Both the position numbers and the translations under genes were made by a program. From assembly GCF_006716315.1 (NCBI RefSeq), contig NZ_VFOV01000001.1, positions 850,501 to 914,500 on the forward strand: a stretch of 64,000 nucleotides of DNA, given 5' to 3'. Position 1 is the first letter of the stretch. Each line of letters begins with the position of its first letter. This DNA is from Nocardioides albertanoniae. Its GTDB lineage: Bacteria; Actinomycetota; Actinomycetes; Propionibacteriales; Nocardioidaceae. Below the pieces are notes generated by a model. It did no database searches, was not told the origin of the DNA, and was given only the letters and a program-made list of their open reading frames with translations. Below, one piece after another: positions 1 to 64,000 of the stretch.

Positions 1-563
1 AGGCACCGTTCCCGGCGGCGTACGACGACTCCGTCGCGGCCTTCCGGTGGGCGGTCGACCATGCCGCCGAGCTCGGCGCCGACCGGTCCCGGATCGGGGT
101 GGGCGGCGACTCGGCCGGCGGCAACCTGGCGGCCGGCGTCGCGCTCGCCGTCGGTGACGACTGCGCGTTCCAGCTGCTGATCTACCCCGTCACCCAGTCG
201 GGGGAGGTCACGCAGAGCCGTAAGGACCTCGGCGAGGGCTTCTACCTGACCTCGGGGTTCATCGAGGCGGCCACCAGCAACTACCTGCCCGAGGGCACCG
301 ACCTCTTCGATGCGCGCCACGCGCCGCTGCACGCCGACATCCCGGAGAGCGGCATCGCACCCGCCTACGTCGCGACCGCCGGCTTCGACCCGCTGCGCGA
401 CGAGGGCGAGGCGTACGCCACCAAGCTCGGCGACGCCGGGGTCACGGTCACCCACAAGCGCTACGACGACCAGATCCACGGCTTCTTGAACGTGGTCGGC
501 GCCGGCCGTACCGCCCGCGCCGCCGTCCTCGAGCTCGCTCAGGTGCTCAAGACCAACCTCTGA
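1..563 (+). CDS. alpha/beta hydrolase, HSL-type esterase/lipase, 5' end outside window
   Basis: Carboxylesterase/lipase-like enzyme of the hormone-sensitive-lipase branch of alpha/beta hydrolases. The reading frame is open from base 3 and runs without interruption to TGA at 561-563, so the internal ATG at 99 is not the start and the N-terminal part lies outside the window. Visible family marks are the nucleophile elbow GDSAGGN, a DPLRDEG segment that should carry the catalytic Asp, and a C-terminal HGF with the catalytic His. The usual HGGG oxyanion motif would be upstream of the window. The gene is convergent with the next one and a hairpin separates them. The substrate cannot be told from sequence. 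Confidence 0.85.
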   Translation, partial: APFPAAYDDSVAAFRWAVDHAAELGADRSRIGVGGDSAGGNLAAGVALAVGDDCAFQLLIYPVTQSGEVTQSRKDLGEGFYLTSGFIEAATSNYLPEGTDLFDARHAPLHADIPESGIAPAYVATAGFDPLRDEGEAYATKLGDAGVTVTHKRYDDQIHGFLNVVGAGRTARAAVLELAQVLKTNL

Positions 564-568
564 GCACA

Positions 569-629
569 GAGCGGCTCGCTAGTGCGTAGCCGGCGACTGC
601 GCCGCCGGATGCGTGCTAACGAGCCGCTC
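569..629. terminator. palindromic intergenic hairpin, likely bidirectional terminator
   Basis: GAGCGGCTCG (569-578) and CGAGCCGCTC (620-629) are exact inverted repeats enclosing a second partial dyad (GCTAGTGCG with CGTGCTAAC) and a GC-rich tip. It sits between the convergent esterase and coiled-coil genes. It is a divergent relative of the GAGTCGGCTCG palindromes elsewhere in the window. Terminator function is inferred from position and fold. Confidence 0.6.
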
Positions 630-3258
630 AGCCGGCCATGTCGGGGCGCCAGCGGAGCACCTCGCGCTGGAAGGCCTCGGGGTCGACCATCGACTTGTCG
701 ACCTTGACCGCACCGGCTTCGTCGGTGTTGAACTCGACGACCCACTCGTCGGTGGCCGGCTCACCCTTGATGGTGATGTCGGTGTGGGTGTCGTAGAGGT
801 CGTAGGTGTGGCTCTGCTCGTCCTTGCGGACGTCGAGCACACCTTCCTCGGTGACGGTCACGGTGCTCTCGGTCATCAGCGACCCGTCTTCGGGGGCGAA
901 GGTGCGGACGGTGAGCTTCTTGCCGTTGAGCTTCTCGCCGGAGTCGGTCGTCTCGGGCATGGTGGTGCCGGAGGCGGGCGTGTCGGCGCCGGGGATCTTG
1001 GTGGAGCCACCGGACACCTTGGCGCCGGGGAACTTGCCCGACTCGGCGAGCTTGACCGCCGCCAGCCAGCCGCTGGAGCGCTGGGGGAGTGCGTCGCTAG
1101 GGGTGTCGGGCAGGTCGAGCGGATCCGAGAGCGGGTCCTTCGACTGCTTCTTGCCGCCGTTCTTACCGCCGTTCTTGGCGCTCGAGCGCTCGGGCAGGGT
1201 CACCGGCGCGGTGGGCGGGCCGGCCTGGGGCGGTGCCGGTGAGGTGACCGGGGCGGGCGCGGTCGCCTTGGGCGGCTCGACGTCCGGGAGGTCGGCCGGG
1301 TCGGGAGCGTCCGGGATGGGAAGCTTCGCCTCCGGCGGCGAGGGAGTCGCCGCCAGGGTGAGCTCGAGGGCCTGCATCGCCCGCTTGTTGGTGCTGCCGC
1401 CCTTGACCGTGAGCATGACGGCCTCGCGCAGGTCGGCGAGCTGCTTGGCGAGCTGGGCGCTGCGCCGCTCGGCGATCTGACGGTCGCCGATGGCCCGCTC
1501 GACCAGCTCGGTGTTGTGCAGGATCGATGCCTCGACGGCCTGGCGGTCGATCGCCTTCTGGCCGGCGACCTCCTCGGCCTCGGTGCGCAGGCGTACGGCC
1601 TCGGCGGCCAGCTCCTGCACGTCGGCGAGACGGTTCATCATGTCGGTCATCCGGCGCTCGGCCTCGTCGCGCTCGATCGCCTGCTCGTTGACCAGCTCGG
1701 TCATCGACTCGTGCGCCGTACGCAGCGCGCGCTCGGCCGCGCGACGGCCCTCGTTGGCGTCGGTCGCAGCCCGCTCGGCGGCGCGGCGGCCCTCGAGGGC
1801 CTGGACGGCGAGGTCGGCGTGCTCGGAGGCGCGCTGGTCGGCCGCGATCCGGGCCCGGTTGGCGTTCTCCGCCGCCCGCTCTGCCTGCGAGGCGAGCTCG
1901 GTGAGCTCGCGGTAGCGGTCTTCGTTCTCGTTGGCTTCGCGCGCGGCGGCGGCAGCGAACTCGGCGTACTGCTTCGCGCTCTTCTCGGCCTCGAGCCGGG
2001 CGTCGCTGGCGGCGTCGGCCGCCTTGAAGGCGCGCAGGGCGGCTTCCTCGGCCTCGGTGCGGGCGGCGAGCGCTTCGGCCGCCACCGCGTACTGGTCGGC
2101 AGCGGCGGCCTCGGCCGCGGCCCGGCTCATCGCGTGGTCCTCGGCGTTGGCATCGGCGGCCTGCCGGTCGTCGAAGGCCTCCTTGGCGGCCTCTTCGGCC
2201 TTGGCGCGGGCGCTCTCCGCCTTCTCGGCAGCGGTGTGCGCGGCCGCTGCGGCGGTCTCGGCCTCCTTGCGAGCCTCCTCGGCCTCCTCGGCCTGGGTGG
2301 CCATCGCCACCGCCGACTCCTCGGCGGTGATGCGGGCGGCGGCGGCCTTCTCGGCCTCGGTGGCACGCTCGTTGGCTGCCTGCTCGGCCGCCTGGCGCGC
2401 GGTGAAGGCGGTCAGCGCCTCCTCGGCGCGGCCGGCGGCGGCCGTGTCGGCCTCCTCGCGCATCCGTGCGAGCTCCTCGGAGCGGCTGTCGGCCTCGGTG
2501 CGCGCGGTGTAGGCGGTCTCGGCCGCCGTCTCGGCCTCGCTGCGGGCCTGGTGGGCCGCGCGGGCCTCGTCGGCCGCCTTGCGGGCGGCCTTCTCGGCTG
2601 CCGCGAGGGCGTCGCGAAGCTCCTCCATCTCCTCGACGCGAGCCTCGGCCTCTGCCTCGGCGAGGCTGCGCGCCGCGTGGGCGGCCTGGGCCATCTCGGC
2701 GTGCTCGGTCGCCTTCGTGTGAGCCTCGGCGGCGGACTCGGCAGCCGCGGCGGCCTCCTCGGCCCTGAGGCGAGCGTTCTCCTCGGCCTCGGTGCGAGCG
2801 ATGGTCTGTGCCTCGGCGGCCTGGGAGGCCTCGAGGTGGCGCCGCTCGGCCTCCTCCAGCTCCTTCGCCTTGGCGACCGCGGCCTGCTCGGCCTCGGCGC
2901 GCTCCTTGGCGCGGGAGTCGGCGAGCTTCTCGGCCTCGACGCGGGCGCGGGCGTACTCCTCGGCGGCCTTCTCTGCCGCCTCGCGCGCCTGGTGCGCGTC
3001 AGCGGCGAGCTCGGCGTGGAGCTTGGCGGTCTCGTCGGCCTTGGCGCGCGCGGACGCGTGCTTGGCCGCGGACTCCTCGGCCACCAGCCGCTCGGCGGCC
3101 TGCTCGGCGGCCGCATGCTCGGCGGAGATACGGAGCGACTCCGCTGCGGCAGCGGCGCGAGCCAGCTCTGCAGCGCGCGCCGTCAGGTCTTCCTCGTCGT
3201 CCGGCTGGGCGGCCGTATCCCGGCTCCACCACTTGCCACTGGGGGTCTGCGTGCTCAC
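628..3258 (-). CDS. large alanine/glutamate-rich coiled-coil protein, 876 aa, function unknown
   Basis: Three parts are visible. A short N-terminus (about 1-20) is followed by a very long Ala/Glu/Lys/Arg-rich helical region (about 25-640), with repeats spaced roughly 14 residues (two heptads), for example RVEAEKLADSRAKE followed by RAEAEQAAVAKAKE. A Pro-rich linker (about 650-720) follows. A C-terminal region (about 780-876) has normal composition, rich in Thr/Val/Asp, and may be a small beta domain. There is no signal peptide or membrane segment, so it is probably cytoplasmic. It resembles actinobacterial cytoskeletal or scaffold coiled-coil proteins in composition only, and I do not recognise a named family. 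The start MSTQTPSGKW follows a short promoter-sized gap. Confidence 0.8.
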   Translation of the reverse strand: MSTQTPSGKWWSRDTAAQPDDEEDLTARAAELARAAAAAESLRISAEHAAAEQAAERLVAEESAAKHASARAKADETAKLHAELAADAHQAREAAEKAAEEYARARVEAEKLADSRAKERAEAEQAAVAKAKELEEAERRHLEASQAAEAQTIARTEAEENARLRAEEAAAAAESAAEAHTKATEHAEMAQAAHAARSLAEAEAEARVEEMEELRDALAAAEKAARKAADEARAAHQARSEAETAAETAYTARTEADSRSEELARMREEADTAAAGRAEEALTAFTARQAAEQAANERATEAEKAAAARITAEESAVAMATQAEEAEEARKEAETAAAAAHTAAEKAESARAKAEEAAKEAFDDRQAADANAEDHAMSRAAAEAAAADQYAVAAEALAARTEAEEAALRAFKAADAASDARLEAEKSAKQYAEFAAAAAREANENEDRYRELTELASQAERAAENANRARIAADQRASEHADLAVQALEGRRAAERAATDANEGRRAAERALRTAHESMTELVNEQAIERDEAERRMTDMMNRLADVQELAAEAVRLRTEAEEVAGQKAIDRQAVEASILHNTELVERAIGDRQIAERRSAQLAKQLADLREAVMLTVKGGSTNKRAMQALELTLAATPSPPEAKLPIPDAPDPADLPDVEPPKATAPAPVTSPAPPQAGPPTAPVTLPERSSAKNGGKNGGKKQSKDPLSDPLDLPDTPSDALPQRSSGWLAAVKLAESGKFPGAKVSGGSTKIPGADTPASGTTMPETTDSGEKLNGKKLTVRTFAPEDGSLMTESTVTVTEEGVLDVRKDEQSHTYDLYDTHTDITIKGEPATDEWVVEFNTDEAGAVKVDKSMVDPEAFQREVLRWRPDMAG

Positions 3259-3350
3259 GACGGTGAATGCTAACGGCGAAGTAGGTGGTTCGTGGAGTCT
3301 CCGAGAGGAATAACACGACTGCTACCTGGAACTACACCGTTGGCATTCGG

Positions 3351-3710
3351 CTAATAGACGATCGCCTGCACTCCATCGCGCAAGATCTCCTCCGAGAACA
3401 CGAACGCACCCTTGATGTTTACGCCTTCGATCAGATCGTCCTCGGTGAGCTCTCGCCGCGTGGCGCACTGGCTGCAGACGGTGACCTGGCCGGTCTCGAG
3501 GATCAGCGCGATCAGCTCGTTGAGAGGGGTCGCCTTCTCGAGGGCGAACTCCTCCGCGCGGCCCGGCACCGCGAGCCAGGTGGCCTCGCCGGTGAGCCAG
3601 AGCGACACCTTCGCCCCGGCCGTCGCGGCCGCCGAAGCGACCGTGAAGGCCTGGTTCGTACGCTCGGGCGCCTCTGCGCCCACGGTCACCTTCACCACGA
3701 GATCTCGCAT
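3351..3710 (-). CDS. DsrE/DsrF-like small protein
   Basis: 119-aa protein of the DsrE/DsrF-like fold, a family used in sulfur relay and in small redox proteins. It begins MRDLVVKVTVGAEAPERTN, has the alternating beta/alpha pattern with AGAKVSLWLTGEA, and carries a CSQC pair near residue 79 that could be redox- or persulfide-active. I start it at the ATG at 3710 rather than 3737 because a TAGTCT -10 box lies exactly 7 nt upstream, giving a leaderless start. It is divergent from the nitrobindin-like gene. The sulfur link is inferred from fold and from the sulfurtransferase operon nearby. Confidence 0.75.
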   Translation of the reverse strand: MRDLVVKVTVGAEAPERTNQAFTVASAAATAGAKVSLWLTGEATWLAVPGRAEEFALEKATPLNELIALILETGQVTVCSQCATRRELTEDDLIEGVNIKGAFVFSEEILRDGVQAIVY

Positions 3711-3763
3711 GCGGAGCAGACTAGCGTTTCGAGTCACGCCAGGAGTACGCCTAAACTCGGTGT
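3711..3763. promoter_or_regulatory. divergent leaderless promoters of the DsrE-like and nitrobindin-like genes
   Basis: On the minus strand TAGTCT (complement of 3718-3723) lies 7 nt before the ATG at 3710. On the plus strand TAAACT (3752-3757) lies 6 nt before the GTG at 3764. Both match the actinobacterial TANNNT -10 at the distance expected for transcription starting at the first base of the start codon. Confidence 0.6.
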
Positions 3764-4267
3764 GTGGCTTTCGAACTTCCGGAGAATCTTCACCCCGACG
3801 CCGGTCCCTGCGCCTGGATGCTCGGCACCTGGCGAGGCAACGGGCACGGTGACTACCCGACGATCGACAAGTTCGAGTTCGGGCAGGAGCTGATCTTCAC
3901 CCACGACGGTCGGCCGTTCTTCCACTACTTCGCGCGCTCGTGGATCATCGACCCGGAGTCGGGCGAGAAGGTGCGCGACGCGGCGCTGGAGACCGGCTTC
4001 CTGCGGTTCCGCCCCGGCGGCGACGTCGAGTGGGTGATGACCCACAGCACCGGCATCGTCGAGGTCTGGTACGGCAAGGCGGAGGGCGGCAAGCTCGACC
4101 TGGCCACCGACGCGGTCGGCCGCACCGAGACCGCCAAGGAATACACCGCCGGCAAGCGGCTCTACGGCAACGTCGAGGGCGACCTGCTCTACGCCTTCGA
4201 CATGGCGGCGATGGGGCAGTCGCTGCAGCCGCACCTGTGGGCGCGCCTCCAGCGAGCGACCCAGTAG
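3764..4267 (+). CDS. nitrobindin-like heme-binding beta-barrel protein (FABP/DUF1794 family)
   Basis: 167-aa protein of the nitrobindin family, small beta-barrels that in mycobacteria (Rv0813c) and plants bind ferric heme and have been linked to nitric oxide or peroxynitrite chemistry. The family mark is MLGTWRGNGHGDYP near residues 23-36, followed by regularly spaced beta strands, with a His in the last strand region (QPHLWARL) where the heme ligand is expected. The start is GTG and leaderless (TAAACT 6 nt upstream). It is followed 5 bp later by the Fur gene. The position matches the M. tuberculosis Rv0813c neighbourhood. Confidence 0.85.
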   Translation: MAFELPENLHPDAGPCAWMLGTWRGNGHGDYPTIDKFEFGQELIFTHDGRPFFHYFARSWIIDPESGEKVRDAALETGFLRFRPGGDVEWVMTHSTGIVEVWYGKAEGGKLDLATDAVGRTETAKEYTAGKRLYGNVEGDLLYAFDMAAMGQSLQPHLWARLQRATQ

Positions 4268-4272
4268 CAGCG

Positions 4273-4761
4273 ATGGCCGTGGCACGGAGCGAGTCGCGAA
4301 ACCCGGAGGGCGCCGGTCAGGCGTCGCCGGATCCCGCGACGCGCGCCGACTGGCGCGAAGCCTTGCGGGCGAAGGGCTATCGCCTCACGCCCCAGCGCGA
4401 GCTGGTACTCGCCGCCGTCGAGAGCCTGCGGCACGCCACCCCCGAAGAGGTGCTCGCGGTGGTGCGCGAGTCGTCGGCGGCGATCAACCTCTCCACCGTC
4501 TACCGCAACCTCGAGGTGCTCGAGGAGCTCGGCCTGGTGCGCCACGCACATCTGGGGGAGCGGGCCTCGACCTATCACGCGGTCTCGGGGCGGCCGCATT
4601 TTCATGCCGTCTGCAGGAAGTGTCAGAAGGTCACCAGTGTTGACCCCACTGTGGCCGACGGAATCTGCGGACGGCTGCGCGAGGAATACGCCTTCGAGGC
4701 AGATGTCGCTCATCTGACCGTCTTCGGGGTGTGTGTCGACTGCAACCAGGAGCCAACATGA
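4273..4761 (+). CDS. Fur-family metalloregulator
   Basis: 162-aa metal-responsive repressor of the Fur/Zur/PerR superfamily. The N-terminal winged helix covers roughly residues 25-95, with the family pattern RLTPQRELVLAAV and the recognition helix INLSTVYRNLEVLEELGLV. The C-terminal dimer domain has the metal site HFH (109-111) and two structural zinc pairs, CRKC (114-117) and CVDC (154-157). Which metal or stress it senses cannot be decided. The ATG at 4273 lies 5 bp after the nitrobindin-like stop, and its TGA overlaps the ATG of ygfZ (4758), so the three genes form one transcription unit. Confidence 0.88.
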   Translation: MAVARSESRNPEGAGQASPDPATRADWREALRAKGYRLTPQRELVLAAVESLRHATPEEVLAVVRESSAAINLSTVYRNLEVLEELGLVRHAHLGERASTYHAVSGRPHFHAVCRKCQKVTSVDPTVADGICGRLREEYAFEADVAHLTVFGVCVDCNQEPT

Positions 4762-5717
4762 CCACCGCCAGCCCACTTCTGTCGCTGCCCGGAGCTGTCG
4801 CCGGCGACGGGGTCGACGCGCCCGTCGCCGCCCACTACGGCTCGTTCAACCTCGAGCAGCGCACCCTCACCTCCGGTGAGGGCTTCGTCGATCTCTCTCA
4901 TCGCGACGTGGTGCGGGTCGCCGGGCCCGACCGGCTGACCTGGCTGCACTCGCTGACCTCGCAGGCTTTCGAGGGCCTCGGCGCGGGGGTGTGGACCTCG
5001 GCGCTGATCCTGTCGCCGCAGGGTCACGTCGAGCACTTCTTCTCCGGCGTCGACGACGGCACCGCGTTCACGGCCTGGACGGAGCCGGGCGCCGGCGAGG
5101 CCCTGGTCGGCTTCCTGGAGCGGATGAAGTTCTGGTCCGACGTGACGGTGACGCTGGAGCCCCCGCTGGCCTCGGTCTGGCGGCCGGCGCAGGGCTACTC
5201 GTTCGTCCCGCGCGAGTCGTTGGAGACGTACGCCCAGGCTGCCGGCCCCGCCTGCGGGCTGTGGGCCTTCGAGGCGCTGCGGATCGAGCGCGGCGAGCCG
5301 CGCTTCGGCATCGACACCGACCAGCGCACCATCCCCAACGAGGTCGGCTGGGTGCCGGGATCGGTGGGGGAGGCCGGCGCGGAGTTCGCGGTGCATCTCG
5401 ACAAGGGCTGCTACCGCGGGCAGGAGACGGTCGCGCGCGTCCACACGCTCGGGCGCCCGCCCCGACGCCTCGTCCTGCTCCACCTCGACGGCTCGGAGAA
5501 CCGACTGCCGGCGGCCGGCTCGGAGCTGGTCAACGGCGAGAAGACGGTGGGCTTCGTGGGCTCGTCGGCTCGTCACCACGAGCTCGGCCCGATCGCGCTG
5601 GGCCTGGTCAAGCGCAACGTGCCCGTCGACGCGCAGCTCGTCGTCGACGGCATGCCGGTCACGCAGGAAGTGCTCGTCGACCCCGAGATCGGCCTCCACG
5701 TCCGCCCGCTGCGCTGA
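4758..5717 (+). CDS. ygfZ: folate-binding protein YgfZ/GcvT-like, iron-sulfur cluster repair factor
   Basis: 319-aa tetrahydrofolate-dependent protein of the YgfZ/IBA57 family, which assists assembly or repair of certain Fe-S enzymes. The diagnostic motif KGCYRGQE with its invariant Cys is present near residues 215-222. The glycine-cleavage-T fold is recognisable from VDLSHRDVVRVAGPDRLTWL near the N-terminus. The ATG at 4758 overlaps the Fur stop codon by four bases (ATGA), indicating translational coupling. Earlier in-frame codons would sit inside fur and have no purpose. Confidence 0.9.
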   Translation: MTTASPLLSLPGAVAGDGVDAPVAAHYGSFNLEQRTLTSGEGFVDLSHRDVVRVAGPDRLTWLHSLTSQAFEGLGAGVWTSALILSPQGHVEHFFSGVDDGTAFTAWTEPGAGEALVGFLERMKFWSDVTVTLEPPLASVWRPAQGYSFVPRESLETYAQAAGPACGLWAFEALRIERGEPRFGIDTDQRTIPNEVGWVPGSVGEAGAEFAVHLDKGCYRGQETVARVHTLGRPPRRLVLLHLDGSENRLPAAGSELVNGEKTVGFVGSSARHHELGPIALGLVKRNVPVDAQLVVDGMPVTQEVLVDPEIGLHVRPLR

Positions 5718-5726
5718 CGCAGACCG

Positions 5727-6699
5727 TCAGCGCGGCTCGCGAGCGACCGTCTTCAGCGCGAGGGCGGCGAGGTCGTCGCCGGTGAGGCCGGGGTAGCCGT
5801 GGCTGAGCTCGCGCCACTCGGCGGGGATCGCTGCGGTGCCCCAGCGGGCGCCGAGGAGGCCGCCGGCGATCGCGGCGACCGTATCGGTGTCGTTGCCGAT
5901 CCGGATGGCGGTGTCGAGCGCCTCGACGTAGTGGCTCCCGGGGTCGGTCTCGGGCACCGGGGTCTGCGCGATCGACGACCACGCGGCCTGCAACGCGGTC
6001 ACCACCCAGCCGTTCGGGTTGAACGTCGACGGCGGCTCGGTCTCGGCCTCGTCGAGCCTCTCGGACCAGAAGGCGGCCTCGGTGGGGGGAGAGGAGCGCG
6101 AGGCCGGAGCGTACGTCGATCTCGCCGTGCATCACCGCGTGCTGGATCGCCAGCGACCAGAGCGCGCAGCCGGACCGGGCGTGCTCGTCCCAGTGGGTCA
6201 GCGCACTCACGGCGTCGGCGGCGGCCACGACGGCGGCGCGGTCGTCGAGATGGCGCAACGGCACGGGCGCGGTGCGCATCAGCGAGCCGTTGCCACCCGT
6301 GTGGCCGGTCGCCTTGTGCAGGGCCTCGGACACCTGCCGCAGTCCCGCAGCGCTCGGCGCCGGCCCGACGGTGCCGAGCACCCGGGCGGTCTGGTTGCCG
6401 ATGTCCTTCGGGTCCGACTCCGCCCAGGTGCGGAAGCTGCGGCCGACCGCGGTCAGCCCCTCGTCGGTGCGCAGGTCCAGGCCGCTCGCGGCGACGTCGA
6501 GGATGCACCACGACATGGTCGTGTCGTCGGTCCACTCCCCGGGCGCGAACGGCCCGAGGCCGCCGCCGAGCATCTGCGCCTTCTCGTCGGCGCCGAGCCG
6601 AGGGCGGTCGAACTCGTAGTGAGCGCCGAGGGCGTCGGCCACGGCTGTCCCGAGGACGGCGCCGACGGCGCGGTCGAGCTGAGAGTCGGTGAGCTTCAC
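5727..6699 (-). pseudogene. ADP-ribosylglycohydrolase family protein, interrupted by a frameshift at a C6 run
   Basis: Homolog of enzymes that remove ADP-ribose from proteins or nucleic acids (DraG/ADP-ribosylglycohydrolase). The start is GTG at 6699 (VKLTDSQLDRA). The N-terminal frame has family motifs GTAVADALGAHYEF, WTDDTTMS and GNGSLMRTAPV and runs to about 6085. The C-terminal frame resumes at about 6080 with TEAAFWSERLDEAE and contains the metal-binding segment IGNDTDTVAAIAGGLLG before ending at 5727. The switch falls on a run of six C (six G on the plus strand near 6084-6089); removing one base joins the halves into one protein of about 322 residues. It is either a sequencing error or a phase-variable or dead gene. 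Both halves look well conserved. Confidence 0.85.
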
Positions 6700-6710
6700 A
6701 CGACCTGAGG

Positions 6711-7544
6711 TTAGGCCGTGTCCGTCGGGCGGCGGGTGTATTGCACGTGCGTGTCCGCCGCGGCCCGGGTGAAGCCCAGGCCCTCGTAGAGGCGTACGGC
6801 CGGGGTGTTGTCGCCCTCGACGTAGAGGTGGATCGCCGCGACGCCGGAGGCGGCCAGATGCTCGAGGCCGAGGAGCGTGACCAGCTTGCCGAGCCCGCGG
6901 CCCTGGGCGGCGGGGTCGACGCCGACGACGTAGACCTCGCCCTCGGAGTCGCTGTGGCGCTTGGTCCAGTGGAAGGCCAGCAGCCGCTCGCCCTCCCAGG
7001 CGGTGATCAGCCCGGCCGGGTCGAACCACGACTCGGCCATCCGCTCGGCGAGGTCGGAGGCGGTCATGCCGCCCTGCTCGGGGTGGTGCGCGAAGGCGGC
7101 GGCGTTGACCCGGAGCAGCTCGGACTCGTCGCCGGGCTCGAAACCCCTGACGACGACCCCGTCGGGGGTGGCCGGGGCCGGCGGGAGATCCGCGGCCGCG
7201 CGCCGCATCACCCACAGCTCCCGGGTGCGTTCCCAGCCCTGGCTCGTGGCCAGCCGGGCCGCCGCGGGGTTGTCGCCGTGCGACCAGGCCGTCGTGCCGG
7301 GCTCCGTCGCCGGCGCCCGGAGGAGCAGCTGGCGCCCCAGCCCGACGCCGCGGTGCTGGGTCAGCACCACCAGCGACAGCTCGGTCCCGATCAGCAGCCC
7401 GAATCCGCGTACGTCACCCCAGATCGTGGCCGCCTCGGGACGGTTGCGCAGCGTCAGCAGCGTGGCTTCGTCGAGCGGGGCCACCCCGTCGTACGCCTCG
7501 GTTGCCTTGGTGATCGCCAGGACCTGCTCGACGGTGAGTGCCAT
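6711..7544 (-). CDS. mshD: mycothiol synthase
   Basis: 277-aa tandem GNAT acetyltransferase that acetylates the cysteinyl amine in the last step of mycothiol synthesis. The C-terminal domain has VVGVDPAAQGRGLGKLVT (acetyl-CoA pyrophosphate loop) and LYVEGDNTPAVRLYEGLGF, both typical of MshD; the N-terminal half is a second, degraded GNAT domain. The ATG at 7544 has TACGCT 6 nt upstream and no Shine-Dalgarno sequence, so it is probably leaderless. It lies beside glnR, the same pairing as Rv0818-Rv0819. Mycothiol confines the organism to the Actinobacteria. Confidence 0.92.
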   Translation of the reverse strand: MALTVEQVLAITKATEAYDGVAPLDEATLLTLRNRPEAATIWGDVRGFGLLIGTELSLVVLTQHRGVGLGRQLLLRAPATEPGTTAWSHGDNPAAARLATSQGWERTRELWVMRRAAADLPPAPATPDGVVVRGFEPGDESELLRVNAAAFAHHPEQGGMTASDLAERMAESWFDPAGLITAWEGERLLAFHWTKRHSDSEGEVYVVGVDPAAQGRGLGKLVTLLGLEHLAASGVAAIHLYVEGDNTPAVRLYEGLGFTRAAADTHVQYTRRPTDTA

Positions 7545-7575
7545 ACGAGGAGCGTAATCGGCGGGTCGGAGCGCG

Positions 7576-8325
7576 TCAGACCGCGTCGGCGCCGATCCGT
7601 GGCGCGGGGGTGATGCGCGCGCCGTCGGCGGTGGCCTCCTTGCCCTTCGAGGGCACCACGAACCGGTAGCCGACGTTGCGTACGGTGCCGATGAGGGTCT
7701 CGTTCTCCGGGCCGAGCTTGGCGCGCAGACGACGCACGTGGACGTCGACGGTGCGGGTGCCACCGAAGTAGTCGTAGCCCCACACCTCGGCCAGCAGCTG
7801 CTGGCGGGAGAAGACGCGACCGGGGTGCTGGGCGAGATACTTCAGGAGCTCGAACTCCTTGAAGGTCAGGTCGAGCGTGCGGCGGCCGATCTTGGCGGTG
7901 TAGGTGGCGTCGTCGACGACGACCTCGCCGGAGCGGATGACGTGGGCGTCGGGGTCGGAGGCCTCGCGAGCCGCCGAGATGCGGCCGATGCCGAGCTTGA
8001 TCCGGGCCTCGAGCTCGGCCGGGCCGCAGGTGTGCAGCACGACGTCGTCCATGCCCCAGTCGTGGGAGACGACGGCGAGGCCGCCTTCGGTGACGATGAG
8101 GAGCACGGGCACGTCGGTGCCGGTGGCGCGGATCAGGCGACACAGGTCGCGTGACTGGGCGAGGTCCTGCCGGCCGTCGACCAGCAGCAGGTCGGAGTCG
8201 GGCGCCTCGAGGAGCGCGCTACCTTCGGCGGGGAGGATCTTCACGTGGTGACCGAGCAGAGAGAGCCCGGGGAGCACCTCGGTCGAGCACTGGAGCGAAC
8301 TGGTCAACAACACGAGCGAGCTCAT
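7576..8325 (-). CDS. glnR: orphan OmpR-type response regulator GlnR, nitrogen regulator
   Basis: 249-aa regulator. The receiver domain (about 1-120) begins [20 protein letters not shown] and keeps Asp50 ([10 protein letters not shown]), the residue that in Streptomyces GlnR stabilises the dimer rather than being phosphorylated. The C-terminal winged helix (about 140-235) has [39 protein letters not shown] and [10 protein letters not shown], nearly the actinobacterial GlnR consensus. No histidine kinase gene is adjacent, as is usual. It controls ammonium assimilation and nitrate/urea genes. The ATG at 8325 is followed downstream by mshD, as in mycobacteria. Confidence 0.9.
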
Positions 8326-8448
8326 GGGATGGTGCCTCTCGGTCAGCGAAAGAGGAGCACCGAAACGCAACACTGAGCCTCGGTGAGGTGATCGTTGGAC
8401 CATATTATCGAAACCTCGAGGTGACATAGGAAGGTTGTCCACGAGAAA

Positions 8449-8718
8449 GTGACGAACGCAATAGAGGTTCACTACTGGGCCGCGGCCAAGGCCGCGGCAG
8501 GCACCGGGTCGGACCGGATCGAGGCAGACGGCCCGCTGACGCTGGCCGAGGTCGTACGCCGCGCGGTCGATCTCCACGCCGGCACGCGCCTCTCCGAGGT
8601 GCTCGCGGTGTGCTCCGCCATGGTCGGCGACCAGCCGGTCGGGTCCCAGGATCCGGCATCGGTCGAGGTCGCGCCCGGGTCGACGGTCGAGTTCCTCCCG
8701 CCCTTCGCCGGGGGCTGA
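8449..8718 (+). CDS. MoaD/ThiS-family ubiquitin-like sulfur carrier
   Basis: 89-aa beta-grasp protein ending in FLPPFAGG. The C-terminal Gly-Gly is the site that is adenylated and then thiocarboxylated in sulfur carriers for molybdopterin, thiamin or other pathways. The start is GTG at 8449. It is divergent from glnR and 40 bp upstream of a thioredoxin-like gene, at the head of a sulfur-related run that ends with the rhodanese operon. The partner E1-like enzyme is not in this window, so MoaD function is not proven. Confidence 0.8.
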
Positions 8719-8758
8719 GGATGAGGTTCTCGGGATTAATCGGCGCGGGCGAGGGGTT

Positions 8759-9238
8759 GTGCCCCTCGTGAGCACCGGAGCCTGGATCGCCGTCGCCGCC
8801 ATCGTGATCGCGCTGGCGTTCGGTCTGTTCCGCCTGCTCACCGACGGCCATTTCCGAGGTACGAAGGAGCTCGCGGTGTCCGACGAGCCACATGCCGTGC
8901 CGGAGCCGCGCGCGTGGGACGCGGTGACCGATGCACTCCACGAGCGCGACGCGGAGCGCGGTGAGCGGGCCACCCTCGTGCAGTTCTCCAGCGCCTTCTG
9001 CGCCCCGTGCCGCGCCACCCGCCGGATCCTCGGTGAGGTCGCCGAGATCGTGCCGGGCGTGGTCCACATCGAGATCGACGCCGAGCACCACCTCGACCTG
9101 GTGCGACGCCTCGACATCCTGCGTACGCCGACCACGCTGGTGCTCGACGGTGCCGGCGCCGAGGTCGCGCGCGCGACCGGAGCGCCCCGCAAGGAGCAGG
9201 TCCTGAGCGCGATCCCGACCTACGATCTCGAATCCTGA
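8759..9238 (+). CDS. membrane-anchored thioredoxin-like protein (ThiX-like)
   Basis: 159 aa. An N-terminal membrane segment (about residues 7-27, [20 protein letters not shown]) is followed by a thioredoxin fold (about 50-155) with active site FCAPCRAT, a CxxC with a cis-Pro loop later (RTPTTLVLD). It probably acts as a thiol-disulfide reductase at the membrane. The corresponding gene near M. tuberculosis cysA2 is Rv0816c (thiX). The annotated start is GTG 8759; a second GTG at 8768 would lose three residues. It precedes the sulfurtransferase operon in the same direction. Confidence 0.8.
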
Positions 9239-9290
9239 AACGCGCGTCCGCGATGCGAGACATTCATTTCGCGTCCGATCCGGCTCGCGC

Positions 9291-9296
9291 TACTGT
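9291..9296 (+). promoter_or_regulatory. -10 box of the sulfurtransferase operon (leaderless leader ORF)
   Basis: TACTGT lies 6 nt before the ATG at 9303, placing the expected transcription start on the first base of the leader ORF. The -35 region is weak (ttcgcg near 9268). Confidence 0.6.
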
Positions 9297-9302
9297 CATT
9301 CC

Positions 9303-9383
9303 ATGTTCTCGACCATGCTGACCAAGCGCCGCGCAGTGGACCACTGCCGCGTGCGCTCGGCGCTGTGTCGTTCCTGCCGCTGA
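9303..9383 (+). CDS. leaderless 26-aa cysteine-containing leader peptide, probable attenuator
   Basis: Short ORF of 26 codons (MFSTMLTKRRAVDHC then RVRSALCRSCR) ending TGA 9381-9383, 93 bp upstream of the DUF4395 gene. It carries three Cys codons, two in the last five residues. It follows the pattern of actinobacterial putative leader peptides with a basic middle and an SALC-type C-terminus. In mycobacteria, leaderless cysteine-rich short ORFs are known to attenuate the homologous operon in response to cysteine. Here the ORF has a TACTGT -10 placed for leaderless initiation and is followed by a strong hairpin at 9414-9453. Attenuation is inferred. Confidence 0.75.
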   Translation: MFSTMLTKRRAVDHCRVRSALCRSCR

Positions 9384-9413
9384 ATCCCGAGATTTGTCGA
9401 TCGAGTCGACCCT

Positions 9414-9453
9414 GGGGATCGCTTCGCCTGTCAGGCTCGTCCTGACGATCCCC
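9414..9453 (+). promoter_or_regulatory. candidate attenuator hairpin between leader ORF and DUF4395 gene
   Basis: The outer arms GGGGATCG (9414-9421) and CGATCCCC (9446-9453) are exact inverted repeats. Inside them GTCAGG (9430-9435) pairs with CCTGAC (9441-9446) around a 5-nt loop. The right outer arm is followed by ttctctctc, a modest pyrimidine tail. The DUF4395 ribosome binding site (aggag, about 9465) lies outside the structure, which favours transcriptional over translational control. Confidence 0.6.
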
Positions 9454-9476
9454 TTCTCTCTCGCAGGAGCTGACCC

Positions 9477-9923
9477 ATGTCCGAGACCTCAAGCCAGACG
9501 GCGCCCAAGACCGGCATCGATCCGCGTGGCCCGCAGTTCGCTGCGGCGCTGACCGTTGTCGTGCTTCTCCTGGCGCTGCTGCTCCCACAGCCGTGGGCGC
9601 TGGTGGTGACCGCCGTCCAGACGGTGCTCTTCGCCATTGGTGCGGGTCTCGGTGTGCAGCGCACGCCACACGCGTGGCTGTTCAAGACGCTCCTGCGCCC
9701 CCGACTCAGCGCTCCGCACGAGCTCGAGGATCCGGCACCGCCGCGTTTCGCCCAGGGTGTCGGCCTGGCGTTCACGGTCGTCGGCCTCGTCGCCTATCTC
9801 CTCAGCGCGACGCTCGTGGCCCAGATCGCCCTCGGGTTCGCGCTGCTCGCGGCCGTGCTCAACGCCGTGTTCCGGTTCTGCCTCGGCTGCGAGGTCTACC
9901 TCCTGATCAAGCGCTTCGCCTGA
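9477..9923 (+). CDS. DUF4395 integral membrane protein of the sulfurtransferase operon
   Basis: 148-aa membrane protein with about four hydrophobic segments (near 21-36, 40-58, 98-114, 116-132) and a conserved FCLGCEVYL near the C-terminus whose CxxC pair may carry or exchange sulfur. The homolog in M. tuberculosis is Rv0817c, always beside a thiosulfate sulfurtransferase. It has a good ribosome binding site (aggag 8 nt before ATG), unlike the leaderless ORF before it. It is followed 72 bp later by the rhodanese gene. The molecular function of DUF4395 is not established. Confidence 0.85.
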   Translation: MSETSSQTAPKTGIDPRGPQFAAALTVVVLLLALLLPQPWALVVTAVQTVLFAIGAGLGVQRTPHAWLFKTLLRPRLSAPHELEDPAPPRFAQGVGLAFTVVGLVAYLLSATLVAQIALGFALLAAVLNAVFRFCLGCEVYLLIKRFA

Positions 9924-9995
9924 TCCGCACGCATCCCAACAAGCATCAACCCCAGTGAAAACCGCGCCGCTCCGGCGCAGACGAAAGGTACCCAG

Positions 9996-10844
9996 ATGAC
10001 CCGCGAGAACTCCCTCGTCTCCGCCCAGTGGGTGGAGGAGCACCTCGAGGACCCGAAGGTGGTGCTGATCGAGGTCGACGAAGACACCACCGCCTACGAC
10101 AAGGGCCACATCAAGGGTGCGATCAAGCTCGACTGGACCACTGATCTGCAGGACCAGGTCCGCCGCGACTTCGTCAGCAAGGACCAGTTCTCCGCGCTGC
10201 TCTCCGAGCGCGGCGTCGCCAACGACGACACCGTGGTGCTCTACGGCGGCAACAACAACTGGTTCGCGGCGTACGCGTTCTGGTACTTCAAGCTCTACGG
10301 CCACCAGGACGTCAAGCTTCTCGACGGCGGCCGCAAGAAGTGGGAGCTCGACTCCCGCGAGCTGACCAACGACGCCGTCACCCGCGAGGCGACGACCTAC
10401 ACGGCGCAGGAGCAGGACCTCTCGATCCGCGCCTTCCGCGACGAGGCCGTCGAGGCCATCGGCGTCAAGAACCTCGTCGACGTGCGCTCGCCCGACGAGT
10501 ACGCCGGTCGCCTGCTGGCCCCGGCTCACCTGCCGCAGGAGCAGGCCCAGCGCGCCGGCCACGTGCCGACCTCGATCAATGTGCCGTGGAGCAAGGCGGC
10601 CAACGACGACGGCACCTTCCGGTCCGACGACGAGCTGCGTGTGATCTACGGCGAGGCCGGTCTCGACGACAGCAAGGAGACCATCGCCCTGTGCCGGATC
10701 GGCGAGCGCTCCTCGCACACCTGGTTCGTGCTCAAGGAGCTCCTCGGTCACGAGAGCGTGAAGAACTACGACGGCTCCTGGACCGAGTACGGCTCGCTCG
10801 TCGGCGTGCCCGTGGCCCTCGGCGACGAGCCCGGGGAGGCCTGA
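9996..10844 (+). CDS. thiosulfate sulfurtransferase, tandem-rhodanese (CysA2/SseA type)
   Basis: 282-aa two-domain rhodanese. The N-terminal inactive domain (about 1-130) includes DTVVLYGGNNNWFAAYAFW. The C-terminal catalytic domain (about 145-280) has the persulfide Cys233 in ALCRIGERSSHTWF and the entry motif NLVDVRSPDEYAG. It moves sulfane sulfur from thiosulfate to a thiophilic acceptor. M. tuberculosis CysA2 (Rv0815c) is the close equivalent. The DUF1416 gene follows 4 bp later, so the two are cotranscribed. An aaagg ribosome binding site precedes the ATG. Confidence 0.92.
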   Translation: MTRENSLVSAQWVEEHLEDPKVVLIEVDEDTTAYDKGHIKGAIKLDWTTDLQDQVRRDFVSKDQFSALLSERGVANDDTVVLYGGNNNWFAAYAFWYFKLYGHQDVKLLDGGRKKWELDSRELTNDAVTREATTYTAQEQDLSIRAFRDEAVEAIGVKNLVDVRSPDEYAGRLLAPAHLPQEQAQRAGHVPTSINVPWSKAANDDGTFRSDDELRVIYGEAGLDDSKETIALCRIGERSSHTWFVLKELLGHESVKNYDGSWTEYGSLVGVPVALGDEPGEA

Positions 10845-10848
10845 GCGC

Positions 10849-11148
10849 ATGTGCGGAGCAACTGAGGGCGGACTCTCGCTCGACGGCGTCGATGTCGCCA
10901 AGGAAGCAGTCATCCAGGGTCAGGTGACCCGCGAGGGTGCGCCGGTCAACGGTGCCTACGTGCGCCTGCTCGACCGCACCGGCGAGTTCACCGCCGAGGT
11001 GCCGACCTCGGCCACCGGCCACTTCCGGTTCTTCGCCGGCGACGGCGAGTGGACCCTGCGTACGCTCGCGCCGAAGGCGGAGCCGGTGGACAAGCTGGTC
11101 CACGCCGCGGTCGGAAACGTCGCCGAGGTGACGATCCCGATCGGCTGA
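10849..11148 (+). CDS. DUF1416 (SseC-type) protein
   Basis: 99-aa beta-rich protein of the DUF1416 family, named sseC in mycobacteria (Rv0814c) and found directly after the sulfurtransferase. It begins MCGATEGGLSLDGVDVAKEA, with a conserved Cys at position 2, and has a transthyretin-like strand pattern (VIQGQVTREGAPVNGAYVRL). It is separated from the rhodanese by 4 bp and followed by a strong terminator, so it ends the operon. The function is unknown; Cys2 could be the acceptor for rhodanese persulfide, which is inference only. Confidence 0.88.
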   Translation: MCGATEGGLSLDGVDVAKEAVIQGQVTREGAPVNGAYVRLLDRTGEFTAEVPTSATGHFRFFAGDGEWTLRTLAPKAEPVDKLVHAAVGNVAEVTIPIG

Positions 11149-11158
11149 CAGCCACCGG

Positions 11159-11203
11159 ACGTGGGAGTTCTGAGGTCACTGGGTGGCCTCGGGACTCCCA
11201 CGT
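11159..11203 (+). terminator. terminator of the sulfurtransferase operon
   Basis: ACGTGGGAGT (11159-11168) and ACTCCCACGT (11194-11203) are exact inverted repeats, and GAGG/CCTC pair inside the loop. The structure starts 11 bp after the DUF1416 stop and is followed by tctgattt. Confidence 0.8.
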
Positions 11204-11275
11204 TCTGATTTGCCCAGAACTGTTCTGTGGCGGAGATCTTGCGGTCGTTGTGCTATTTGGCGGTAGGTTGTCCGG

Positions 11276-12100
11276 GTGACTGGACTGCTTGTGACCGTGG
11301 CGCCGACCGGGGCGGAGACCGCGAAGGAAGACTGCCCGCAGCTGCCGACGACGCTCGAGGAGCTGGTGGCGACGGCCGTCGAGTGCGAGGCCGCCGGGGC
11401 GCGGATGATCCATGTGCACATCCGCGACGACGCCCACGCGCCCACCCTCGACATGGGGCGGCTGACCGACACCGTCGACGCGCTCCACGAGAAGACCGAG
11501 CTGATCGTGCAGCTCTCCACCGGCGGCTCGGTGCATGATCCTCTCGACCAGCGGCTGAAGGTGCTCGACGCTGGCCCCGACTCGTGCTCACTGACCATGG
11601 GCACCACCAACTTCGGCGACGACGTCTTCTCCAACCCGTGGCCGTTCATCGCCGAGCTCTACCAGCTCACCCAGGAGCGCGGCGTGGTGCCGGAGTTCGA
11701 GCTCTTCGACCTGGGCCATGTCGCCGCGCTGCAGCGTCTGCTCGGAAAGTACGGCCTGCCGGCCGGTGGGAAGGTGCACGTCGACTTCGTCATGGGTGTG
11801 CCCGGCGGCATGCCCGGCACCTCGGCCGCGCTCGTCGCCGGTGTCGCCGCCCTCCCGCCCGAGGTGACCTCCTGGTCTGCGACCGGCATCGGCCGCACCA
11901 CTCTGCCGGTCATGCTCACCTCCCTGGCCATGGGCGGACACCTCCGCGTCGGCATGGAGGACGTGCTCACCCTCGCCAAGGGCGTCCCGGTCGACTCCAA
12001 CCGCCAGCTCGTCGAGCGCGCCGTCGAGGCGGCCTCCGTCGCCCAGCGCACCCTGATGAGCACCGACGAGGCCTGGTCCCTCCTCGGCCTCAAGCACTAA
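11276..12100 (+). CDS. BKACE-family beta-keto acid cleavage enzyme (DUF849)
   Basis: 274-aa TIM-barrel enzyme of the BKACE family (3-keto-5-aminohexanoate cleavage enzyme relatives), zinc-dependent enzymes that condense a beta-keto acid with acetyl-CoA and split it. The zinc-binding HVH is in ARMIHVHIRDD (near residue 45), and the barrel runs through VPEFELFDLGHV and GRTTLPVMLTSLAMGGHLRVGMED. It is single in this region with no pathway partners, so the substrate is open. The start is GTG 11276 with TAGGTT 6 nt upstream, consistent with leaderless expression. The gene ends just before a nested palindromic repeat. Confidence 0.85.
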   Translation: MTGLLVTVAPTGAETAKEDCPQLPTTLEELVATAVECEAAGARMIHVHIRDDAHAPTLDMGRLTDTVDALHEKTELIVQLSTGGSVHDPLDQRLKVLDAGPDSCSLTMGTTNFGDDVFSNPWPFIAELYQLTQERGVVPEFELFDLGHVAALQRLLGKYGLPAGGKVHVDFVMGVPGGMPGTSAALVAGVAALPPEVTSWSATGIGRTTLPVMLTSLAMGGHLRVGMEDVLTLAKGVPVDSNRQLVERAVEAASVAQRTLMSTDEAWSLLGLKH

Positions 12101-12103
12101 CCC

Positions 12104-12199
12104 GTCGAGTCGGCTCGTCCTGACCGAAAAGCACGTCGAGTCGGCTCGTTGTAACGAGCCGACTCGACGCGGATTCTGGTCAGAAGGAGCCGACTCGGC
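12104..12199. repeat. nested GAGTCGGCTCGT palindromic repeat, convergent-gene terminator
   Basis: Two nested stems. The inner one is a 16-bp exact stem (12135-12150 with 12153-12168) around a 2-base spacer, with arms GTCGAGTCGGCTCGTT. The outer one pairs a second copy of the motif (12104-12125) with its near-complement (12178-12199). It separates two convergent genes. The inner stem is identical, apart from the spacer, to the one at 33712-33745. The family is described in the findings. Confidence 0.8.
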
Positions 12200-12214
12200 A
12201 GGGGGAGTGGAGGG

Positions 12215-12793
12215 TCAGTCGTCGGCTGGCTTGGGGAGCGGGCCTGTCAGGTAGCGCTCGACTGTGGGGGCGACCCAGTCGACGATCTCCTCGGCGTCCA
12301 TCTCGACGATGGGTGGAAGGTCGAGCACGTAGCGGCCGAGTGCGATGCCGATGAGCTGGGCGCCCGCCAGCGCTGCGCGACGCGGTGCCTGGGAGGGATC
12401 GGGGCAGACCGGCGCCACGGCGACCGCGACCTGGGTGGCGAAGATGGTCCGCATCTGCTCGGCCGCGCCGGGGTCGGTGGCGGCTCGACGCAGGAGAGCC
12501 ATCAGCGTGCCGTCGGAGTCCCACATCTTCATGAAGTGGCGGACCATCGTCCGGCCGACCTCGCCGGTCGGTGCGGACGTGAGATCAGGGAGCGCCAGGT
12601 CGATCGAGGCCGCCAGGGTGAACAGATCCTCCTTGGTGCCGAAGTAGCGCATCACCATCGACGGGTCGATCTGTGCCTCGGCGGCGATCGCGCGGATCGT
12701 CGTGCGGTCGTATCCCTGCCGCGCGAAATGTTCCCGTGCGACGGCGAGGATGCGCTCGCGGCTCTCGGCCCCGGAGCGGCGTACGTCGGTCAT
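12215..12793 (-). CDS. TetR-family repressor, probable regulator of the adjacent FAD monooxygenase
   Basis: 192 aa. The N-terminal helix-turn-helix (about 10-55) reads RERILAVAREHFARQGYDRT then IRAIAAEAQIDPSMVMRYFGTKEDLF, a typical TetR pattern. The C-terminal ligand domain follows, with a tetR_C-like LLRRAATDPGAAEQMR segment. It is divergent from the FAD-dependent monooxygenase. The ATG at 12793 is leaderless (TACACT 7 nt upstream), and that promoter lies inside one of two 30-bp dyads, so autoregulation is likely. The inducer is probably the aromatic or drug-like substrate of the monooxygenase (inference). Confidence 0.88.
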   Translation of the reverse strand: MTDVRRSGAESRERILAVAREHFARQGYDRTTIRAIAAEAQIDPSMVMRYFGTKEDLFTLAASIDLALPDLTSAPTGEVGRTMVRHFMKMWDSDGTLMALLRRAATDPGAAEQMRTIFATQVAVAVAPVCPDPSQAPRRAALAGAQLIGIALGRYVLDLPPIVEMDAEEIVDWVAPTVERYLTGPLPKPADD

Positions 12794-12823
12794 GTCAACA
12801 AGTGTAGGCCAACGGGCGTTGAC
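12794..12823. promoter_or_regulatory. operator dyad 1 for the TetR regulator
   Basis: GTCAAC (12794-12799) and GTTGAC (12818-12823) are exact inverted half-sites at the ends of a 30-bp element with GGCCAAC in the middle. It overlaps the leaderless tetR promoter. Confidence 0.6.
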
Positions 12824-12849
12824 GGCAATACCTCTGCGGGTCTACGTTG

Positions 12850-12879
12850 GTCAACATCAGTTGGCCAACACGTGTTGAC
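12850..12879. promoter_or_regulatory. operator dyad 2 for the TetR regulator
   Basis: The same GTCAAC-N18-GTTGAC layout of 30 bp (12850-12855 with 12874-12879), with GGCCAAC at the same internal position as in dyad 1 and an additional exact palindrome CAACACGTGTTG at its right side. It lies 24 bp before the monooxygenase start. Confidence 0.65.
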
Positions 12880-12903
12880 TAAATGTCGAGCAAGGAGTGC
12901 ATC

Positions 12904-14052
12904 ATGTCCACCATCACCACTGATGTCCTCGTCGTCGGAGCCGGCCCCACCGGGCTCGCCGTCGCGGCCAAGCTGGCAGCGGCCGGTGTCGACGTCACCG
13001 TCATCGACCACCAGGCGACCGGCGACAACACCTCGCGCGCGGCGGTCGTCCACGCGCGCACTCTCGAGGTCCTCGCCGACCTGGATGTCTCCCGACGCCT
13101 GGTCGAGGAGGGCAGCAAGGCACCTCGCTTCACCATCCGTGACCGGGGCAGAGTGCTGGTGCCGATCCGCTTCGACGACCTGCCCAGCGACTTCCCCTAC
13201 GCTCTGATGGTCTCTCAGGCGGTCACCGAACGGGTCCTCCTGGAGCGGCTCACCGAGCTCGGTGGTCACGTGCGTCGACCGCTCAGCCTCGTCGACCTCG
13301 CCCAGGACGAGACCGGCGTCACGGCCACCACCCAGGACGGTACGGAGATCCGCGCACGCTATCTGGTCGGCGCCGACGGGATGCACTCCACCGTGCGCGA
13401 CAAGGCCCGGATCGGTTTCCCGGGAGGAAAGTATGCCGAGTCGTTCAGCCTTGCTGACGTGCGCCTCGAGGGCGACCTGCCGCACGACGAGGTCATCCTC
13501 TACTTCTCGCCCGAGGGCACCCTGGTCTCTGCGCCCTTGCCCGACGGCTCGTTCCGGTTCGTGGCTCCGGTCGAGGAAGCGCCGGCCGAGCCCGACGTCG
13601 ACTACGTCCAAGGTCTCCTCGACCGGCGCGGCGGACGCAGCCCCGTCAAGGTCACCGAGGTGGTGTGGGGGTCGCGGTTCCTGGTCCACCACCGCGTCGC
13701 CGACACCTACCGTGCGGGCAGAGTGCTGATCGCCGGCGATGCCGCCCACGTGCACAGTCCGGCCGGGGGTCAGGGCATGAACACCGGACTTCAGGATGCG
13801 GTTGTGCTCGGTGACGCGCTCGTCGCCGTGATCACCGGTGGCGATGAGACCGCTCTCGACGACTATGGCGCCCGCCGCCGACCGGTCGCCCAAGAAGTCG
13901 TCGAGCTCTCCGACCGCTTGACCCAGTTCGGTCTCGCTCAGGGGGTTCGGCGCAGCGTACGCAACGTGGTGCTGTCCGTGCTCGCGAAGGTCCCGCGCTT
14001 CCGCCGGATGCTTGCCTGGCGTCTCTCCGGTCTGGTCTACCGCGGCCGTTGA
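12904..14052 (+). CDS. FAD-dependent aromatic-type monooxygenase
   Basis: 382-aa class A flavin monooxygenase (PHBH fold) that uses NAD(P)H and O2 to hydroxylate a substrate. The FAD-binding Rossmann motif is at the N-terminus (VLVVGAGPTGLAVAAKLAAAG), the DG motif is GADGMHSTVRDKA, and the GD motif is VLIAGDAAHVHSPAGGQGMN. The ATG at 12904 is chosen over 12883 because AAGGAG lies 7 nt before it and the upstream codons overlap the operator. It is divergent from a TetR gene with shared operators, a layout common for detoxification or antibiotic-modifying flavoenzymes. The substrate is unknown. Confidence 0.88.
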   Translation: MSTITTDVLVVGAGPTGLAVAAKLAAAGVDVTVIDHQATGDNTSRAAVVHARTLEVLADLDVSRRLVEEGSKAPRFTIRDRGRVLVPIRFDDLPSDFPYALMVSQAVTERVLLERLTELGGHVRRPLSLVDLAQDETGVTATTQDGTEIRARYLVGADGMHSTVRDKARIGFPGGKYAESFSLADVRLEGDLPHDEVILYFSPEGTLVSAPLPDGSFRFVAPVEEAPAEPDVDYVQGLLDRRGGRSPVKVTEVVWGSRFLVHHRVADTYRAGRVLIAGDAAHVHSPAGGQGMNTGLQDAVVLGDALVAVITGGDETALDDYGARRRPVAQEVVELSDRLTQFGLAQGVRRSVRNVVLSVLAKVPRFRRMLAWRLSGLVYRGR

Positions 14053-14058
14053 GATCGC

Positions 14059-14074
14059 AGGACGGTGGCGTCCT
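14059..14074. terminator. small hairpin between convergent monooxygenase and cysC
   Basis: AGGACG (14059-14064) and CGTCCT (14069-14074) form a 6-bp stem with a 4-base loop, 7 bp after one stop codon and touching the other. Weak by itself; terminator function is a guess from position. Confidence 0.35.
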
Positions 14075-15273
14075 CAGAGGGACAGGTAGCCGGACTCGCG
14101 CAGCCCGGCGATAACGTCGTCCAACGCGTCGTCGATGGAGCGACCGGTGGTGTCGACGCGTACGTCGGCGTCGGCCGGCTCCTCATAGGGGGAGGAGATG
14201 CCGGTGAACTCGGGGATCTCGCCGCGTCGGGCCTTGGCGTAGAGGCCCTTGCGGTCGCGGCGTTCGCACTCCTCGAGCGGGGTGGCCACGTGCACCAGGA
14301 ACATCGCGCCGCCGGCGTCGTCGACGTAGCGGCGTACGTCTTGGCGGGTGGCGTCGAAGGGGGCGATGGGGGAGCAGACGGCGAGGCCGCCGTGGCGGGA
14401 GATCTCGGCGGCGACCCAGCCGATGCGGCGGATGTTGGTCTCGCGGTCCTCCTTGGAGAAGGTCAGACCTGCCGACAGGTTGCGGCGCACGACGTCGCCG
14501 TCGAGCGAGGTGACCGTGCGTGCACCCTGCTCGAGGATCCGGTCCATCAGGGCGCGGGCGAGTGTTGACTTGCCCGAGCCCGACAGGCCGGTGAAGAAGA
14601 TGACCAGCCCCTGCTCCTCGGGTGCCGGCCGGTCGCTGTCGACCACCGCAGCGATGTCGTCTGGGTAGTCGTCGGGGTCGTCGTTGGACGTGGGTGCGGC
14701 CAGTGCGTGCACCGGGTCGCCCCCTGCGTACGCCTCGACGACGGCTACGCCGAGCGCATGGTCGGCCTCGGGGTCGTCGTGGGCGGCCAGCGGCACCGCC
14801 ACCACGGCGGCATCAGGCAGCTGACCTGCGGCGATGGTGGTCGCGCGCAGGAGCGCGACCGTGGTGAGCGACGGGGTGCCGTGACCGACCAGAGCGAGCA
14901 GCAGCACCGGCCCGAGGGCCCCGATCTCCTCGATCTCCGTCGTGGTGAGGGCGTCGGTGACCGGCACGACCGTGCGCCCGGCGTACGCCTCTCGGGTCTG
15001 CTCCGGGGTCAGATAGAGCCGCCGGAAAGGACCGTAGGCGGGGGAGGAGAGCCCGGTGACCTCGCCGGCGGGCCAGCTGACGCGGGCCAGCGGAAGCCCC
15101 TCGGGATCGACGATCTCCACCGCGCCGTCGCGGACCGCGCTCTCCTCGACCGCGGCGGGCAGGTCGAGCCGCAGCGGCGACCCGGGAGCGTTGAGCGGAC
15201 CCGGGAGGGCGCCGGAGACGATCAGCTCGATGTCGTCGAGCTCGCGCGGCGTGGGAGAGAGCTGCTGGGGCAC
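14074..15273 (-). CDS. cysC: adenylyl-sulfate (APS) kinase with an N-terminal ATP-sulfurylase-like domain
   Basis: 399 aa. The C-terminal half (about 220-399) is an APS kinase that phosphorylates APS to PAPS: P-loop GLSGSGKST (229-237), then FSKEDRETNIRRIGWVAAEI and KGLYAKARRGEIPEFTGI. The N-terminal 200 residues begin LSPTPRELDDIELIVSGAL and contain DPEGLPLARVSW, resembling the N-terminal domain of ATP sulfurylase (Sat), but the ATP-binding QxRNPxH motif is absent, so this part is probably a non-catalytic or docking domain. The start is GTG 15273 with AGGTG upstream. It is the third gene after cysD-cysN, from which a 90-bp gap with a stem-loop separates it. Confidence 0.85.
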   Translation of the reverse strand: MPQQLSPTPRELDDIELIVSGALPGPLNAPGSPLRLDLPAAVEESAVRDGAVEIVDPEGLPLARVSWPAGEVTGLSSPAYGPFRRLYLTPEQTREAYAGRTVVPVTDALTTTEIEEIGALGPVLLLALVGHGTPSLTTVALLRATTIAAGQLPDAAVVAVPLAAHDDPEADHALGVAVVEAYAGGDPVHALAAPTSNDDPDDYPDDIAAVVDSDRPAPEEQGLVIFFTGLSGSGKSTLARALMDRILEQGARTVTSLDGDVVRRNLSAGLTFSKEDRETNIRRIGWVAAEISRHGGLAVCSPIAPFDATRQDVRRYVDDAGGAMFLVHVATPLEECERRDRKGLYAKARRGEIPEFTGISSPYEEPADADVRVDTTGRSIDDALDDVIAGLRESGYLSL

Positions 15274-15304
15274 AAGATCACCTGGTGGGTTCGGTTGAGA
15301 TGGC

Positions 15305-15340
15305 GAGTCGGCGCACCCCGTCGCCAGGGTGCGCCGACTC
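15305..15340. terminator. 14-bp stem-loop between cysN and cysC
   Basis: GAGTCGGCGCACCC (15305-15318) and GGGTGCGCCGACTC (15327-15340) form an exact 14-bp stem with an 8-base loop. It lies between the cysN stop and the cysC start and may terminate or dampen readthrough into cysC. It shares GAGTCGG with the palindrome family. Confidence 0.65.
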
Positions 15341-15362
15341 AGTGCTGGCTGAACGCTTCTCG

Positions 15363-16628
15363 TCAGTCGTTGATCATGCCCGCGCCGACGGTGACGCCGG
15401 TCGCCTCGTCGATGAGGATGAAGGAGCCGGTGGTGCGGTTCTTCGAGTAGGGGTCGCACTGCAGCGGCTTGGTGGTGCGCAGCTGCACGCGGCCGATCTC
15501 GTTGAGGCCGAGCTCCTTGGTCTCCAGATCGCGGTGCAACGAGTTGACGTCGAGCCGGTACTGGATGTCCTTGACCAGGGCACGCGCCGAGTTAGAGGTG
15601 TGCTTGATGGCCAGCTTCTGCCGCGGACGCAGCGGAGCGGAGGTCATCCAGCAGATCATCGCGTCGATGTCCTGCGTCGACTCCGGCGTGTTCTTCGTGC
15701 GCGCGATCATGTCACCGCGGGAGACGTCGACGTCGTCCTCGAGGCGCACGGTCACCGACATCGGCGGGTAGGCCTCGGCGATCTCCTTGTCGAACAGGTC
15801 GATCCCGGCGATCTTGCTCGTCATCCCGCTGGGGAGCACGATGACCTCGTCGCCCGGCTTCATCACGCCGCCGGCCAGCTGCCCCGCGTAGCCGCGGTAG
15901 TCGTGGTGCTCGTCCGACTTGGGGCGCACGACGTACTGAACCGGGAAGCGCACGTCGACCAGGTCGCGGTCGGAGGCGACGTGGACGTGCTCGAGGTGGT
16001 GGATCAGCGTCGGACCGGAATACCAGTCCATGCTCTCCGAGCGGGACACGACGTTGTCGCCCTGGAGCGCCGAGATCGGGATGACCTCGAGGTCAGGGAT
16101 GTTGAGCTTGGTCGCGAAGGCGCTGAACTCGGCGGAGATCTTGTCGTAGACCTCCTTGGAGTAGTCGACGAGGTCCATCTTGTTGATGCACAGCACCAGG
16201 TGGGGCACCCGCAGCAGCGAGAGCAGCACCGCGTGACGACGCGACTGCTCGGTGAGCCCGTGACGCGCGTCGACCAGCACCAGGCCGAGGTCGGCGGTGG
16301 AGGCGCCGGTGAACATGTTGCGCGTGTACTGCACGTGGCCGGGGGTGTCGGCGATGATGAACTTGCGCTTGGGCGTCGCGAAGTAGCGGTAGGCCACGTC
16401 GATGGTGATGCCCTGCTCGCGCTCGGAGCGGAGACCGTCGGTCAGCAGCGAGAGGTCGACGTAACCGTGACCCTTGTCCTGCGAGGTGCGCTCGACCGAC
16501 TCCATCTGGTCGGTGAAGATCGACTTCGAGTCGAAGAGCAGACGCCCGATGAGCGTGGACTTGCCGTCGTCGACCGAACCGGCGGTCGCGAACCGGAGGA
16601 GGTCCATCTTTCCTGCGGGGGTGGCCAT
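15363..16628 (-). CDS. cysN: sulfate adenylyltransferase subunit 1 (GTPase)
   Basis: 421-aa EF-Tu-like GTPase that drives APS formation by CysD. G1 is GSVDDGKSTLIGRLLFDSK (about 14-32), with DTPGHVQYTRNM (G3) and CINKMDLVDYSKE (G4), followed by two beta-barrel domains. Its length matches CysN without a fused APS kinase, in keeping with the separate cysC. The ATG at 16628 overlaps the cysD stop by one base, giving tight coupling. It acts in the cytoplasm as a CysDN complex for sulfate assimilation. Confidence 0.93.
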   Translation of the reverse strand: MATPAGKMDLLRFATAGSVDDGKSTLIGRLLFDSKSIFTDQMESVERTSQDKGHGYVDLSLLTDGLRSEREQGITIDVAYRYFATPKRKFIIADTPGHVQYTRNMFTGASTADLGLVLVDARHGLTEQSRRHAVLLSLLRVPHLVLCINKMDLVDYSKEVYDKISAEFSAFATKLNIPDLEVIPISALQGDNVVSRSESMDWYSGPTLIHHLEHVHVASDRDLVDVRFPVQYVVRPKSDEHHDYRGYAGQLAGGVMKPGDEVIVLPSGMTSKIAGIDLFDKEIAEAYPPMSVTVRLEDDVDVSRGDMIARTKNTPESTQDIDAMICWMTSAPLRPRQKLAIKHTSNSARALVKDIQYRLDVNSLHRDLETKELGLNEIGRVQLRTTKPLQCDPYSKNRTTGSFILIDEATGVTVGAGMIND

Positions 16629-17542
16629 CAGAAGTAGCCCTCCTTCTTGCGGTCTTCCATGGCTGCCTCGGAGAACCGGTCGTCGCCACGGGTGGCGCCG
16701 CGCTCGGTGACGCGCGCCGAGGCGACCTCGTCGATGATCTGCTCGATGGTCGACGCAGTGCTCTCGACACAGCCGGTCATGGTCATGTCTCCGCAGGTGC
16801 GGTAGCGGACGGTGCGCTCGGTGACGACCTCGCCCTCGCGCAGCGGGTTGTGCGGGGTCTCGGTGAGCAGCATGCCGTCGCGCTCGAAGACGCGACGCTT
16901 GTGGGCGAAGTAGACCGAGGGGATCTCGATGCCCTCGCGGCCGATGTAGTCCCAGATGTCGAGCTCGGTCCAGTTGGAGATCGGGAAGACCCGCATGTGC
17001 TCGCCCTCGTGGAGGCGGCCGTTGTAGAGCGACCAGAGCTCGGGACGCTGGTTCTTCGGGTCCCACTGACCGAACTCGTCGCGGTGGGAGTAGACGCGCT
17101 CCTTGGCGCGGGCCTTCTCCTCGTCGCGGCGACCACCGCCGAAGGCGGCGGTGAAGCCGTTCTCCTCGATGGCGTTGAGCAGCGTCGGCGTCTGCAGCCG
17201 GTTGCGCGAGGTCTTGCCGTCCTCGACGACGATGCCGCGCGCGATGGCGTCATCGATGCTCGCGATCACCAGGCGTACGCCCAGGCGGCTGACCCAGCGG
17301 TCGCGCGTCTCGGCGACCTCGGGGAAGTCGAGCCCGTTGTCGATCTGGAGCACCGGGAACGGGATCTTGGCCGGGAAGAAGGCCTTCTCCGCCAGGCGCA
17401 GCATCACGATGCTGTCCTTGCCGCCCGAGAACATCAGGACGGGCTTCTCGAACTCTGCCGCGGCCTCGCGGAAGATGTGGATCGACTCGGCTTCCAGCTG
17501 GTCGAGCTGGCTGAGCCGGTAGTCGGCGTGTGTAGCAGTCAT
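16628..17542 (-). CDS. cysD: sulfate adenylyltransferase subunit 2
   Basis: 304-aa catalytic subunit of bacterial ATP sulfurylase, an N-type ATP pyrophosphatase that makes APS from sulfate and ATP. The PP-loop is MFSGGKDSIVMLRLAEKAF (near residues 38-56), and the family signatures DNGLDFPEVAETRD and FPISNWTELDIWDYI are present. It is the first gene of the cysDNC run. The upstream 203 bp up to the IclR gene contain no ORF. I looked there for a cysteine leader or riboswitch and could not support one. Confidence 0.94.
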   Translation of the reverse strand: MTATHADYRLSQLDQLEAESIHIFREAAAEFEKPVLMFSGGKDSIVMLRLAEKAFFPAKIPFPVLQIDNGLDFPEVAETRDRWVSRLGVRLVIASIDDAIARGIVVEDGKTSRNRLQTPTLLNAIEENGFTAAFGGGRRDEEKARAKERVYSHRDEFGQWDPKNQRPELWSLYNGRLHEGEHMRVFPISNWTELDIWDYIGREGIEIPSVYFAHKRRVFERDGMLLTETPHNPLREGEVVTERTVRYRTCGDMTMTGCVESTASTIEQIIDEVASARVTERGATRGDDRFSEAAMEDRKKEGYF

Positions 17543-17745
17543 TACGAAACCAGAGGACCTCTCCGTCAGGTTGAGGCGCCCATGCTAGTGGCGGCTTCCA
17601 CGGCACGGCGAAATGTCCCAGCCCCCGCCTGGGCAGGATTCGAGTGTACGCAGCAGCCGACACCTCGCCGGTACCGCCACTCGCACGGTGAGATGGGGCT
17701 CGAGCATCGCTCTCCGCCAGACGCCGCCGGCCTTGGAATCGAGAC

Positions 17746-18552
17746 TCACCACAGATGACTGTGGTGCACGTCGGCACCGATGCTCTCCGCGGTGCGGAGC
17801 AGATCCGGGACGGTCTCGAGGAGGTCGCGTACGTCCGGGCGGCCGTCGGAACGGCTCGATACGTTGACCGCGCCGACGACCTGGCCGGTGCGGTCTCGCA
17901 CCGGCGCGGCGACCGCGCTGAGCCCGGCCTCGAGCTCATCGGCCACGTGGCACCAGCCGCGTTCGCGCGTCGCCGCCAGCTCGGCGCGGAGCTCGTCGGC
18001 GGTGCGCGGCGTGCGACCGGGGTTGTCGAGAAAGGTGGCCGAGCCGAGGAAGCCTGCCAGCTCTGCCTCGGGGAGCCACGCCAGCTGGACGCGGCCGATC
18101 GCCAGATGGTGGGCGGGCAGGCGCGTTCCGACGTGGACCGAGATCGACATCAGCCGCGGCGCGCCGACGCGGACCAGATAGACCGCCTCGGCGCCGTCGC
18201 GCGTCGCCATCGAGACCGTCCGGCCCAGCTCGGAGGAGAGGCTCGCGCAGTGTGGCTCGGCGACCTCGGCGAGGCTCAGACGGGACTGCTGTGCGTATCC
18301 GAGGTCGAGCAGTCGCGGGGTCAGCCGGTAGAGATGGCCGTCGAAGGTCACCAGCCCCGCCTCGATGAGGGTCAGCAGCAGGCGACGTACGGCGGAGCGG
18401 CTGATCCCGGCGCGTTCTGCGGCCTGGTCCAGGCTCAGCGCCGGGTGTCCGGCGTCGAAGGTGCGCACCACGGCCAGCCCGCGCGCGAGGGACTGGACGA
18501 CATCACGGTCAGAGGACTCCGCCGTTCCCCGAACCGCAACATGTTCCGCCAT
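17746..18552 (-). CDS. IclR-family regulator, probable controller of the oxygenase island
   Basis: 268 aa. The N-terminal winged helix (about 18-80) reads QSLARGLAVVRTFDAGHP then LSLDQAAERAGISRSAVRRL. The C-terminal effector domain of the PcaR/PobR type (about 95-260) has SLSSELGRTVSMATRDGAEAV and VGAVNVSSRSD. The start is taken at the ATG 18552 (MAEHVAVRG) because TACAGT lies 7 nt upstream and a 15-bp motif repeated in the intergenic region overlaps this start. It is divergent from the MFS gene that opens the oxygenase island. The inducer is likely the aromatic substrate (inference). Confidence 0.88.
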   Translation of the reverse strand: MAEHVAVRGTAESSDRDVVQSLARGLAVVRTFDAGHPALSLDQAAERAGISRSAVRRLLLTLIEAGLVTFDGHLYRLTPRLLDLGYAQQSRLSLAEVAEPHCASLSSELGRTVSMATRDGAEAVYLVRVGAPRLMSISVHVGTRLPAHHLAIGRVQLAWLPEAELAGFLGSATFLDNPGRTPRTADELRAELAATRERGWCHVADELEAGLSAVAAPVRDRTGQVVGAVNVSSRSDGRPDVRDLLETVPDLLRTAESIGADVHHSHLW

Positions 18553-18558
18553 GCGTAC
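18544..18558 (-). promoter_or_regulatory. candidate IclR operator, copy 1
   Basis: On the minus strand GTACGCATGGCGGAA covers the leaderless transcription start and start codon of the iclR gene. It matches the motif at 18672-18686 in 14 of 15 positions, in the opposite orientation, as expected for autoregulation with control of the divergent gene. Confidence 0.6.
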
Positions 18559-18671
18559 CACTGTACTTCTCGGGGCCGGACGTTCGGTGCGTACCGGAGG
18601 AATGTCGTGACGCGCTCTTGACGTCGATGTGACGTGCGTGACACCGTGACCAACGACAAGAGCGCACAACT

Positions 18672-18686
18672 GTACGCATAGCGGAA
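18672..18686 (+). promoter_or_regulatory. candidate IclR operator, copy 2
   Basis: GTACGCATAGCGGAA lies 9 bp before the MFS start codon. It differs from copy 1 at one position. The two face each other across the divergent promoter region. Confidence 0.6.
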
Positions 18687-18695
18687 TGAGAGCGA

Positions 18696-19892
18696 ATGCC
18701 GGCCACCACACACGACGACGTCGCCACCGAGCGACGCGGCGAGGTCGCGCTCTGGGCCGGGCTTGCGCTCTGTATGGCCGTCGGCCCGCTGATGCTCTAT
18801 ACGCTCACCGCCGTCTCGCCGCTGATCATCGAAGACCTCGGCCTGAGCCCGGCGCAGTACGGCGCGATCGCGGCCATCACCTTCATCTCCGCGGCTCTCG
18901 GCGCGCTCCTGCTCGCGGCCCCGAGCAGCCGCTATGGCGCTCGCGCCGTCATGGTCGCCGTCTCGATCGGGGCCGGCGCCGGTCTGGCGCTGCTCGCCGT
19001 CGCCGACTCCTACCCCGTGATCCTGGCCGCCGCGCTGGTCAGCGGTCTGGCGCAGGCGCTCTCCAACCCGGCCACCAACCGCATCGTCGCCGGTCTCCCC
19101 GCCGATCGCCGGGGCGCTCTGATCGGCTGGAAACAGTCGGGGGTCCAGATGGCGCAGCTGGCTGCCGGGCTCGCCGCTCCGGCGATCGCGCTGCTCGTGG
19201 GCTGGCGCTGGGCCGCGGTGGCCGGCCTCTTGGTCGCGGTTGCCGGTGTCGTCAGTGCCCTGCGGATCCGGCCGCACGCGCCTGCCCCGGCCGACGGCGC
19301 CGGCTCGGCGGAACGGCCCCAGGCGTCGGTGAGCACGCTGACGGCGTACACGTTCTTCATGGGGTTCGGTCTGCAGGCGACCAACGCCTACCTCCCGCTC
19401 TTCGCCCACCGCCGCCTCGCCTTCGACATCGGCACCGCCGGTCTCACCGCGGCCGTCGTCGGTTGCGTCGGGCTGGCCAGCCGGATCTGGTGGGCGCGTA
19501 CGTCGGACCGCGTCGGCCTCCGCTCGACCACCTTGCTCACCCTCGCCGCCGGATCCGCGCTCGGTGTGGTCCTCTGCGTGCTGGCGATGTGGCTCGGCGG
19601 CTGGCTGGTCTGGCTCGGCGCGGGCGTCTTCGGTGCCGCCGCGCTCGCCTCCAACGCCGTGACCATGGTGGCCCTCGTGCGCAGCGTGCCGGCCGCCTCG
19701 CTCGGCTCGGCCACCGGCCTGCTCGTCACCGGCATGTACGCCGGTTTTGCGACCGGTCCGCTCGGGTTCGGCCTGGTTCTCGACCATGGTGCCGGCTTCG
19801 GCATCGCGTGGTTGCTCCCGCTGTGCGCCTTCGGTGTCGCTGCGCTGATCGGCCTTCGCTCTGCTCTCACCCGTCCCGTACGCATCTCCTGA
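18696..19892 (+). CDS. MFS permease, first gene of the Rieske oxygenase island
   Basis: 398-aa major facilitator with about 12 hydrophobic segments in two halves. Landmarks are the loop after TM2 (LLAAPSSRYGARAVMV) and the central loop near residues 190-205 (RPHAPAPADGAGSAERPQ). It resembles the CynX/NimT-type anion and aromatic acid permeases. The ATG is at 18696. It is followed 12 bp later by the Rieske oxygenase, so it is likely a substrate uptake or product export system of the island. The second transporter in the same unit (ABC, 21206-24012) suggests two different compounds are moved. Confidence 0.85.
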   Translation: MPATTHDDVATERRGEVALWAGLALCMAVGPLMLYTLTAVSPLIIEDLGLSPAQYGAIAAITFISAALGALLLAAPSSRYGARAVMVAVSIGAGAGLALLAVADSYPVILAAALVSGLAQALSNPATNRIVAGLPADRRGALIGWKQSGVQMAQLAAGLAAPAIALLVGWRWAAVAGLLVAVAGVVSALRIRPHAPAPADGAGSAERPQASVSTLTAYTFFMGFGLQATNAYLPLFAHRRLAFDIGTAGLTAAVVGCVGLASRIWWARTSDRVGLRSTTLLTLAAGSALGVVLCVLAMWLGGWLVWLGAGVFGAAALASNAVTMVALVRSVPAASLGSATGLLVTGMYAGFATGPLGFGLVLDHGAGFGIAWLLPLCAFGVAALIGLRSALTRPVRIS

Positions 19893-19904
19893 AAGGCACG
19901 CACC

Positions 19905-21188
19905 ATGCTCACCCGCGAACAGAACGACCTCCTCACCAAGACGGGTCCCGGAACCTCGATGGGTGATCTGTTCCGCCGCTACTGGATCCCCGCGCTGCAC
20001 GCCGAGGAGATCGAGGGCGCGGACAGCGACCCGGTGCGGATCAAGCTGCTCGGGGAGGAGCTCATCGCCTTCCGTGACAGCGAGGGCCGCATCGGCATCC
20101 TCGACGAGTTCTGCGCACACCGCACGGCCTCGCTCTTCTTCGGGCGCAACGAGGAGTGCGGCCTGCGCTGCGCCTACCACGGCTGGAAGTACGACGTCGA
20201 CGGCAACTGCGTGGACATGCCCTCCGAACCCGAGGGCACCAAGATGCGGGAGAAGATCAAGTTGCGGGCCTACCCGGCCGTCGAGGCGGGTGGGGTCATC
20301 TGGATCTACATGGGCCCCGCGGACAAGAAGCCACCGCTGCCGGAGCTGGAATGGATCGGTCTTCGTCCGGAGCAGCGCTTCATCTCCAAGCGGCGCCAGT
20401 TCAGCAACTACCTGCAGGCCATGGAGGGTGGCATCGACTCAAGCCACGTCTCCTTCGCGCACCGGTTCAACCTCGATGACGACCCGCTGCACTCGGGCAC
20501 CGAGGGCAACAAATACCTCAAGGCGGACACCAGGCCGAGGTTCGAGGTCTCCGAGTCCGACGGCGGCCTGCTGATCGGCGCCCGACGCAACGCGGACGAG
20601 AAGAACTACTACTGGCGCATCACCCAGTGGATGATGCCGTGGTACACGATCATCCCGCCGTTCGGCACCCACAACCCGCTCGGCGGCCACGCCTGGGTGC
20701 CGATCGACGACGAGACCTGCTGGGCCTGGAGCTGGAACTACCACCCCACCCAGGACTTCGGTGAACGCGAGCTCGACGCCCTCCAGGGCGGCGACGGCAT
20801 CCACGTCAAGTACAAGCCCGGCACCTACGATCCGATCGCCGAGCGGTCCAACGACTACCTGATGGACCGTGGCGCCCAGCGGCGCAAGGAGTCCTTCTCC
20901 GGCATCGCAGGCATCGCGGCACAGGACTTCTCCCTGCAGGAGTCGATGGGCCAGATCTGCGACCGCACCAAGGAGCGTCTCGGCACCAGCGACGCCGCCA
21001 TCATCCTGGCTCGCCGCCGTCTGCTGGCTGCTCTCGAGGACGTCGACTCCGACGACCTGCCCGGTCTCGACCCGGCGCACACCAATGTCCGCTCGACCTC
21101 GGTGCTGCTGCCGAAGGAGGTGCCCTTCGAGGAGGGTGCTGCCGAAGCGATCCAGGTCCGGCCGGGCGAGAACTTCGTCTCCATCTGA
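19905..21188 (+). CDS. Rieske non-heme iron oxygenase, alpha subunit (phthalate dioxygenase-like)
   Basis: 427-aa terminal oxygenase. The Rieske [2Fe-2S] ligands are C70-x-H72 and C89-x2-H92 (FCAHRTA and CGLRCAYHGW). The mononuclear iron site is H181/H186 in DSSHVSFAH, with an Asp expected in the C-terminal part. Overall it follows the phthalate 4,5-dioxygenase oxygenase (single-subunit) pattern: YWIPALHAEEI at the N-terminus and a long C-terminus without a beta-subunit gene. It uses electrons from the reductase at 25627-26583. The substrate is unknown; an aromatic or carboxylated ring is the likely type. Confidence 0.9.
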   Translation: MLTREQNDLLTKTGPGTSMGDLFRRYWIPALHAEEIEGADSDPVRIKLLGEELIAFRDSEGRIGILDEFCAHRTASLFFGRNEECGLRCAYHGWKYDVDGNCVDMPSEPEGTKMREKIKLRAYPAVEAGGVIWIYMGPADKKPPLPELEWIGLRPEQRFISKRRQFSNYLQAMEGGIDSSHVSFAHRFNLDDDPLHSGTEGNKYLKADTRPRFEVSESDGGLLIGARRNADEKNYYWRITQWMMPWYTIIPPFGTHNPLGGHAWVPIDDETCWAWSWNYHPTQDFGERELDALQGGDGIHVKYKPGTYDPIAERSNDYLMDRGAQRRKESFSGIAGIAAQDFSLQESMGQICDRTKERLGTSDAAIILARRRLLAALEDVDSDDLPGLDPAHTNVRSTSVLLPKEVPFEEGAAEAIQVRPGENFVSI

Positions 21189-21205
21189 GCCACCAGGGAG
21201 CTCTC

Positions 21206-22273
21206 ATGCACAAGTCATTGCTGCGTACGCGGTTGGCGAGCGCTGTGGCGCTGGGCCTCGCCGCGGCGTCGCTCGCCGGATGCACGGCCAGCGAGTCGGC
21301 AGGCGCAACGTCCTGTGAGGGGGCCAGCGTGGAGGCGGGGATCACCAACAGCCTCTCCGACTCGCTGCTCTACATCGCCAAGGACCGCGGCTACTTCGAG
21401 GCAGAAGGTCTCGACGTACGCCTCCGTCCGTTCAAGTCCGCCGGCGAGATGATCCCGTATCTCGCCGCCGGTCACCTCGCTGTCGGCGCCGGCGCGCCCT
21501 CGGCCGGCTTCTACAACGGGATCGCCCGGGACATCGACATCAAGATCGTCGCTGACAAGGGAAAGCTGGTCACCGACTACGACTACATGCCGCTGCTGGT
21601 CCGCAAGGAGCTGGTCGACTCCGGCAAGGTCAAGACCGTCGCTGATCTGAAGGGCCTCAAGGTCGCCGAGCCCGCGCCGGGCACCGCCACCACCTCCACC
21701 GCGGCAGCACTGCTGGAGGCTGCCGGGCTGACCTACGACGACATCCGGCACACCTACATCGGGTTCCCCGATCATGTTGCCGCTCTGCAGAACGGCTCTG
21801 TGGACGCCGCGCTCACCACCGAGCCGGCTGCCACCAAGGCGCTCGCGAGCGGCGCGGTGGTCAAGCTCGCCGACTCCACCGAGGTCTACAACAACCAACA
21901 GCTCGCCGTCCTGCTCTACAGCGGCGACTTCCCCAAGGAGCAGGGCGCCGCGGCGCAGTGCTTCATGGACGCCTACACCCGTGCCGCCAAGGACTACAAC
22001 GCCGCCGTGGACGGGGGCGAGTGGACCGGCCCAGGGGCCGACGAGATCGCCGACATCATCGCGACGAACGTCGACACCGACTCGGAGGCCATCAAGAAGA
22101 CCGTCCCCAGCTTCGTCGACGCGGGTGCCGCCCTCAACGTCGCGAGCCTCGAGCGCGACTACGGCGTCTTCGTCAAGCAGGGCCTCTACCAGGGCCAGTC
22201 AGAGATCAACTTCGACTCGCTGGTCGACACCAGCTTCGTCGACAAGGCGACGCAGTCCGCGTCGGAGGGATGA
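21206..22273 (+). CDS. ABC transporter substrate-binding lipoprotein (SsuA/TauA/NMT1 type)
   Basis: 355-aa lipoprotein. The signal peptide with lipobox LAGC ends near residue 28, followed by a small linker and the periplasmic-type binding fold of the NMT1/SsuA/TauA family (EAGITNSLSDSLLYIAKDRG, then AEGLDVRLRPFKSAGEMI). Members import sulfonates, taurine, nitrate, thiamin precursors or aromatic acids. It lies 17 bp after the oxygenase, and its TGA overlaps the permease ATG. The placement suggests it captures the oxygenase substrate at the cell surface. Confidence 0.9.
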   Translation: MHKSLLRTRLASAVALGLAAASLAGCTASESAGATSCEGASVEAGITNSLSDSLLYIAKDRGYFEAEGLDVRLRPFKSAGEMIPYLAAGHLAVGAGAPSAGFYNGIARDIDIKIVADKGKLVTDYDYMPLLVRKELVDSGKVKTVADLKGLKVAEPAPGTATTSTAAALLEAAGLTYDDIRHTYIGFPDHVAALQNGSVDAALTTEPAATKALASGAVVKLADSTEVYNNQQLAVLLYSGDFPKEQGAAAQCFMDAYTRAAKDYNAAVDGGEWTGPGADEIADIIATNVDTDSEAIKKTVPSFVDAGAALNVASLERDYGVFVKQGLYQGQSEINFDSLVDTSFVDKATQSASEG

Positions 22274-23112
22274 GTGAGATGACGAACATCGCAGAGGTGA
22301 CGGCGCCGCCGGCCGCCGTCACGGCCACCCAGGTCAAGAGACGTCTGACGCCGAGCCGCACCGCGCTGCGTACGGTCTCTGTCCTGAGCCCGGTGCTCCT
22401 GCTCGTCGGTTGGGAGATCCTCTCCCGAGCAGGAGTCCTGGACGAGCGCTTCTTCCCGGCCCCGACCCTGATCTTCCAGGCCCTGTGGGACGAAGCGACC
22501 ACCGGTGCGCTCTGGGAGCAGTCCCGGCACAGTCTCAGCCGGCTGGTGGTCGGGTTCTTGATCGGTGCCGTCCCGGCCGTCGTGCTCGGCGTGGCGATGG
22601 GCCTGTCGAAGATGGTCAACGCTGCCTTGCGCCCGATCGTCTCGGCGCTCTATCCCGTGCCCAAGAGCGCGGTGCTGCCGCTCTTCCTGCTCTTCTTCGG
22701 CCTCGGCGAGGACACCATCTGGTATTTCGTCGCGATGGGCGTCTTCTTCCCGGTCGTGATCAACACGTTCACCGGGGTGGCCAACGTCTCCGGGATCTAC
22801 TACGACGTCGCAGAGAACTTTGGCGCCAAGCGGGCGCGGGTCTTCTGGACGGTGGCGCTGCCCGGTGCGATGCCCAACATCATCACCGGCCTCGAGCTCG
22901 GTGCGGGGATGGGGCTGATCATGCTCGCCATCGCCGAGATGATGGGCGGTCAGGGCAACGGCTGGGGCTTCATGGTCTGGAACTCCTTCCAGCTGTTCAC
23001 GATCGAGTCGATGTACGCCTACCTGCTGGTCTTCGCCATCGTCGGTCTCCTGCTCGCCCTGATCGTCGGGTTCGTGGGCCGTCGGCTCACCCCGTGGATC
23101 ACTCGTCACTGA
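22270..23112 (+). CDS. ABC transporter permease (SsuC/TauC type)
   Basis: 280-aa inner membrane permease with about six membrane segments and the EAA loop near AENFGAKRARVFWTVALPGA, which contacts the ATPase. The start ATG 22270 overlaps the binding-protein stop (ATGA), and MSEMTNIAE leads into a 45-residue cytoplasmic N-terminus before the first membrane segment. It pairs with the ATPase 30 bp downstream. This is a one-permease, one-ATPase (homodimer) importer like SsuABC. Confidence 0.9.
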   Translation: MSEMTNIAEVTAPPAAVTATQVKRRLTPSRTALRTVSVLSPVLLLVGWEILSRAGVLDERFFPAPTLIFQALWDEATTGALWEQSRHSLSRLVVGFLIGAVPAVVLGVAMGLSKMVNAALRPIVSALYPVPKSAVLPLFLLFFGLGEDTIWYFVAMGVFFPVVINTFTGVANVSGIYYDVAENFGAKRARVFWTVALPGAMPNIITGLELGAGMGLIMLAIAEMMGGQGNGWGFMVWNSFQLFTIESMYAYLLVFAIVGLLLALIVGFVGRRLTPWITRH

Positions 23113-23142
23113 CGCCACGACCCAACCGAGAAGGGATTCACC

Positions 23143-24012
23143 ATGTCCAACACGATTGCCTCCACGAGCACGACCGCGTCGGCGACCGACGAACCCAAGA
23201 TCAAGATCCGTGGCCTCGACAAGCGGTTCGACGTCTCGGGTGGCCATGTCGTCACCGCGTTGGAGAGCTTCGACCTCGATGTCCCCCAGGGACAGTTCCT
23301 GACCATCGTCGGCCCCTCCGGTTGCGGCAAGACGACCCTGCTGCGCATGCTCGCAGGTCTGGAGGCGGCGACCAGCGGCACCATCGAGGTCAACGGCGGC
23401 ACCGCCGGGCGCCCCGAGAACTCGATGGTGTTCCAGGGCGACTCGATCTTCCCGTGGATGAGTGTGTGGGACAACGCGGCCTACGGCCTCGCGGTTCGGG
23501 GCGCCTCCAGGTCCGAGATCAAGGACACCGTCGGGCACTACCTGGACGCCACCGGCCTGACCAAGTTCGCCGATGCCTACCCGCACCAGCTCTCGGGAGG
23601 CATGCGGCAGCGCGTCTCGATCGCCCGCGCCTTCGCCAACGACCCCGAGATCCTGCTGATGGACGAGCCGTTCTCGGCGCTCGACGAGCAGAACAAGACA
23701 CTGCTCCAGGCCGAGCTGCTGCGAATCTGGGACGAGTCCCGCAAGACCGTCGTCTTCATCACCCACTCGGTCGACGAGGCGGTCACGCTGAGCGACCGGA
23801 TCATGGTGATGAGTGCCCAGCCCGGCACCGCCAAGGCCTTCATCGACGTACCGTTCGAGCGACCGCGTGACGTGCTCGAGCTGCGCCATCGCCCGGAGTA
23901 CGGCGCCATCGTCTACGACATCTGGCAGCAGCTGCGTGAAGAGGTCGAGCGCGCCAAGCAGCAGGCCGAGGCCAAGAAAGCCCCCACGAGGCGGGGGTTG
24001 TTCCGACGATGA
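23143..24012 (+). CDS. ABC transporter ATPase (SsuB/TauB type)
   Basis: 289-aa ATPase. Walker A is GPSGCGKTT (near 57-65), the signature is LSGGMRQRVSIARAF, Walker B is ILLMDEPFSALD, and the switch His is in VFITHSVDEAV. There is a short charged C-terminal tail rich in Lys/Arg. It belongs to the nitrate/sulfonate/taurine subclass, matching the binding protein and permease. Its TGA overlaps the ATG of the alcohol dehydrogenase (24009). Confidence 0.92.
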   Translation: MSNTIASTSTTASATDEPKIKIRGLDKRFDVSGGHVVTALESFDLDVPQGQFLTIVGPSGCGKTTLLRMLAGLEAATSGTIEVNGGTAGRPENSMVFQGDSIFPWMSVWDNAAYGLAVRGASRSEIKDTVGHYLDATGLTKFADAYPHQLSGGMRQRVSIARAFANDPEILLMDEPFSALDEQNKTLLQAELLRIWDESRKTVVFITHSVDEAVTLSDRIMVMSAQPGTAKAFIDVPFERPRDVLELRHRPEYGAIVYDIWQQLREEVERAKQQAEAKKAPTRRGLFRR

Positions 24013-25130
24013 GCACGATCCGGGTGCGTGGCGCCGTCAGCGACGGCCGCGGTGGAACGGCCGTCCGGGAGCTCGGGCTACCGGACGACGTCAGCCGTCT
24101 GAAGATCGAGTCCTCGGCGGTGTGCGGGACCGACGTGACGCTCCACGCGGGCGGGCTCGAGAAGCCTGCCATCCTCGGGCACCACGTCATCGGCCGGGTC
24201 GACCATCTGACCGAGTCCGACGCCGAGTCTCTCGGCGTCGCGGTCGGCACCCGGGTCGCCGTGGAGGAGTACGTAGGCTGCGGTGAGTGTGCGGAGTGCC
24301 GTGCTGGCCGCTACCGGCTGTGCCCCTCGGTCGACCTGTGGACCGGCGGCGAGCGGGTCGGGATGATCCCCGCCACCCGCGCCTCGGGCCTGCACGGTGG
24401 CAACGCCGAATACCTGGAGCTGACCTCGCGGCACGTGCTGCACGCCCTGCCCGAGCACCTCAGTGTCGAGATGGCCGCGTGGACCCTTCCCCTGGCCAAC
24501 GCCGTCGACTGGACGCTGGAGGCAGGACAGGTGGGTCCCGGCAAGAACGTGGTCGTCATCGGGCCCGGCTACCACGGCATCTCGTGCGTGGCCGCTGCTC
24601 TGGCAGGTGGGGCGGAGTCCGTGACCGTCCTGGGTCGGCGGAGCAGCGCTGCCCGGCTCGACATGGCGGCACGGATGGGTGCGCACACCGAGCTGAGCGA
24701 CGATGGCGTCGTCGGGCGGGTGCTCGACAGGTCCGGTCCTGTCGACGCTGTCATCGACACCATCGGGTCACCGCAGACCTCGGCGGCGGCGGTTCAGCTT
24801 CTGAGCCGCTTCGGTGTGCTGGTGCTGGCCGGGTTGGCTGGCGGTGGCCCCACGCTCGACTCGACCGCGATCGTACGCAACATGCTGACCGTGCGAGGCG
24901 TCCGCGGACGATCCCCGGAGTCCGTCGCCCGAGCCATCGCGCTGCTTGATGCCGGCTCGACCCGGCTGGATGGCGTACCGACCTTTGCGGTTCCGCTCGA
25001 GGAGGTCGGCGACGCGTTGCACGCCATGGGCTCCGGGACCGGCCCCGCCACACCGCATGTCGTGATCGACCCCTGGCAGCTGCTCGCGGTCGACGAGAAC
25101 GATCGTTCATCTTTGGAGGCAACCCGATGA
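24009..25130 (+). CDS. zinc-dependent medium-chain alcohol dehydrogenase
   Basis: 373-aa MDR-superfamily dehydrogenase. The catalytic zinc Cys is in VCGTDVTLH and the structural zinc cluster is CGECAECRAGRYRLC. The cofactor-binding region is NVVVIGPGYHGISCVAAALAGG, where GPGYHG replaces the usual GxGxxG. The segment that normally reads GHE is here GHHVIG, so the Glu that follows the zinc ligand His is replaced by His, which may alter zinc coordination. It is coupled to the ABC ATPase by an ATGA overlap and to the next gene likewise. It probably oxidises the dihydrodiol or alcohol made by the oxygenase (inference). Confidence 0.88.
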   Translation: MSTIRVRGAVSDGRGGTAVRELGLPDDVSRLKIESSAVCGTDVTLHAGGLEKPAILGHHVIGRVDHLTESDAESLGVAVGTRVAVEEYVGCGECAECRAGRYRLCPSVDLWTGGERVGMIPATRASGLHGGNAEYLELTSRHVLHALPEHLSVEMAAWTLPLANAVDWTLEAGQVGPGKNVVVIGPGYHGISCVAAALAGGAESVTVLGRRSSAARLDMAARMGAHTELSDDGVVGRVLDRSGPVDAVIDTIGSPQTSAAAVQLLSRFGVLVLAGLAGGGPTLDSTAIVRNMLTVRGVRGRSPESVARAIALLDAGSTRLDGVPTFAVPLEEVGDALHAMGSGTGPATPHVVIDPWQLLAVDENDRSSLEATR

Positions 25131-25630
25131 ATCCACTTCGCCGTTCCTACGAAGCACGTGTGCTGATGGTCCCGCTGGGCGCCGGCAACGCGGCGCTCGC
25201 CGATCAGCTCGTCGGCCTCGGGGTCGACGGCGTACGCGTGTTGACCGGGGCTGACCTGGTCGACGCGACGACGAAGCCGCTCGGGGAGAGCGCCTGGGAG
25301 CCGCCGTCACCGGCGAGCACCGGCCAGGTCACCGAGGCGGCCGACATGGTGGTCCTGGTGGCCACCGACCTCGCCGACGCGCCGGTCGACACCGTGCGCG
25401 AGGTCTGCGAGGCGGCAAGGGCCGGTGGTGACCTGATCGCCGCGGTGCTGGTGGCGCCTCAGAACTGGGATACACCCGCGGGCGCCGCGGCCATGGTCAC
25501 CCTCCGCCAGGAGGTCGACATGCTGGTCACCGTACGCGGCCCGAAGCTGCTGGCGGCGCTGCTCGACGTGCTGCGGGGCGGTCCCCGTGCCGAGATCGAC
25601 CCGCAGCTGGTGGCAGAGGTGGCGCGATGA
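25127..25630 (+). CDS. unrecognised 167-aa Rossmann-like protein of the oxygenase island, faint FtsZ-like pattern
   Basis: I do not recognise a family. The sequence alternates beta strands and helices: VLMVPLGAGNAALADQLVGL (near 12-31), DMVVLVATDLADAPVDTV (near 73-90), LIAAVLVAPQNW, then LRQEVDMLVTVRGPKLLAAL. The order and spacing recall FtsZ (glycine-rich N-terminal loop, ADMVFV strand, ALREEVDTLIVIPNDRLL), but the tubulin signature GGGTGTG is absent and the protein is half as long. It could be a non-GTPase Rossmann domain, an accessory or stabilising factor for the oxygenase. ATGA overlaps on both sides show that it is translated with the dehydrogenase and the reductase. Confidence 0.7.
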   Translation: MNPLRRSYEARVLMVPLGAGNAALADQLVGLGVDGVRVLTGADLVDATTKPLGESAWEPPSPASTGQVTEAADMVVLVATDLADAPVDTVREVCEAARAGGDLIAAVLVAPQNWDTPAGAAAMVTLRQEVDMLVTVRGPKLLAALLDVLRGGPRAEIDPQLVAEVAR

Positions 25631-26583
25631 CCGGCGAGGAGCAGGACTTCTTCGAGGTCACGGTCCGCCAGGCTCGGCTCGAGGCCGACGGCGTGATCTC
25701 GTTGGAGCTGGTTCCGGACAGCGGGCTGCTCCCGGCGTACGAGCCGGGCTCCCACCTCGACATCGAGCTGCCCTCCGGCGTGGTGCGCCAATACAGCCTG
25801 TGCAGCCCGCCGGCCGATCTGAGCTTCTATCGGATCGCCGTTCTGCGTGAGCCCGAGGGACGTGGCGGTTCCGCGGAGATCCACGAGACGATGCTCGTCG
25901 GCAAGCGGCTACGGATCCGGGGGCCGCGCAACCACTTCCAGCTCGAGCCGTCACCCCGCTACCTGTTCATCGCCGGGGGCATCGGCATCACCCCGATGCT
26001 GGCGATGGTGATCCGGGCGGAGCGCGAGAAGTCGCCCTACGAGGTCGTCTACGTCGGCCGCCACCTGGAGTCGATGGCGTTCCGCGACAAGCTGGCCACC
26101 GGCCCGCACGTCAAGGTGCTGGTGAGCTCGGCAACCGGTCGCCCTGACCTGGACGAGCTCGTCGGCTCGGTCACCGACGACACCCTCGTCTATGCCTGCG
26201 GGCCGGACGCGATGCTCAAGGATCTGGAGGCGGCCTGCGAACGAGCCGGCCGTGCCGGCCAGCTGCGTACGGAGCGGTTCGCCTCGGACGGCGCGGCCGC
26301 GGCCGAGTCGGCGAGCGGGGGAGCATTCGAGGTGGAGCTGCGCAGGTCGGGCACGGTGCTCACCGTCGGAGCCGATCAGGGCCTGCTCGAGGTGATCGAA
26401 CCTCACTGCGACGTGATGACCTCGTGCGAGGACGGCTATTGCGGCACTTGCGAGACCGCTGTGCTCGAGGGCACGCCCGAGCATCACGACACGATCCTCA
26501 ACGAGAGGGAGCGGGAGGCCGGGAAGACGATGATGGTCTGCGTGGGCCGGTCCAAAGGCCCCCGTCTGGTGCTCGACCTCTGA
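25627..26583 (+). CDS. phthalate-dioxygenase-type reductase (FMN, NAD(P)H, plant-type [2Fe-2S])
   Basis: 318-aa class IA oxygenase reductase. The flavin domain has GSHLDIELPSGVVRQYSLCS (R-x-Y-S motif), the NAD(P)H domain has FIAGGIGITPML and YACGPDAML, and the C-terminal ferredoxin domain has Cys ligands in CEDGYCGTC with a fourth Cys in MMVCVGRSKG. It passes electrons to the Rieske oxygenase at 19905. The domain order flavin-NAD-ferredoxin is that of phthalate dioxygenase reductase and VanB. It is the last gene of the island; a 13-nt GACCCC/GGGGTC hairpin at its stop may end transcription. Confidence 0.92.
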   Translation: MTGEEQDFFEVTVRQARLEADGVISLELVPDSGLLPAYEPGSHLDIELPSGVVRQYSLCSPPADLSFYRIAVLREPEGRGGSAEIHETMLVGKRLRIRGPRNHFQLEPSPRYLFIAGGIGITPMLAMVIRAEREKSPYEVVYVGRHLESMAFRDKLATGPHVKVLVSSATGRPDLDELVGSVTDDTLVYACGPDAMLKDLEAACERAGRAGQLRTERFASDGAAAAESASGGAFEVELRRSGTVLTVGADQGLLEVIEPHCDVMTSCEDGYCGTCETAVLEGTPEHHDTILNEREREAGKTMMVCVGRSKGPRLVLDL

Positions 26584-26594
26584 CCCCTGGGGTC

Positions 26595-27386
26595 TCAGCC
26601 GGCGCTGAGCTGTGGCGCCGCCGCCAGGTCGGCCTCGATCGCCCGTGTCGTGACGAGCAGCTCTGGGAGGACGTCGTCGCGGAGCTGTTGCACGCTGGTG
26701 CGGGTGACGTGCACGGCGACGTTGACCGCCGCGACGGTGTGGCCGTCCGGGCCGCGCACGGGTGCCGCGAGCGAGCGCAGCGCCGGGTCGAGCTCTTGGT
26801 CGGTGATCGCATAGCCGTCCGCGCGAGCCCGAGCGACCAGGCGCGCCACCTCCGCGGGCGAGGTGCGGGTGTGGCCGGTGATCGGCTCGCCGTGCAGACC
26901 GTCGAGGAACCGCTGCAGGTCCTGCTCGCCCAGGTCGGCGAGCAGGACGCGACCGCTGGACATCGCGAAGGCAGGTAGCCGGGTGCCGACGGCGATGTTG
27001 ACCGTCATCATCCGTGAGGCCTTCACGCGATCGACGTAGACGACCGAGTCGCCGTCGAGGACCGTGAGCGAGCAGGTGTCGTGCACCCGCGCGGCGAGGG
27101 CGGCCAGGTGTGGGTGAGCGACCTCGGGGAGCCCCAGCCCGGCGAGGTAGAGGTCGCCGAGCTCCATCACCTTGGGGCGCAGCCAGTAGGTCGGGCCGTC
27201 GGTCGCGACGTATCCGAGCTTCTCGAGCGTCAGCAGCAACCTGCGGGCGGTCGCCCGGGTCGTGTCGGCCAGCCGTGCCACTTCCGCCAGGGATACCGGA
27301 TGGTCCGCGCGGCTCAGGATCCCGAGGACGTCGAGGCCGCGCAGCAGGGAGGTGACGGTCTCGCTGCTTGCCGGCGTCGAGGTCAT
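26595..27386 (-). CDS. IclR-family regulator at the far end of the oxygenase island
   Basis: 263 aa. The N-terminal winged helix reads TSLLRGLDVLGILSRADHP then LAEVARLADTTRATARRLLL. The C-terminal effector-binding domain contains VAHPHLAALAARVHDTCSL and VAAVNVAVHVTRTSVQQL. It is similar in type but clearly different in sequence from the IclR protein at 17746, so the island may answer to two effectors. It is convergent with the reductase gene. The ATG at 27386 has TAGAGT 6 nt upstream, which overlaps the stop codon of the degraded hipA. Confidence 0.88.
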   Translation of the reverse strand: MTSTPASSETVTSLLRGLDVLGILSRADHPVSLAEVARLADTTRATARRLLLTLEKLGYVATDGPTYWLRPKVMELGDLYLAGLGLPEVAHPHLAALAARVHDTCSLTVLDGDSVVYVDRVKASRMMTVNIAVGTRLPAFAMSSGRVLLADLGEQDLQRFLDGLHGEPITGHTRTSPAEVARLVARARADGYAITDQELDPALRSLAAPVRGPDGHTVAAVNVAVHVTRTSVQQLRDDVLPELLVTTRAIEADLAAAPQLSAG

Positions 27387-27395
27387 GCGTCGACT

Positions 27396-28280
27396 CTACT
27401 CAACGCCCGCGCCACGTCGTGGCGCCCGAGACAACGGCGCGAGGACGCAGCGATCGCCCGCCAGCAGGAGCGCGCGCCCGGGCAGGTCGTGATGCTCGAC
27501 GGTGGAGCCCAGCCCGAGCCGTAGGAACAGATCTCGTACGCGGCCGGGGTCGATGTCGTCTGCCGGGCGAAGTCCCAGCGCCTGCCGGATCGTCTCGGCA
27601 TGGATCCGTTGGCCGCCGAGCCGGTCCCACCGCTCGGCGACGAGGGCCGACTGCCCGCCGAAGGTGACCAGCTCGGTGCGGGTCGCGGGGATCCCGCGGG
27701 AGCGGGCGTGGTCGAGGTCCGCGATGCGTGCAGCGCCCTCCTCGGGCGTCGTGGGTCGCAGGATGTGGGTCGAGGGGTGCTCGTAGGTCGGCCAGAGCCA
27801 CTTGCCAGATGCCCGCCGCAGCGCGAACTTCCCGTGGTGACCGCCCAGCGAGAACCTCGGCCGCGCGCGCTGGTCGAGCCACGAGGTGGGCTGGTTGCGC
27901 AGCGCCGCGAGCCGGGTCGCGATCTCGTGCAGGGGAGCCTCGACGGGCTGCGGCGCGCGTCGCCACGGCAGGTCGGGGTCGGGGGAGAGCGAGATCGCTC
28001 CGGCGAGGTCGTCGCCGTAGGAGGCGAGCAGCGTCATCGGCTCGGTGTCGGGCAGGCCTCGCTCGCGCGCCCATCGGCGGCGTACGTCCTCCCGGGCGGG
28101 CAGCAGGTTGTCGAGCCATGCCCGGGCGGCTGCCGGGGTCACCGGCTGGCCGGAGCGGGGCAGCGAGAGGGAGATCGGGGTGGGGCCGGCGCTGTCGTCG
28201 TAGGCGAACGCGATCCGCGGCCCGGCGTGGCGGAAGATCCCGATACGGCGGCGGCCGGCGAAGGCGTACAGCTCCGCCAT
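27396..28280 (-). pseudogene. truncated HipA-like kinase toxin, catalytic core lost
   Basis: 294 residues against about 400 for HipA. The N-terminal half is recognisable: PISLSLPRSGQP, RFSLGGHHGKFALRR, PSTHILRP, and VAERWDRLGGQRIHAETIRQ. Where HipA has its catalytic DAHAKN loop, this protein reads GSTVEHHDLPGRALLLAGD, then LAPLSRAPRRG, and stops 10 bp before the next gene. The magnesium-binding DFD region and the C-terminal helices are missing. It is therefore probably inactive as a Ser/Thr kinase toxin. It is translationally coupled to the antitoxin gene (overlap at 28280). A natural short variant cannot be excluded. Confidence 0.65.
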
Positions 28281-28561
28281 CAGCCGGTGCAGTGCGCGAG
28301 CACGGCGTCGAGGTCGACGTCCTCCAGGTGCGGGGCGATGGCGGTGAGCTGGGCGGGCGCGAGGTAGACGTCGAGCACCTCCAGCAGCGCGAGCGCCTTG
28401 CCGAGCTCGGCGCGCGGATGGCCCGCCTCGACGTCGACGACGAAGCGCCGGCCGACGCCGGCGCTCTGCGCGAGATCGCCCTGGGTCAGGCCGGCACGTT
28501 GCCTGGCGGAGCGTACGGCGGCGCCGAAGGCGGCCGGGGAGGTCAGGTAGGGCGACGGCAC
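28280..28561 (-). CDS. HipB-like XRE antitoxin/regulator
   Basis: 93-aa helix-turn-helix protein: [20 protein letters not shown], then [20 protein letters not shown], the usual HipB signature. The GTG at 28561 is used as start ([13 protein letters not shown]) because a perfect 24-bp palindrome lies immediately upstream and longer starts would translate through it. It probably represses its own promoter and may still be functional although its partner toxin looks dead. Confidence 0.75.
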
Positions 28562-28577
28562 GGTGAACAGTCTATCG

Positions 28578-28601
28578 CGGTGTTCCCGTACGGGAACACC
28601 G
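28578..28601. promoter_or_regulatory. perfect 24-bp palindrome upstream of hipB, candidate autoregulatory operator
   Basis: CGGTGTTCCCGT is followed directly by its exact reverse complement. It is 17 bp from the hipB start codon and 52 bp from the UDP-glucose dehydrogenase start, so it could affect both. Confidence 0.65.
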
Positions 28602-28652
28602 TCGGGCGATGGTGCTGTCACCGCGCTCAAACCGCTGCTTACAGTGCCGAAC

Positions 28653-29819
28653 ATGAAGATCACCGTTGTCGGCGTGGGCTACGTCGGGATGTCGCTCGCG
28701 GTCCTGCTCGCCCAGAAGCACGAGGTCGTCGTCCTCGACATCTCCCAGGAGCGCGTCGACCTGGTCAACAACGCCACGAGCCCGATCGAGGATGCCGACA
28801 TCGCCGCCTTCCTGGCGACCAAGGACCTCGGCCTGCGCGCCACCCTCGACAAGGAGGACGCCTACGCCGGCGCCACCTACGTCATCGTCGCGACGCCGAC
28901 CAACTACGACGAGGCCTCGAACTACTTCGACACCTCCAGCGTCGACGGTGTGATCGCCGACGCCACGAGCCATGCGCCGGACGCGACGGTCGTGGTGAAG
29001 TCGACCATCCCGGTCGGATACATCACCGCCAAGCGCGAGGAGCACCCCGAGACGACGCTCATCTTCAGCCCCGAGTTCCTGCGCGAGGGCCGGGCGCTCC
29101 ACGACAACCTGCACCCCTCCCGCATCGTCGTCGGCGACGACTCTCCGGCAGCGAAGGGCTTTGCCGAGCTGCTGCTCGAGGGCTCTCTGGAGTCCAACGT
29201 GCCGGTGCTGATGACCGGGGCCACCGAGGCCGAGGCGATCAAGCTGTTCGCCAACACCTACCTCGCGCTGCGGGTCGCCTACTTCAACGAGCTCGACACC
29301 TACGCCGCGACCCACGGCCTCAACACCACCCAGATCATCGAGGGCGTCGGGCTCGACAGCCGGATCGGCACCCACTACAACAATCCGAGCTTCGGCTACG
29401 GCGGCTACTGCCTGCCCAAGGACACTCGGCAGCTGCAGGCCAACTACCAAGACGTGCCGCAGAACCTCATCTCGGCGATCGTCGAGGCCAACACCACGCG
29501 CAAGGACTTCGTCGCCACCGACATCCTGCGCCGCGAGCCCAAGGTGGTCGGCGTCTACCGCCTGATCATGAAGTCGGGGTCCGACAACTTCCGTGAGTCG
29601 TCGATCCAGGGTGTGATGAAGCGGATCAAGGCCAAGGGCGTCGAGGTGGTCATCTACGAGCCCGAGCTCGACGAGGCGACCTTCTTCAACTCCGAGATCA
29701 TCAACGACCTCGAGGAGTTCAAGAAGCGCGCCGACGTGATCATCGCCAACCGGCGCACCGACGTGCTCGCCGACGTCGCCGACAAGGTCTACACCCGCGA
29801 CATCTACGGGCGAGACTGA
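28653..29819 (+). CDS. UDP-glucose 6-dehydrogenase
   Basis: 388-aa nucleotide-sugar dehydrogenase giving UDP-glucuronate for envelope polysaccharides. The NAD-binding motif is [17 protein letters not shown] (4-20), the middle domain has [20 protein letters not shown], and the catalytic Cys253 is in [11 protein letters not shown]. Length and motifs fit the short bacterial Ugd type; GDP-mannose dehydrogenase is less likely. The ATG at 28653 has TACAGT 7 nt upstream, so it is probably leaderless. It opens a run of nucleotide-sugar genes. Confidence 0.9.
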
Positions 29820-29948
29820 CCCGCGACGTACGCCCGTGGGCGACCAGCGGGTCGCAGGCCGATGAACTTCGGCCCGCAGCCGAGAGTGCGCTGATGCGTA
29901 CAGTTATGGTCGCGTCTTCTGTTCAGCGTCTAGGAATGAGGCAACATC

Positions 29949-30320
29949 ATGGGTGACTCCGAGACCCGCCCCTGGGGTTCGTGGCACGTCATCGACATCG
30001 GTCCGGGCTACAAGGTCAAGCGGATCGAGGTGCTGCCGGGCAGCCGCCTCTCCTACCAGACCCACGACCACCGCTCCGAGCACTGGGTGGTCATCTACGG
30101 CAAGGCGACCTGCGTCATCGACGGCGTCACCACCGTCGCCGGCCCAGGTGAGTCGGTCGACGTCGCCGTCGGCCAGGCCCACCGCATCTGCAACGAGACC
30201 GACGAGCCGCTCTCCATCATCGAGGTGCAGCGCGGCGGCTACACCGGCGAGGACGACATCGTCCGGCTCGAGGACGACTTCGGTCGCGCTGAGCAGAAGG
30301 CGGCCACGGCAGAGGCGTGA
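29949..30320 (+). CDS. cupin protein, mannose-6-phosphate isomerase type II (C-terminal domain) family
   Basis: 123-aa single cupin domain equal to the isomerase part of bifunctional ManC/AlgA: PWGSWHVIDIGPGYKVKRIE, then metal-binding HDHRSEHWVVIYGKA and the second cupin motif VGQAHRICNETDEPL. Alone it may be a phosphomannose isomerase or an epimerase-like accessory to the nucleotide-sugar genes around it. It has a normal Shine-Dalgarno sequence (gaggcaacatc before ATG). It is convergent with rmlA 7 bp away. Confidence 0.85.
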   Translation: MGDSETRPWGSWHVIDIGPGYKVKRIEVLPGSRLSYQTHDHRSEHWVVIYGKATCVIDGVTTVAGPGESVDVAVGQAHRICNETDEPLSIIEVQRGGYTGEDDIVRLEDDFGRAEQKAATAEA

Positions 30321-30327
30321 GCGAGCC

Positions 30328-33678
<3,351 letters not shown>

Positions 33679-33680
33679 GC

Positions 33681-33745
33681 GCCGAGTCGGCTCGTTCTGA
33701 CCGATATCCGCGTCGAGTCGGCTCGTTAGAACGAGCCGACTCGAC
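33681..33745. repeat. GAGTCGGCTCGT palindromic repeat between convergent genes
   Basis: A copy of GAGTCGGCTCGTTCTGACC (33684-33702) precedes a 16-bp exact stem (33712-33727 with 33730-33745) with a 2-base spacer. Arms and layout are the same as at 12104-12168. It separates the rhamnose fusion gene from the TSUP transporter. Confidence 0.8.
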
Positions 33746-33748
33746 GGG

Positions 33749-34684
33749 TCATTTGTTCGTACGGTCGGGGAGGCGCCAGGCTGCGGCGTTGTTGTCGAAC
33801 GCGGGCAGGCCACGGGTCTGGCGCAGGAAGCCCCAGGCCAGCGGGCCGAGGAGGAGCATCGCGCCGCCGAGGAGGAGCAGCAGGTCGCCGTCGGCGCCGA
33901 GCATCTTGGCGCCCGAGAGGGTCAGCATGATGACGATGCCGCGGCGGATGACCGACTGGGAGACCCAGCGCGCCATCCGGGAGCCGAGGAAGGTGCCGGG
34001 GGTGCCGCCGAGGATGAGCGGGATCAGCACCGCCCACTCGACGCCGTGGTTGAGCACCTGCCCGATCGCGGCAGCGAGCACCAGCGGCACCGCCTGCACC
34101 AGGTCGGTGCCGACCAGCTTGACCGCCGACAGCGTCGGGTAGACCAGCAGCAGCGCGATCATGATGACCGACCCGGAGCCGACCGAGGTGACGCCCACCA
34201 GCAGGCCGCCGACGGCGCCGATGAAGATGGTGAGCAGCGGCTTCAGGTCAGGTGCGTCCTGGGGAGCCTCGTTGCCCTGGGTGACCAGCCGCAGCTGGAG
34301 ATACATGCGGAACATGTAGGACGCGGCCGCGAACAGCAGCGCGCCGCCGAGGATCAGCTTGAGGAAGTGGTCGGTGTCGCCGGGCGCGAGCCGATGGACG
34401 AACGTGCCGAGGAAGGCACACGGCACCGATCCGATGATCAGGTAGGTCGCCAGCCGGAGGTTGGGGGAGCCGTGGCGCCAGTGCACCGCTGCGCCGACCG
34501 ACTTGTTCACCGAGGCGGCGACCAGGTCGTTGGCCACCGCGGTCGTCGGTGGCACGCCGAGGAAGATCAGCGCGGGAGTCATCAGCGCGCCGCCGCCCAT
34601 ACCGGTCAGGCCGACAACGATGCCGATCCCGAAGCTGACCACGAGCACGCCGAGCGCGTCTTGGGTGAGGAGGTCGCCGAACAC
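33749..34684 (-). CDS. TSUP-family (TauE/SafE) membrane transporter
   Basis: 311-aa membrane protein with about eight hydrophobic segments and the duplicated family motif (GIVVGLTGMGGGALMTPALI near the N-terminus, GLLVGVTSVGSGSVIMIALL in the second half). TSUP proteins move small organic or sulfur oxyanions such as sulfite or sulfoacetate. The GTG 34684 start is preferred; a longer form from 34714 would add a Cys-rich tail that overlaps the divergent promoter. There is no operon partner. Confidence 0.85.
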   Translation of the reverse strand: MFGDLLTQDALGVLVVSFGIGIVVGLTGMGGGALMTPALIFLGVPPTTAVANDLVAASVNKSVGAAVHWRHGSPNLRLATYLIIGSVPCAFLGTFVHRLAPGDTDHFLKLILGGALLFAAASYMFRMYLQLRLVTQGNEAPQDAPDLKPLLTIFIGAVGGLLVGVTSVGSGSVIMIALLLVYPTLSAVKLVGTDLVQAVPLVLAAAIGQVLNHGVEWAVLIPLILGGTPGTFLGSRMARWVSQSVIRRGIVIMLTLSGAKMLGADGDLLLLLGGAMLLLGPLAWGFLRQTRGLPAFDNNAAAWRLPDRTNK

Positions 34685-34712
34685 GATGCAACTCTCACAT
34701 AGTCTCCACACC

Positions 34713-35669
34713 ATGCCCGCACCTGTTCCCTTCGTCGAGATCGTCCGCTCCGGCTTCGTCGAGGGGCACCATCACGGATCGGTGGTCTCGTTGAGCCCCG
34801 ACGGCACGGTCGGATGGTCTCTCGGCGACATCGAGGCGGCGATCCTGCCGCGCTCGGCGACCAAGCCGGTCCAGGCTCTCGCGATGGTGAGCCTCGGCCT
34901 CGATCTCCCCGCTGACCTGCTCGCTCTCGCCTGCGCCTCCCACTCCGGTGAGGCCTTCCACCAAGAGGGCGTACGCCGCCTCCTCTCGATCGCCGGGCTC
35001 GATGAGTCCGCGCTGGGCAATATCGTGGACCACCCGTTCGGCGTCGGGGCGCGTGAGGAGGCGCTGCGTCGCGGGCAGCCGAAGACCCGACTGGCGATGA
35101 ACTGCTCCGGCAAGCACGCCGCGATGCTGGCGACCTGCGTCGCCGCCGGCTGGCCGCTCGAGGGCTATCTCGACCCCGCGCACCCGCTGCAGCAGAGCAT
35201 CCAGGAGACCTTCGAGGCGTACACCGGCGAGGCTGCGTACGTCACCGTCGACGGCTGCGGTGCGCCGGCTCTGTCCACGTCGCTGACCGGCCTGGCCCGG
35301 GCCTTCGCGTCGATCGCCTCGGCGGTCGACGGCCCGGCCGCGAAGGTCGCCGCGGCGATGCGTACGCACCCGGAGCATGTCTCGGGCACGACCCGTGACG
35401 AGCTCGCACTGCATCGGGCCGTACCCGGTCTGATCGGCAAGCTCGGTGCCGAGGCGGTCTACGCCGTCGCGCTTCCCGACGGCCGGGCCTGGGCGCTGAA
35501 GACCGACGACGGTGGCGACCGGGCGCGCCCGGTCGTGATGGCGGCCGCGCTGTTGCGCGACGGCGTCGGTGACCTGGACGGCGTCGACGCCGAGGCGCTG
35601 CGAGCGACGGGTGACGCGGCGATCCTCGGCGGCGGGCATCGGGTGGGGGAGCTGCGCGCACTGCTGTGA
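34713..35669 (+). CDS. asparaginase (L-asparaginase II, pfam06089 type)
   Basis: 318-aa protein of the Rhizobium-type asparaginase family, which is unrelated in fold to E. coli AnsB. Family segments are PRSATKPVQALAMV, CASHSGEAFHQEGVRRLL, NCSGKHAAMLATC, and VDGCGAPALSTSLTGLA. It hydrolyses L-asparagine to aspartate and ammonia. The ATG at 34713 has TAGTCT 7 nt upstream, so it is probably leaderless. The preceding gene is divergent. It is a single-gene unit. Confidence 0.88.
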   Translation: MPAPVPFVEIVRSGFVEGHHHGSVVSLSPDGTVGWSLGDIEAAILPRSATKPVQALAMVSLGLDLPADLLALACASHSGEAFHQEGVRRLLSIAGLDESALGNIVDHPFGVGAREEALRRGQPKTRLAMNCSGKHAAMLATCVAAGWPLEGYLDPAHPLQQSIQETFEAYTGEAAYVTVDGCGAPALSTSLTGLARAFASIASAVDGPAAKVAAAMRTHPEHVSGTTRDELALHRAVPGLIGKLGAEAVYAVALPDGRAWALKTDDGGDRARPVVMAAALLRDGVGDLDGVDAEALRATGDAAILGGGHRVGELRALL

Positions 35670-35819
35670 TCGCCGGAGTGTTTCGGGGCGGTTGCCGAAG
35701 ATTGCTAGCGGGTTGCTAGCAAGCGCCGACGGAGTGCGGGGCGGGGCATTTCCGCCTGTTGACCCTGCAACTACCGGGGTGATCCGTGTCACTTGAGCCC
35801 GTTCAGGGTTGAGTTTGCT

Positions 35820-35835
35820 AGCATTTGTTAGCACA
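35820..35835. promoter_or_regulatory. GCTAGC-type dyad before the XRE gene, candidate operator
   Basis: GCTAGCATTTGTTAGC (near 35817-35832) is an imperfect dyad shortly before the regulator gene. Related TTGCTAGC copies occur as a direct pair at about 35702-35721. These are good candidates for autoregulation by the XRE protein. Confidence 0.5.
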
Positions 35836-35843
35836 CTGGAGAC

Positions 35844-36287
35844 ATGGTCAAGAACAAGGTCACGAGTGCGGTCGGCTCGCTTGGCGAATACCTCAAGGAG
35901 CAGAGGGTCTCTGCCGAGATGTCTCTGCGCCAGCTGGCCGACCAGGCGGGCGTGTCCAACCCCTACCTCAGCCAGATCGAGCGCGGTCTGCGCAAGCCAT
36001 CGGCTGAGGTCCTCCAGCAGATCGCCAAGGCGCTGCGCATCTCGGCAGAGCAGGTCTACGTGCGTGCCGGGATCCTCAGCCCTGACTCCAACGTCGGAGG
36101 CTCTGTGGAGCTCGCGGTGCTCGCCGATCCCAGCCTGACCGAGCGGCAGAAGCACTCGCTGCTCGACGTCTACCACTCGTTCCTTGCTCTCAACAATCGT
36201 GTCACCGACGACGCGCCGGCCGTCGAAGAATCCGCCCAAGAGTCCAACCCAGAGGAGAAGCCAGATGCCCACCCTGCCCAAGATTGA
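35844..36287 (+). CDS. XRE-family regulator upstream of the HbhA-like gene
   Basis: 147 aa. The helix-turn-helix (about 14-70) reads EYLKEQRVSAEMSLRQLADQ then AGVSNPYLSQIERGLRKPSA, followed by an acidic tail (AVEESAQESNPEEKPDA). It closely follows the M. tuberculosis Rv0474 pattern, whose gene also precedes hbhA. Its last 23 bases overlap the start of the HbhA-like gene. A GGAG site lies before the ATG, and TTGCTAGC repeats lie in the 150 bp upstream. Confidence 0.85.
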   Translation: MVKNKVTSAVGSLGEYLKEQRVSAEMSLRQLADQAGVSNPYLSQIERGLRKPSAEVLQQIAKALRISAEQVYVRAGILSPDSNVGGSVELAVLADPSLTERQKHSLLDVYHSFLALNNRVTDDAPAVEESAQESNPEEKPDAHPAQD

Positions 36288-36906
36288 GACCACCAAGCCC
36301 CTCAACGCCGTCGCCGGCGTCGCCGACCTCGCCTACGAGACCGTCAAGGGTTACGCCACCGACGTCCAGAAGAAGGTCGACGGCTACCGCTCCGACGCGA
36401 CCACCAAGTTGACCGACGCCCGCAGCAAGGTCACCGAGCGCGCCACCACCTACCGCACCCAGGCGACCGAGAAGGCCACGGCGGCCCGGACCACCGTGAC
36501 CGGCTTCGACCCGAAGTCCCTCCCGGCCCTGGCCAAGGAGCAGTACACCGTGCTCCCCGAGAAGGTGAAGACCACCGTCAAGGCCAAGCTCGACGAGACC
36601 GCCGGCAACGCCACGGGCACCTACGACAAGCTCGCCAACCGCGGTGAGTCCGTCGTCGCCAAGTTCAAGAAGTCCGACGCCACCCCGGCTCCGGCCAAGG
36701 CGACCGCGACCAAGACCGCCGACGCCCCGGCCAAGCCCGCCGAGACCAAGTCGACCGAGACCAAGTCGACCCAGGCGAAGTCCACCCCGGCCAAGTCGAG
36801 CGAGACCAAGTCCACGCAGGCCAAGTCGACCCAGGCGAAGTCCACCGACGCCCCGGCGAAGAAGGCTCCGGCCAAGAAGTCCACGGCCAAGAGCACCAAG
36901 GCCTGA
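36265..36906 (+). CDS. HbhA-like heparin-binding surface protein with lysine-rich C-terminal repeats
   Basis: 213 aa. The N-terminal two thirds is helical (AGVADLAYETVKGYATDVQK, then ARSKVTERATTYRTQATEKA), as in mycobacterial heparin-binding hemagglutinin. The C-terminal 65 residues are low-complexity Lys/Ala/Thr/Ser repeats (KSTQAKS, KSTETKS, AKKAPAKK), comparable to the methylated Lys-rich heparin-binding tail of HbhA. No signal peptide is visible, which is also true of HbhA. The ATG 36265 follows AGAGGAGAAG. It may act as an adhesin or in envelope or lipid-body organisation; the function in a non-pathogen is unknown. Confidence 0.8.
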   Translation: MPTLPKIETTKPLNAVAGVADLAYETVKGYATDVQKKVDGYRSDATTKLTDARSKVTERATTYRTQATEKATAARTTVTGFDPKSLPALAKEQYTVLPEKVKTTVKAKLDETAGNATGTYDKLANRGESVVAKFKKSDATPAPAKATATKTADAPAKPAETKSTETKSTQAKSTPAKSSETKSTQAKSTQAKSTDAPAKKAPAKKSTAKSTKA

Positions 36907-36925
36907 TCTGACCCAGGTCTCAGAG

Positions 36926-36957
36926 AAGGCGGCCCGCTCGAAAGAGCGGGCCGCCTT
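36926..36957 (+). terminator. strong Rho-independent terminator after the HbhA-like gene
   Basis: A 14-bp exact GC-rich stem (36926-36939 with 36944-36957), a GAAA tetraloop, then TTCTTTT. It lies 20 bp after the stop codon. This is the clearest terminator in the window. Confidence 0.9.
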
Positions 36958-36972
36958 TTCTTTTGCCGAGAA

Positions 36973-37296
36973 GTCACCCCTGCAGGTCGAGGGGTCACGT
37001 CTGTAGGTCGAGGGGTCGCTCGTGCAGGTCGAGGCGTCGCTCCTGCAGGTCGAGAAGTCACATGTGCAGATCGAGATGTACGCGGTGCCATCTCGACCTG
37101 CAGAACTGACCTCTCGACCTGCAGGGCTGACGCTTCGGCCTGCAGGAGCGACGCCTCGACCGTACGAGCGACCTTTCGGTTCGTACGAGTGACTCCTCGC
37201 TCTGCAGGTGTGACGTCTCGACCTGCACGAGTGACCTCTCGGCCTGCAGGAGTGACTTCTCGGGCGGCGGGGTGACGTGTCGACCGGGAAGGGTCA
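36973..37296. repeat. 21-bp tandem repeat array that reverses orientation in the middle
   Basis: Five head-to-tail 21-bp units of form GTCRCNCCTGCAGGTCGAGG (36973-37077) are followed by a 12-bp half unit (37078-37089). About ten units in the opposite orientation, TCTCGACCTGCAGGAGTGAC and variants (37090-37296), come next; most are 21 bp and two are 20 bp. The inverted part ends on the galE stop codon (37294-37296). The period is exactly seven codons, so several frames stay open. There is no gene in this stretch. It could fold into a long imperfect hairpin. Confidence 0.85.
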
Positions 37297-38271
37297 GCTG
37301 GGGTAGTCGGCGCCGGCGGCTTGCCGGGCTTCCCAGGCGGTGGAGACCATCGAGCGGAGGTCGTGGCGCATCTCCCACTCGAGGTCGCGTCGGGCGAGCT
37401 CGCCGGTGGCGACGATGCGGGCGGGGTCGCCGGCGCGGCGGGGCTTGATGACGGGCACGAACTCGATGCCGGTGACCTCGCGGATGGTGTCCATGATCTG
37501 CCGCACCGAGGAGCCGTCGCCGGAGCCCAGGTTGTAGACGGCTTCCAGATCGGCGCCCGAGGCGAGCCGCTTGGCGGCGACGACGTGGGAGTGGGCGAGG
37601 TCGGCGACGTGCACGTAGTCGCGTACGCAGGTGCCGTCGGGGGTCGGGTAGTCGTCGCCGTTGATCTGCGGCGTCTTCCCGCCTGCCAGCGCGTCGAAGA
37701 CGAGCGGGAAGAGGTTGTGGGGGCTGGTGTCGTAGAGGTCGTCGCTCCCGGAGCCGACCACGTTGAAGTAGCGCAGGCTGGTGTGCGAGAGGCCCTCGGC
37801 GCGCGCCACGTCGGCGATCAGCCACTCGCCGATCAGCTTCGACTCGCCGTACGGGCTCTCCGGCGTGGTCGGCGTGGTCTCGGTGACCAGGTCGACGTCG
37901 GGGGTGCCGAAGGTGGCGGCGGAGGAGGAGAAGACGAGCTTGTCGACGCCGCTGGCCACCATAGCCTCGAGGAGGTTGGCGGTGCCGGTGACGTTCTGCG
38001 CGTAGGTGTGCAGCGGCCGCTGCACCGAGACGCCTGCGTACTTGAAGCCGGCGAGGTGGATCACGCCCTCGACACCGTGGTCGGTGATCGCCCGCTCGAT
38101 CGCGGCCTTGTCGAGCAGCGACGCCTCGACGAACGTGACGTTGTCGGGCACGAACTTCGCGAACCCCGAGGACAGGTCGTCGATGACGACCGGCTCCAGG
38201 TCTGCGTCGAGCAGCGCCTGCACGACGTGCGATCCGATGTAGCCCGCGCCTCCGGTAACCAACCAACTCAT
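37294..38271 (-). CDS. galE: UDP-glucose 4-epimerase
   Basis: 325-aa extended SDR interconverting UDP-glucose and UDP-galactose. The NAD motif is LVTGGAGYIGSHVVQALLDA, the catalytic Tyr/Lys are in ESPYGESKLIGEW, and the substrate loop is VVGSGSDDLYDTSPHNLFP. GalE supplies UDP-galactose to envelope polysaccharides and links to the neighbouring nucleotide-sugar genes. The ATG at 38271 has TATCGT 7 nt upstream (leaderless). Its last codons lie in the outermost unit of the 21-bp repeat array. Confidence 0.9.
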   Translation of the reverse strand: MSWLVTGGAGYIGSHVVQALLDADLEPVVIDDLSSGFAKFVPDNVTFVEASLLDKAAIERAITDHGVEGVIHLAGFKYAGVSVQRPLHTYAQNVTGTANLLEAMVASGVDKLVFSSSAATFGTPDVDLVTETTPTTPESPYGESKLIGEWLIADVARAEGLSHTSLRYFNVVGSGSDDLYDTSPHNLFPLVFDALAGGKTPQINGDDYPTPDGTCVRDYVHVADLAHSHVVAAKRLASGADLEAVYNLGSGDGSSVRQIMDTIREVTGIEFVPVIKPRRAGDPARIVATGELARRDLEWEMRHDLRSMVSTAWEARQAAGADYPS

Positions 38272-38345
38272 GGCGCAGACGATAGCGGTGAGCGTCGTGC
38301 GCGTCGTCCAAGGGCCCGTACATGACGATGCCCTAGGTTCGCAGG
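38272..38345. promoter_or_regulatory. divergent leaderless promoters of galE and the RibD-like reductase
   Basis: TATCGT (complement of 38279-38284) lies 7 nt before the galE ATG, and TAGGTT (38334-38339) lies 6 nt before the ATG at 38346. The whole spacer is 74 bp. Confidence 0.6.
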
Positions 38346-39020
38346 ATGAAGCTCTTGTGCGGCGACGGTGACCCGACGACCTCCGAGGGCCTGCGTGCCA
38401 TCTATGCGCCTCCGCGGCTGCCCTGGCTGCGCGTCAACATGGTCAGCTCGGTCGACGGTGCGGCGACGGGCGCCGACGGCCTCTCCGGCACCGTCAACAA
38501 CAAGGTCGACGTCGATGTCTTCCATGCCCTGCGCGACCTCGCTGATGCTGTGCTGGTCGGCGCCGGCACGGCCATCGCCGAGACCTATCAGGCCGGCGGT
38601 ACGCCCATCGTCGTCGTCTCCGGCCGCGGCCGCGTCCCCGACGACCTCCGTGGGTCCGAGCCTGGCGCGGTCCGCCTCGCCACCTGCTCTGATTCGCCCG
38701 GTCTCACCGCCGCACGAGACGAGCTCGGCGCGGAGAACGTGTACGTCGTCGGCTCCTCCGAGGTCGACCTGGCGGCGCTCCTCGCCCGGCTGCACGACGA
38801 GGGCCTTCGCCACCTGCTCTGCGAGGGCGGCCCGACCCTGCTCGCCTCCCTGCTCGACGCGGGCGTGGTCGACGAGCTCACCCACACGATCACGCCCAAG
38901 CTGCTCGGCGGCGACGGCCGACGGATCGTCACCGGGCCACCCATCGACGTCCCGGTGACGCTGGCCTCGCTCATCGAGCAGGACGGCACTCTGCTGGGGC
39001 GCTGGCTCGTAGGTCGATGA
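38346..39020 (+). CDS. pyrimidine reductase / dihydrofolate-reductase-fold protein (RibD C-terminal family)
   Basis: 224-aa protein like the reductase domain of RibD: LRVNMVSSVDGAATGADGLS (N-terminal substrate motif), DLADAVLVGAGTAIAE, and GLRHLLCEGGPTLLASLLDA. Members reduce pyrimidine intermediates in riboflavin synthesis or related NADPH-dependent substrates. The standalone form with no deaminase domain and no other rib genes nearby makes the exact role uncertain. Leaderless start (see the promoter feature). Confidence 0.82.
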   Translation: MKLLCGDGDPTTSEGLRAIYAPPRLPWLRVNMVSSVDGAATGADGLSGTVNNKVDVDVFHALRDLADAVLVGAGTAIAETYQAGGTPIVVVSGRGRVPDDLRGSEPGAVRLATCSDSPGLTAARDELGAENVYVVGSSEVDLAALLARLHDEGLRHLLCEGGPTLLASLLDAGVVDELTHTITPKLLGGDGRRIVTGPPIDVPVTLASLIEQDGTLLGRWLVGR

Positions 39021-39033
39021 CGCGTACGCGCTG

Positions 39034-39400
39034 TTACCGGTAGCGAAGTCTGCGACCGGGACCTTGCCCACGATGGTCACTCGCGCTGTGCGGAGATCCA
39101 GCCGTCGGGGGTGTATCGAGACGGGTTGCCTGCAAAGGGTCCCGACGAACCGAGGTCGCCGCGGCAATCTCGACGACCGCTGAGGTGACCGGGTCGCAGA
39201 GATGAGGACGACTGGCAGGCCCAGGATCGTGCCGCGGTGGATGGCCACCCCGAGCGACTGCGTGGCGTGGCCCGGATCTCGTCGGCGACCTTTCGCGCAG
39301 CATCTCGGGGCCGATGAAAGTCACGCCTGTGTAGACGGCGGCGTGCACGGTCAGTCCTGGGGCGAGGCTCTCGTCTTGACAGGGCATGCAACGAACTATG
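39034..39400 (-). other. possible decayed gene remnant in the 425-bp gap before the MFS gene
   Basis: No intact gene fits here. On the minus strand, protein-like segments appear in different frames, for example LAPGLTVHAAVYTGVTFIGP in one frame and AIHRGTILGLPVVLISATRS in another, as if a gene had taken at least two frameshifts. I cannot name the family. It may also be chance coding potential in GC-rich DNA. Confidence 0.25.
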
Positions 39401-39404
39401 TCAT

Positions 39405-39426
39405 AGGTACGTATTTTATCGTACCT
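39405..39426. promoter_or_regulatory. AGGTACG dyad at the MFS promoter, candidate ArsR operator
   Basis: AGGTACG (39405-39411) and CGTACCT (39420-39426) are exact inverted repeats around an AT-rich TATTTTAT core, 20 bp before the MFS start. The half-site AGGTACG recurs at 41352-41358, upstream of the ArsR gene. The AT-rich core stands out from the surrounding 70% GC. Confidence 0.6.
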
Positions 39427-39445
39427 CTCGGAAAGAAGGTGACCC

Positions 39446-40774
39446 ATGGACTCGTCGCAGACCTCCCGCGCCACGTTGCCCGTGCTCCTGCTTGCACAGT
39501 TCGTCACACCCCTGTCCATCGCCGGCACCGCGATCGCCCTCCCACTCATCTCTCAGGACCTGGGGACGAACGAGACCGGCCTGCAATGGGCCGTCAACGG
39601 GTTCAACGTGACCTTCGCCCTCTTCGCCCTCGTGTGGGGCGCGGTCTCGGACCGCATCGGCTACCGCGCAGCCTTCCGTGCTGGTTCAGTCCTCGTCGTC
39701 GCAGGTGGCGCACTGAGCGCCGCCGCCCCGTCGCTGCTGATCCTCGACGTCGCCCGCCTCGTGGCCGGCGTCGGCGCGGCATCGATCCTCACCGGGTCCA
39801 CCGCCCTGATCTCACATCTGTTCGAGGGATCTCGGCGAACCAGAGCCTTCGCCGTCTTCGGTACGGTCAACGGCCTCGGTCTTGCCCTGGGGCCGAGCAT
39901 GTCGGGCGGGGTCATCGGCCTGGTCGGCTGGCGCGGCGTCTTTGCGGTCCAGGCCGCCTTCGTCCTGATCGCTCTCCTCGGGTCGGTTGCCATCCCCGCG
40001 ATCCGGACGGCCGCTGCAGAGCCGGGTGGGAAGGCCCCGATCTTGGATGTGGGCCTACTTGCCAATCGTGAGTTCCTGGCCACCTGCCTGGTTCCGGTCG
40101 CAGGGTCGGTCGGGTTCGTCACGCTGCTCACCTACCTGCCCAGCGCCCTGTCCGGGGTGCGCGGCATGGACGCGAGCACATCTGGCGCCTTGATGCTCGT
40201 CATGACCCTGCCGGTGCTGGTCGCCCCGATGCTGGTCTCCCGGGCCGTCACCACCACCGAGTGGGTCACCATCGGGCGAGTGATCTACGCCAGCCTGGCC
40301 TTCCTGGCCGTTGGTGCGGCCGGGATGATGTTGCTCTCGATCGACGGTCCCATCGCCGCCCTCGTGGTGCCGATGCTGCTGATCGGCGCAGGCTTCGGTC
40401 TACCGATCGGCCTGGTCGACGGACACGCCCTGTCGGTAGTGCCCGCCCAGCGGGCAGGGACCGCGGCCGGGCTGCTCAACTTCGGGCGGATCGGCAGCGA
40501 GGCCCTCTTCGTGGCCGTCTACGCCCTGGCTATCAGTACGCTGATCGGTCGCGACCTGCCCGGGGATGCCGGCGCACGTACCGCCGCCGGCCAGCCCGGC
40601 CACCCGGAGGTCTATCTCGACGCGTTCCACGTCGTCGCGCTCGGCCTGGCCGGCCTTGTCGTGCTGATCACCGTCGCCGTGATCGCCTTGCGCGCTGCCG
40701 CGCGCCGGGTCGAAAGATCCCGCGCCGACCTTTCCGCACATCCCACTCACGCAACCGCTATGGAAGAGGTCTGA
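39446..40774 (+). CDS. MFS transporter, drug-efflux (DHA2-like) type
   Basis: 442 aa with about 12-14 hydrophobic segments. The N-terminal half has the DHA signature: TAIALPLISQDLGTNETGLQ, LVWGAVSDRIGYRAAF (motif A loop), and GTVNGLGLALGPSMSGGVIG (motif C of antiporters), which points to proton-coupled export of a small toxic molecule. It has a good ribosome binding site (aagaaggtg). The AT-rich palindrome upstream and the ArsR gene downstream suggest induction by a ligand. It sits in a stretch with gene remnants on both sides, so it may have been acquired. Confidence 0.85.
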   Translation: MDSSQTSRATLPVLLLAQFVTPLSIAGTAIALPLISQDLGTNETGLQWAVNGFNVTFALFALVWGAVSDRIGYRAAFRAGSVLVVAGGALSAAAPSLLILDVARLVAGVGAASILTGSTALISHLFEGSRRTRAFAVFGTVNGLGLALGPSMSGGVIGLVGWRGVFAVQAAFVLIALLGSVAIPAIRTAAAEPGGKAPILDVGLLANREFLATCLVPVAGSVGFVTLLTYLPSALSGVRGMDASTSGALMLVMTLPVLVAPMLVSRAVTTTEWVTIGRVIYASLAFLAVGAAGMMLLSIDGPIAALVVPMLLIGAGFGLPIGLVDGHALSVVPAQRAGTAAGLLNFGRIGSEALFVAVYALAISTLIGRDLPGDAGARTAAGQPGHPEVYLDAFHVVALGLAGLVVLITVAVIALRAAARRVERSRADLSAHPTHATAMEEV

Positions 40775-40984
40775 CGCATGCACTCCGCCCACACCGTCAA
40801 GCAGCTTGGACCCCAGACCCCAGTGCGAACGCCTGGGCACCCGGCGACAGGGCTTTGAGGAGATGAGACTCGACGTCGACGCGTCGGAGATCCCGTGGGA
40901 GACGGGCGTGCTGGTGCACCGGCCGACGTCGCTGCCGGTCACCTGGTAGGTGTCTGCTCGGGCCGGCCGGGTGGACCGCGACCG

Positions 40985-41323
40985 TCAGGCGACGGGCTCG
41001 CGGCGCACCTGGCGCGGCCCGAACAGAGCCTCGAGGAGGCCCGGGTACGCCTCCTCGATGTCCAGGCGCCGCAGCTGCGTCATCTGTCCGTTGCCGACAT
41101 CTCGTTGGTGGATCAGGCCTGCTTGGCGCATCAGCCGGAAGTGATGGGTGCGCGTCGACGGCGCCCACGGAAGTCCGAAGACGCTGCAGAACTGCTCCTG
41201 GCCGTCGGGCTGGTGGTAGAGAGCCTCGATCACCGACCGGCGATTCGTCTCGGCGAGGCAGGAGAGCACCTTGCTCAGGTCGAAATCAGCCACCGCGGGA
41301 TGGTCGTCGGGACGTTCAGGCAT
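40985..41323 (-). CDS. ArsR-family winged-helix regulator
   Basis: 112 aa. The core reads FDLSKVLSCLAETNRRSVIE, then APSTRTHHFRLMRQAGLIHQ and NGQMTQLRRLDIEEAYPGLL, an ArsR/SmtB-type fold without the metal-binding CxC of the arsenic sensors. The ATG at 41323 (MPERPDDHP) is preferred; the longer form to 41380 has a poor start. It is convergent with the MFS gene, probably its regulator through the AGGTACG sites. The ligand is unknown. Confidence 0.78.
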   Translation of the reverse strand: MPERPDDHPAVADFDLSKVLSCLAETNRRSVIEALYHQPDGQEQFCSVFGLPWAPSTRTHHFRLMRQAGLIHQRDVGNGQMTQLRRLDIEEAYPGLLEALFGPRQVRREPVA

Positions 41324-41573
41324 GCGCCCATCCTTCACTCGCAGACACCACAGGTACGAGAACAATGATAGGTCAACCAAGTCTGAAATGCTCGTGACGA
41401 GCGCTGAACCTTCAGGCCGCCGGGAGAGGGCGGGGCCGATGTCGGTGGCCCGGGGCCAGGCACCGGGGCCGCTGTGGGCCTGGAGAGTTCACGGTCTGTT
41501 TCCGATAACGAAATCTTGAGACCGAGAGTTTCTCCCTTGACGGGGTCGGGCCTAACGGCTTGACTCACCGATC

Positions 41574-42497
41574 GTGCCAGGAACGGCGGTAGCCACCACC
41601 AAGCGACCTCGTCAGGCACTCTCGGGCAGACGGATCCGGGAGTGGCTGATCTTCGTGGCGTTCGTGCTTCCCAACATCGCCCTGATCGCGATCTTCGTCT
41701 ATCGGCCGCTGTTCCAGAACGTCTACTACTCGACGCTCAACTGGACGCTCGGCTCGAAGTTCGCGACGCCGGTCGGGCTGGGCAACTACCGCAACTTCTT
41801 CACCTCCGGTGAAGCCGGCAAGGTGCTGACCACCACGGCGATCTTCACCGTCGCCACGGTCGGGCTCACCCTGGTGCTGGGGCTCTGCGTCGCGCTGGCG
41901 CTCAACCGCAAGCTTCCGGGCGCCGGGCTCGCGCAGGCCACGGTCTTCGCGCCCTACATCCTCTCCGGCTACGGCGTGGGGCTGGCCTGGCTCTACATCT
42001 TCGACCCCAACATCGGTGCGCTCTCGGCGATCCTGCGCGACGTCGGTCTGAACAGCCCGGAGTGGATCAACTCCCCGCCGTGGACGCTGACGATGGTGAT
42101 CCTCGTCTACGTCTGGAAGAACCTCGGTTACGCCGCTGTCGTCTACCTCGCCGGGCTGCAAGCCGTGCCGGTCGATCTGATGGAGGCCGCCCAGCTCGAC
42201 GGCGCCGGGCCGGCGAAGCGATTCTTCAAGGTGACCGTGCCGCTGCTCTCGCCGACGACCTTCTTCCTGCTCGTCACCACGATCCTCAACAGCCTGCAGG
42301 CCTTCGACCTGCTGATCGCGATGGACAAGCTCGGCCGCGGCGCACGCACGCTGATCTTCGACGCCTACCTGACCGGCTTCAAGGAGCAGAGCCAGGCGGG
42401 CTACTCGGCGATGCTCTCCACGGTGCTCTTCGCGATCCTCGTGGTGCTCACTCTCATCCAGCTCGTCGTCGTGGAGAGGCGGGTGCACTACCGATGA
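41574..42497 (+). CDS. sugar ABC transporter permease (MalF-like)
   Basis: 307-aa permease of carbohydrate uptake family 1 with six membrane segments and the EAA loop EAAQLDGAGPAKRFFKVTVP. The first segment starts near residue 25 (LIFVAFVLPNIALIAIFVYR). The GTG start at 41574 has no obvious ribosome binding site. Its TGA overlaps the ATG of the second permease. Order in this operon: permease, permease, binding protein, and no ATPase, so it must share a general ATPase such as MsiK. Confidence 0.9.
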   Translation: MPGTAVATTKRPRQALSGRRIREWLIFVAFVLPNIALIAIFVYRPLFQNVYYSTLNWTLGSKFATPVGLGNYRNFFTSGEAGKVLTTTAIFTVATVGLTLVLGLCVALALNRKLPGAGLAQATVFAPYILSGYGVGLAWLYIFDPNIGALSAILRDVGLNSPEWINSPPWTLTMVILVYVWKNLGYAAVVYLAGLQAVPVDLMEAAQLDGAGPAKRFFKVTVPLLSPTTFFLLVTTILNSLQAFDLLIAMDKLGRGARTLIFDAYLTGFKEQSQAGYSAMLSTVLFAILVVLTLIQLVVVERRVHYR

Positions 42498-43351
42498 GCG
42501 CGACGAACGCCCCCTCGCGCAGAGTCCGGCTGACGCCGCTGACCGTACGCGACTACCTGGTGCTCCTGCTCGCGGTGCTGATCGTGGTGCTCCCGCTGGG
42601 CTACATGATCCTGGCGTCCTTCAAGGGTGCCGGTGACCTGGCCACCACCGACCTCGTCGTCTTCCCCGACGTCTGGCAGCCGCAGAACTACTCCGAGGCG
42701 GCCCAGAAGGTGCCGTTCGGCCGGCTCTTCCTCAACTCCGGGATCGTCACGGTCGTCGGGGCCGGGCTGAAGGTGCTGCTCGCGATCCTGACGGCGTACG
42801 GCCTGGTCTTCTGCGAGTTCCCCGGCAAGAAGTTCGTCTTCTGGGGCGTGCTCGCCACGATGATGGTGCCGCCGCAGGTCACCGCGCTGCCCAACTACGT
42901 CTTCGTCAGCGGGCTCGGCGGGGAGAACACCTACTGGGGGATCATCCTCCCGGGCCTCGGCACAGGGTTCGGTACGTTCCTGCTGCGCCAGTCGTTCATG
43001 CAGCTGCCCTTCGAGGTGCTCGAAGCGGCCCACCTCGACGGGGCAGGCCACTGGCGGCGGCTGTGGCACTGCGTGGTGCCGATGGCGCTGCCGTCGATCG
43101 CGACCGTGGCCCTGGTCAACGTCGTCTACGAGTGGAACGACTACCTGTGGCCGCTGATCATCATCACCGAGCCGGAGATGATGACGCTGCCGCGAGGTCT
43201 GACGCTGCTGCAGAACAGCGAGTCCGCGGCCAGCTCGTTCGGGGTCCTGATGGCCGGCACCGTGATGGTGCTGCTGCCGATCCTCGCCGTCTTCGCGCTG
43301 CTCCAGCGCCACATCGTCAACGGGTTCACCCAAGGCGGCGTCAAAGGCTGA
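42494..43351 (+). CDS. sugar ABC transporter permease (MalG-like)
   Basis: 285-aa partner of the previous permease, with six membrane segments and the EAA loop EAAHLDGAGHWRRLWHCVVP. The ATG 42494 overlaps the preceding stop (ATGA). LPLGYMILASFKGAGDLATT at the N-terminus and a C-terminal HIVNGFTQGGVKG are standard for MalG-like proteins. The substrate is probably an oligo- or disaccharide; it cannot be told from the permeases. Confidence 0.9.
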   Translation: MSATNAPSRRVRLTPLTVRDYLVLLLAVLIVVLPLGYMILASFKGAGDLATTDLVVFPDVWQPQNYSEAAQKVPFGRLFLNSGIVTVVGAGLKVLLAILTAYGLVFCEFPGKKFVFWGVLATMMVPPQVTALPNYVFVSGLGGENTYWGIILPGLGTGFGTFLLRQSFMQLPFEVLEAAHLDGAGHWRRLWHCVVPMALPSIATVALVNVVYEWNDYLWPLIIITEPEMMTLPRGLTLLQNSESAASSFGVLMAGTVMVLLPILAVFALLQRHIVNGFTQGGVKG

Positions 43352-43408
43352 GGCTCTCAGCCGACATCTCTTGGCCAACAGTGGGCACGAAAGGGAAGGA
43401 ATGCACCA

Positions 43409-44779
43409 ATGAACAACCTCTACATTCCACGCTCGGGGATCTCTCTCGATCGGCGCGGTTTCCTCGGACTCTCGGCTCTCGGACTCTCCGCCGCGGCCCT
43501 GTCTGCCTGCGGTGGCGGGCCCTCGACCAGCGGCGGCAAGGCCGCCGGCAAGGTCGAGCAGATCGACTTCAGCGGCGTGAAGCCGGCCAAGGAGATCACC
43601 TTCTGGACCTCCAACCCGGGCGACTCGATCAAGGTCAGCACCGAGCTGGTCAACGCCTTCAACGCCTCCCAGACCGACATCAAGGTCAAGCTGGTCACCG
43701 CCGGCGCCGACTACGAGGAGATCGCGCAGAAGTTCCAGACCGCGCAGACCGGTGGCGACCTGCCCGACCTGATCAACCTGTCGGACGTGTGGTGGTTCCG
43801 CTACAAGATGAACGACCAGATCATCCCGCTCGACTCCCTCTTCGAGACTCTCGAGTTCGAGACCGACGACTTCGTCGACTCGCTGCTGGGCGACTACCTC
43901 TACGACGACGCCCACTGGGCGGTTCCGTGGGCACGCTCGACGCCGCTCTTCTACTACAACAAGGATCACTGGAAAAAGGCCGGGCTGCCCGACCACGGGC
44001 CGGAGACCTGGGAGGAGTTCGACGAGTGGAAGGCCAAGCTCGCCGCCAAGGGCGGGGCGAAGTTCGCCTTCCAGTTCCCCGCCCTGGCGGGCTACGCCGG
44101 CTGGACGCTGCAGAACAACCTGTGGGGCTGGGGCGGCGGCTGGTCGAAGGAGGAGTCCTTCGACATCTCCTGCAACTCCAAGGAGTCGGTCGAGGCGCTC
44201 TCTTTCCTCAAGGACTGGGTCTACAAGGACAAGGTGGCCGGTGTGGCCGGGGTCGACCAGATCCAGGACTTCGCCGCAGGCGTCGCCAGCACCACCGTGG
44301 GCTCGACCGGTGACCTGATCACCGCGATCACCTCGGCCAAGTTCGACGTCGGCGTCGCGCCGCTGCCCGCCGGGCCGGCCGAGACCGACAAGATCTGCCC
44401 GACCGGCGGCTCGGGCGTCGGCATCCCGAAGGACATCAGCCCCGAGCGGCAGCTCGCGGCCGGCACGTTCCTCAAGTTCCTCACCGAGCCGGAGCAGGCC
44501 ATCAAGTTCTCCGAGGCGACCGGCTACGTGCCGGTCCGCAAGTCGGCAGACCCGGCCGCGATCCTCAAGAAGACCCCGCAGGCCCAGGTCGCGATCGACC
44601 AGCTCCCCAACACCCGCTCGCAGGACTACGCCCGCGTCTTCCTGCCCGGTGGTGACCTGGAGATGGCCAACCACATGGCCTCGATCCTCACCGAGAACAA
44701 GGACGTCCAGGCCGAGATGGACAGCCTCAAGACCGCGCTCGACAAGATCTACACCGATCAGGTCAAGCCGCTCATCTGA
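43409..44779 (+). CDS. sugar ABC transporter substrate-binding lipoprotein with Tat-type signal
   Basis: 456 aa. The N-terminus contains the twin-arginine motif DRRGFLGLSALGLSAAAL followed by lipobox LSAC, so it should be exported folded by Tat and lipidated. The mature protein has the family-1 extracellular solute-binding fold (KEITFWTSNPGDSIKVSTEL, DLPDLINLSDVWWFRYK). A GGAAGGA site precedes the ATG. It is the last gene of this importer; a hairpin after it overlaps the promoter of the next gene. Confidence 0.9.
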   Translation: MNNLYIPRSGISLDRRGFLGLSALGLSAAALSACGGGPSTSGGKAAGKVEQIDFSGVKPAKEITFWTSNPGDSIKVSTELVNAFNASQTDIKVKLVTAGADYEEIAQKFQTAQTGGDLPDLINLSDVWWFRYKMNDQIIPLDSLFETLEFETDDFVDSLLGDYLYDDAHWAVPWARSTPLFYYNKDHWKKAGLPDHGPETWEEFDEWKAKLAAKGGAKFAFQFPALAGYAGWTLQNNLWGWGGGWSKEESFDISCNSKESVEALSFLKDWVYKDKVAGVAGVDQIQDFAAGVASTTVGSTGDLITAITSAKFDVGVAPLPAGPAETDKICPTGGSGVGIPKDISPERQLAAGTFLKFLTEPEQAIKFSEATGYVPVRKSADPAAILKKTPQAQVAIDQLPNTRSQDYARVFLPGGDLEMANHMASILTENKDVQAEMDSLKTALDKIYTDQVKPLI

Positions 44780-44785
44780 TGAGTG

Positions 44786-44821
44786 CCGAGCGTAGGGCGG
44801 CTGCGGGTGCCCTACGCTCGG
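44786..44821 (+). terminator. terminator of the sugar importer that overlaps the next promoter
   Basis: CCGAGCGTAGGGC (44786-44798) and GCCCTACGCTCGG (44809-44821) are exact inverted repeats around a 10-base loop. The right arm contains TACGCT (44813-44818), the -10 box 7 nt before the GTG at 44826. Confidence 0.7.
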
Positions 44822-44825
44822 TGCC

Positions 44826-45584
44826 GTGAGCGAGGACTTGGTAGTAGAACGACGGCCCGGCGTCGTACACGTGACTTTCAACCGGCCGCAGAAGCACAAC
44901 GCCTTCACCGCCGAGATGTACGCCGCGCTGCACGCGCTGTGCGACGAGCTCGCGGTCGACGAGTCGGTGAAGGTGCTGGTGCTGACCGGGGCCGGCGGGC
45001 GCGCGTTCGCCGCCGGCAACGAGATCTCCGACTTCCTCGCACGAGACGCGGTCGACTACGAGGACTGGATCCGCGCGCTGCTCGAGAAGCTCTACGCGCT
45101 GCCGCAGGTCACCATCGCCGCCGTCGACGGGGTCTGCGTCGGTGGCGGGCTCGCGGTGGCCACCCACTGCGATCTGCGGGTCGCGACCCCGCACTCGCGC
45201 TTCGGATACCCGATCGCGAAGACCCTCGGCAACGCGCTCGCGGCCTCCATCGTCTACCGCGCCGCGGCCGTCTTCGGTGAGCCGGTCGTGCGCGAGATGC
45301 TGCTTGCGGCGCGCCTCGTCGGCGCCGACCGCGCCTACGCCACCGGCGCCCTGACCGCCGTCACCGACTCCCTCTCCGACGAGGTCGACGCCCTCGTCGA
45401 GGGCATCCTGCCGCTCTCGCGGGTGACCGTGCGGGCCACGAAGTCCCAGCTCGCCGCCTTCGCCGCCCGAGCCGAGGCTTCGCCGGAGGGCGACGAAGAC
45501 CTGCTGCGCGAGGTCTACACCGGAGCCGACTTCAAGGAGGGCGTGCGCGCGTTCCTGGCCAAGGAGAAGCCGGCGTTCGGGTAA
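44826..45584 (+). CDS. enoyl-CoA hydratase/isomerase (crotonase) family protein
   Basis: 252-aa crotonase. The CoA-binding and oxyanion region reads HNAFTAEMYAALHALC then GAGGRAFAAGNEISDFL, and the second oxyanion helix is AVDGVCVGGGLAVATHCDLR. The usual catalytic Glu positions are not clear: where hydratases have Glu near AKTLGNALAASIVYRAAAVF, Asn/Ala is found, so it may be an isomerase or a thioester hydrolase. Leaderless GTG start with TACGCT 7 nt upstream. Confidence 0.85.
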   Translation: MSEDLVVERRPGVVHVTFNRPQKHNAFTAEMYAALHALCDELAVDESVKVLVLTGAGGRAFAAGNEISDFLARDAVDYEDWIRALLEKLYALPQVTIAAVDGVCVGGGLAVATHCDLRVATPHSRFGYPIAKTLGNALAASIVYRAAAVFGEPVVREMLLAARLVGADRAYATGALTAVTDSLSDEVDALVEGILPLSRVTVRATKSQLAAFAARAEASPEGDEDLLREVYTGADFKEGVRAFLAKEKPAFG

Positions 45585-45622
45585 TCCGTTGACGGAGACT
45601 CCGGCGCGACCGACGATGGCGT

Positions 45623-46375
45623 ATGCCTTCCGAACCGACCGCGACGTACGCCGAGACCGAGCAGTTCCGTGGTGCCCTGATCCGGCAGAGCGACCTCAGC
45701 GGTCTCGAGATCCGCGACTGCTGGTTCGAGGAGCGGGTGAAGGTCGTCGACTGCTACGGCAGCGACATCTATCTCGGCGGTGAGTTCGGCAAGGTCGTGG
45801 TCAACGACGTCGACGTGACGGCGTACGTCGAGGCCGAGCTCGATCGCATCGAGCCCAACCGGGTGCTCGCTCGCGAGGCGCGGACCGCGGACGACTTCCG
45901 CGCGGCCTGGGCGGCCATCGAGTCGACGTGGGCGGCCACGGTCGAGCAGGCGCGCGGGATGGGGGAGGAGCTGCTCCATGAGCGGGTCGACGACGAGTGG
46001 TCGTTTCTCGAGACCTTGCGCCACCTGCTCCACGCCAGCGACAAGTGGCTCGGCGGCCCCGTCCTCGAGGAGGACGACCCCTTCCACCCGTTCGGCAACG
46101 TGCCCGGCGGTTGGGACGAGACGACCTCAGGGGGCACTGTCGACATCGACCCGTCGCTCGAGGAGGTCCTCGAGCCGCGCCTGGTCCGGATGGGCACGAT
46201 GCGCGACTACGTCGCGACGCTCACCGATGCCGACCTCGACCGGCGCTGTGCCAAGCCCGGCGGCGACCAGGGCGCCGACGTCGACGTGCGTCACTGCCTC
46301 CAGGTGGTGCTCTTCGAGGAGGCCGAGCACCACCGTTATGCCGTGCGTGACCTGGCGGTGCTCACCGCTGGTTGA
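45623..46375 (+). CDS. DinB-family (YfiT-like) protein with pentapeptide-like N-terminus
   Basis: 250 aa. The C-terminal 160 residues form a DinB four-helix bundle: DEWSFLETLRHLLHASDKWL provides one metal His and FEEAEHHRYAVRDL the others. The DinB superfamily includes mycothiol-dependent enzymes in Actinobacteria. The N-terminal 60 residues (GALIRQSDLSGLEIRDCWFE then RVKVVDCYGSDIYLG) resemble a short stretch of pentapeptide-like beta helix. The function is unknown. It is convergent and overlaps by 14 bp with the next gene. Confidence 0.78.
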   Translation: MPSEPTATYAETEQFRGALIRQSDLSGLEIRDCWFEERVKVVDCYGSDIYLGGEFGKVVVNDVDVTAYVEAELDRIEPNRVLAREARTADDFRAAWAAIESTWAATVEQARGMGEELLHERVDDEWSFLETLRHLLHASDKWLGGPVLEEDDPFHPFGNVPGGWDETTSGGTVDIDPSLEEVLEPRLVRMGTMRDYVATLTDADLDRRCAKPGGDQGADVDVRHCLQVVLFEEAEHHRYAVRDLAVLTAG

Positions 46376-47201
46376 GCCGCTCGTCCTCGGCGGGTGCGAG
46401 CGAACCGAGCAGCGCCAGCTTCTCCGCGCTCTCCGAGCCCGGCTCGGCGTGGAAGGTGCCGAGGATCAGGCCGCTCCCGTCACTGAGCGTGAACTTCTGG
46501 CGGTGCAGCCGCAGTGACCCGACCTGCGGATGGTCGAACAGCATGCTGCCACCGGCGAGGGCCTTGACGTCGTGGCGTGCCCAGAGCTTCCGGAACCGCT
46601 CGCTCGCCAAGGAGAGCTCGCCGACCAGCTCGACGAAACGTGGGTCGTCGGTGTCGCTGCCGACCGAGGTGCGGAACGAGGCCACCAGGGAGTCGCAGAC
46701 CGACTCCCAGTCCGCGTGCAGCGCCTGCACCGCCGGGTCGAGGAAGACCGACCGGATCCGGTTCTCGCCGACGACCATCGAGGGGTCGAGGAGGCGGGCC
46801 AGCGGGTTGCTGGCGAGGACGTCGAGATATCTGTCCTCGATGACCGCAGGCACGCCGATGACCTCCAGGAGCTGGGCGAGCGACGGCGGCACCTGTGCCC
46901 TCCGCCTGCGACGGGCACGTCGCACGCGAGGAGCCACCAGGCTCAGCAGATAGGTCGTGCCGGCCTCGTCGAGCTGCAGCACCTGGGCGATCGACTCCAG
47001 CACCGCAGGCGAGGGGTTGCGGTCGCGACCCTGCTCGAGCCGCAGGTAGTAGTCGGCGCTGACACCGGCGAGCAGAGCGACCTCCTCGCGGCGTAGGCCG
47101 GGAACGCGGCGTACGCCCACGGTCGGCAGGCCCACCGTGTCGGGGCGTACGAGCTCTCGTCTGGCTCGGAGATAGGCGCCCAGCCGGTTGTCGTCGCTCA
47201 C
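46362..47201 (-). CDS. helix-turn-helix regulator with MmyB-type ligand-binding domain
   Basis: 279 aa. The N-terminal XRE helix-turn-helix reads LGAYLRARRELVRPDTVGLP then VPGLRREEVALLAGVSADYYLRLEQGRDRNPSP. The C-terminal MmyB-like (PAS-related) domain contains IEDRYLDVLASNPLARLLDP and LFDHPQVGSLRLHRQKFTLS. These regulators usually control a divergent oxidoreductase, as here with the aldo/keto reductase. The GTG start at 47201 has TATCCT 6 nt upstream (leaderless). Confidence 0.88.
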   Translation of the reverse strand: MSDDNRLGAYLRARRELVRPDTVGLPTVGVRRVPGLRREEVALLAGVSADYYLRLEQGRDRNPSPAVLESIAQVLQLDEAGTTYLLSLVAPRVRRARRRRRAQVPPSLAQLLEVIGVPAVIEDRYLDVLASNPLARLLDPSMVVGENRIRSVFLDPAVQALHADWESVCDSLVASFRTSVGSDTDDPRFVELVGELSLASERFRKLWARHDVKALAGGSMLFDHPQVGSLRLHRQKFTLSDGSGLILGTFHAEPGSESAEKLALLGSLAPAEDERLNQR

Positions 47202-47333
47202 GATCCCAGGATAGGCGCGCGCCCGCCGGGTGCGGGGGCTCCAGACTGGTCCCCGCACTACCAGGATCAGCGGCCCTCTCCCTGGGCCGTCTTCGGCGAG
47301 AGATGCTGGAGACATCCGAGGAGAGGAACATCA

Positions 47334-48188
47334 ATGACCGACACCACCACGCACAGCACCTACACGCTCGGCGATCTCACCGTGCGCCGGATGGGGTACG
47401 GCGCGATGCAGCTCGCGGGGCCGCACGTGTTCGGGCCTCCGGCCGACCGGGACGCCGCGATCGCGGTGCTCCGGGAGGCGCTCGACCTGGGCATCGACCA
47501 CATCGACACCAGCGACTTCTACGGGCCGTACGTCACCAACCAGATCATCAAGGAGGCGCTGCACCCCTACCCCGAGAGTCTGCACATCGTCACCAAGGTC
47601 GGCGCGCGCCGCGATGCCGAGGGTGCCTGGCTCCCGGCGAGCTCCGCCGACGAGCTGCGCGCCGCTGTGCACTCCAACCTCGACAACCTCGGCCTCGAGA
47701 CGCTCGACGTCGTCAACCTGCGGGTGATGGACGGCGACGCCGGCGATGTCGCCGAGCGATACGCCGTCCTGGCCGAGCTCCAGCAGCAGGGCCTGATCCG
47801 TCACCTCGGGATCAGCGAGGCGAGCGCGGAGCAGCTCGCCGCGGCACAGGAGGTAGCGCCGGTCGTCGGCGTGCAGAACCTCTACAACCTGGCCAACCGG
47901 GGCGACGACGACCTGATCGACTCGCTGGCCGCGCAGGGCATCGCCTATGTCCCCTACTTCCCGCTCGGCGGGTTCACGCCGCTCCAGTCCGGGGCTCTCG
48001 ACGCCGTGGCCGACAGGTTGGGTGCCGGCCGGATGGCGGTGGCGCTGGCCTGGCTGCTCCAGCGTTCACCCAACATCCTGCTCATCCCCGGCACCTCGTC
48101 GGTGGAGCATCTGCGGGACAACGTCGCCGGCGCAGCCCTCGAGCTCGGGCCCGACGATCTGGCCGAGCTGGACGCGATCGGTCGCTAG
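47334..48188 (+). CDS. aldo/keto reductase
   Basis: 284-aa TIM-barrel NADPH-dependent reductase. The catalytic tetrad is in GIDHIDTSDFYGP (Asp, Tyr) and IVTKVGARRDAEGAW (Lys); the position that usually holds His is Asn in VVNLRVMDGD. The NADPH-binding C-terminal region is ILLIPGTSSVEHLRDNVAGA. It reduces aldehydes or ketones; the substrate is unknown. It is divergent from the MmyB-type regulator, which probably controls it. A GAGGAAC ribosome site precedes the ATG. Confidence 0.88.
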   Translation: MTDTTTHSTYTLGDLTVRRMGYGAMQLAGPHVFGPPADRDAAIAVLREALDLGIDHIDTSDFYGPYVTNQIIKEALHPYPESLHIVTKVGARRDAEGAWLPASSADELRAAVHSNLDNLGLETLDVVNLRVMDGDAGDVAERYAVLAELQQQGLIRHLGISEASAEQLAAAQEVAPVVGVQNLYNLANRGDDDLIDSLAAQGIAYVPYFPLGGFTPLQSGALDAVADRLGAGRMAVALAWLLQRSPNILLIPGTSSVEHLRDNVAGAALELGPDDLAELDAIGR

Positions 48189-48202
48189 CCCTAGAAGGCC
48201 AG

Positions 48203-48967
48203 TTAACCGGAGGAGGCCAGTGCGGCCGCCTCGATGAGGCTGGGCCCGTACCAGGTGATCAGGCGCCCGCTGACCAGCTCGGTCGGGGTCCGCACGAACG
48301 CCTCCGGGCCGTCGTCGGCGGTGAAGACGTACGGCTCGTCGGGGAGCAGCGCGACGTCGGCGCCAGCAGCGTCGACGTCGGCCAGGTCGACGTGCGGGTA
48401 GCGGTCGGCATGCGGGTCGTAGACGTTCTCCCAGCCGAGCCGCCGCAGCAGGTCGCCGGTGAACGTACGCGACCCGACCACCATCCACGGGTCGCGCCAG
48501 ATCGGCACGACGACCCTCCGGGTGACCGGAGGGAGCGGACCGCACCAGAGCCGGCGGGCCTCCGCGAGCCAGGGAGGGCGGCTCCAGCCGAGCCCGTCGA
48601 GGAGCCTCTCCATCGAGTCGATCGCGTCGGGGACGGTCTCGATGTCGGTGACCCAGACCCGTACGCCGCGCTCGCGCAGGCGGCGTACGTCGAGCTCTCG
48701 GTTCTCCTCCTTGTTGGCCACGACGACGTCCGGTGCCAGCGCCACGATCGCGGCCAGGTCAGGGTTCTTGGTGCCGCGCACACGGGGCACGTCGAGGTCG
48801 ACCGGATGCGTGCACCACTCGGTCGCGCCGACCAGCCGGTCGGCCGCGACCGAGGCGAGTGCCTCGGTCAGCGACGGGACCAGACAGACCACCCGGGTCG
48901 CCGGGTGCGGGCCGTCATAGGCGGTGCCGAGGTCGTCGCGGGGTGAATGCTCACCGAGGTAACTCAC
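48203..48967 (-). CDS. BtuF-like helical-backbone metal/cobalamin-binding protein, no signal peptide
   Basis: 254 aa with the type III periplasmic-binding fold of BtuF: RVVCLVPSLTEALASVAADR, GATEWCTHPVDLDVPRVRGT, DLAAIVALAPDVVVANKEEN, and PIWRDPWMVVGSRTFTGDLL. Unlike BtuF it has no signal peptide, lipobox or transporter partner, so it may be cytoplasmic and bind a corrinoid or metal inside the cell. Its position next to the B12-dependent mutase fits a cobalamin role (inference). The start is GTG 48967. Confidence 0.8.
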   Translation of the reverse strand: MSYLGEHSPRDDLGTAYDGPHPATRVVCLVPSLTEALASVAADRLVGATEWCTHPVDLDVPRVRGTKNPDLAAIVALAPDVVVANKEENRELDVRRLRERGVRVWVTDIETVPDAIDSMERLLDGLGWSRPPWLAEARRLWCGPLPPVTRRVVVPIWRDPWMVVGSRTFTGDLLRRLGWENVYDPHADRYPHVDLADVDAAGADVALLPDEPYVFTADDGPEAFVRTPTELVSGRLITWYGPSLIEAAALASSG

Positions 48968-49004
48968 TCAACGCTCGCTTCCTTTGCGGAACTCCACGAG
49001 GGCA

Positions 49005-49040
49005 GTGGCTGTTCACCGAGTTACCTCGGTGAACAGCCAC
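49005..49040. terminator. 16-bp stem-loop after the mutase gene
   Basis: GTGGCTGTTCACCGAG (49005-49020) and its complement (49025-49040) form an exact 16-bp stem with a 4-base loop just after the icmF stop. The sequence CACCGAGGTAACTC is also found nearby at 48951-48965 as a partial direct copy. Confidence 0.75.
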
Positions 49041-49043
49041 ACC

Positions 49044-52000
49044 TCACACATTGCGTCGATACTGCCCGCCGACCTCGAAGAACGCCTCGGTGACCTGGCC
49101 GAGCGAGCAGACCCGAGCCGCGTCCATGAGCGCGGCGAAGACGTTCTCGTCGGAGGTGGCGGCCTGCTTGAGACGCTGGATCGCGGCCTCCGCCTCGCTC
49201 GCGTGGGCGGTCTGGAAGTCGTGCACGCGGTCCAGCTGCGACTTCTTCTCCTTCTCCGTGGCGCGGGCGAGCTCGACCGGTCCGGCCGGTTCGCCGTTGG
49301 TGTCGCGGACGAAGGTGTTGACGCCGATGAGCGGCAGCGTGCCGTCGTGCTTGCGGTGCTCGTAGAGCATCGACTCGTCCTGGATCTTGCCGCGCTGGTA
49401 GCCGGTCTCCATGGCGCCGAGCACGCCGCCGCGCTCGGAGATGCGGTCGAACTCCTTGAGCACGGCCTCCTCGACGAGGTCGGTGAGCTCGTCGATGATG
49501 TAGGAGCCCTGGAGCGGGTTCTCGTTGAAAGCCAGGCCCCACTCGCGGTTGATGATCAGCTGGATCGCCAGGGCGCGGCGTACGGACTCCTCCGACGGCG
49601 TCGTGACGGCCTCGTCGAAAGCGTTGGTGTGCAGCGACTGGGCGTTGTCGTAGATCGCGATCAGCGCCTGCAGCGTGGTGCGGATGTCGTTGAAGTCCAT
49701 CTCCTGCGCGTGCAGCGATCGCCCGCTCGTCTGGATGTGGTACTTCAGCTTCTGCGAGCGCTCCGAGGCGCCGTAGCGGTCGCGCATCGCGACCGCCCAG
49801 ATCCGGCGGGCGACGCGGCCGATCACCGAGTACTCGGGGTCCATCCCGTTGGAGAAGAAGAACGACAGGTTGGGTGCGAAGTCGTCGATCGACATCCCGC
49901 GAGCCAGGTAGGACTCGACGTAGGTGAACCCGTTGGCCAGCGTGAAGGCGAGCTGGGAGATGGGGTTCGCCCCGGCCTCGGCGATGTGGTAGCCGGAGAT
50001 CGAGACGGAGTAGAAGTTGCGGACCTCCTGCTCGATGAACCACTCCTGGATGTCGGCCATGCAGCGCAACGAGAACTCGGTGGAGAACAGGCAGGTGTTC
50101 TGCCCCTGGTCCTCCTTGAGGATGTCGGCCTGCACGGTGCCGCGCACCGTCTTGATGGCCTCGTAGGGGTCGATGCCGCGCTCGCGCGCCTGGTCCATCA
50201 CCGTGTTGAGGAAGAACGCCAGGATCGTCGGCGCCGGCCCGTTGATCGTCATCGAGACCGAGGTGGTCGGGGCGAGCAGGTCGAAGCCGTCGTAGAGCGC
50301 CTTCATGTCGTCCAGCGTCGCCACCGAGACGCCGGAGGTGCCGACCTTGCCGTAGATGTCGGGGCGCAGGCCGGGGTCGCGGCCGTAGAGCGTCACCGAG
50401 TCGAACGCGGTCGAGAGCCGCGTGGCGGGCTGGCCCTCGGAGAGCAGCTTGAAGCGGCGGTTGGTGCGGAACGGGTCACCCTCGCCGGCGAACATCCGCG
50501 CCGGGTCCTCGTTCGCACGCTTGTAGGGGAAGACACCTGCCGTGAACGGGAAGAAGCCCGGGAGGTTCTCCCGGCGCAGGAACCGGGTCAGCTCGCCGCG
50601 GTCGGTGTAGCCCGGGGTCGAGACCCGCGGGATGTAGTTGCCCGACAACGACGTGCGGCCGCTGTCGTCGGCGGCGTACGTCGCCTTCGTCTCCTCCCAG
50701 GAGGCCAGCTGGGTGCGCAGGTCTTCGGGGAGGTCCCCGGCGGGCACGTCGAGCTCGGGGTGGTCGGCGGCCACGATCTCGTAGGCCTGCTCCTTGCGTG
50801 CGGCGGCCACGAGATCGTCGGTCGCGGCGTGATAGTCGCGTACGCTGCCGGCGATCTCGGCCAGGTAGCGCACCCGCTTCTCGGGGATGCTCGGGTGCAG
50901 CCCGGTGGAGTGCCGGGTCTCGACCCGGGGGAGCACACCCTCGCCGAGCACGAGCCCGGACTCGGCGAGCAGGCCGCGCAGGTGCTGGTAGAGCGCGGTG
51001 ACGCCGTCGTCGTCGAAGGCGGCCGCGGAGGTGCCGTAGACCGGCATCTCGTCGGGGGAGGAGGTGAACGCTTCCCGGTTGCGCACGAGCTGGCGCGAGA
51101 CGTCGCGCAGCGCGTCCTCGGCGCCGCGACGCTCGAACTTGTTGATCGCCACGACGTCGGCGAAGTCGAGCATGTCGATCTTCTCGAGCTGGCTGGCGGC
51201 ACCGAACTCGGGGGTCATCACGTAGAGCGAGACGTCGACGAAGTCGCTGATGCCGGTGTCGCCCTGTCCGATGCCGGGGGTCTCGACGATCACCAGGTCG
51301 ACGGAGGCCTTCATCACCGAGAGCACCTCGGCGAAGTGATCGGGCACCTCGTGGCCGCCGCGGGTCGCCAGCGAGCGGTAGAAGGTGGTCGAGCCACCGT
51401 CGGTGATCGCGGCGAGCGAGTTCATCCGGATGCGGTCGCCGAGGAGCGCGCCGCCGCCGCGTCGTCGCGTCGGGTCGATGGCGAGCACGCCGACGCGGAT
51501 CTTGTCCTCCTGGTCGATGCGCAGGCGCCGGACCAGCTCGTCGGTGAGGGAGGACTTGCCCGATCCACCGGTGCCGGTGACGCCGAGCACGACGGCCTGG
51601 TCGGCCTCGTGCAGGCGCGCCAGGAAGTCGTCGGGGAGCCGGCCCTGCTCGGCACCCGTGATCGCACGCCCGATGGAGTGTCCGTAGCCGGCGATCACCC
51701 CGTTGGGGGTGACGTTGAAGATCGGCCACAGGTCGCGGTCGATGTCGCGCACCACCGAGTTGATCATCCCCGGCAGGCCCATCCGCTGGCCCTCCTCGGG
51801 GGAGAAGATCTTGACGCCCGAGTTGGCGAGCCGCTCGATCTCGTAGGGCACGATCACGCCGCCGCCACCGCCGACGACCTTCACGTGGCCGGCGCCGCGA
51901 TCCTTGAGCGCGGAGACGAGATACTCGAAGAACTCCACGTGGCCGCCCTGGTAGGAGGAGACGGCCACGCAGTGGGCGTCCTCCTGCACGGCGGCGTCGG

Positions 52001-52160
52001 CGATCTCGGTGACCGAACGGTTGTGGCCGAGGTGGATCACCTCGCACCCCTGTGCCTGGAAGATGCGGCGCATGATGTTGATCGCCGCGTCATGCCCGTC
52101 GAACAGGCTGCTCGCAGTCACGATCCGCACGTGGTGCTGGGGGATGTGGAGGTCGGTCAT
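49044..52160 (-). CDS. icmF: fused isobutyryl-CoA mutase IcmF (B12 domain, G-protein chaperone, mutase)
   Basis: 1038-aa adenosylcobalamin-dependent mutase with its own chaperone. Residues 1-145 bind B12 (DGHDAAINIM, D21-G-H23 base-off His motif, and KVVGGGGGVIVP). Residues about 185-500 are a MeaI-type GTPase with P-loop VTGTGGSGKSS (194-204) and VETPGIGQGDTGISDFVD. From about 510 the mutase barrel runs to the end (PGFFPFTAGVFPYKR near the substrate site, where methylmalonyl-CoA mutase has Tyr). It interconverts isobutyryl-CoA and n-butyryl-CoA. A Shine-Dalgarno GGAG and the MarR palindrome lie upstream. Confidence 0.94.
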   Translation of the reverse strand: MTDLHIPQHHVRIVTASSLFDGHDAAINIMRRIFQAQGCEVIHLGHNRSVTEIADAAVQEDAHCVAVSSYQGGHVEFFEYLVSALKDRGAGHVKVVGGGGGVIVPYEIERLANSGVKIFSPEEGQRMGLPGMINSVVRDIDRDLWPIFNVTPNGVIAGYGHSIGRAITGAEQGRLPDDFLARLHEADQAVVLGVTGTGGSGKSSLTDELVRRLRIDQEDKIRVGVLAIDPTRRRGGGALLGDRIRMNSLAAITDGGSTTFYRSLATRGGHEVPDHFAEVLSVMKASVDLVIVETPGIGQGDTGISDFVDVSLYVMTPEFGAASQLEKIDMLDFADVVAINKFERRGAEDALRDVSRQLVRNREAFTSSPDEMPVYGTSAAAFDDDGVTALYQHLRGLLAESGLVLGEGVLPRVETRHSTGLHPSIPEKRVRYLAEIAGSVRDYHAATDDLVAAARKEQAYEIVAADHPELDVPAGDLPEDLRTQLASWEETKATYAADDSGRTSLSGNYIPRVSTPGYTDRGELTRFLRRENLPGFFPFTAGVFPYKRANEDPARMFAGEGDPFRTNRRFKLLSEGQPATRLSTAFDSVTLYGRDPGLRPDIYGKVGTSGVSVATLDDMKALYDGFDLLAPTTSVSMTINGPAPTILAFFLNTVMDQARERGIDPYEAIKTVRGTVQADILKEDQGQNTCLFSTEFSLRCMADIQEWFIEQEVRNFYSVSISGYHIAEAGANPISQLAFTLANGFTYVESYLARGMSIDDFAPNLSFFFSNGMDPEYSVIGRVARRIWAVAMRDRYGASERSQKLKYHIQTSGRSLHAQEMDFNDIRTTLQALIAIYDNAQSLHTNAFDEAVTTPSEESVRRALAIQLIINREWGLAFNENPLQGSYIIDELTDLVEEAVLKEFDRISERGGVLGAMETGYQRGKIQDESMLYEHRKHDGTLPLIGVNTFVRDTNGEPAGPVELARATEKEKKSQLDRVHDFQTAHASEAEAAIQRLKQAATSDENVFAALMDAARVCSLGQVTEAFFEVGGQYRRNV

Positions 52161-52192
52161 TCGGGGTGCTCCGCCAGTCGTCGGTAAAATAG

Positions 52193-52204
52193 TTGGACGT
52201 CCAA
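52193..52204. promoter_or_regulatory. TTGGACGTCCAA palindrome upstream of icmF, probable MarR operator
   Basis: A perfect 12-bp palindrome in an otherwise AT-rich spacer (AAAATAGTTGG to CCAAGTAATTACC), between the icmF start and the stop of the marR gene. Confidence 0.65.
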
Positions 52205-52232
52205 GTAATTACCAGGATAAGTCGTCCGGGCG

Positions 52233-52736
52233 CTACTCGCCAGTCCGCATGCTCGTCCCGACCGAATCCCCCGAGGCCTCCCGGAGCTGGGAGAGCAGCG
52301 CGGTCAGCTCGCGCACCTCCTCGATCCCCGGCTTCTCGAAGACTTCGGTGTTGAGCGAGACGGTGGCGGCCTCGACGGCCTCGCGTCCCTCGTCGGTGAT
52401 GGCGGCGAGCACCACACGCCGGTCGGTCTCCGAGCGGGCGCGGCGTACGAGGCTCTGCTTCTCCAGCCGGCCGACGGCGCTCGTCACCGACGCGGGGTGG
52501 ACCTGGAGGCGGGAGCCGAGTTTCGCCATCGGCAGCTCGCCGCCGTGGGTGAAGGCGAGGAGCCGGAGCACCTCGTAGCGCGCGAAGGAGAGGTCGTGGG
52601 GGCGCAGCGAGGCGTCGATGCGCTCCATGACGAGCTGGTGGACGCGCGCGAGCGAGGTGACCAGTGCCATGCCGTCGGCGGCTGCGTCCCAACCGTGCGC
52701 GATCCATTGCCGTTGCGCCTCACGGATGGGATCCAT
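52233..52736 (-). CDS. MarR-family regulator
   Basis: 167 aa. The winged helix (about 55-115) reads SFARYEVLRLLAFTHGGELP, then GSRLQVHPASVTSAVGRLEK and VRRARSETDRRVVLAAITDEG (the wing). It is followed 73 bp later by icmF, with a palindrome between them, so it is likely the mutase regulator responding to an acyl-CoA or acid. It is preceded by a 183-aa membrane protein 10 bp upstream in the same direction. Confidence 0.88.
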   Translation of the reverse strand: MDPIREAQRQWIAHGWDAAADGMALVTSLARVHQLVMERIDASLRPHDLSFARYEVLRLLAFTHGGELPMAKLGSRLQVHPASVTSAVGRLEKQSLVRRARSETDRRVVLAAITDEGREAVEAATVSLNTEVFEKPGIEEVRELTALLSQLREASGDSVGTSMRTGE

Positions 52737-52746
52737 GCGATCAGCA

Positions 52747-53298
52747 TCACATGGATGCGTCGAAAGTGCCGAGCAGGTTGAGGATCACGGCCAGGCCGAT
52801 GACGGTCGCGATCACCGAGAGGGTCACGACCAGCCCCACGGCGACGGAGAAGCCCGCGCCCTCGTGTCGCGCACCGCGCTGCTGCAGGGCGTAGAGACGG
52901 GCGACGCTGGTGATCAGAGTGCGGCCCTCTTCGGCGTCGAAACGGTATTGGTCCAGGTCAGGCACGGCCTCGGGGTCGTGCACCGTCCACATGCCCTGGT
53001 CGGTCTGCTCGTCCTTGGCCTCGATGCGACGCACACCGGTCCGCTGCGTGTGCGGCACGTCGCCGAACCAGACGATGCTGCGGGTGTCCTCGATGATCGC
53101 GTAGGAGTGCCGCGACGGCGTCGAGACGTGGTAGGTGAAGACCCAGCTCAGCTTGGCCTTCTGCAGCTGGGGGTGCCACTGCGGGTCGTTGAGGTCGAGC
53201 TCCACGTCGAAGCCGCGCGAGGTCTCGGTCGCCTTGTAGGGCGTGCCGACGCACACGCGCGCGACATGGTCGAAGAACGGCCGTGCATGAGGGGACAC
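52747..53298 (-). CDS. hypothetical tail-anchored protein
   Basis: 183 aa, not recognised. The soluble part (1-150) has mixed composition with a Trp-rich start (FFDHVARVCVGTPYKATETS, WHPQLQKAKLSWVFTYHVST). The C-terminus carries one long hydrophobic segment (about 153-177, FSVAVGLVVTLSVIATVIGL), so it is probably tail-anchored with the bulk in the cytoplasm. The start is GTG 53298 with TAACCT 8 nt upstream. It may be cotranscribed with marR. Confidence 0.65.
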   Translation of the reverse strand: MSPHARPFFDHVARVCVGTPYKATETSRGFDVELDLNDPQWHPQLQKAKLSWVFTYHVSTPSRHSYAIIEDTRSIVWFGDVPHTQRTGVRRIEAKDEQTDQGMWTVHDPEAVPDLDQYRFDAEEGRTLITSVARLYALQQRGARHEGAGFSVAVGLVVTLSVIATVIGLAVILNLLGTFDASM

Positions 53299-53336
53299 GA
53301 TTCAACAGGTTATCTGTTCGAGGGGCTCTTGTGGAC

Positions 53337-53666
53337 CTACTGTTCCGCGTTCGGAGGCACGTCGATCTGGAAGTGCACCCGGCCCCGCTCGACGTCGTCG
53401 ACGGTGATGATGGCGTCGTAGTCCTTGCCCTCGGAGGTGAGCACACAGGTCATCTTGGTGCCGACCTTGCCCTCCAGGTCGCCCGGGCAGTCGAGATCCT
53501 CGGGCGTGACGCCGACGGCGTTGGTGAGCTGCTCGGTCGCGATCCGCTCGACGGTCTTCTCCTGCACGTAGTCCTTCTCCGAGTCGCCGCAGGCCGTCAG
53601 GCTCAACGACAGCACGAGCAGGGCCGCGCCGGTCAGGGCGCCCGAGATGGCGCGGGTGCGTGTCAT
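53337..53666 (-). CDS. DUF4333-type lipoprotein
   Basis: 109-aa lipoprotein. The signal peptide ends at lipobox LTAC (near residue 26), followed by a compact domain with two Cys (LDCPGDLEGKVGTKMTCVLT) likely forming a disulfide, and a beta-rich end (YDAIITVDDVERGRVHFQI). This pattern is the DUF4333 domain found in many actinobacterial lipoproteins; its function is unknown. The ATG 53666 has TACTCT 6 nt upstream (leaderless). Confidence 0.85.
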   Translation of the reverse strand: MTRTRAISGALTGAALLVLSLSLTACGDSEKDYVQEKTVERIATEQLTNAVGVTPEDLDCPGDLEGKVGTKMTCVLTSEGKDYDAIITVDDVERGRVHFQIDVPPNAEQ

Positions 53667-53748
53667 GGGCTCAGAGTAGTGGGCTGAGCCGACAGCGCGC
53701 GGTCCGGCCGGACCAGGGAGAGGTACGCCCCGCCGGACCAACCGAAAG

Positions 53749-53790
53749 CGGCGCCGAGTCGGCTCGTCATGACGAGCCGACTCGGCGCCG
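53749..53790. repeat. perfect 42-bp palindrome of the GAGTCGGCTCGT family
   Basis: The sequence reads identically on both strands over 42 bases (53749-53790), with core GAGTCGGCTCGTCA followed by its complement. It lies 8 bp after the ectD stop and 83 bp before the lipoprotein start. It is the only copy without any unpaired spacer. Confidence 0.85.
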
Positions 53791-53797
53791 GTTGCGA

Positions 53798-54697
53798 TCA
53801 GCCCACCGGGGTGAAGTCGCGTGCCCCGATGAACGTGGGGCGCGGCTTCGTGGCCGAGAAGGGCTCGACCGCGGTGTTCTCCACGCTGTTGAACACCAAG
53901 AAGACGTTCGAGCGCGGGTAGGGCGTGATGTTGCCGTTGGAGCCGTGCATGCAGTTGCAGTCGAACATGACCGCACTGCCGGCCGCGCCGGCCAGCACGT
54001 CGATGCCGTAGGTGTCGGCCATCTTCGTGAGCGTCTTCGTGTCGGGGACTCCGGCGCCCTGCATCATCAGCGAGGCCTTGTAGTTGTCCTCGGGCGTGGT
54101 GCCGCCGCACGAGACGTACGACCGGTGCGTGCCGGGCATGATCATCAGCGGCCCGTTGTAGGAGTGGTTGTCGGTCAGCGAGATCGAGATGCTCACCGTG
54201 CGCATCCGGGGCAGACCGTCTTCTGCGTGCCAGGTCTCGAAGTCGGAGTGCCACGCGAAGTCGCCGCCGCCGAAACCGGGCTTGAAGTTGATCCGGCTCT
54301 GGTGGATGTAGACGTCGGAGCCGAGAACCTGCCGCGCCCGGCCGGCCACGCGTGGGTCGGCGGCCAGCCGGGCGATGACATCGCTGATCTTGTGCACCTC
54401 GAAGATCGAGCGCACCTCCTGCGAGGCGGTCTCGACGATGGTGCGTTCGTCGTTGAGGATCGAGGGATCGTTGCAGAGCCGCTGCCGCTCGGCCCGCAGC
54501 TCATCGACCTCCTCTGGGGTGATGAGTTCCGGGATGGCCAGATAGCCGTTCTCGTCGTAGGACTCGAGCGACTGCTGGTCCATCGGCCCGTCTTCCGTCG
54601 TGCCCCAGACCACCTGGTCGTGGCGGGGGAGCACGCCGTAGCCGCCATCGAGGCGAGTGGGGTACACGTCATTGGCGTGTTCGATGGTAGCGGTCAT
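53798..54697 (-). CDS. ectD: ectoine 5-hydroxylase
   Basis: 299-aa Fe(II)/2-oxoglutarate dioxygenase converting ectoine to 5-hydroxyectoine. The iron ligands are in WHSDFETWH (H-x-D) and CMHGSNGN (distal His). The EctD signature FKPGFGGGDFAWHSDFETWH is complete, with PLMIMPGTHRSYVSCGG following. It is the last gene of ectABCD, 21 bp after ectC. The product is an osmo- and thermoprotectant. Confidence 0.96.
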   Translation of the reverse strand: MTATIEHANDVYPTRLDGGYGVLPRHDQVVWGTTEDGPMDQQSLESYDENGYLAIPELITPEEVDELRAERQRLCNDPSILNDERTIVETASQEVRSIFEVHKISDVIARLAADPRVAGRARQVLGSDVYIHQSRINFKPGFGGGDFAWHSDFETWHAEDGLPRMRTVSISISLTDNHSYNGPLMIMPGTHRSYVSCGGTTPEDNYKASLMMQGAGVPDTKTLTKMADTYGIDVLAGAAGSAVMFDCNCMHGSNGNITPYPRSNVFLVFNSVENTAVEPFSATKPRPTFIGARDFTPVG

Positions 54698-54718
54698 GCA
54701 GTTACCTCCTCGGTCGGT

Positions 54719-55135
54719 TTACTTCGTCTCGGCGCCAGACTCCGTCAGGAGCGGGTAGACGCCGTTCTCGTCGTGCACCTCGCGGCCGGTGACCGGCGGG
54801 TTGAAGGTGCAGATCAGGCGCAGGTCCTTCTTCGCGGTGACCGTGTGCTTGTCGTGCTTGTCCAGCAGGTAGCACATGCCATCGCGGATCTCGTACGTCT
54901 CGCCGGTCTCGCGGTCGAGGAGCTCGCCCTCGCCGGCGACGCAGTAGACGGCCTCGATGTGGTTGGCGTACCAGAACTCGTTGGTCGTCCCCGCGGGGAT
55001 GTTGGTCTCGTGGAAGGAGAAGCCGACGCCTTCACGGGCGAGCACGATCCGGCGGCTGCGCCAGTTGCCGTGCTCGCCCTCGACGCTGACGTCGCGGTCG
55101 GTGCCGTTGAGGTCTTCCAGGTAGGTGACGCGCAT
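54719..55135 (-). CDS. ectC: L-ectoine synthase
   Basis: 138-aa cupin that cyclises N-gamma-acetyl-diaminobutyrate to ectoine. The N-terminus [16 protein letters not shown] and the core [20 protein letters not shown], then YVIR-type [15 protein letters not shown], are family signatures. The ATG 55135 is used, as in other EctC proteins, rather than the longer form to 55189, which overlaps ectB. It is the third gene of the operon. Confidence 0.95.
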
Positions 55136-55169
55136 GATGTCTCGATTCAGGTGTTGAGGGAGTGAGTGG

Positions 55170-56483
55170 TCAGGCCGGGTTGCCGTCACCGAGGACCGAC
55201 ACGGCGGCCTTCTCGATGATGGCCAGACCGCTGGCGAGCTCCTCGGAGGTCGTGGTCAGCGGCGGCATCGTCTTGAGCACCTCGTCGGAGGGTCCGGAGG
55301 TCTCGACCAGCAGCCCCATCTCGTACGCCGCTGCCGCGATCTTCCCGGCCGCCTCGACGTCCGGGAAGAAGATGCCGGTCAGGAAGCCACGACCGCGGAC
55401 GGACGCGCCCTCGTACCGCTCGGCGATCTTCGTCAGACCAGCACGCAGCTCGTCGGCCTTCGCCTGGACCTCGTTCTGGAAGGTCTCGTCGGCCCAGAAC
55501 TTCTCCAGTGCCACCCGACCGGTGACGAAGGCGAGGTTGTGGCCACGGAAGGTGCCGTTGTGCTCGCCCGGCTCGAACTGGTCCAGCTCGGGGCGGAACA
55601 GGGTCAGCGCCATCGGCAGACCGAAACCGGAGATCGACTTCGAGAGGCAGACGATGTCGGGGGTGAACCCGGCCTCCTCGAAGCTGAAGAAGGTGCCGGT
55701 GCGGCCGCAGCCGGCCTGCACGTCGTCGACGATCAGGAGGATGTCGTGCTCACGGCACAGGTCGGAGAGCGCCTTGAGCCACTCCAGCCGGGCGCCGTTG
55801 AGGCCACCCTCGCCCTGCACGGACTCGACGATGATCGCGGCGGGCTTGTCGACGCCGGAGCCGCTGTCCTGGAGCACCCGCTCGAGCCACATGAAGTCGT
55901 CGACGGCACCGTTGAAGTAGTCGTCGTAGGGGATCTTCGAGCTGTTGGTCAGCGGGATGCCGGCGCCCTTGCGCTTCATCGAGTTGCCGGTCACGGCCAG
56001 CGAGCCGAGGGTCATCCCGTGGAAGGCGTTGGTGAACGACAGCACGTGCTGGCGGCCGGTCACCTTGCGGGCCAGCTTGAGCGCGGCCTCGACGGAGTTG
56101 GTGCCCGTCGGGCCGGGGAACATCACCTTGTAGTCGAGGTCGCGCGGCTTGAGGATCAGGTCGGAGAAGGCCTGCAGGAAGTCGCGCTTGGCGCTGGTGT
56201 GCATGTCCAGCGAGTGCAGGATGCGGCCCTCGCGCAGGTAGTCGAGCAGCGGCTCGAGCAGCGCGGGGTTGTTGTGGCCGTAGTTGAGCGCGCCGGCACC
56301 GGCGAAGAAGTCGAGGAACTCACGCCCGTCCTCGCTGGTGACCGTGGAGCCCTGCGAGTGGGTCATCACGGCGGGCCAGTTGCGGCAGTAGCTGCGGACC
56401 TGGGACTCCAGGGACTCGAAGATCGAGATGTCGCCACCGGTCTGGGGCGTGTCGGTGTGGGTGTTGTCGGTGGTCGTAGTCAT
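55170..56483 (-). CDS. ectB: diaminobutyrate-2-oxoglutarate aminotransferase
   Basis: 437-aa class III PLP aminotransferase that makes L-2,4-diaminobutyrate from aspartate semialdehyde. The start [12 protein letters not shown] leads to [13 protein letters not shown], an EctB mark. The PLP Lys is in [20 protein letters not shown], with [17 protein letters not shown] before it. It supplies the substrate for EctA. It lies 102 bp after ectA. Confidence 0.95.
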
Positions 56484-56585
56484 GGGTATGACACCTCCGT
56501 GGGTTGTCGATGTGTCGTCGCCCCCCGAGAACGCGGGCGCACGCGCCCAGGCGGACCGGGGTGCGGTTCGGGTCGGGTCGAGCGG

Positions 56586-57110
56586 TCAGAACGGGCCGAT
56601 GCGGAAGAGCAGCTCCGCGTCGTGGCCGTCCGGGAACATCTCGGCCTCGAAGAGCGGCGTGCGCTCGATCGGCGCCTTGCGTGCGTTCGCGAACGAGGTG
56701 AACAGCGCGATGGAGGCGCTGTTGTCGGCCGTGATGGTTGTCTCCAGGTGGCGCACCGGAGCGTCGGAGCTGCGGTCGACGAGGTCGTCGAGCATGCGGC
56801 TGGCCAAGCCCTGGCCGCGGTACTGGTCGCCGACGGCGACCTGCCAGATCATCAGCGTCTCCGGGTCGTCCGGGCGCCGGTAACCGGTGACGAATCCTCC
56901 AGGGTCGTCATCGATGGTCGCGATGATCGAGGTCTCCGCGAAGTCGCGCGCCCACAACAGGTAGGCGTACGAGGTGTTGACGTCGAGTACCCGCGCTTCC
57001 CGTGCCATCCGCCACAGATGCTGACCGTCCTCGAGGTTCGGTGAGCGGAAGTCGACTCGGGTTGCCGACTCCGGGCGGGGCACGCTGCCAGTCGAGTTGC
57101 GATGTGGCAT
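56586..57110 (-). CDS. ectA: diaminobutyrate acetyltransferase
   Basis: 174-aa GNAT enzyme that acetylates diaminobutyrate at the gamma amino group. The start region FRSPNLEDGQHLWRMAREA, then LDVNTSYAYLLWARDF, is the EctA pattern, and the acetyl-CoA loop is VGDQYRGQGLASRMLDDLVD. It is the first gene of ectABCD. A TAACGT box lies 9 nt before the ATG, giving a very short leader; salt-induced expression is usual for this operon but no specific site was seen. Confidence 0.94.
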   Translation of the reverse strand: MPHRNSTGSVPRPESATRVDFRSPNLEDGQHLWRMAREARVLDVNTSYAYLLWARDFAETSIIATIDDDPGGFVTGYRRPDDPETLMIWQVAVGDQYRGQGLASRMLDDLVDRSSDAPVRHLETTITADNSASIALFTSFANARKAPIERTPLFEAEMFPDGHDAELLFRIGPF

Positions 57111-57226
57111 CGCGTCAGGACGTTAACAGGCTGGCGGCCCGAATGCCCGGCAGGTCCGCTCTGCGAGCGGGGAGGTGTGAGATGCGCCTCATTTTTGAAC
57201 GCGCCAAACGCGGCGAACCAGCCGGT

Positions 57227-58225
57227 TCAGGCAGACGTACGCCGCACCAGTTCGGGAGCGAAAACGATGCGCCGGGGCACGGTCGTGGTGCCGTCGAGCT
57301 GGGCGAGGAGGAGCCGGGCGGCCTCCTCGGCCATGGCGCTGATCGGGTTCTTGACCGTGGTGAGCGGGGGAGTGGTGCGCTCGGCGATGCCGAGATCGTC
57401 GTAGCCGACGACCGCGACGTCGTCCGGCACCCGGAGCCCGGCGGCGCCGAGGGCGCGCAACGCTCCCGAGGCCATCAGGTCGGAGGCGACCATGAGGCCG
57501 TCGATGTCGGGGTGGTCGCGCAGCAGGGCCTTGCAGGCGGCCTCGCCGCCGTCTTCGGTGAAGTCACCCTCGATGGCTGCGTCGGTGGCGAGGCCGGCGG
57601 CGTCGAGCGCGGCCCGCCAGCCCGCGGCCCGGTCGGTGCCGGCGCTCATGTCGACGGGGCCGGTGATGGTGCCGATGCGGCGGCAGCCGCGCTCGATCAG
57701 GATCTGGGTGACCTCACGGGCGCCGGCCACGTTGTCGGGGTCGGTGTAGAAGACCTTCTCCGCGCCGGTCAGCGGCCGGCCGATGAACGCGGCCGGCAGC
57801 CCGATGGCCGCGAGGTGGTCGGCGAGCGCGTCGCTGCGGTGGTGGGAGACGACGATGACGCCGTCGACGTGCCCGCCACGCAGGTAGCGCAGCGTACGTT
57901 GCATCTCGTCGCCCGGGCGGGCGATGAGCAGCACGACCTGCAGGTCGCGCTGGGAGAGCACCTGGGTCGCGACGTGCAGGGTGCGGGCGAAGAACGGGTC
58001 GGCGAAGACGCGTTCGTCCGGCTCCGGCACGATCATCGCGACCGTCTCGGTGCGGCGCGTCACCAGCGAGCGGGCGGCCGGGTTGGGCACGTAGCCGAGC
58101 GTGTTGACCGCCTCGGCCACGGCCTCGGCGGCTCGCGCGGAGACGCGCGAGCCGCCGTTGACGGCACGCGACGCGGTCGCCCGGCTGACACCAGCCAGCC
58201 GGGCGACCTCGTCGAGCGTGGGCAT
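57227..58225 (-). CDS. LacI-family repressor of the beta-glucoside cluster
   Basis: 332 aa. The N-terminal HTH reads TLDEVARLAGVSRATASRAV then NGGSRVSARAAEAVAEAVNTLGYVPNPAARSL. The sugar-binding domain follows with DGVIVVSHHRSDALADHL and VGYDDLGIAERTTPPLTTVK. The ATG 58225 is preferred over the upstream GTG. It lies 14 bp after the beta-glucosidase gene in the same operon. It should bind the TGAGAGCGCTTCCA-type operators before the binding-protein gene at 62812, as the CelR/BglR group does with similar sites. Confidence 0.88.
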   Translation of the reverse strand: MPTLDEVARLAGVSRATASRAVNGGSRVSARAAEAVAEAVNTLGYVPNPAARSLVTRRTETVAMIVPEPDERVFADPFFARTLHVATQVLSQRDLQVVLLIARPGDEMQRTLRYLRGGHVDGVIVVSHHRSDALADHLAAIGLPAAFIGRPLTGAEKVFYTDPDNVAGAREVTQILIERGCRRIGTITGPVDMSAGTDRAAGWRAALDAAGLATDAAIEGDFTEDGGEAACKALLRDHPDIDGLMVASDLMASGALRALGAAGLRVPDDVAVVGYDDLGIAERTTPPLTTVKNPISAMAEEAARLLLAQLDGTTTVPRRIVFAPELVRRTSA

Positions 58226-58239
58226 GTTCACGACAGTGC

Positions 58240-59709
58240 CTATTCCTTCCGGGCCGGCACCCGGTTGTGGGCGGCGACGTCGGCGAACCAGAGGCCGCTG
58301 TCCTTCGGCGTACGCTCCTGGGTCTCGAAGTCGACGTGCACGATCCCGAACCGGTGCTGGTAGCCGTAGCTCCACTCGAAGTTGTCGAGCAGCGACCAGG
58401 CGAAGTAGCCGCGTACGTCGGCGCCCTGCTCGATCGCGTCGAGGGTCGCGCGCAGGTGCTGGTCGATGTAGTCGAGTCGGGCGGTGTCGTGCACGGCGCC
58501 ATCCTCCACCACGTCGTCGTAATAGGCACCGTTCTCGGTGATGTAGAGCGGCGGGGCGCCGTACTCGTCGCTGAGTCGGGTCAGCAGCCGGGTCAGCCAG
58601 ACCGGGTCGATCTCCCAGTCGCGCGCGGTCGTGGCACGACCGGTGCGCGGGGTGACGAAGTCGGCGCCGGGGTAGGGGTTGCCGCGCGGCATCTCGGAGT
58701 GGACGAGCCGGCTGCCCACCACCTGGTCGGGGTCGATCTCGAACGGCTCCGCCGCGATGGCGTTGCCGAAGTAGAAGTTGACGCCGAGCACGTCGAGCGG
58801 CGCCGAGATGACCTCCAGGTCACCGTCGAGCACCCAGTCCTGCCACGGCCGGCCCTGGAAGGTGAGCCCTTCGGTGTCGGCGGCCAGGTCGTCGGCGTAC
58901 GCGCCCCGGAACAGCGGGTCGAGGAAGACCCGGTTGTGCAGCCCGTCGACCCGCCGGGTCATGTCGACGTCCTCCCGGCGCTCGGGGTCGTACGGGTCGG
59001 CGACCGTCGGGTTGAGGGTGATGCCCAGCGACTTGCCGTTCTCCGGGGTCGCGCCGCGACCGCGCAGCTCGTTGACCACGAGGCCGTGGCCGAGCATGAG
59101 GTGGTGGGCGGCGACGATGCCGGCCACCCCCTCCTGGCGGCCCGGAGCGTGCTGGCCGCCGGAGTAGCCGAGGAACGCCGAGCACCACGGCTCGTTCAGC
59201 GTGGTCCAGTGGTCGACGCGGTCGGAGAGCGCGTCGTAGACGGTCGTGGCGTACTCGACGAACCGGTAGGCGGTGTCGCGGTTGGTCCAGCCGCCCTGGT
59301 CCTCGAGCGCCTGCGGCAGGTCCCAGTGGTAGAGCGTGACCCACGGCGCGATCTCGGCCTCGAGCAGCTCGTCGACGAGGCGGCTGTAGAAGTCGAGGCC
59401 CTCCTGGTTGACCTTCCCGCCGTCGGGCCGGATCCGCGGCCACGCCGTCGAGAAGCGGTAGGAGGCGAGGTTGAGGCGCTTCATCAGCGCGACGTCCTCG
59501 GGCACCCGGTGGTAGTGGTCGCAGGCGGTCTCGCCGGTGTCGCCGTTGAGGATCGCCCCCGGCACCTTCGAGAAGGTGTCCCAGTTGCTCGGCGTGCGTC
59601 CGTCCTCGTCGATGGCTCCCTCGATCTGGTAGGACGCGGTCGCCGCGCCCCAGAGGAAGTCCTTGGGGAACGTACGTTCGGCGTGGGCGGGGTGTGTCGA
59701 GAGGGTCAT
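58240..59709 (-). CDS. GH1 beta-glucosidase
   Basis: 489-aa family 1 glycoside hydrolase. FPKDFLWGAATASYQIEGA starts the barrel, the acid/base Glu is in TLNEPWCSAFLGYSGG, and the nucleophile Glu is in YITENGAYYDD. There is no signal peptide, so it acts inside the cell on imported cellobiose or aryl/phenolic beta-glucosides. The ATG 59709 overlaps the stop of the permease (ATGA), so it is coupled to the importer. Confidence 0.94.
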   Translation of the reverse strand: MTLSTHPAHAERTFPKDFLWGAATASYQIEGAIDEDGRTPSNWDTFSKVPGAILNGDTGETACDHYHRVPEDVALMKRLNLASYRFSTAWPRIRPDGGKVNQEGLDFYSRLVDELLEAEIAPWVTLYHWDLPQALEDQGGWTNRDTAYRFVEYATTVYDALSDRVDHWTTLNEPWCSAFLGYSGGQHAPGRQEGVAGIVAAHHLMLGHGLVVNELRGRGATPENGKSLGITLNPTVADPYDPERREDVDMTRRVDGLHNRVFLDPLFRGAYADDLAADTEGLTFQGRPWQDWVLDGDLEVISAPLDVLGVNFYFGNAIAAEPFEIDPDQVVGSRLVHSEMPRGNPYPGADFVTPRTGRATTARDWEIDPVWLTRLLTRLSDEYGAPPLYITENGAYYDDVVEDGAVHDTARLDYIDQHLRATLDAIEQGADVRGYFAWSLLDNFEWSYGYQHRFGIVHVDFETQERTPKDSGLWFADVAAHNRVPARKE

Positions 59710-60545
59710 CCCTTGACGGCTCCTTGCATGATGCCGGACACCAGGTGGCGGCCGGTGGCGATGAACAACAGCAGCAACGGGATCGTTGCCATGATGGTCC
59801 CGGCCTGGAGCAGAGCGAGGTCGCTCAGCCCCTGTCCGGGGGCGATCTTGAGCTGGTCGAGTGCGGTCTGAAGGGTCTGTACGTCGGAGTTCTGCAGCAC
59901 CAGGAGCGGCCACATGAAGTCGGTCCACACGCTCATGAACGTGAACAGCGCGAGGATCGCCATCGCCGGGCGCGCGGCCGGGACGGCGACCGTCCAGGCG
60001 ATGCGCAGCTGCGAGCAGCCGTCGACGCGGGCGGCGTCGATGAGCTCGTCGGGGATGGCGTCGACCAGGTACTGCCGCATGAAGAACACCCCGAACGCCG
60101 TCACCAGCCACGGCAGGATCACCGCCGCGTGGGTGCCGGTCAGGCCCAGGTTGCTGAACTGCTTCAGCATCGGCACCAGCGCCAGCTGGGTCGGCACCGC
60201 CAGCGTCATGATGATGAACGCCATCAGCATGTTGGAGCCGCGGAAGCGGAGCTTGGCGAAGGCGTAGCCGGCCAGGGTCGAGAAGAGCACGACCGAGACC
60301 GCGCCGGCCGCCGAGACGATCACCGAGTTGGCCAGCGCCGACCAGAAGTCGATCTGGTCGAAGACGCGGCCGGCGTTGTCGAGGAAGTGGCCTCCCGGGA
60401 GGAACGGGGGTGGTGTCTGCAGCACCCGCTCCTTGGTGACGGTGCCGAGCACGTAGGACCAGTAGAGCGGGAAGACCGATCCGAGGATGAACGCTCCCAG
60501 GAGTCCGTAGACGAGGAAGCCGGGTTTGTTGACGCTTCTGCTCAT
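59706..60545 (-). CDS. sugar ABC transporter permease (MalG-like), beta-glucoside importer
   Basis: 279-aa permease with six membrane segments and the EAA loop DAARVDGCSQLRIAWTVAVP. The N-terminus (VNKPGFLVYGLLGAFILGSV) begins the first membrane segment. It overlaps the upstream permease by four bases and the downstream beta-glucosidase likewise, so the operon is tightly coupled. Confidence 0.9.
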   Translation of the reverse strand: MSRSVNKPGFLVYGLLGAFILGSVFPLYWSYVLGTVTKERVLQTPPPFLPGGHFLDNAGRVFDQIDFWSALANSVIVSAAGAVSVVLFSTLAGYAFAKLRFRGSNMLMAFIIMTLAVPTQLALVPMLKQFSNLGLTGTHAAVILPWLVTAFGVFFMRQYLVDAIPDELIDAARVDGCSQLRIAWTVAVPAARPAMAILALFTFMSVWTDFMWPLLVLQNSDVQTLQTALDQLKIAPGQGLSDLALLQAGTIMATIPLLLLFIATGRHLVSGIMQGAVKG

Positions 60546-61507
60546 CGCAGACTCCTACGTTGCACGGCCCGGGTGACCAGGAAGTTGAGCAGGGCGATCC
60601 CGACGATGAGCAGGAAGAGCAGCCAGGCCGCGGCAGCCGCCCGTGGATAGGGGTCGGTCGCGCTGTTGGCGGTGTTGAAGACGTACATCGTCAGGGTCTG
60701 GAACTGGTAGTTGGCGCCGCCCTGGTGCTGCAGGTTGGTGTCGAAGAGCCGGGGCTCGGTGAAGATCTGCAGGCCACCCATCGTCGAGGTGACGATCACG
60801 AAGACCATCGTGGGCCGGATCGAGGGCAGGGTGATGTTCCAGAACTGGCGTACGCGGTTGGCGCCGTCGATCGAAGCCGACTCGTAGATGTCGCGAGGCA
60901 CCGCCTGCATCGCGGCCAGGATGATCAGGGTGTTGTAGCCGGTCCAGCGCCAGTTGACCATCGTCGCGATCGCCGTCCAGCTGGCGAAGCGGTCGGAGTG
61001 CCAGCCGATCGGGTCGATGCCGACCACCCGCAGGATCTCGTTGGCGAGTCCCGAATTGTCGGCGAAGATCGCGCCCCAGATCAGCGCGGCCGCGGCGGGT
61101 GCGACGACGTAGGGGAGCAGCACCGACATCCGCCACCAGGAGCGACCGCGCAGGTTGGTGTCGAGGAGCGCGGCGATGACGGTCGCGACGATGACCTGCG
61201 GCACCGAGGAGAGCAGGAAGATCCCGATGGTGTTGACGATCGCCTTGCGGAAGACCGGGTCGGAGAGCACATGGGAGTAGTTGGCCCACCCGACGGCGTC
61301 GCCGTGCTCCGCGCCGAAGCGCGGCCACGAGAAGAACGAGAGGTAGCCCGTGTAGAGGAGGGGGTAGAGGCCGATGACCGCGAAGACGACGAAGAAGGGC
61401 GCGATGAAGAGGTACGGCGCGTACTTCACGTCCCAGCGGCTCAGCCGCTGCCGCAGGGCCGAGGGGCCCTGCGGCGAGCGGCGTGCCTGCGAGGCTTGAT
61501 CGAGCAT
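60542..61507 (-). CDS. sugar ABC transporter permease (MalF-like), beta-glucoside importer
   Basis: 321-aa permease with six membrane segments. The EAA loop is ESASIDGANRVRQFWNITLP, and the N-terminal cytoplasmic segment is rich in Arg/Ser/Gln. It lies 6 bp after the binding protein gene. As in the 41.6-44.8 kb importer, there is no ATPase in the operon, so a shared MsiK-type ATPase is expected. Confidence 0.9.
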   Translation of the reverse strand: MLDQASQARRSPQGPSALRQRLSRWDVKYAPYLFIAPFFVVFAVIGLYPLLYTGYLSFFSWPRFGAEHGDAVGWANYSHVLSDPVFRKAIVNTIGIFLLSSVPQVIVATVIAALLDTNLRGRSWWRMSVLLPYVVAPAAAALIWGAIFADNSGLANEILRVVGIDPIGWHSDRFASWTAIATMVNWRWTGYNTLIILAAMQAVPRDIYESASIDGANRVRQFWNITLPSIRPTMVFVIVTSTMGGLQIFTEPRLFDTNLQHQGGANYQFQTLTMYVFNTANSATDPYPRAAAAAWLLFLLIVGIALLNFLVTRAVQRRSLR

Positions 61508-61513
61508 CTGCGC

Positions 61514-62812
61514 TTAGAGCCTGCCGACTGCCTGGGTGAAGGTCTCCCACGACTTCTCCGGGTCGGCACCCTCGTCGACGCGCTGGATCGCGGTCTGGAG
61601 GAGGCCGAGGATGTCGGAGTACTTGTCACCCTTGAACGGGAGGTCGGGCTCCACCGCCTTGGCGCGGTTGGCCAGGATCTCGGCGGTCTTGGCGTTGCCG
61701 AAGTAGGGGTCTTCCTTGTTCTCGGCCGCGAGCGTCTCCTGGGCCTCGATGTTGGCCGGGAAGTTGCCGGTCGCCTCGAACGCGGTGACCTCGGAGTCGG
61801 CGTCGGTCAGGTAGTTGGCCAGCTGCTTGGCCTCCTCCTGGTGCTTGGACTGCGCCGGGACCGCGAGGAACGAGCCGCCCCAGTTGCCGCCGCCACCGGG
61901 GAACACGTCGGCGATCGCCCAGCCCTTCACGTCGGGCGCGGAGGACTTGATGTTGGCGAACATCCAGCCGGGGCACGGCATGGTGGCGAACCCGTCGTTG
62001 GTGAACGCTGCCTGCCAGTCCTCCTTCCACTGCACGGCGCGGGTGGAGAGCGTCGGGGTGTACTTCGCGACGGTGTCGTAGACGGCCTTCAGCTCTTCGT
62101 TGTCGACGTCGACCTTCTGGTCCTCGGTCTGGAACGGGTACTTCACCTGGTTGAGCATGGCCTGGGCGATCGAGCCGCTGGAGTCGTACCACTTGGTCTT
62201 CGGGACCTTCTTGGCGAACTTCTCACCGGAGGCGAAGTAGGTGTCCCAGTCGGTGAAGAGCTTGGCGGCCTCGGCGGGCTCGGAGGGTAGGCCGGCCTTC
62301 TTGAACAGGTCGGCGCGGTAGCAGATCGCCTCCGGGCCGGCGTCGGTCGGATATCCGATCTGTACGCCGTCGGTGGTCTGGCCGGCCTTGTACTTGTATT
62401 CGACCCACCGGTCGTCGAGCTCGGGGTCGGTGATGTCGGCGAACTGGTCGGAGGCGCCCTCGGCGAGGAACTGCGGCATCGCGTCGCCCTCGATCGCGAC
62501 CACGTCGGTCAGGCCGGTGCCGGCCTGGAGGCTGGTGGTGAGGGTCTGCTTCCAGGTGTCCCACTCGGAGATCTTGGTCTGCTTGACCTTGAAGGGACGC
62601 TCGGGATCGGCGTTCCACTCCTTGATGAGCTCGTCATAGCCGAACTCGCTGAAGGTGGTGATGGTGAGCGTGTCGTCCTTACCGAGAGCGGACTGCTCGT
62701 CGTCACCGCCGCCCCCGCCGCACGCGGTCAGGCCGGTGACGAGAGAGGCGACCGCACACGCGGCCAGGGCCGTCCGTGGGGTGCGGCGCCAGGACTTGGA
62801 GATCTTGGACAC
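61514..62812 (-). CDS. sugar ABC transporter substrate-binding lipoprotein, beta-glucoside importer
   Basis: 432-aa lipoprotein with a signal peptide ending in lipobox LTAC, followed by a Gly-rich spacer. The mature part has TLTITTFSEFGYDELIKEWN and FADITDPELDDRWVEYKYKA, fitting family-1 sugar-binding proteins. The GTG 62812 start (VSKISKSWRRTPRTAL) is chosen because it gives a standard signal peptide; the longer frame would run through a LacI operator. It is the first gene of the operon. Confidence 0.9.
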   Translation of the reverse strand: MSKISKSWRRTPRTALAACAVASLVTGLTACGGGGGDDEQSALGKDDTLTITTFSEFGYDELIKEWNADPERPFKVKQTKISEWDTWKQTLTTSLQAGTGLTDVVAIEGDAMPQFLAEGASDQFADITDPELDDRWVEYKYKAGQTTDGVQIGYPTDAGPEAICYRADLFKKAGLPSEPAEAAKLFTDWDTYFASGEKFAKKVPKTKWYDSSGSIAQAMLNQVKYPFQTEDQKVDVDNEELKAVYDTVAKYTPTLSTRAVQWKEDWQAAFTNDGFATMPCPGWMFANIKSSAPDVKGWAIADVFPGGGGNWGGSFLAVPAQSKHQEEAKQLANYLTDADSEVTAFEATGNFPANIEAQETLAAENKEDPYFGNAKTAEILANRAKAVEPDLPFKGDKYSDILGLLQTAIQRVDEGADPEKSWETFTQAVGRL

Positions 62813-62842
62813 GGGAGTGCTCCTGCACGTCGATGTGGGGAG

Positions 62843-62856
62843 TGAGAGCGCTTCCA
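62843..62856. promoter_or_regulatory. LacI-type operator 1 of the beta-glucoside operon
   Basis: TGAGAGCGCTTCCA, a near-palindrome of the CelR/LacI class (TGGGAGCGCTCCCA-like), 30 bp before the binding-protein start. Confidence 0.75.
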
Positions 62857-62931
62857 CTCTCGGGATTAGACAGAGTGTGATTGGAGTCACAAGGTGGTGT
62901 CAAGAGCGCTCGGGTAACGAATCTGTGAACG

Positions 62932-62945
62932 TGAGAGCGCTTCCA
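62932..62945. promoter_or_regulatory. LacI-type operator 2 of the beta-glucoside operon
   Basis: An identical TGAGAGCGCTTCCA 89 bp from operator 1. A weaker relative, AAGAGCGCTCGG, lies between them near 62902-62913. The spacing suggests looping or control over two faces of the promoter. Confidence 0.75.
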
Positions 62946-62966
62946 TGTTTGGGGTGAATAATTTGC

Positions 62967-62996
62967 CGAGTCGGCTCGTCAGAACGAGCCGACTCG
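62967..62996. repeat. GAGTCGGCTCGT palindromic repeat after the aldolase gene
   Basis: A 13-bp exact stem (62967-62979 with 62984-62996) with a CAGA loop, 7 bp after the aldolase stop. The arms are CGAGTCGGCTCGT. It belongs to the same family as the copies at 12135, 33712 and 53749. Confidence 0.8.
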
Positions 62997-63003
62997 ACGG
63001 GGG

Positions 63004-63837
63004 TCAGGTGGAGATGACGGTCAGGAGGCGCGCGGTCTCGGCGGCCATGGCGTCGCGGCCGGCGCCGAGGTATCTGCGCTGGTCGACCAGAGCCTGGTCG
63101 GTCTCGAGCTGCTCGCGCACGGCTGCGGTGAAGGCCTTGTTGAGCTGGGTGGCGACGTTGATCTTGGTCATCCCGGCGGTGATGGCGGCGCGGAGCCCGT
63201 CGTCGCTGACCCCGGAGGAGCCGTGCAGGACGAGGGGGACGCTCACCGCCCGGGCCAACGCGGCGATGAGGTCGACGTCGAGGGTGGCGTCGCGGGTGGT
63301 CATCTTGTGGCTCGAGCCGACTGCCACGGCGAGGGCGTCGACGCCGGTGCTGCCGACGAACTCGGCCGCCTCGGTGGGATCGGTGCGGGCTCCCGGAGCG
63401 TGTACGCCGTCCTTGCCGCCGACCTCGCCGAGCTCGGCCTCGACGTGGGCGCCGCGGTCGTGGCAGCGCTGCACGACGGCTGCGGTGCGGGCGAGGTTCT
63501 CCGCATAGGGGAGCTGGGAGGCGTCGTACATCACCGAGGAGAAACCGAGGTCGACCGCGACCCCGACCAGGCGCTCGGAGGTCGCGTGATCGAGATGGAG
63601 CGACATCGGCATCGTCGAGCCGGACGCGACCGCGATCGCGGCCTGGGCCAGCGGGGCCAGGCCACCGTGATAGCGGACCGCGTTCTCGCTGATCTGCACG
63701 ATGAGAGGTCGGTTGGCGGCCTCGGCGCCGGTGGCGAGCGCCTCGACGGTCTCCAGGTTGATCGTGTTGAAGGCGGCGACGCCGCGGCCTTCCTCGTGGG
63801 CGGCGGTGATGAGCGCGGCCGTGGTCGTGAGGGTCAC
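63004..63837 (-). CDS. class II fructose/tagatose-bisphosphate aldolase family protein
   Basis: 277-aa zinc-dependent aldolase. AFNTINLETVEALATGAEAA begins the barrel, with zinc ligands in SLHLDHATS and VEAELGEVGGKDGV, and a Gly-rich phosphate loop in VLHGSSGVSDDGLRAAITAG followed by TKINVATQLNKAF. It belongs to the GatY/KbaY/FbaA group. It starts at GTG 63837 directly after the stop of the kinase-like gene, so the two form a kinase-aldolase pair for a phosphorylated ketose. Confidence 0.88.
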   Translation of the reverse strand: MTLTTTAALITAAHEEGRGVAAFNTINLETVEALATGAEAANRPLIVQISENAVRYHGGLAPLAQAAIAVASGSTMPMSLHLDHATSERLVGVAVDLGFSSVMYDASQLPYAENLARTAAVVQRCHDRGAHVEAELGEVGGKDGVHAPGARTDPTEAAEFVGSTGVDALAVAVGSSHKMTTRDATLDVDLIAALARAVSVPLVLHGSSGVSDDGLRAAITAGMTKINVATQLNKAFTAAVREQLETDQALVDQRRYLGAGRDAMAAETARLLTVIST

Positions 63838-64000
63838 TCAGGTCTCCTTGGTGACGGTGACGAGGGGGCGGAGTCGGTCGAGGGTGGCGAGGTCGAGCTC
63901 GCCGGCGTGCGCGACCGGGACTGCTGCGGCCGACCAGGCCACCGCCTCCCGCAGGGACTGGTGCCAGTCGACGCCGCGCGAAGCGGACGCCTGGCCGAGA
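63838..64000 (-). CDS. C-terminal end of a probable PfkB-type sugar kinase, 5' end outside window
   Basis: An open frame of 53 residues ends at TGA 63838-63840. The visible part reads SLREAVAWSAAAVPVAHAGE, like the end of 1-phosphofructokinase/tagatose-6-phosphate kinase proteins (ALRTAVAWGAAAV pattern). The active site lies outside the window, so the family is inferred from this short end and the neighbouring aldolase. Confidence 0.5.
   Translation of the reverse strand, partial: LGQASASRGVDWHQSLREAVAWSAAAVPVAHAGELDLATLDRLRPLVTVTKET

Follow-up and report, generated by a model that had tools for sequence, protein, structure and literature searches.

A cysteine-containing leader ORF upstream of the sulfurtransferase operon

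The locus considered here raises the question of whether an ORF of 26 codons, three of them encoding Cys, which ends 93 bases before the first gene of a predicted sulfurtransferase operon, controls that operon, and by what route. In the window (the whole 64,000-nt stretch of DNA that was analysed), the preliminary description had noted a TACTGT element, an ATG opening the short ORF, and an exact outer stem with an inner stem behind it, all of which can be read directly in the sequence: ATG 9303 is preceded by TACTGT with six bases between; the Cys codons are codons 15 (TGC, 9345), 22 (TGT, 9366) and 25 (TGC, 9375); and GGGGATCG (9414-9421) and CGATCCCC (9446-9453) form the outer stem, with the inner stem GTCAGG/CCTGAC at 9430-9446. 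The gene order DUF4395-rhodanese-DUF1416 after the leader is borne out by Pfam matches, and the rhodanese also matches the 3-mercaptopyruvate sulfurtransferase model PRK11493 (E 3.8e-33, below cutoff). The features are as follows.

8449-8718: MoaD/ThiS-like gene, 5′ of the leader
8759-9238: thioredoxin-like gene, 5′ of the leader
9291-9296, plus strand: TACTGT, read as the putative -10 element of a leaderless promoter, predicted transcription start site (TSS) 9303
9303-9383, plus strand: leader ORF MFSTMLTKRRAVDHCRVRSALCRSCR, 26 codons from ATG 9303, homologue of the Ms5788A family (NF042933 and NF042934 matches)
9327-9341, plus strand: RRAVD, codons 9-13, peptide motif conserved in the alignment of family leaders
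9366-9368, plus strand: codon 22, TGT, candidate for the regulatory Cys codon, from codon counts at its place relative to the motif
9370-9377, plus strand: GTTCCTGC, predicted anti-Shine-Dalgarno (anti-SD) segment, partner of 9463-9470 (8 bp in the MFE fold; own-versus-swapped pairing tests)
9414-9453, plus strand: hairpin GGGGATCG...CGATCCCC and its inner stem GTCAGG/CCTGAC, interpreted as a spacer fold
9463-9470, plus strand: GCAGGAGC, Shine-Dalgarno (SD) site of the DUF4395 gene, directly 5′ of ATG 9477
9477-9923, plus strand: DUF4395 protein, first gene 3′ of the leader (PF14340, E 1.7e-39)
9996-10844, plus strand: rhodanese-type sulfurtransferase (PF00581, E 4.6e-34)
10849-11148, plus strand: DUF1416 protein (PF07210, E 1.9e-38)

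An Rfam identity for the leader region was considered and rejected, the one match being a weak minus-strand hit to a Yersinia sRNA (10.8 bits versus 315).

Homology, distribution and predicted leaderless start

To judge from sequence comparison, homology and not chance likeness underlies the resemblance between the window leader and the mycobacterial type, because the window leader matches both NF042933, the "Ms5788A family Cys-rich leader peptide" (E 1.4e-9, 37.4 bits, under the cutoff of 45), and NF042934, the cis_reg_atten "putative leader peptide" (E 1e-5, 25 bits, under the cutoff of 27), and because Ms5788A-type leaders of the family that we label f4 carry the motif LTRRRAVDLCR. The f4 leaders read ...LTRRRAVDLCRLGGCCC..., that is, the motif common with the window leader followed by a Cys run. 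These matches support the link to the mycobacterial leader drawn in the preliminary description. NF042933 matches 25 of the 31 f4 genomes, two of them above cutoff, and also gave a weak match in one of 14 control genomes; among 63 leaders scanned, window included, 55 matched NF042934 and 45 matched NF042933 at E<=0.01. As first described, the Cys codons of the window ORF are spread out, with no two consecutive, and a CC run is found in 15/15 f4 leaders versus 1/88 leaders from the window's own family. The run in the poly-Cys leaders of f4 (L288-L302) is often TGT TGC TGT, with TGT at +11 in 12, TGC at +12 in 11 and TGT at +13 in 15 of the 15, counting from the RRxVD motif.

The leader was found in 89 of 100 sampled genomes of the same family (E<=0.01) and in 89 of 118 genomes of the same class (E<=0.001, with as many as six matches in one genome), the window's own genome being counted in both, and N. 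albus JCM 3185 encodes a leader peptide identical to the window's. From a phylum sample of 119 genomes, four matched at E<=1e-4, namely the window's genome and three of the same class. The suggestion that the mechanism is wider than mycobacteria therefore holds as far as presence well outside that group is concerned, but this spread had already been recognised, both in the NCBIfam families and, in its accessible part, in a 2005 paper (PMC1262725). The family set comprises 91 matches with one (G067:C14) left out, the class matches used are 103 from a longer list, taken almost entirely in E-value order, and the named loci are the best 80 of at least 210 confirmed; the named and family sets may have species in common, and the 289 leader records reduce to 271 distinct ORFs which are not phylogenetically independent.

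A leaderless layout is likewise supported at the level of sequence, since a TANNNT hexamer starts 12 or 13 bases 5′ of the start codon in 84/89 family relatives. From this spacing we infer that transcription starts at or beside ATG 9303, with ribosomes starting directly on the ATG. A simple consensus scan of 9200-9600 found no two-hexamer sigma-70 promoter and no -35, so that the putative leader promoter is marked by its -10 element alone. Start codons of the class loci were picked with a preference for TANNNT, and their -10 counts were set aside for that reason. Five leaders located before sulfite reductase genes (L217, L220, L224, L265 and L002) have GAGACT instead of TANNNT near the -10 place, and perhaps represent another promoter class.

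Codon choice in the conserved peptide core

Alignment of the leader across relatives, which the preliminary description had proposed, revealed a conserved core peptide with varying synonymous codons. The L, first R, V, D and second Cys residues are invariant in 90/90 family leaders, the second R is kept in 83, and the codons of the invariant L, R, V and D differ synonymously between leaders. Over codons -3 to +14 of 88 family leaders, 18020 of 23257 pairwise cases of one-base codon differences are synonymous, a fraction of 0.775 versus 0.274 expected, the pairs being not independent. With 89/100 family genomes carrying it, 84/89 having the same -10 spacing, and 77% of core differences being synonymous, the leader exceeds chance. 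Amino acids other than Cys would thus appear to matter, bearing in mind that the leaders were collected by their peptide. A third Cys (codon 25) was rejected as a general feature, only 6 of 85 family leaders having Cys at that place. Separately, at the Ala codon +2 (in the region 9333-9347 of the window), GCA or GCG is used by 189 of the 194 leaders whose +6 codon is TGC, by 11 of the 13 with TGT at +6, and by 7 of the 17 that lack Cys at +6; GCA accounts for 54% at this position versus 7% in the background, and a short GCA-UGC hairpin within the ORF may be kept in the leaders.

For codon counts, the 271 distinct leader ORFs were aligned on RRxVD, with positions counted from the motif. Among the matches listed, a Cys lies 13 codons after the motif in 271/271, and this second motif Cys is encoded by TGT in 268 and by TGC in three, while the first motif Cys, at +6, is TGC in 210 and TGT in 13 (6% TGT). 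Cys codons in the downstream ORFs of 178 loci are TGC in 276 cases and TGT in 21 (21/297, 7%), and 53 mechanically chosen long ORFs of the window contain 119 TGC and 14 TGT (14/133). TGT is also used in 35 of 36 single-Cys leaders. The leader collection could not have favoured TGT at +13, because the searches work on protein, or on a DNA pattern that stops short of this position. The three exceptions (L264, L267 and L277) come from three genomes of family f26 with a G+C of 0.46-0.48, in which TGT makes up 0.37-0.50 of Cys codons (92-100 long ORFs each) and is not rare; four loci at 0.54-0.57 G+C keep TGT at +13. The near-invariance of TGT at the second motif Cys appears to be new; our literature search found no earlier report of it, a weak negative given that few subscription papers were covered.

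Among the loci of 47 tRNA matches, the window's genome has one tRNA-Cys gene, with anticodon GCA, so that UGU would be read by wobble. Rare leader codons have been explained by selective charging of isoacceptors (PMC1183508, in its accessible part); that explanation is inapplicable here, because one tRNA-Cys gene reads both Cys codons. The codon counts suggest that the choice of UGU is part of the cysteine sensor.

Predicted pairing between the leader end and the Shine-Dalgarno site

In the MFE fold of the window leader, GTTCCTGC (9370-9377) pairs over 8 bp with GCAGGAGC (9463-9470); the fold has a z of -2.0, and 7/200 shuffles were equally stable. The predicted unpaired probability of the SD is 0.00 in the whole leader and also 0.00 with a ribosome placed at the first Cys, anti-SD free, rising to 0.32, or to about 0.43-0.45 with a shorter 3′ end, when a ribosome at UGU-22 masks the RNA. 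The UGU begins 12 bases 5′ of the stop in 83 of 88 family leaders and 15 bases 5′ of it in the window, and in many relatives with DUF4395 as the first gene the last codons plus stop (e.g. UCCUGA) pair with UCAGGA.

We compared the pairing energy of each leader end with its own SD region and with the SD regions of other loci, leaving out L047 (unclear downstream start) and L099 (another gene). The class set, from which the named Nocardioidaceae were removed and in which up to five sulfite-reductase loci of f1 genomes were kept, comprises by first residues downstream 53 DUF4395, 21 rhodanese, 15 sulfite-reductase and 22 other loci. Own pairing was better both in the family (85 loci, p 0.001 and 0.0005) and in the class set (111 loci, z -6.2 and -6.6), in statistics that ignore phylogeny and with downstream starts called by script. 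The signal is present in DUF4395-first loci (z -4.9, n=66, family; z -6.2, n=53, class) and in sulfite-reductase class loci (z -2.3, n=15), whereas rhodanese-first loci have no own-SD pairing signal (z +0.7, n=21, class; z +1.2, n=19, family) and are likely to be under another mode of control. The leader is kept with its UGU in rhodanese-first loci such as L125 and L208.

Relatedness contributes to the signal of the mixed class set, because controls there are significant too (upstream DNA with SD, z -3.95; ORF start with SD, z -2.6; CDS controls not significant), and the upstream control still gives z -2.2 in DUF4395-first class loci. In the family, ORF start with SD gave p 0.047 and the other controls were not significant. 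A sliding scan peaks at stop-12..+6 in both sets (z -2.9, 72 loci; z -5.1, 98 loci), a segment which opens at the UGU in most leaders, and in the class set has a second peak at stop-61..-29 (stop-61..-43, z -4.9; stop-47..-29, z -3.8). Masking through the first stop base changed predicted SD exposure by more than 0.2 upward in 19 and downward in five of 88 family loci, and upward in 22 and downward in one of 111 class loci. Overall, an ORF end that is complementary to the SD and co-changes with it, as in a translational attenuator, is found in DUF4395-first and not in rhodanese-first loci, which provides good comparative evidence that pairing of the leader end with the SD holds for loci such as the window's.

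The GGGGATCG/CGATCCCC hairpin sits between the anti-SD and the SD. N. albus retains the outer stem, and in N. luteus that stem has an A-C mismatch with no compensating change; a simple scan of 9200-9600 yielded no terminator-like site, the hairpin having no T-run (U-tract). On the scan and the mismatch, we rejected the reading of the hairpin as a terminator. As to the hairpin being a switch, an earlier expectation that these features do not sustain, pairing of the ORF end with the SD is the better supported arrangement; the hairpin is probably a spacer fold bringing anti-SD and SD together.

Proposed mechanism and alternative explanations

On balance we regard it as fairly probable that the window leader controls the operon by translational attenuation in response to cysteine. 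Transcription would start at or next to ATG 9303, judging by the -10 spacing, and ribosomes would load directly there. In the free transcript, or after normal termination at 9383, 9370-9377 would pair with the SD at 9463-9470 and close the first gene. Should Cys-tRNA run short, a ribosome would wait with codon 22 (UGU) in its A site. A waiting ribosome covers about 12 bases ahead, and here it would cover the RNA to about 9378, the whole anti-SD included, freeing the SD and permitting translation of DUF4395-rhodanese-DUF1416. The main sensor would be UGU as a rare, presumably slowly decoded codon, read by a G-U wobble of the single tRNA-Cys (GCA). The first Cys codon could not act by this route, because a ribosome waiting there would leave the anti-SD free; codon 25, present in the window but not in most relatives, could also act.

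The peptide itself might be responsible for the arrest, nascent LT[KR]RRxVD stalling the ribosome, perhaps by sensing a sulfur metabolite and with UGU helping. With codon 22 in the A site this motif would stand some 9-13 residues away from the peptidyl transferase centre, the core is conserved beyond Cys (77% synonymous differences), the Cys stands 13 codons after the motif in every one of the 271 leaders among the matches listed, and 36 leaders have a single Cys; yet the profile and regular expression by which leaders were collected and aligned favour the motif, and we find this comparison-based reading rather unlikely. Rho-dependent premature termination once the ribosome leaves the ORF, with waiting ribosomes or structure blocking Rho, would supply the other mode that rhodanese-first loci without SD pairing need, and was weakly predicted for mycobacterial cys leaders in 2005 (PMC1262725, in its accessible part), but it leaves the SD pairing of DUF4395-first loci unexplained and is unlikely for the window.

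That RNA pairing with the 5′ end of the ORF, and not decoding, holds the UGU in place appears more unlikely still. CGAC in codons 3-4 complements the GUCG within UGU-CG, a pairing of the third U with A or G is predicted in 67/88 family and 74/111 class loci, and pairing of the UGU region with the ORF start reaches z -4.1 in the class; in the family, however, this pairing does not reach significance (z -1.5), the predicted partner falls within the ORF start in 50/88 family and 46/111 class loci, the other loci having a partner outside it or none at all, and just three of the 271 leaders among the matches listed have UGC despite varied partners. Codon -6 (9309-9314 in the window) is TCG or ACG in 76 of 88 family leaders, giving CGAC, the complement of GUCG. 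Least plausible, to the point of being highly improbable, is transcription attenuation, in which GGGGATCG/CGATCCCC would act as terminator and ATCCC (9384-9388) would pair with GGGAT as antiterminator when a ribosome waits upstream. The sequence allows only one of these two pairings at a time, the hairpin persists in N. albus, and in the family the post-stop segment pairs with its own intergenic region better than with swapped ones (0/2000 permutations). Against these points, the class set gives no significant post-stop pairing (p 0.27), N. luteus has the hairpin mismatch, the tail reads TTCTCTCTC, and the intrinsic terminator 5′ of the first gene that defines a classical transcription attenuator was not found by the simple scan of 9200-9600.

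Relation to known leaders and a putative sulfur regulon

Comparison of the proposed translational attenuator with described systems draws on the accessible parts of the papers cited in this paragraph. A Cys-rich leaderless sORF before cysA2 in mycobacteria was reported by Shell 2015 (PMC4633059), with attenuation as a speculation; relatives in M. smegmatis (Canestrari 2020) are described as cysteine-dependent translational attenuators (PMC13236596, PMC9031893), in which the cysteine codons have been called likely essential (PMC9094748). The window leader is similar to Ms5788A and the mycobacterial polycysteine sORFs in its predicted leaderless layout and in the motif LT[KR]RRAVD.CR (as in f4 leaders), and differs in having no Cys run and in scoring 37.4 bits versus the cutoff of 45; it also has the motif of NF042934, but scores under that cutoff (25 vs 27 bits), and the name of that model states no mechanism. 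Candidate cys leaders were listed in 2005 from Mycobacterium, P. acnes and B. longum, their mode being called unknown (PMC1262725); as in the window, they are Cys leaders without an obvious terminator before cys genes, but they contain Cys runs, while the window has no run and an indicated SD pairing. The LEU element of the same paper, in which Leu codons pair with the leuA SD, is a close analogue of the window pairing. A transcriptome-based list of S. lividans leaders includes none called cysteine-dependent in the part available (PMC8079986). Before cysS in Rhodobacterales, uORFC-8-2 also has Cys codons in a short leader ORF, but these are tandem with UGC dominant, and it has an intrinsic terminator and belongs to another phylum (PMC8632094). 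The Salmonella leu leader, with rare CUA codons, similarly uses a rare synonymous codon as sensor, but acts by transcription attenuation with separate isoacceptors, whereas here one tRNA gene serves both Cys codons (PMC1183508).

A second leader in the same genome, L002 (C1:2082418-2082468, minus strand), reads MVTAATHAHLVVRRHVDYCRIRSAICWRH, with TGT four codons before the stop; it precedes an apparent sulfite reductase gene, named from the NIR_SIR match of its relative L217. When 16 of 178 downstream proteins, of less common types and chosen by eye, were scanned, 12 of these class-set proteins had a sulfur-linked best match, several below curated cutoffs: nitrite/sulfite reductase (twice), ThiS-like, CbiX, a Cys/Met PLP enzyme, SsuA, SsuE, TauE, a sulfate-binding protein, sulfite dehydrogenase-like, alkanesulfonate monooxygenase and sulfonate ATPase-like. 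The remaining four (L249, L262, L234, and L258 with a response-regulator domain) had no clear sulfur link. In one family genome, a leader with one motif Cys (L099) precedes a DctA/GltP-like symporter, possibly a cystine carrier.

We put forward tentatively, as a possibility that we do not favour outright, that leaders throughout the class sense cysteine by a rare, wobble-read UGU 13 codons after RRxVD, with the motif in the tunnel helping the arrest, so that the cysteine sensor of an entire sulfur regulon would be defined by codon and nascent peptide jointly, with the poly-Cys form of mycobacteria as a derived variant. That 268 of the 271 leaders among the matches listed retain one synonymous codon makes this a clear-cut and testable example of codon choice acting as a signal, and SD pairing is one answer to how terminator-less actinobacterial cys leaders may work, a point left open in 2005 in the accessible part of PMC1262725. 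The survey as a whole outlines a cis-controlled sulfur regulon across a large class, including sulfurtransferase, sulfite reductase, and sulfate and sulfonate uptake.
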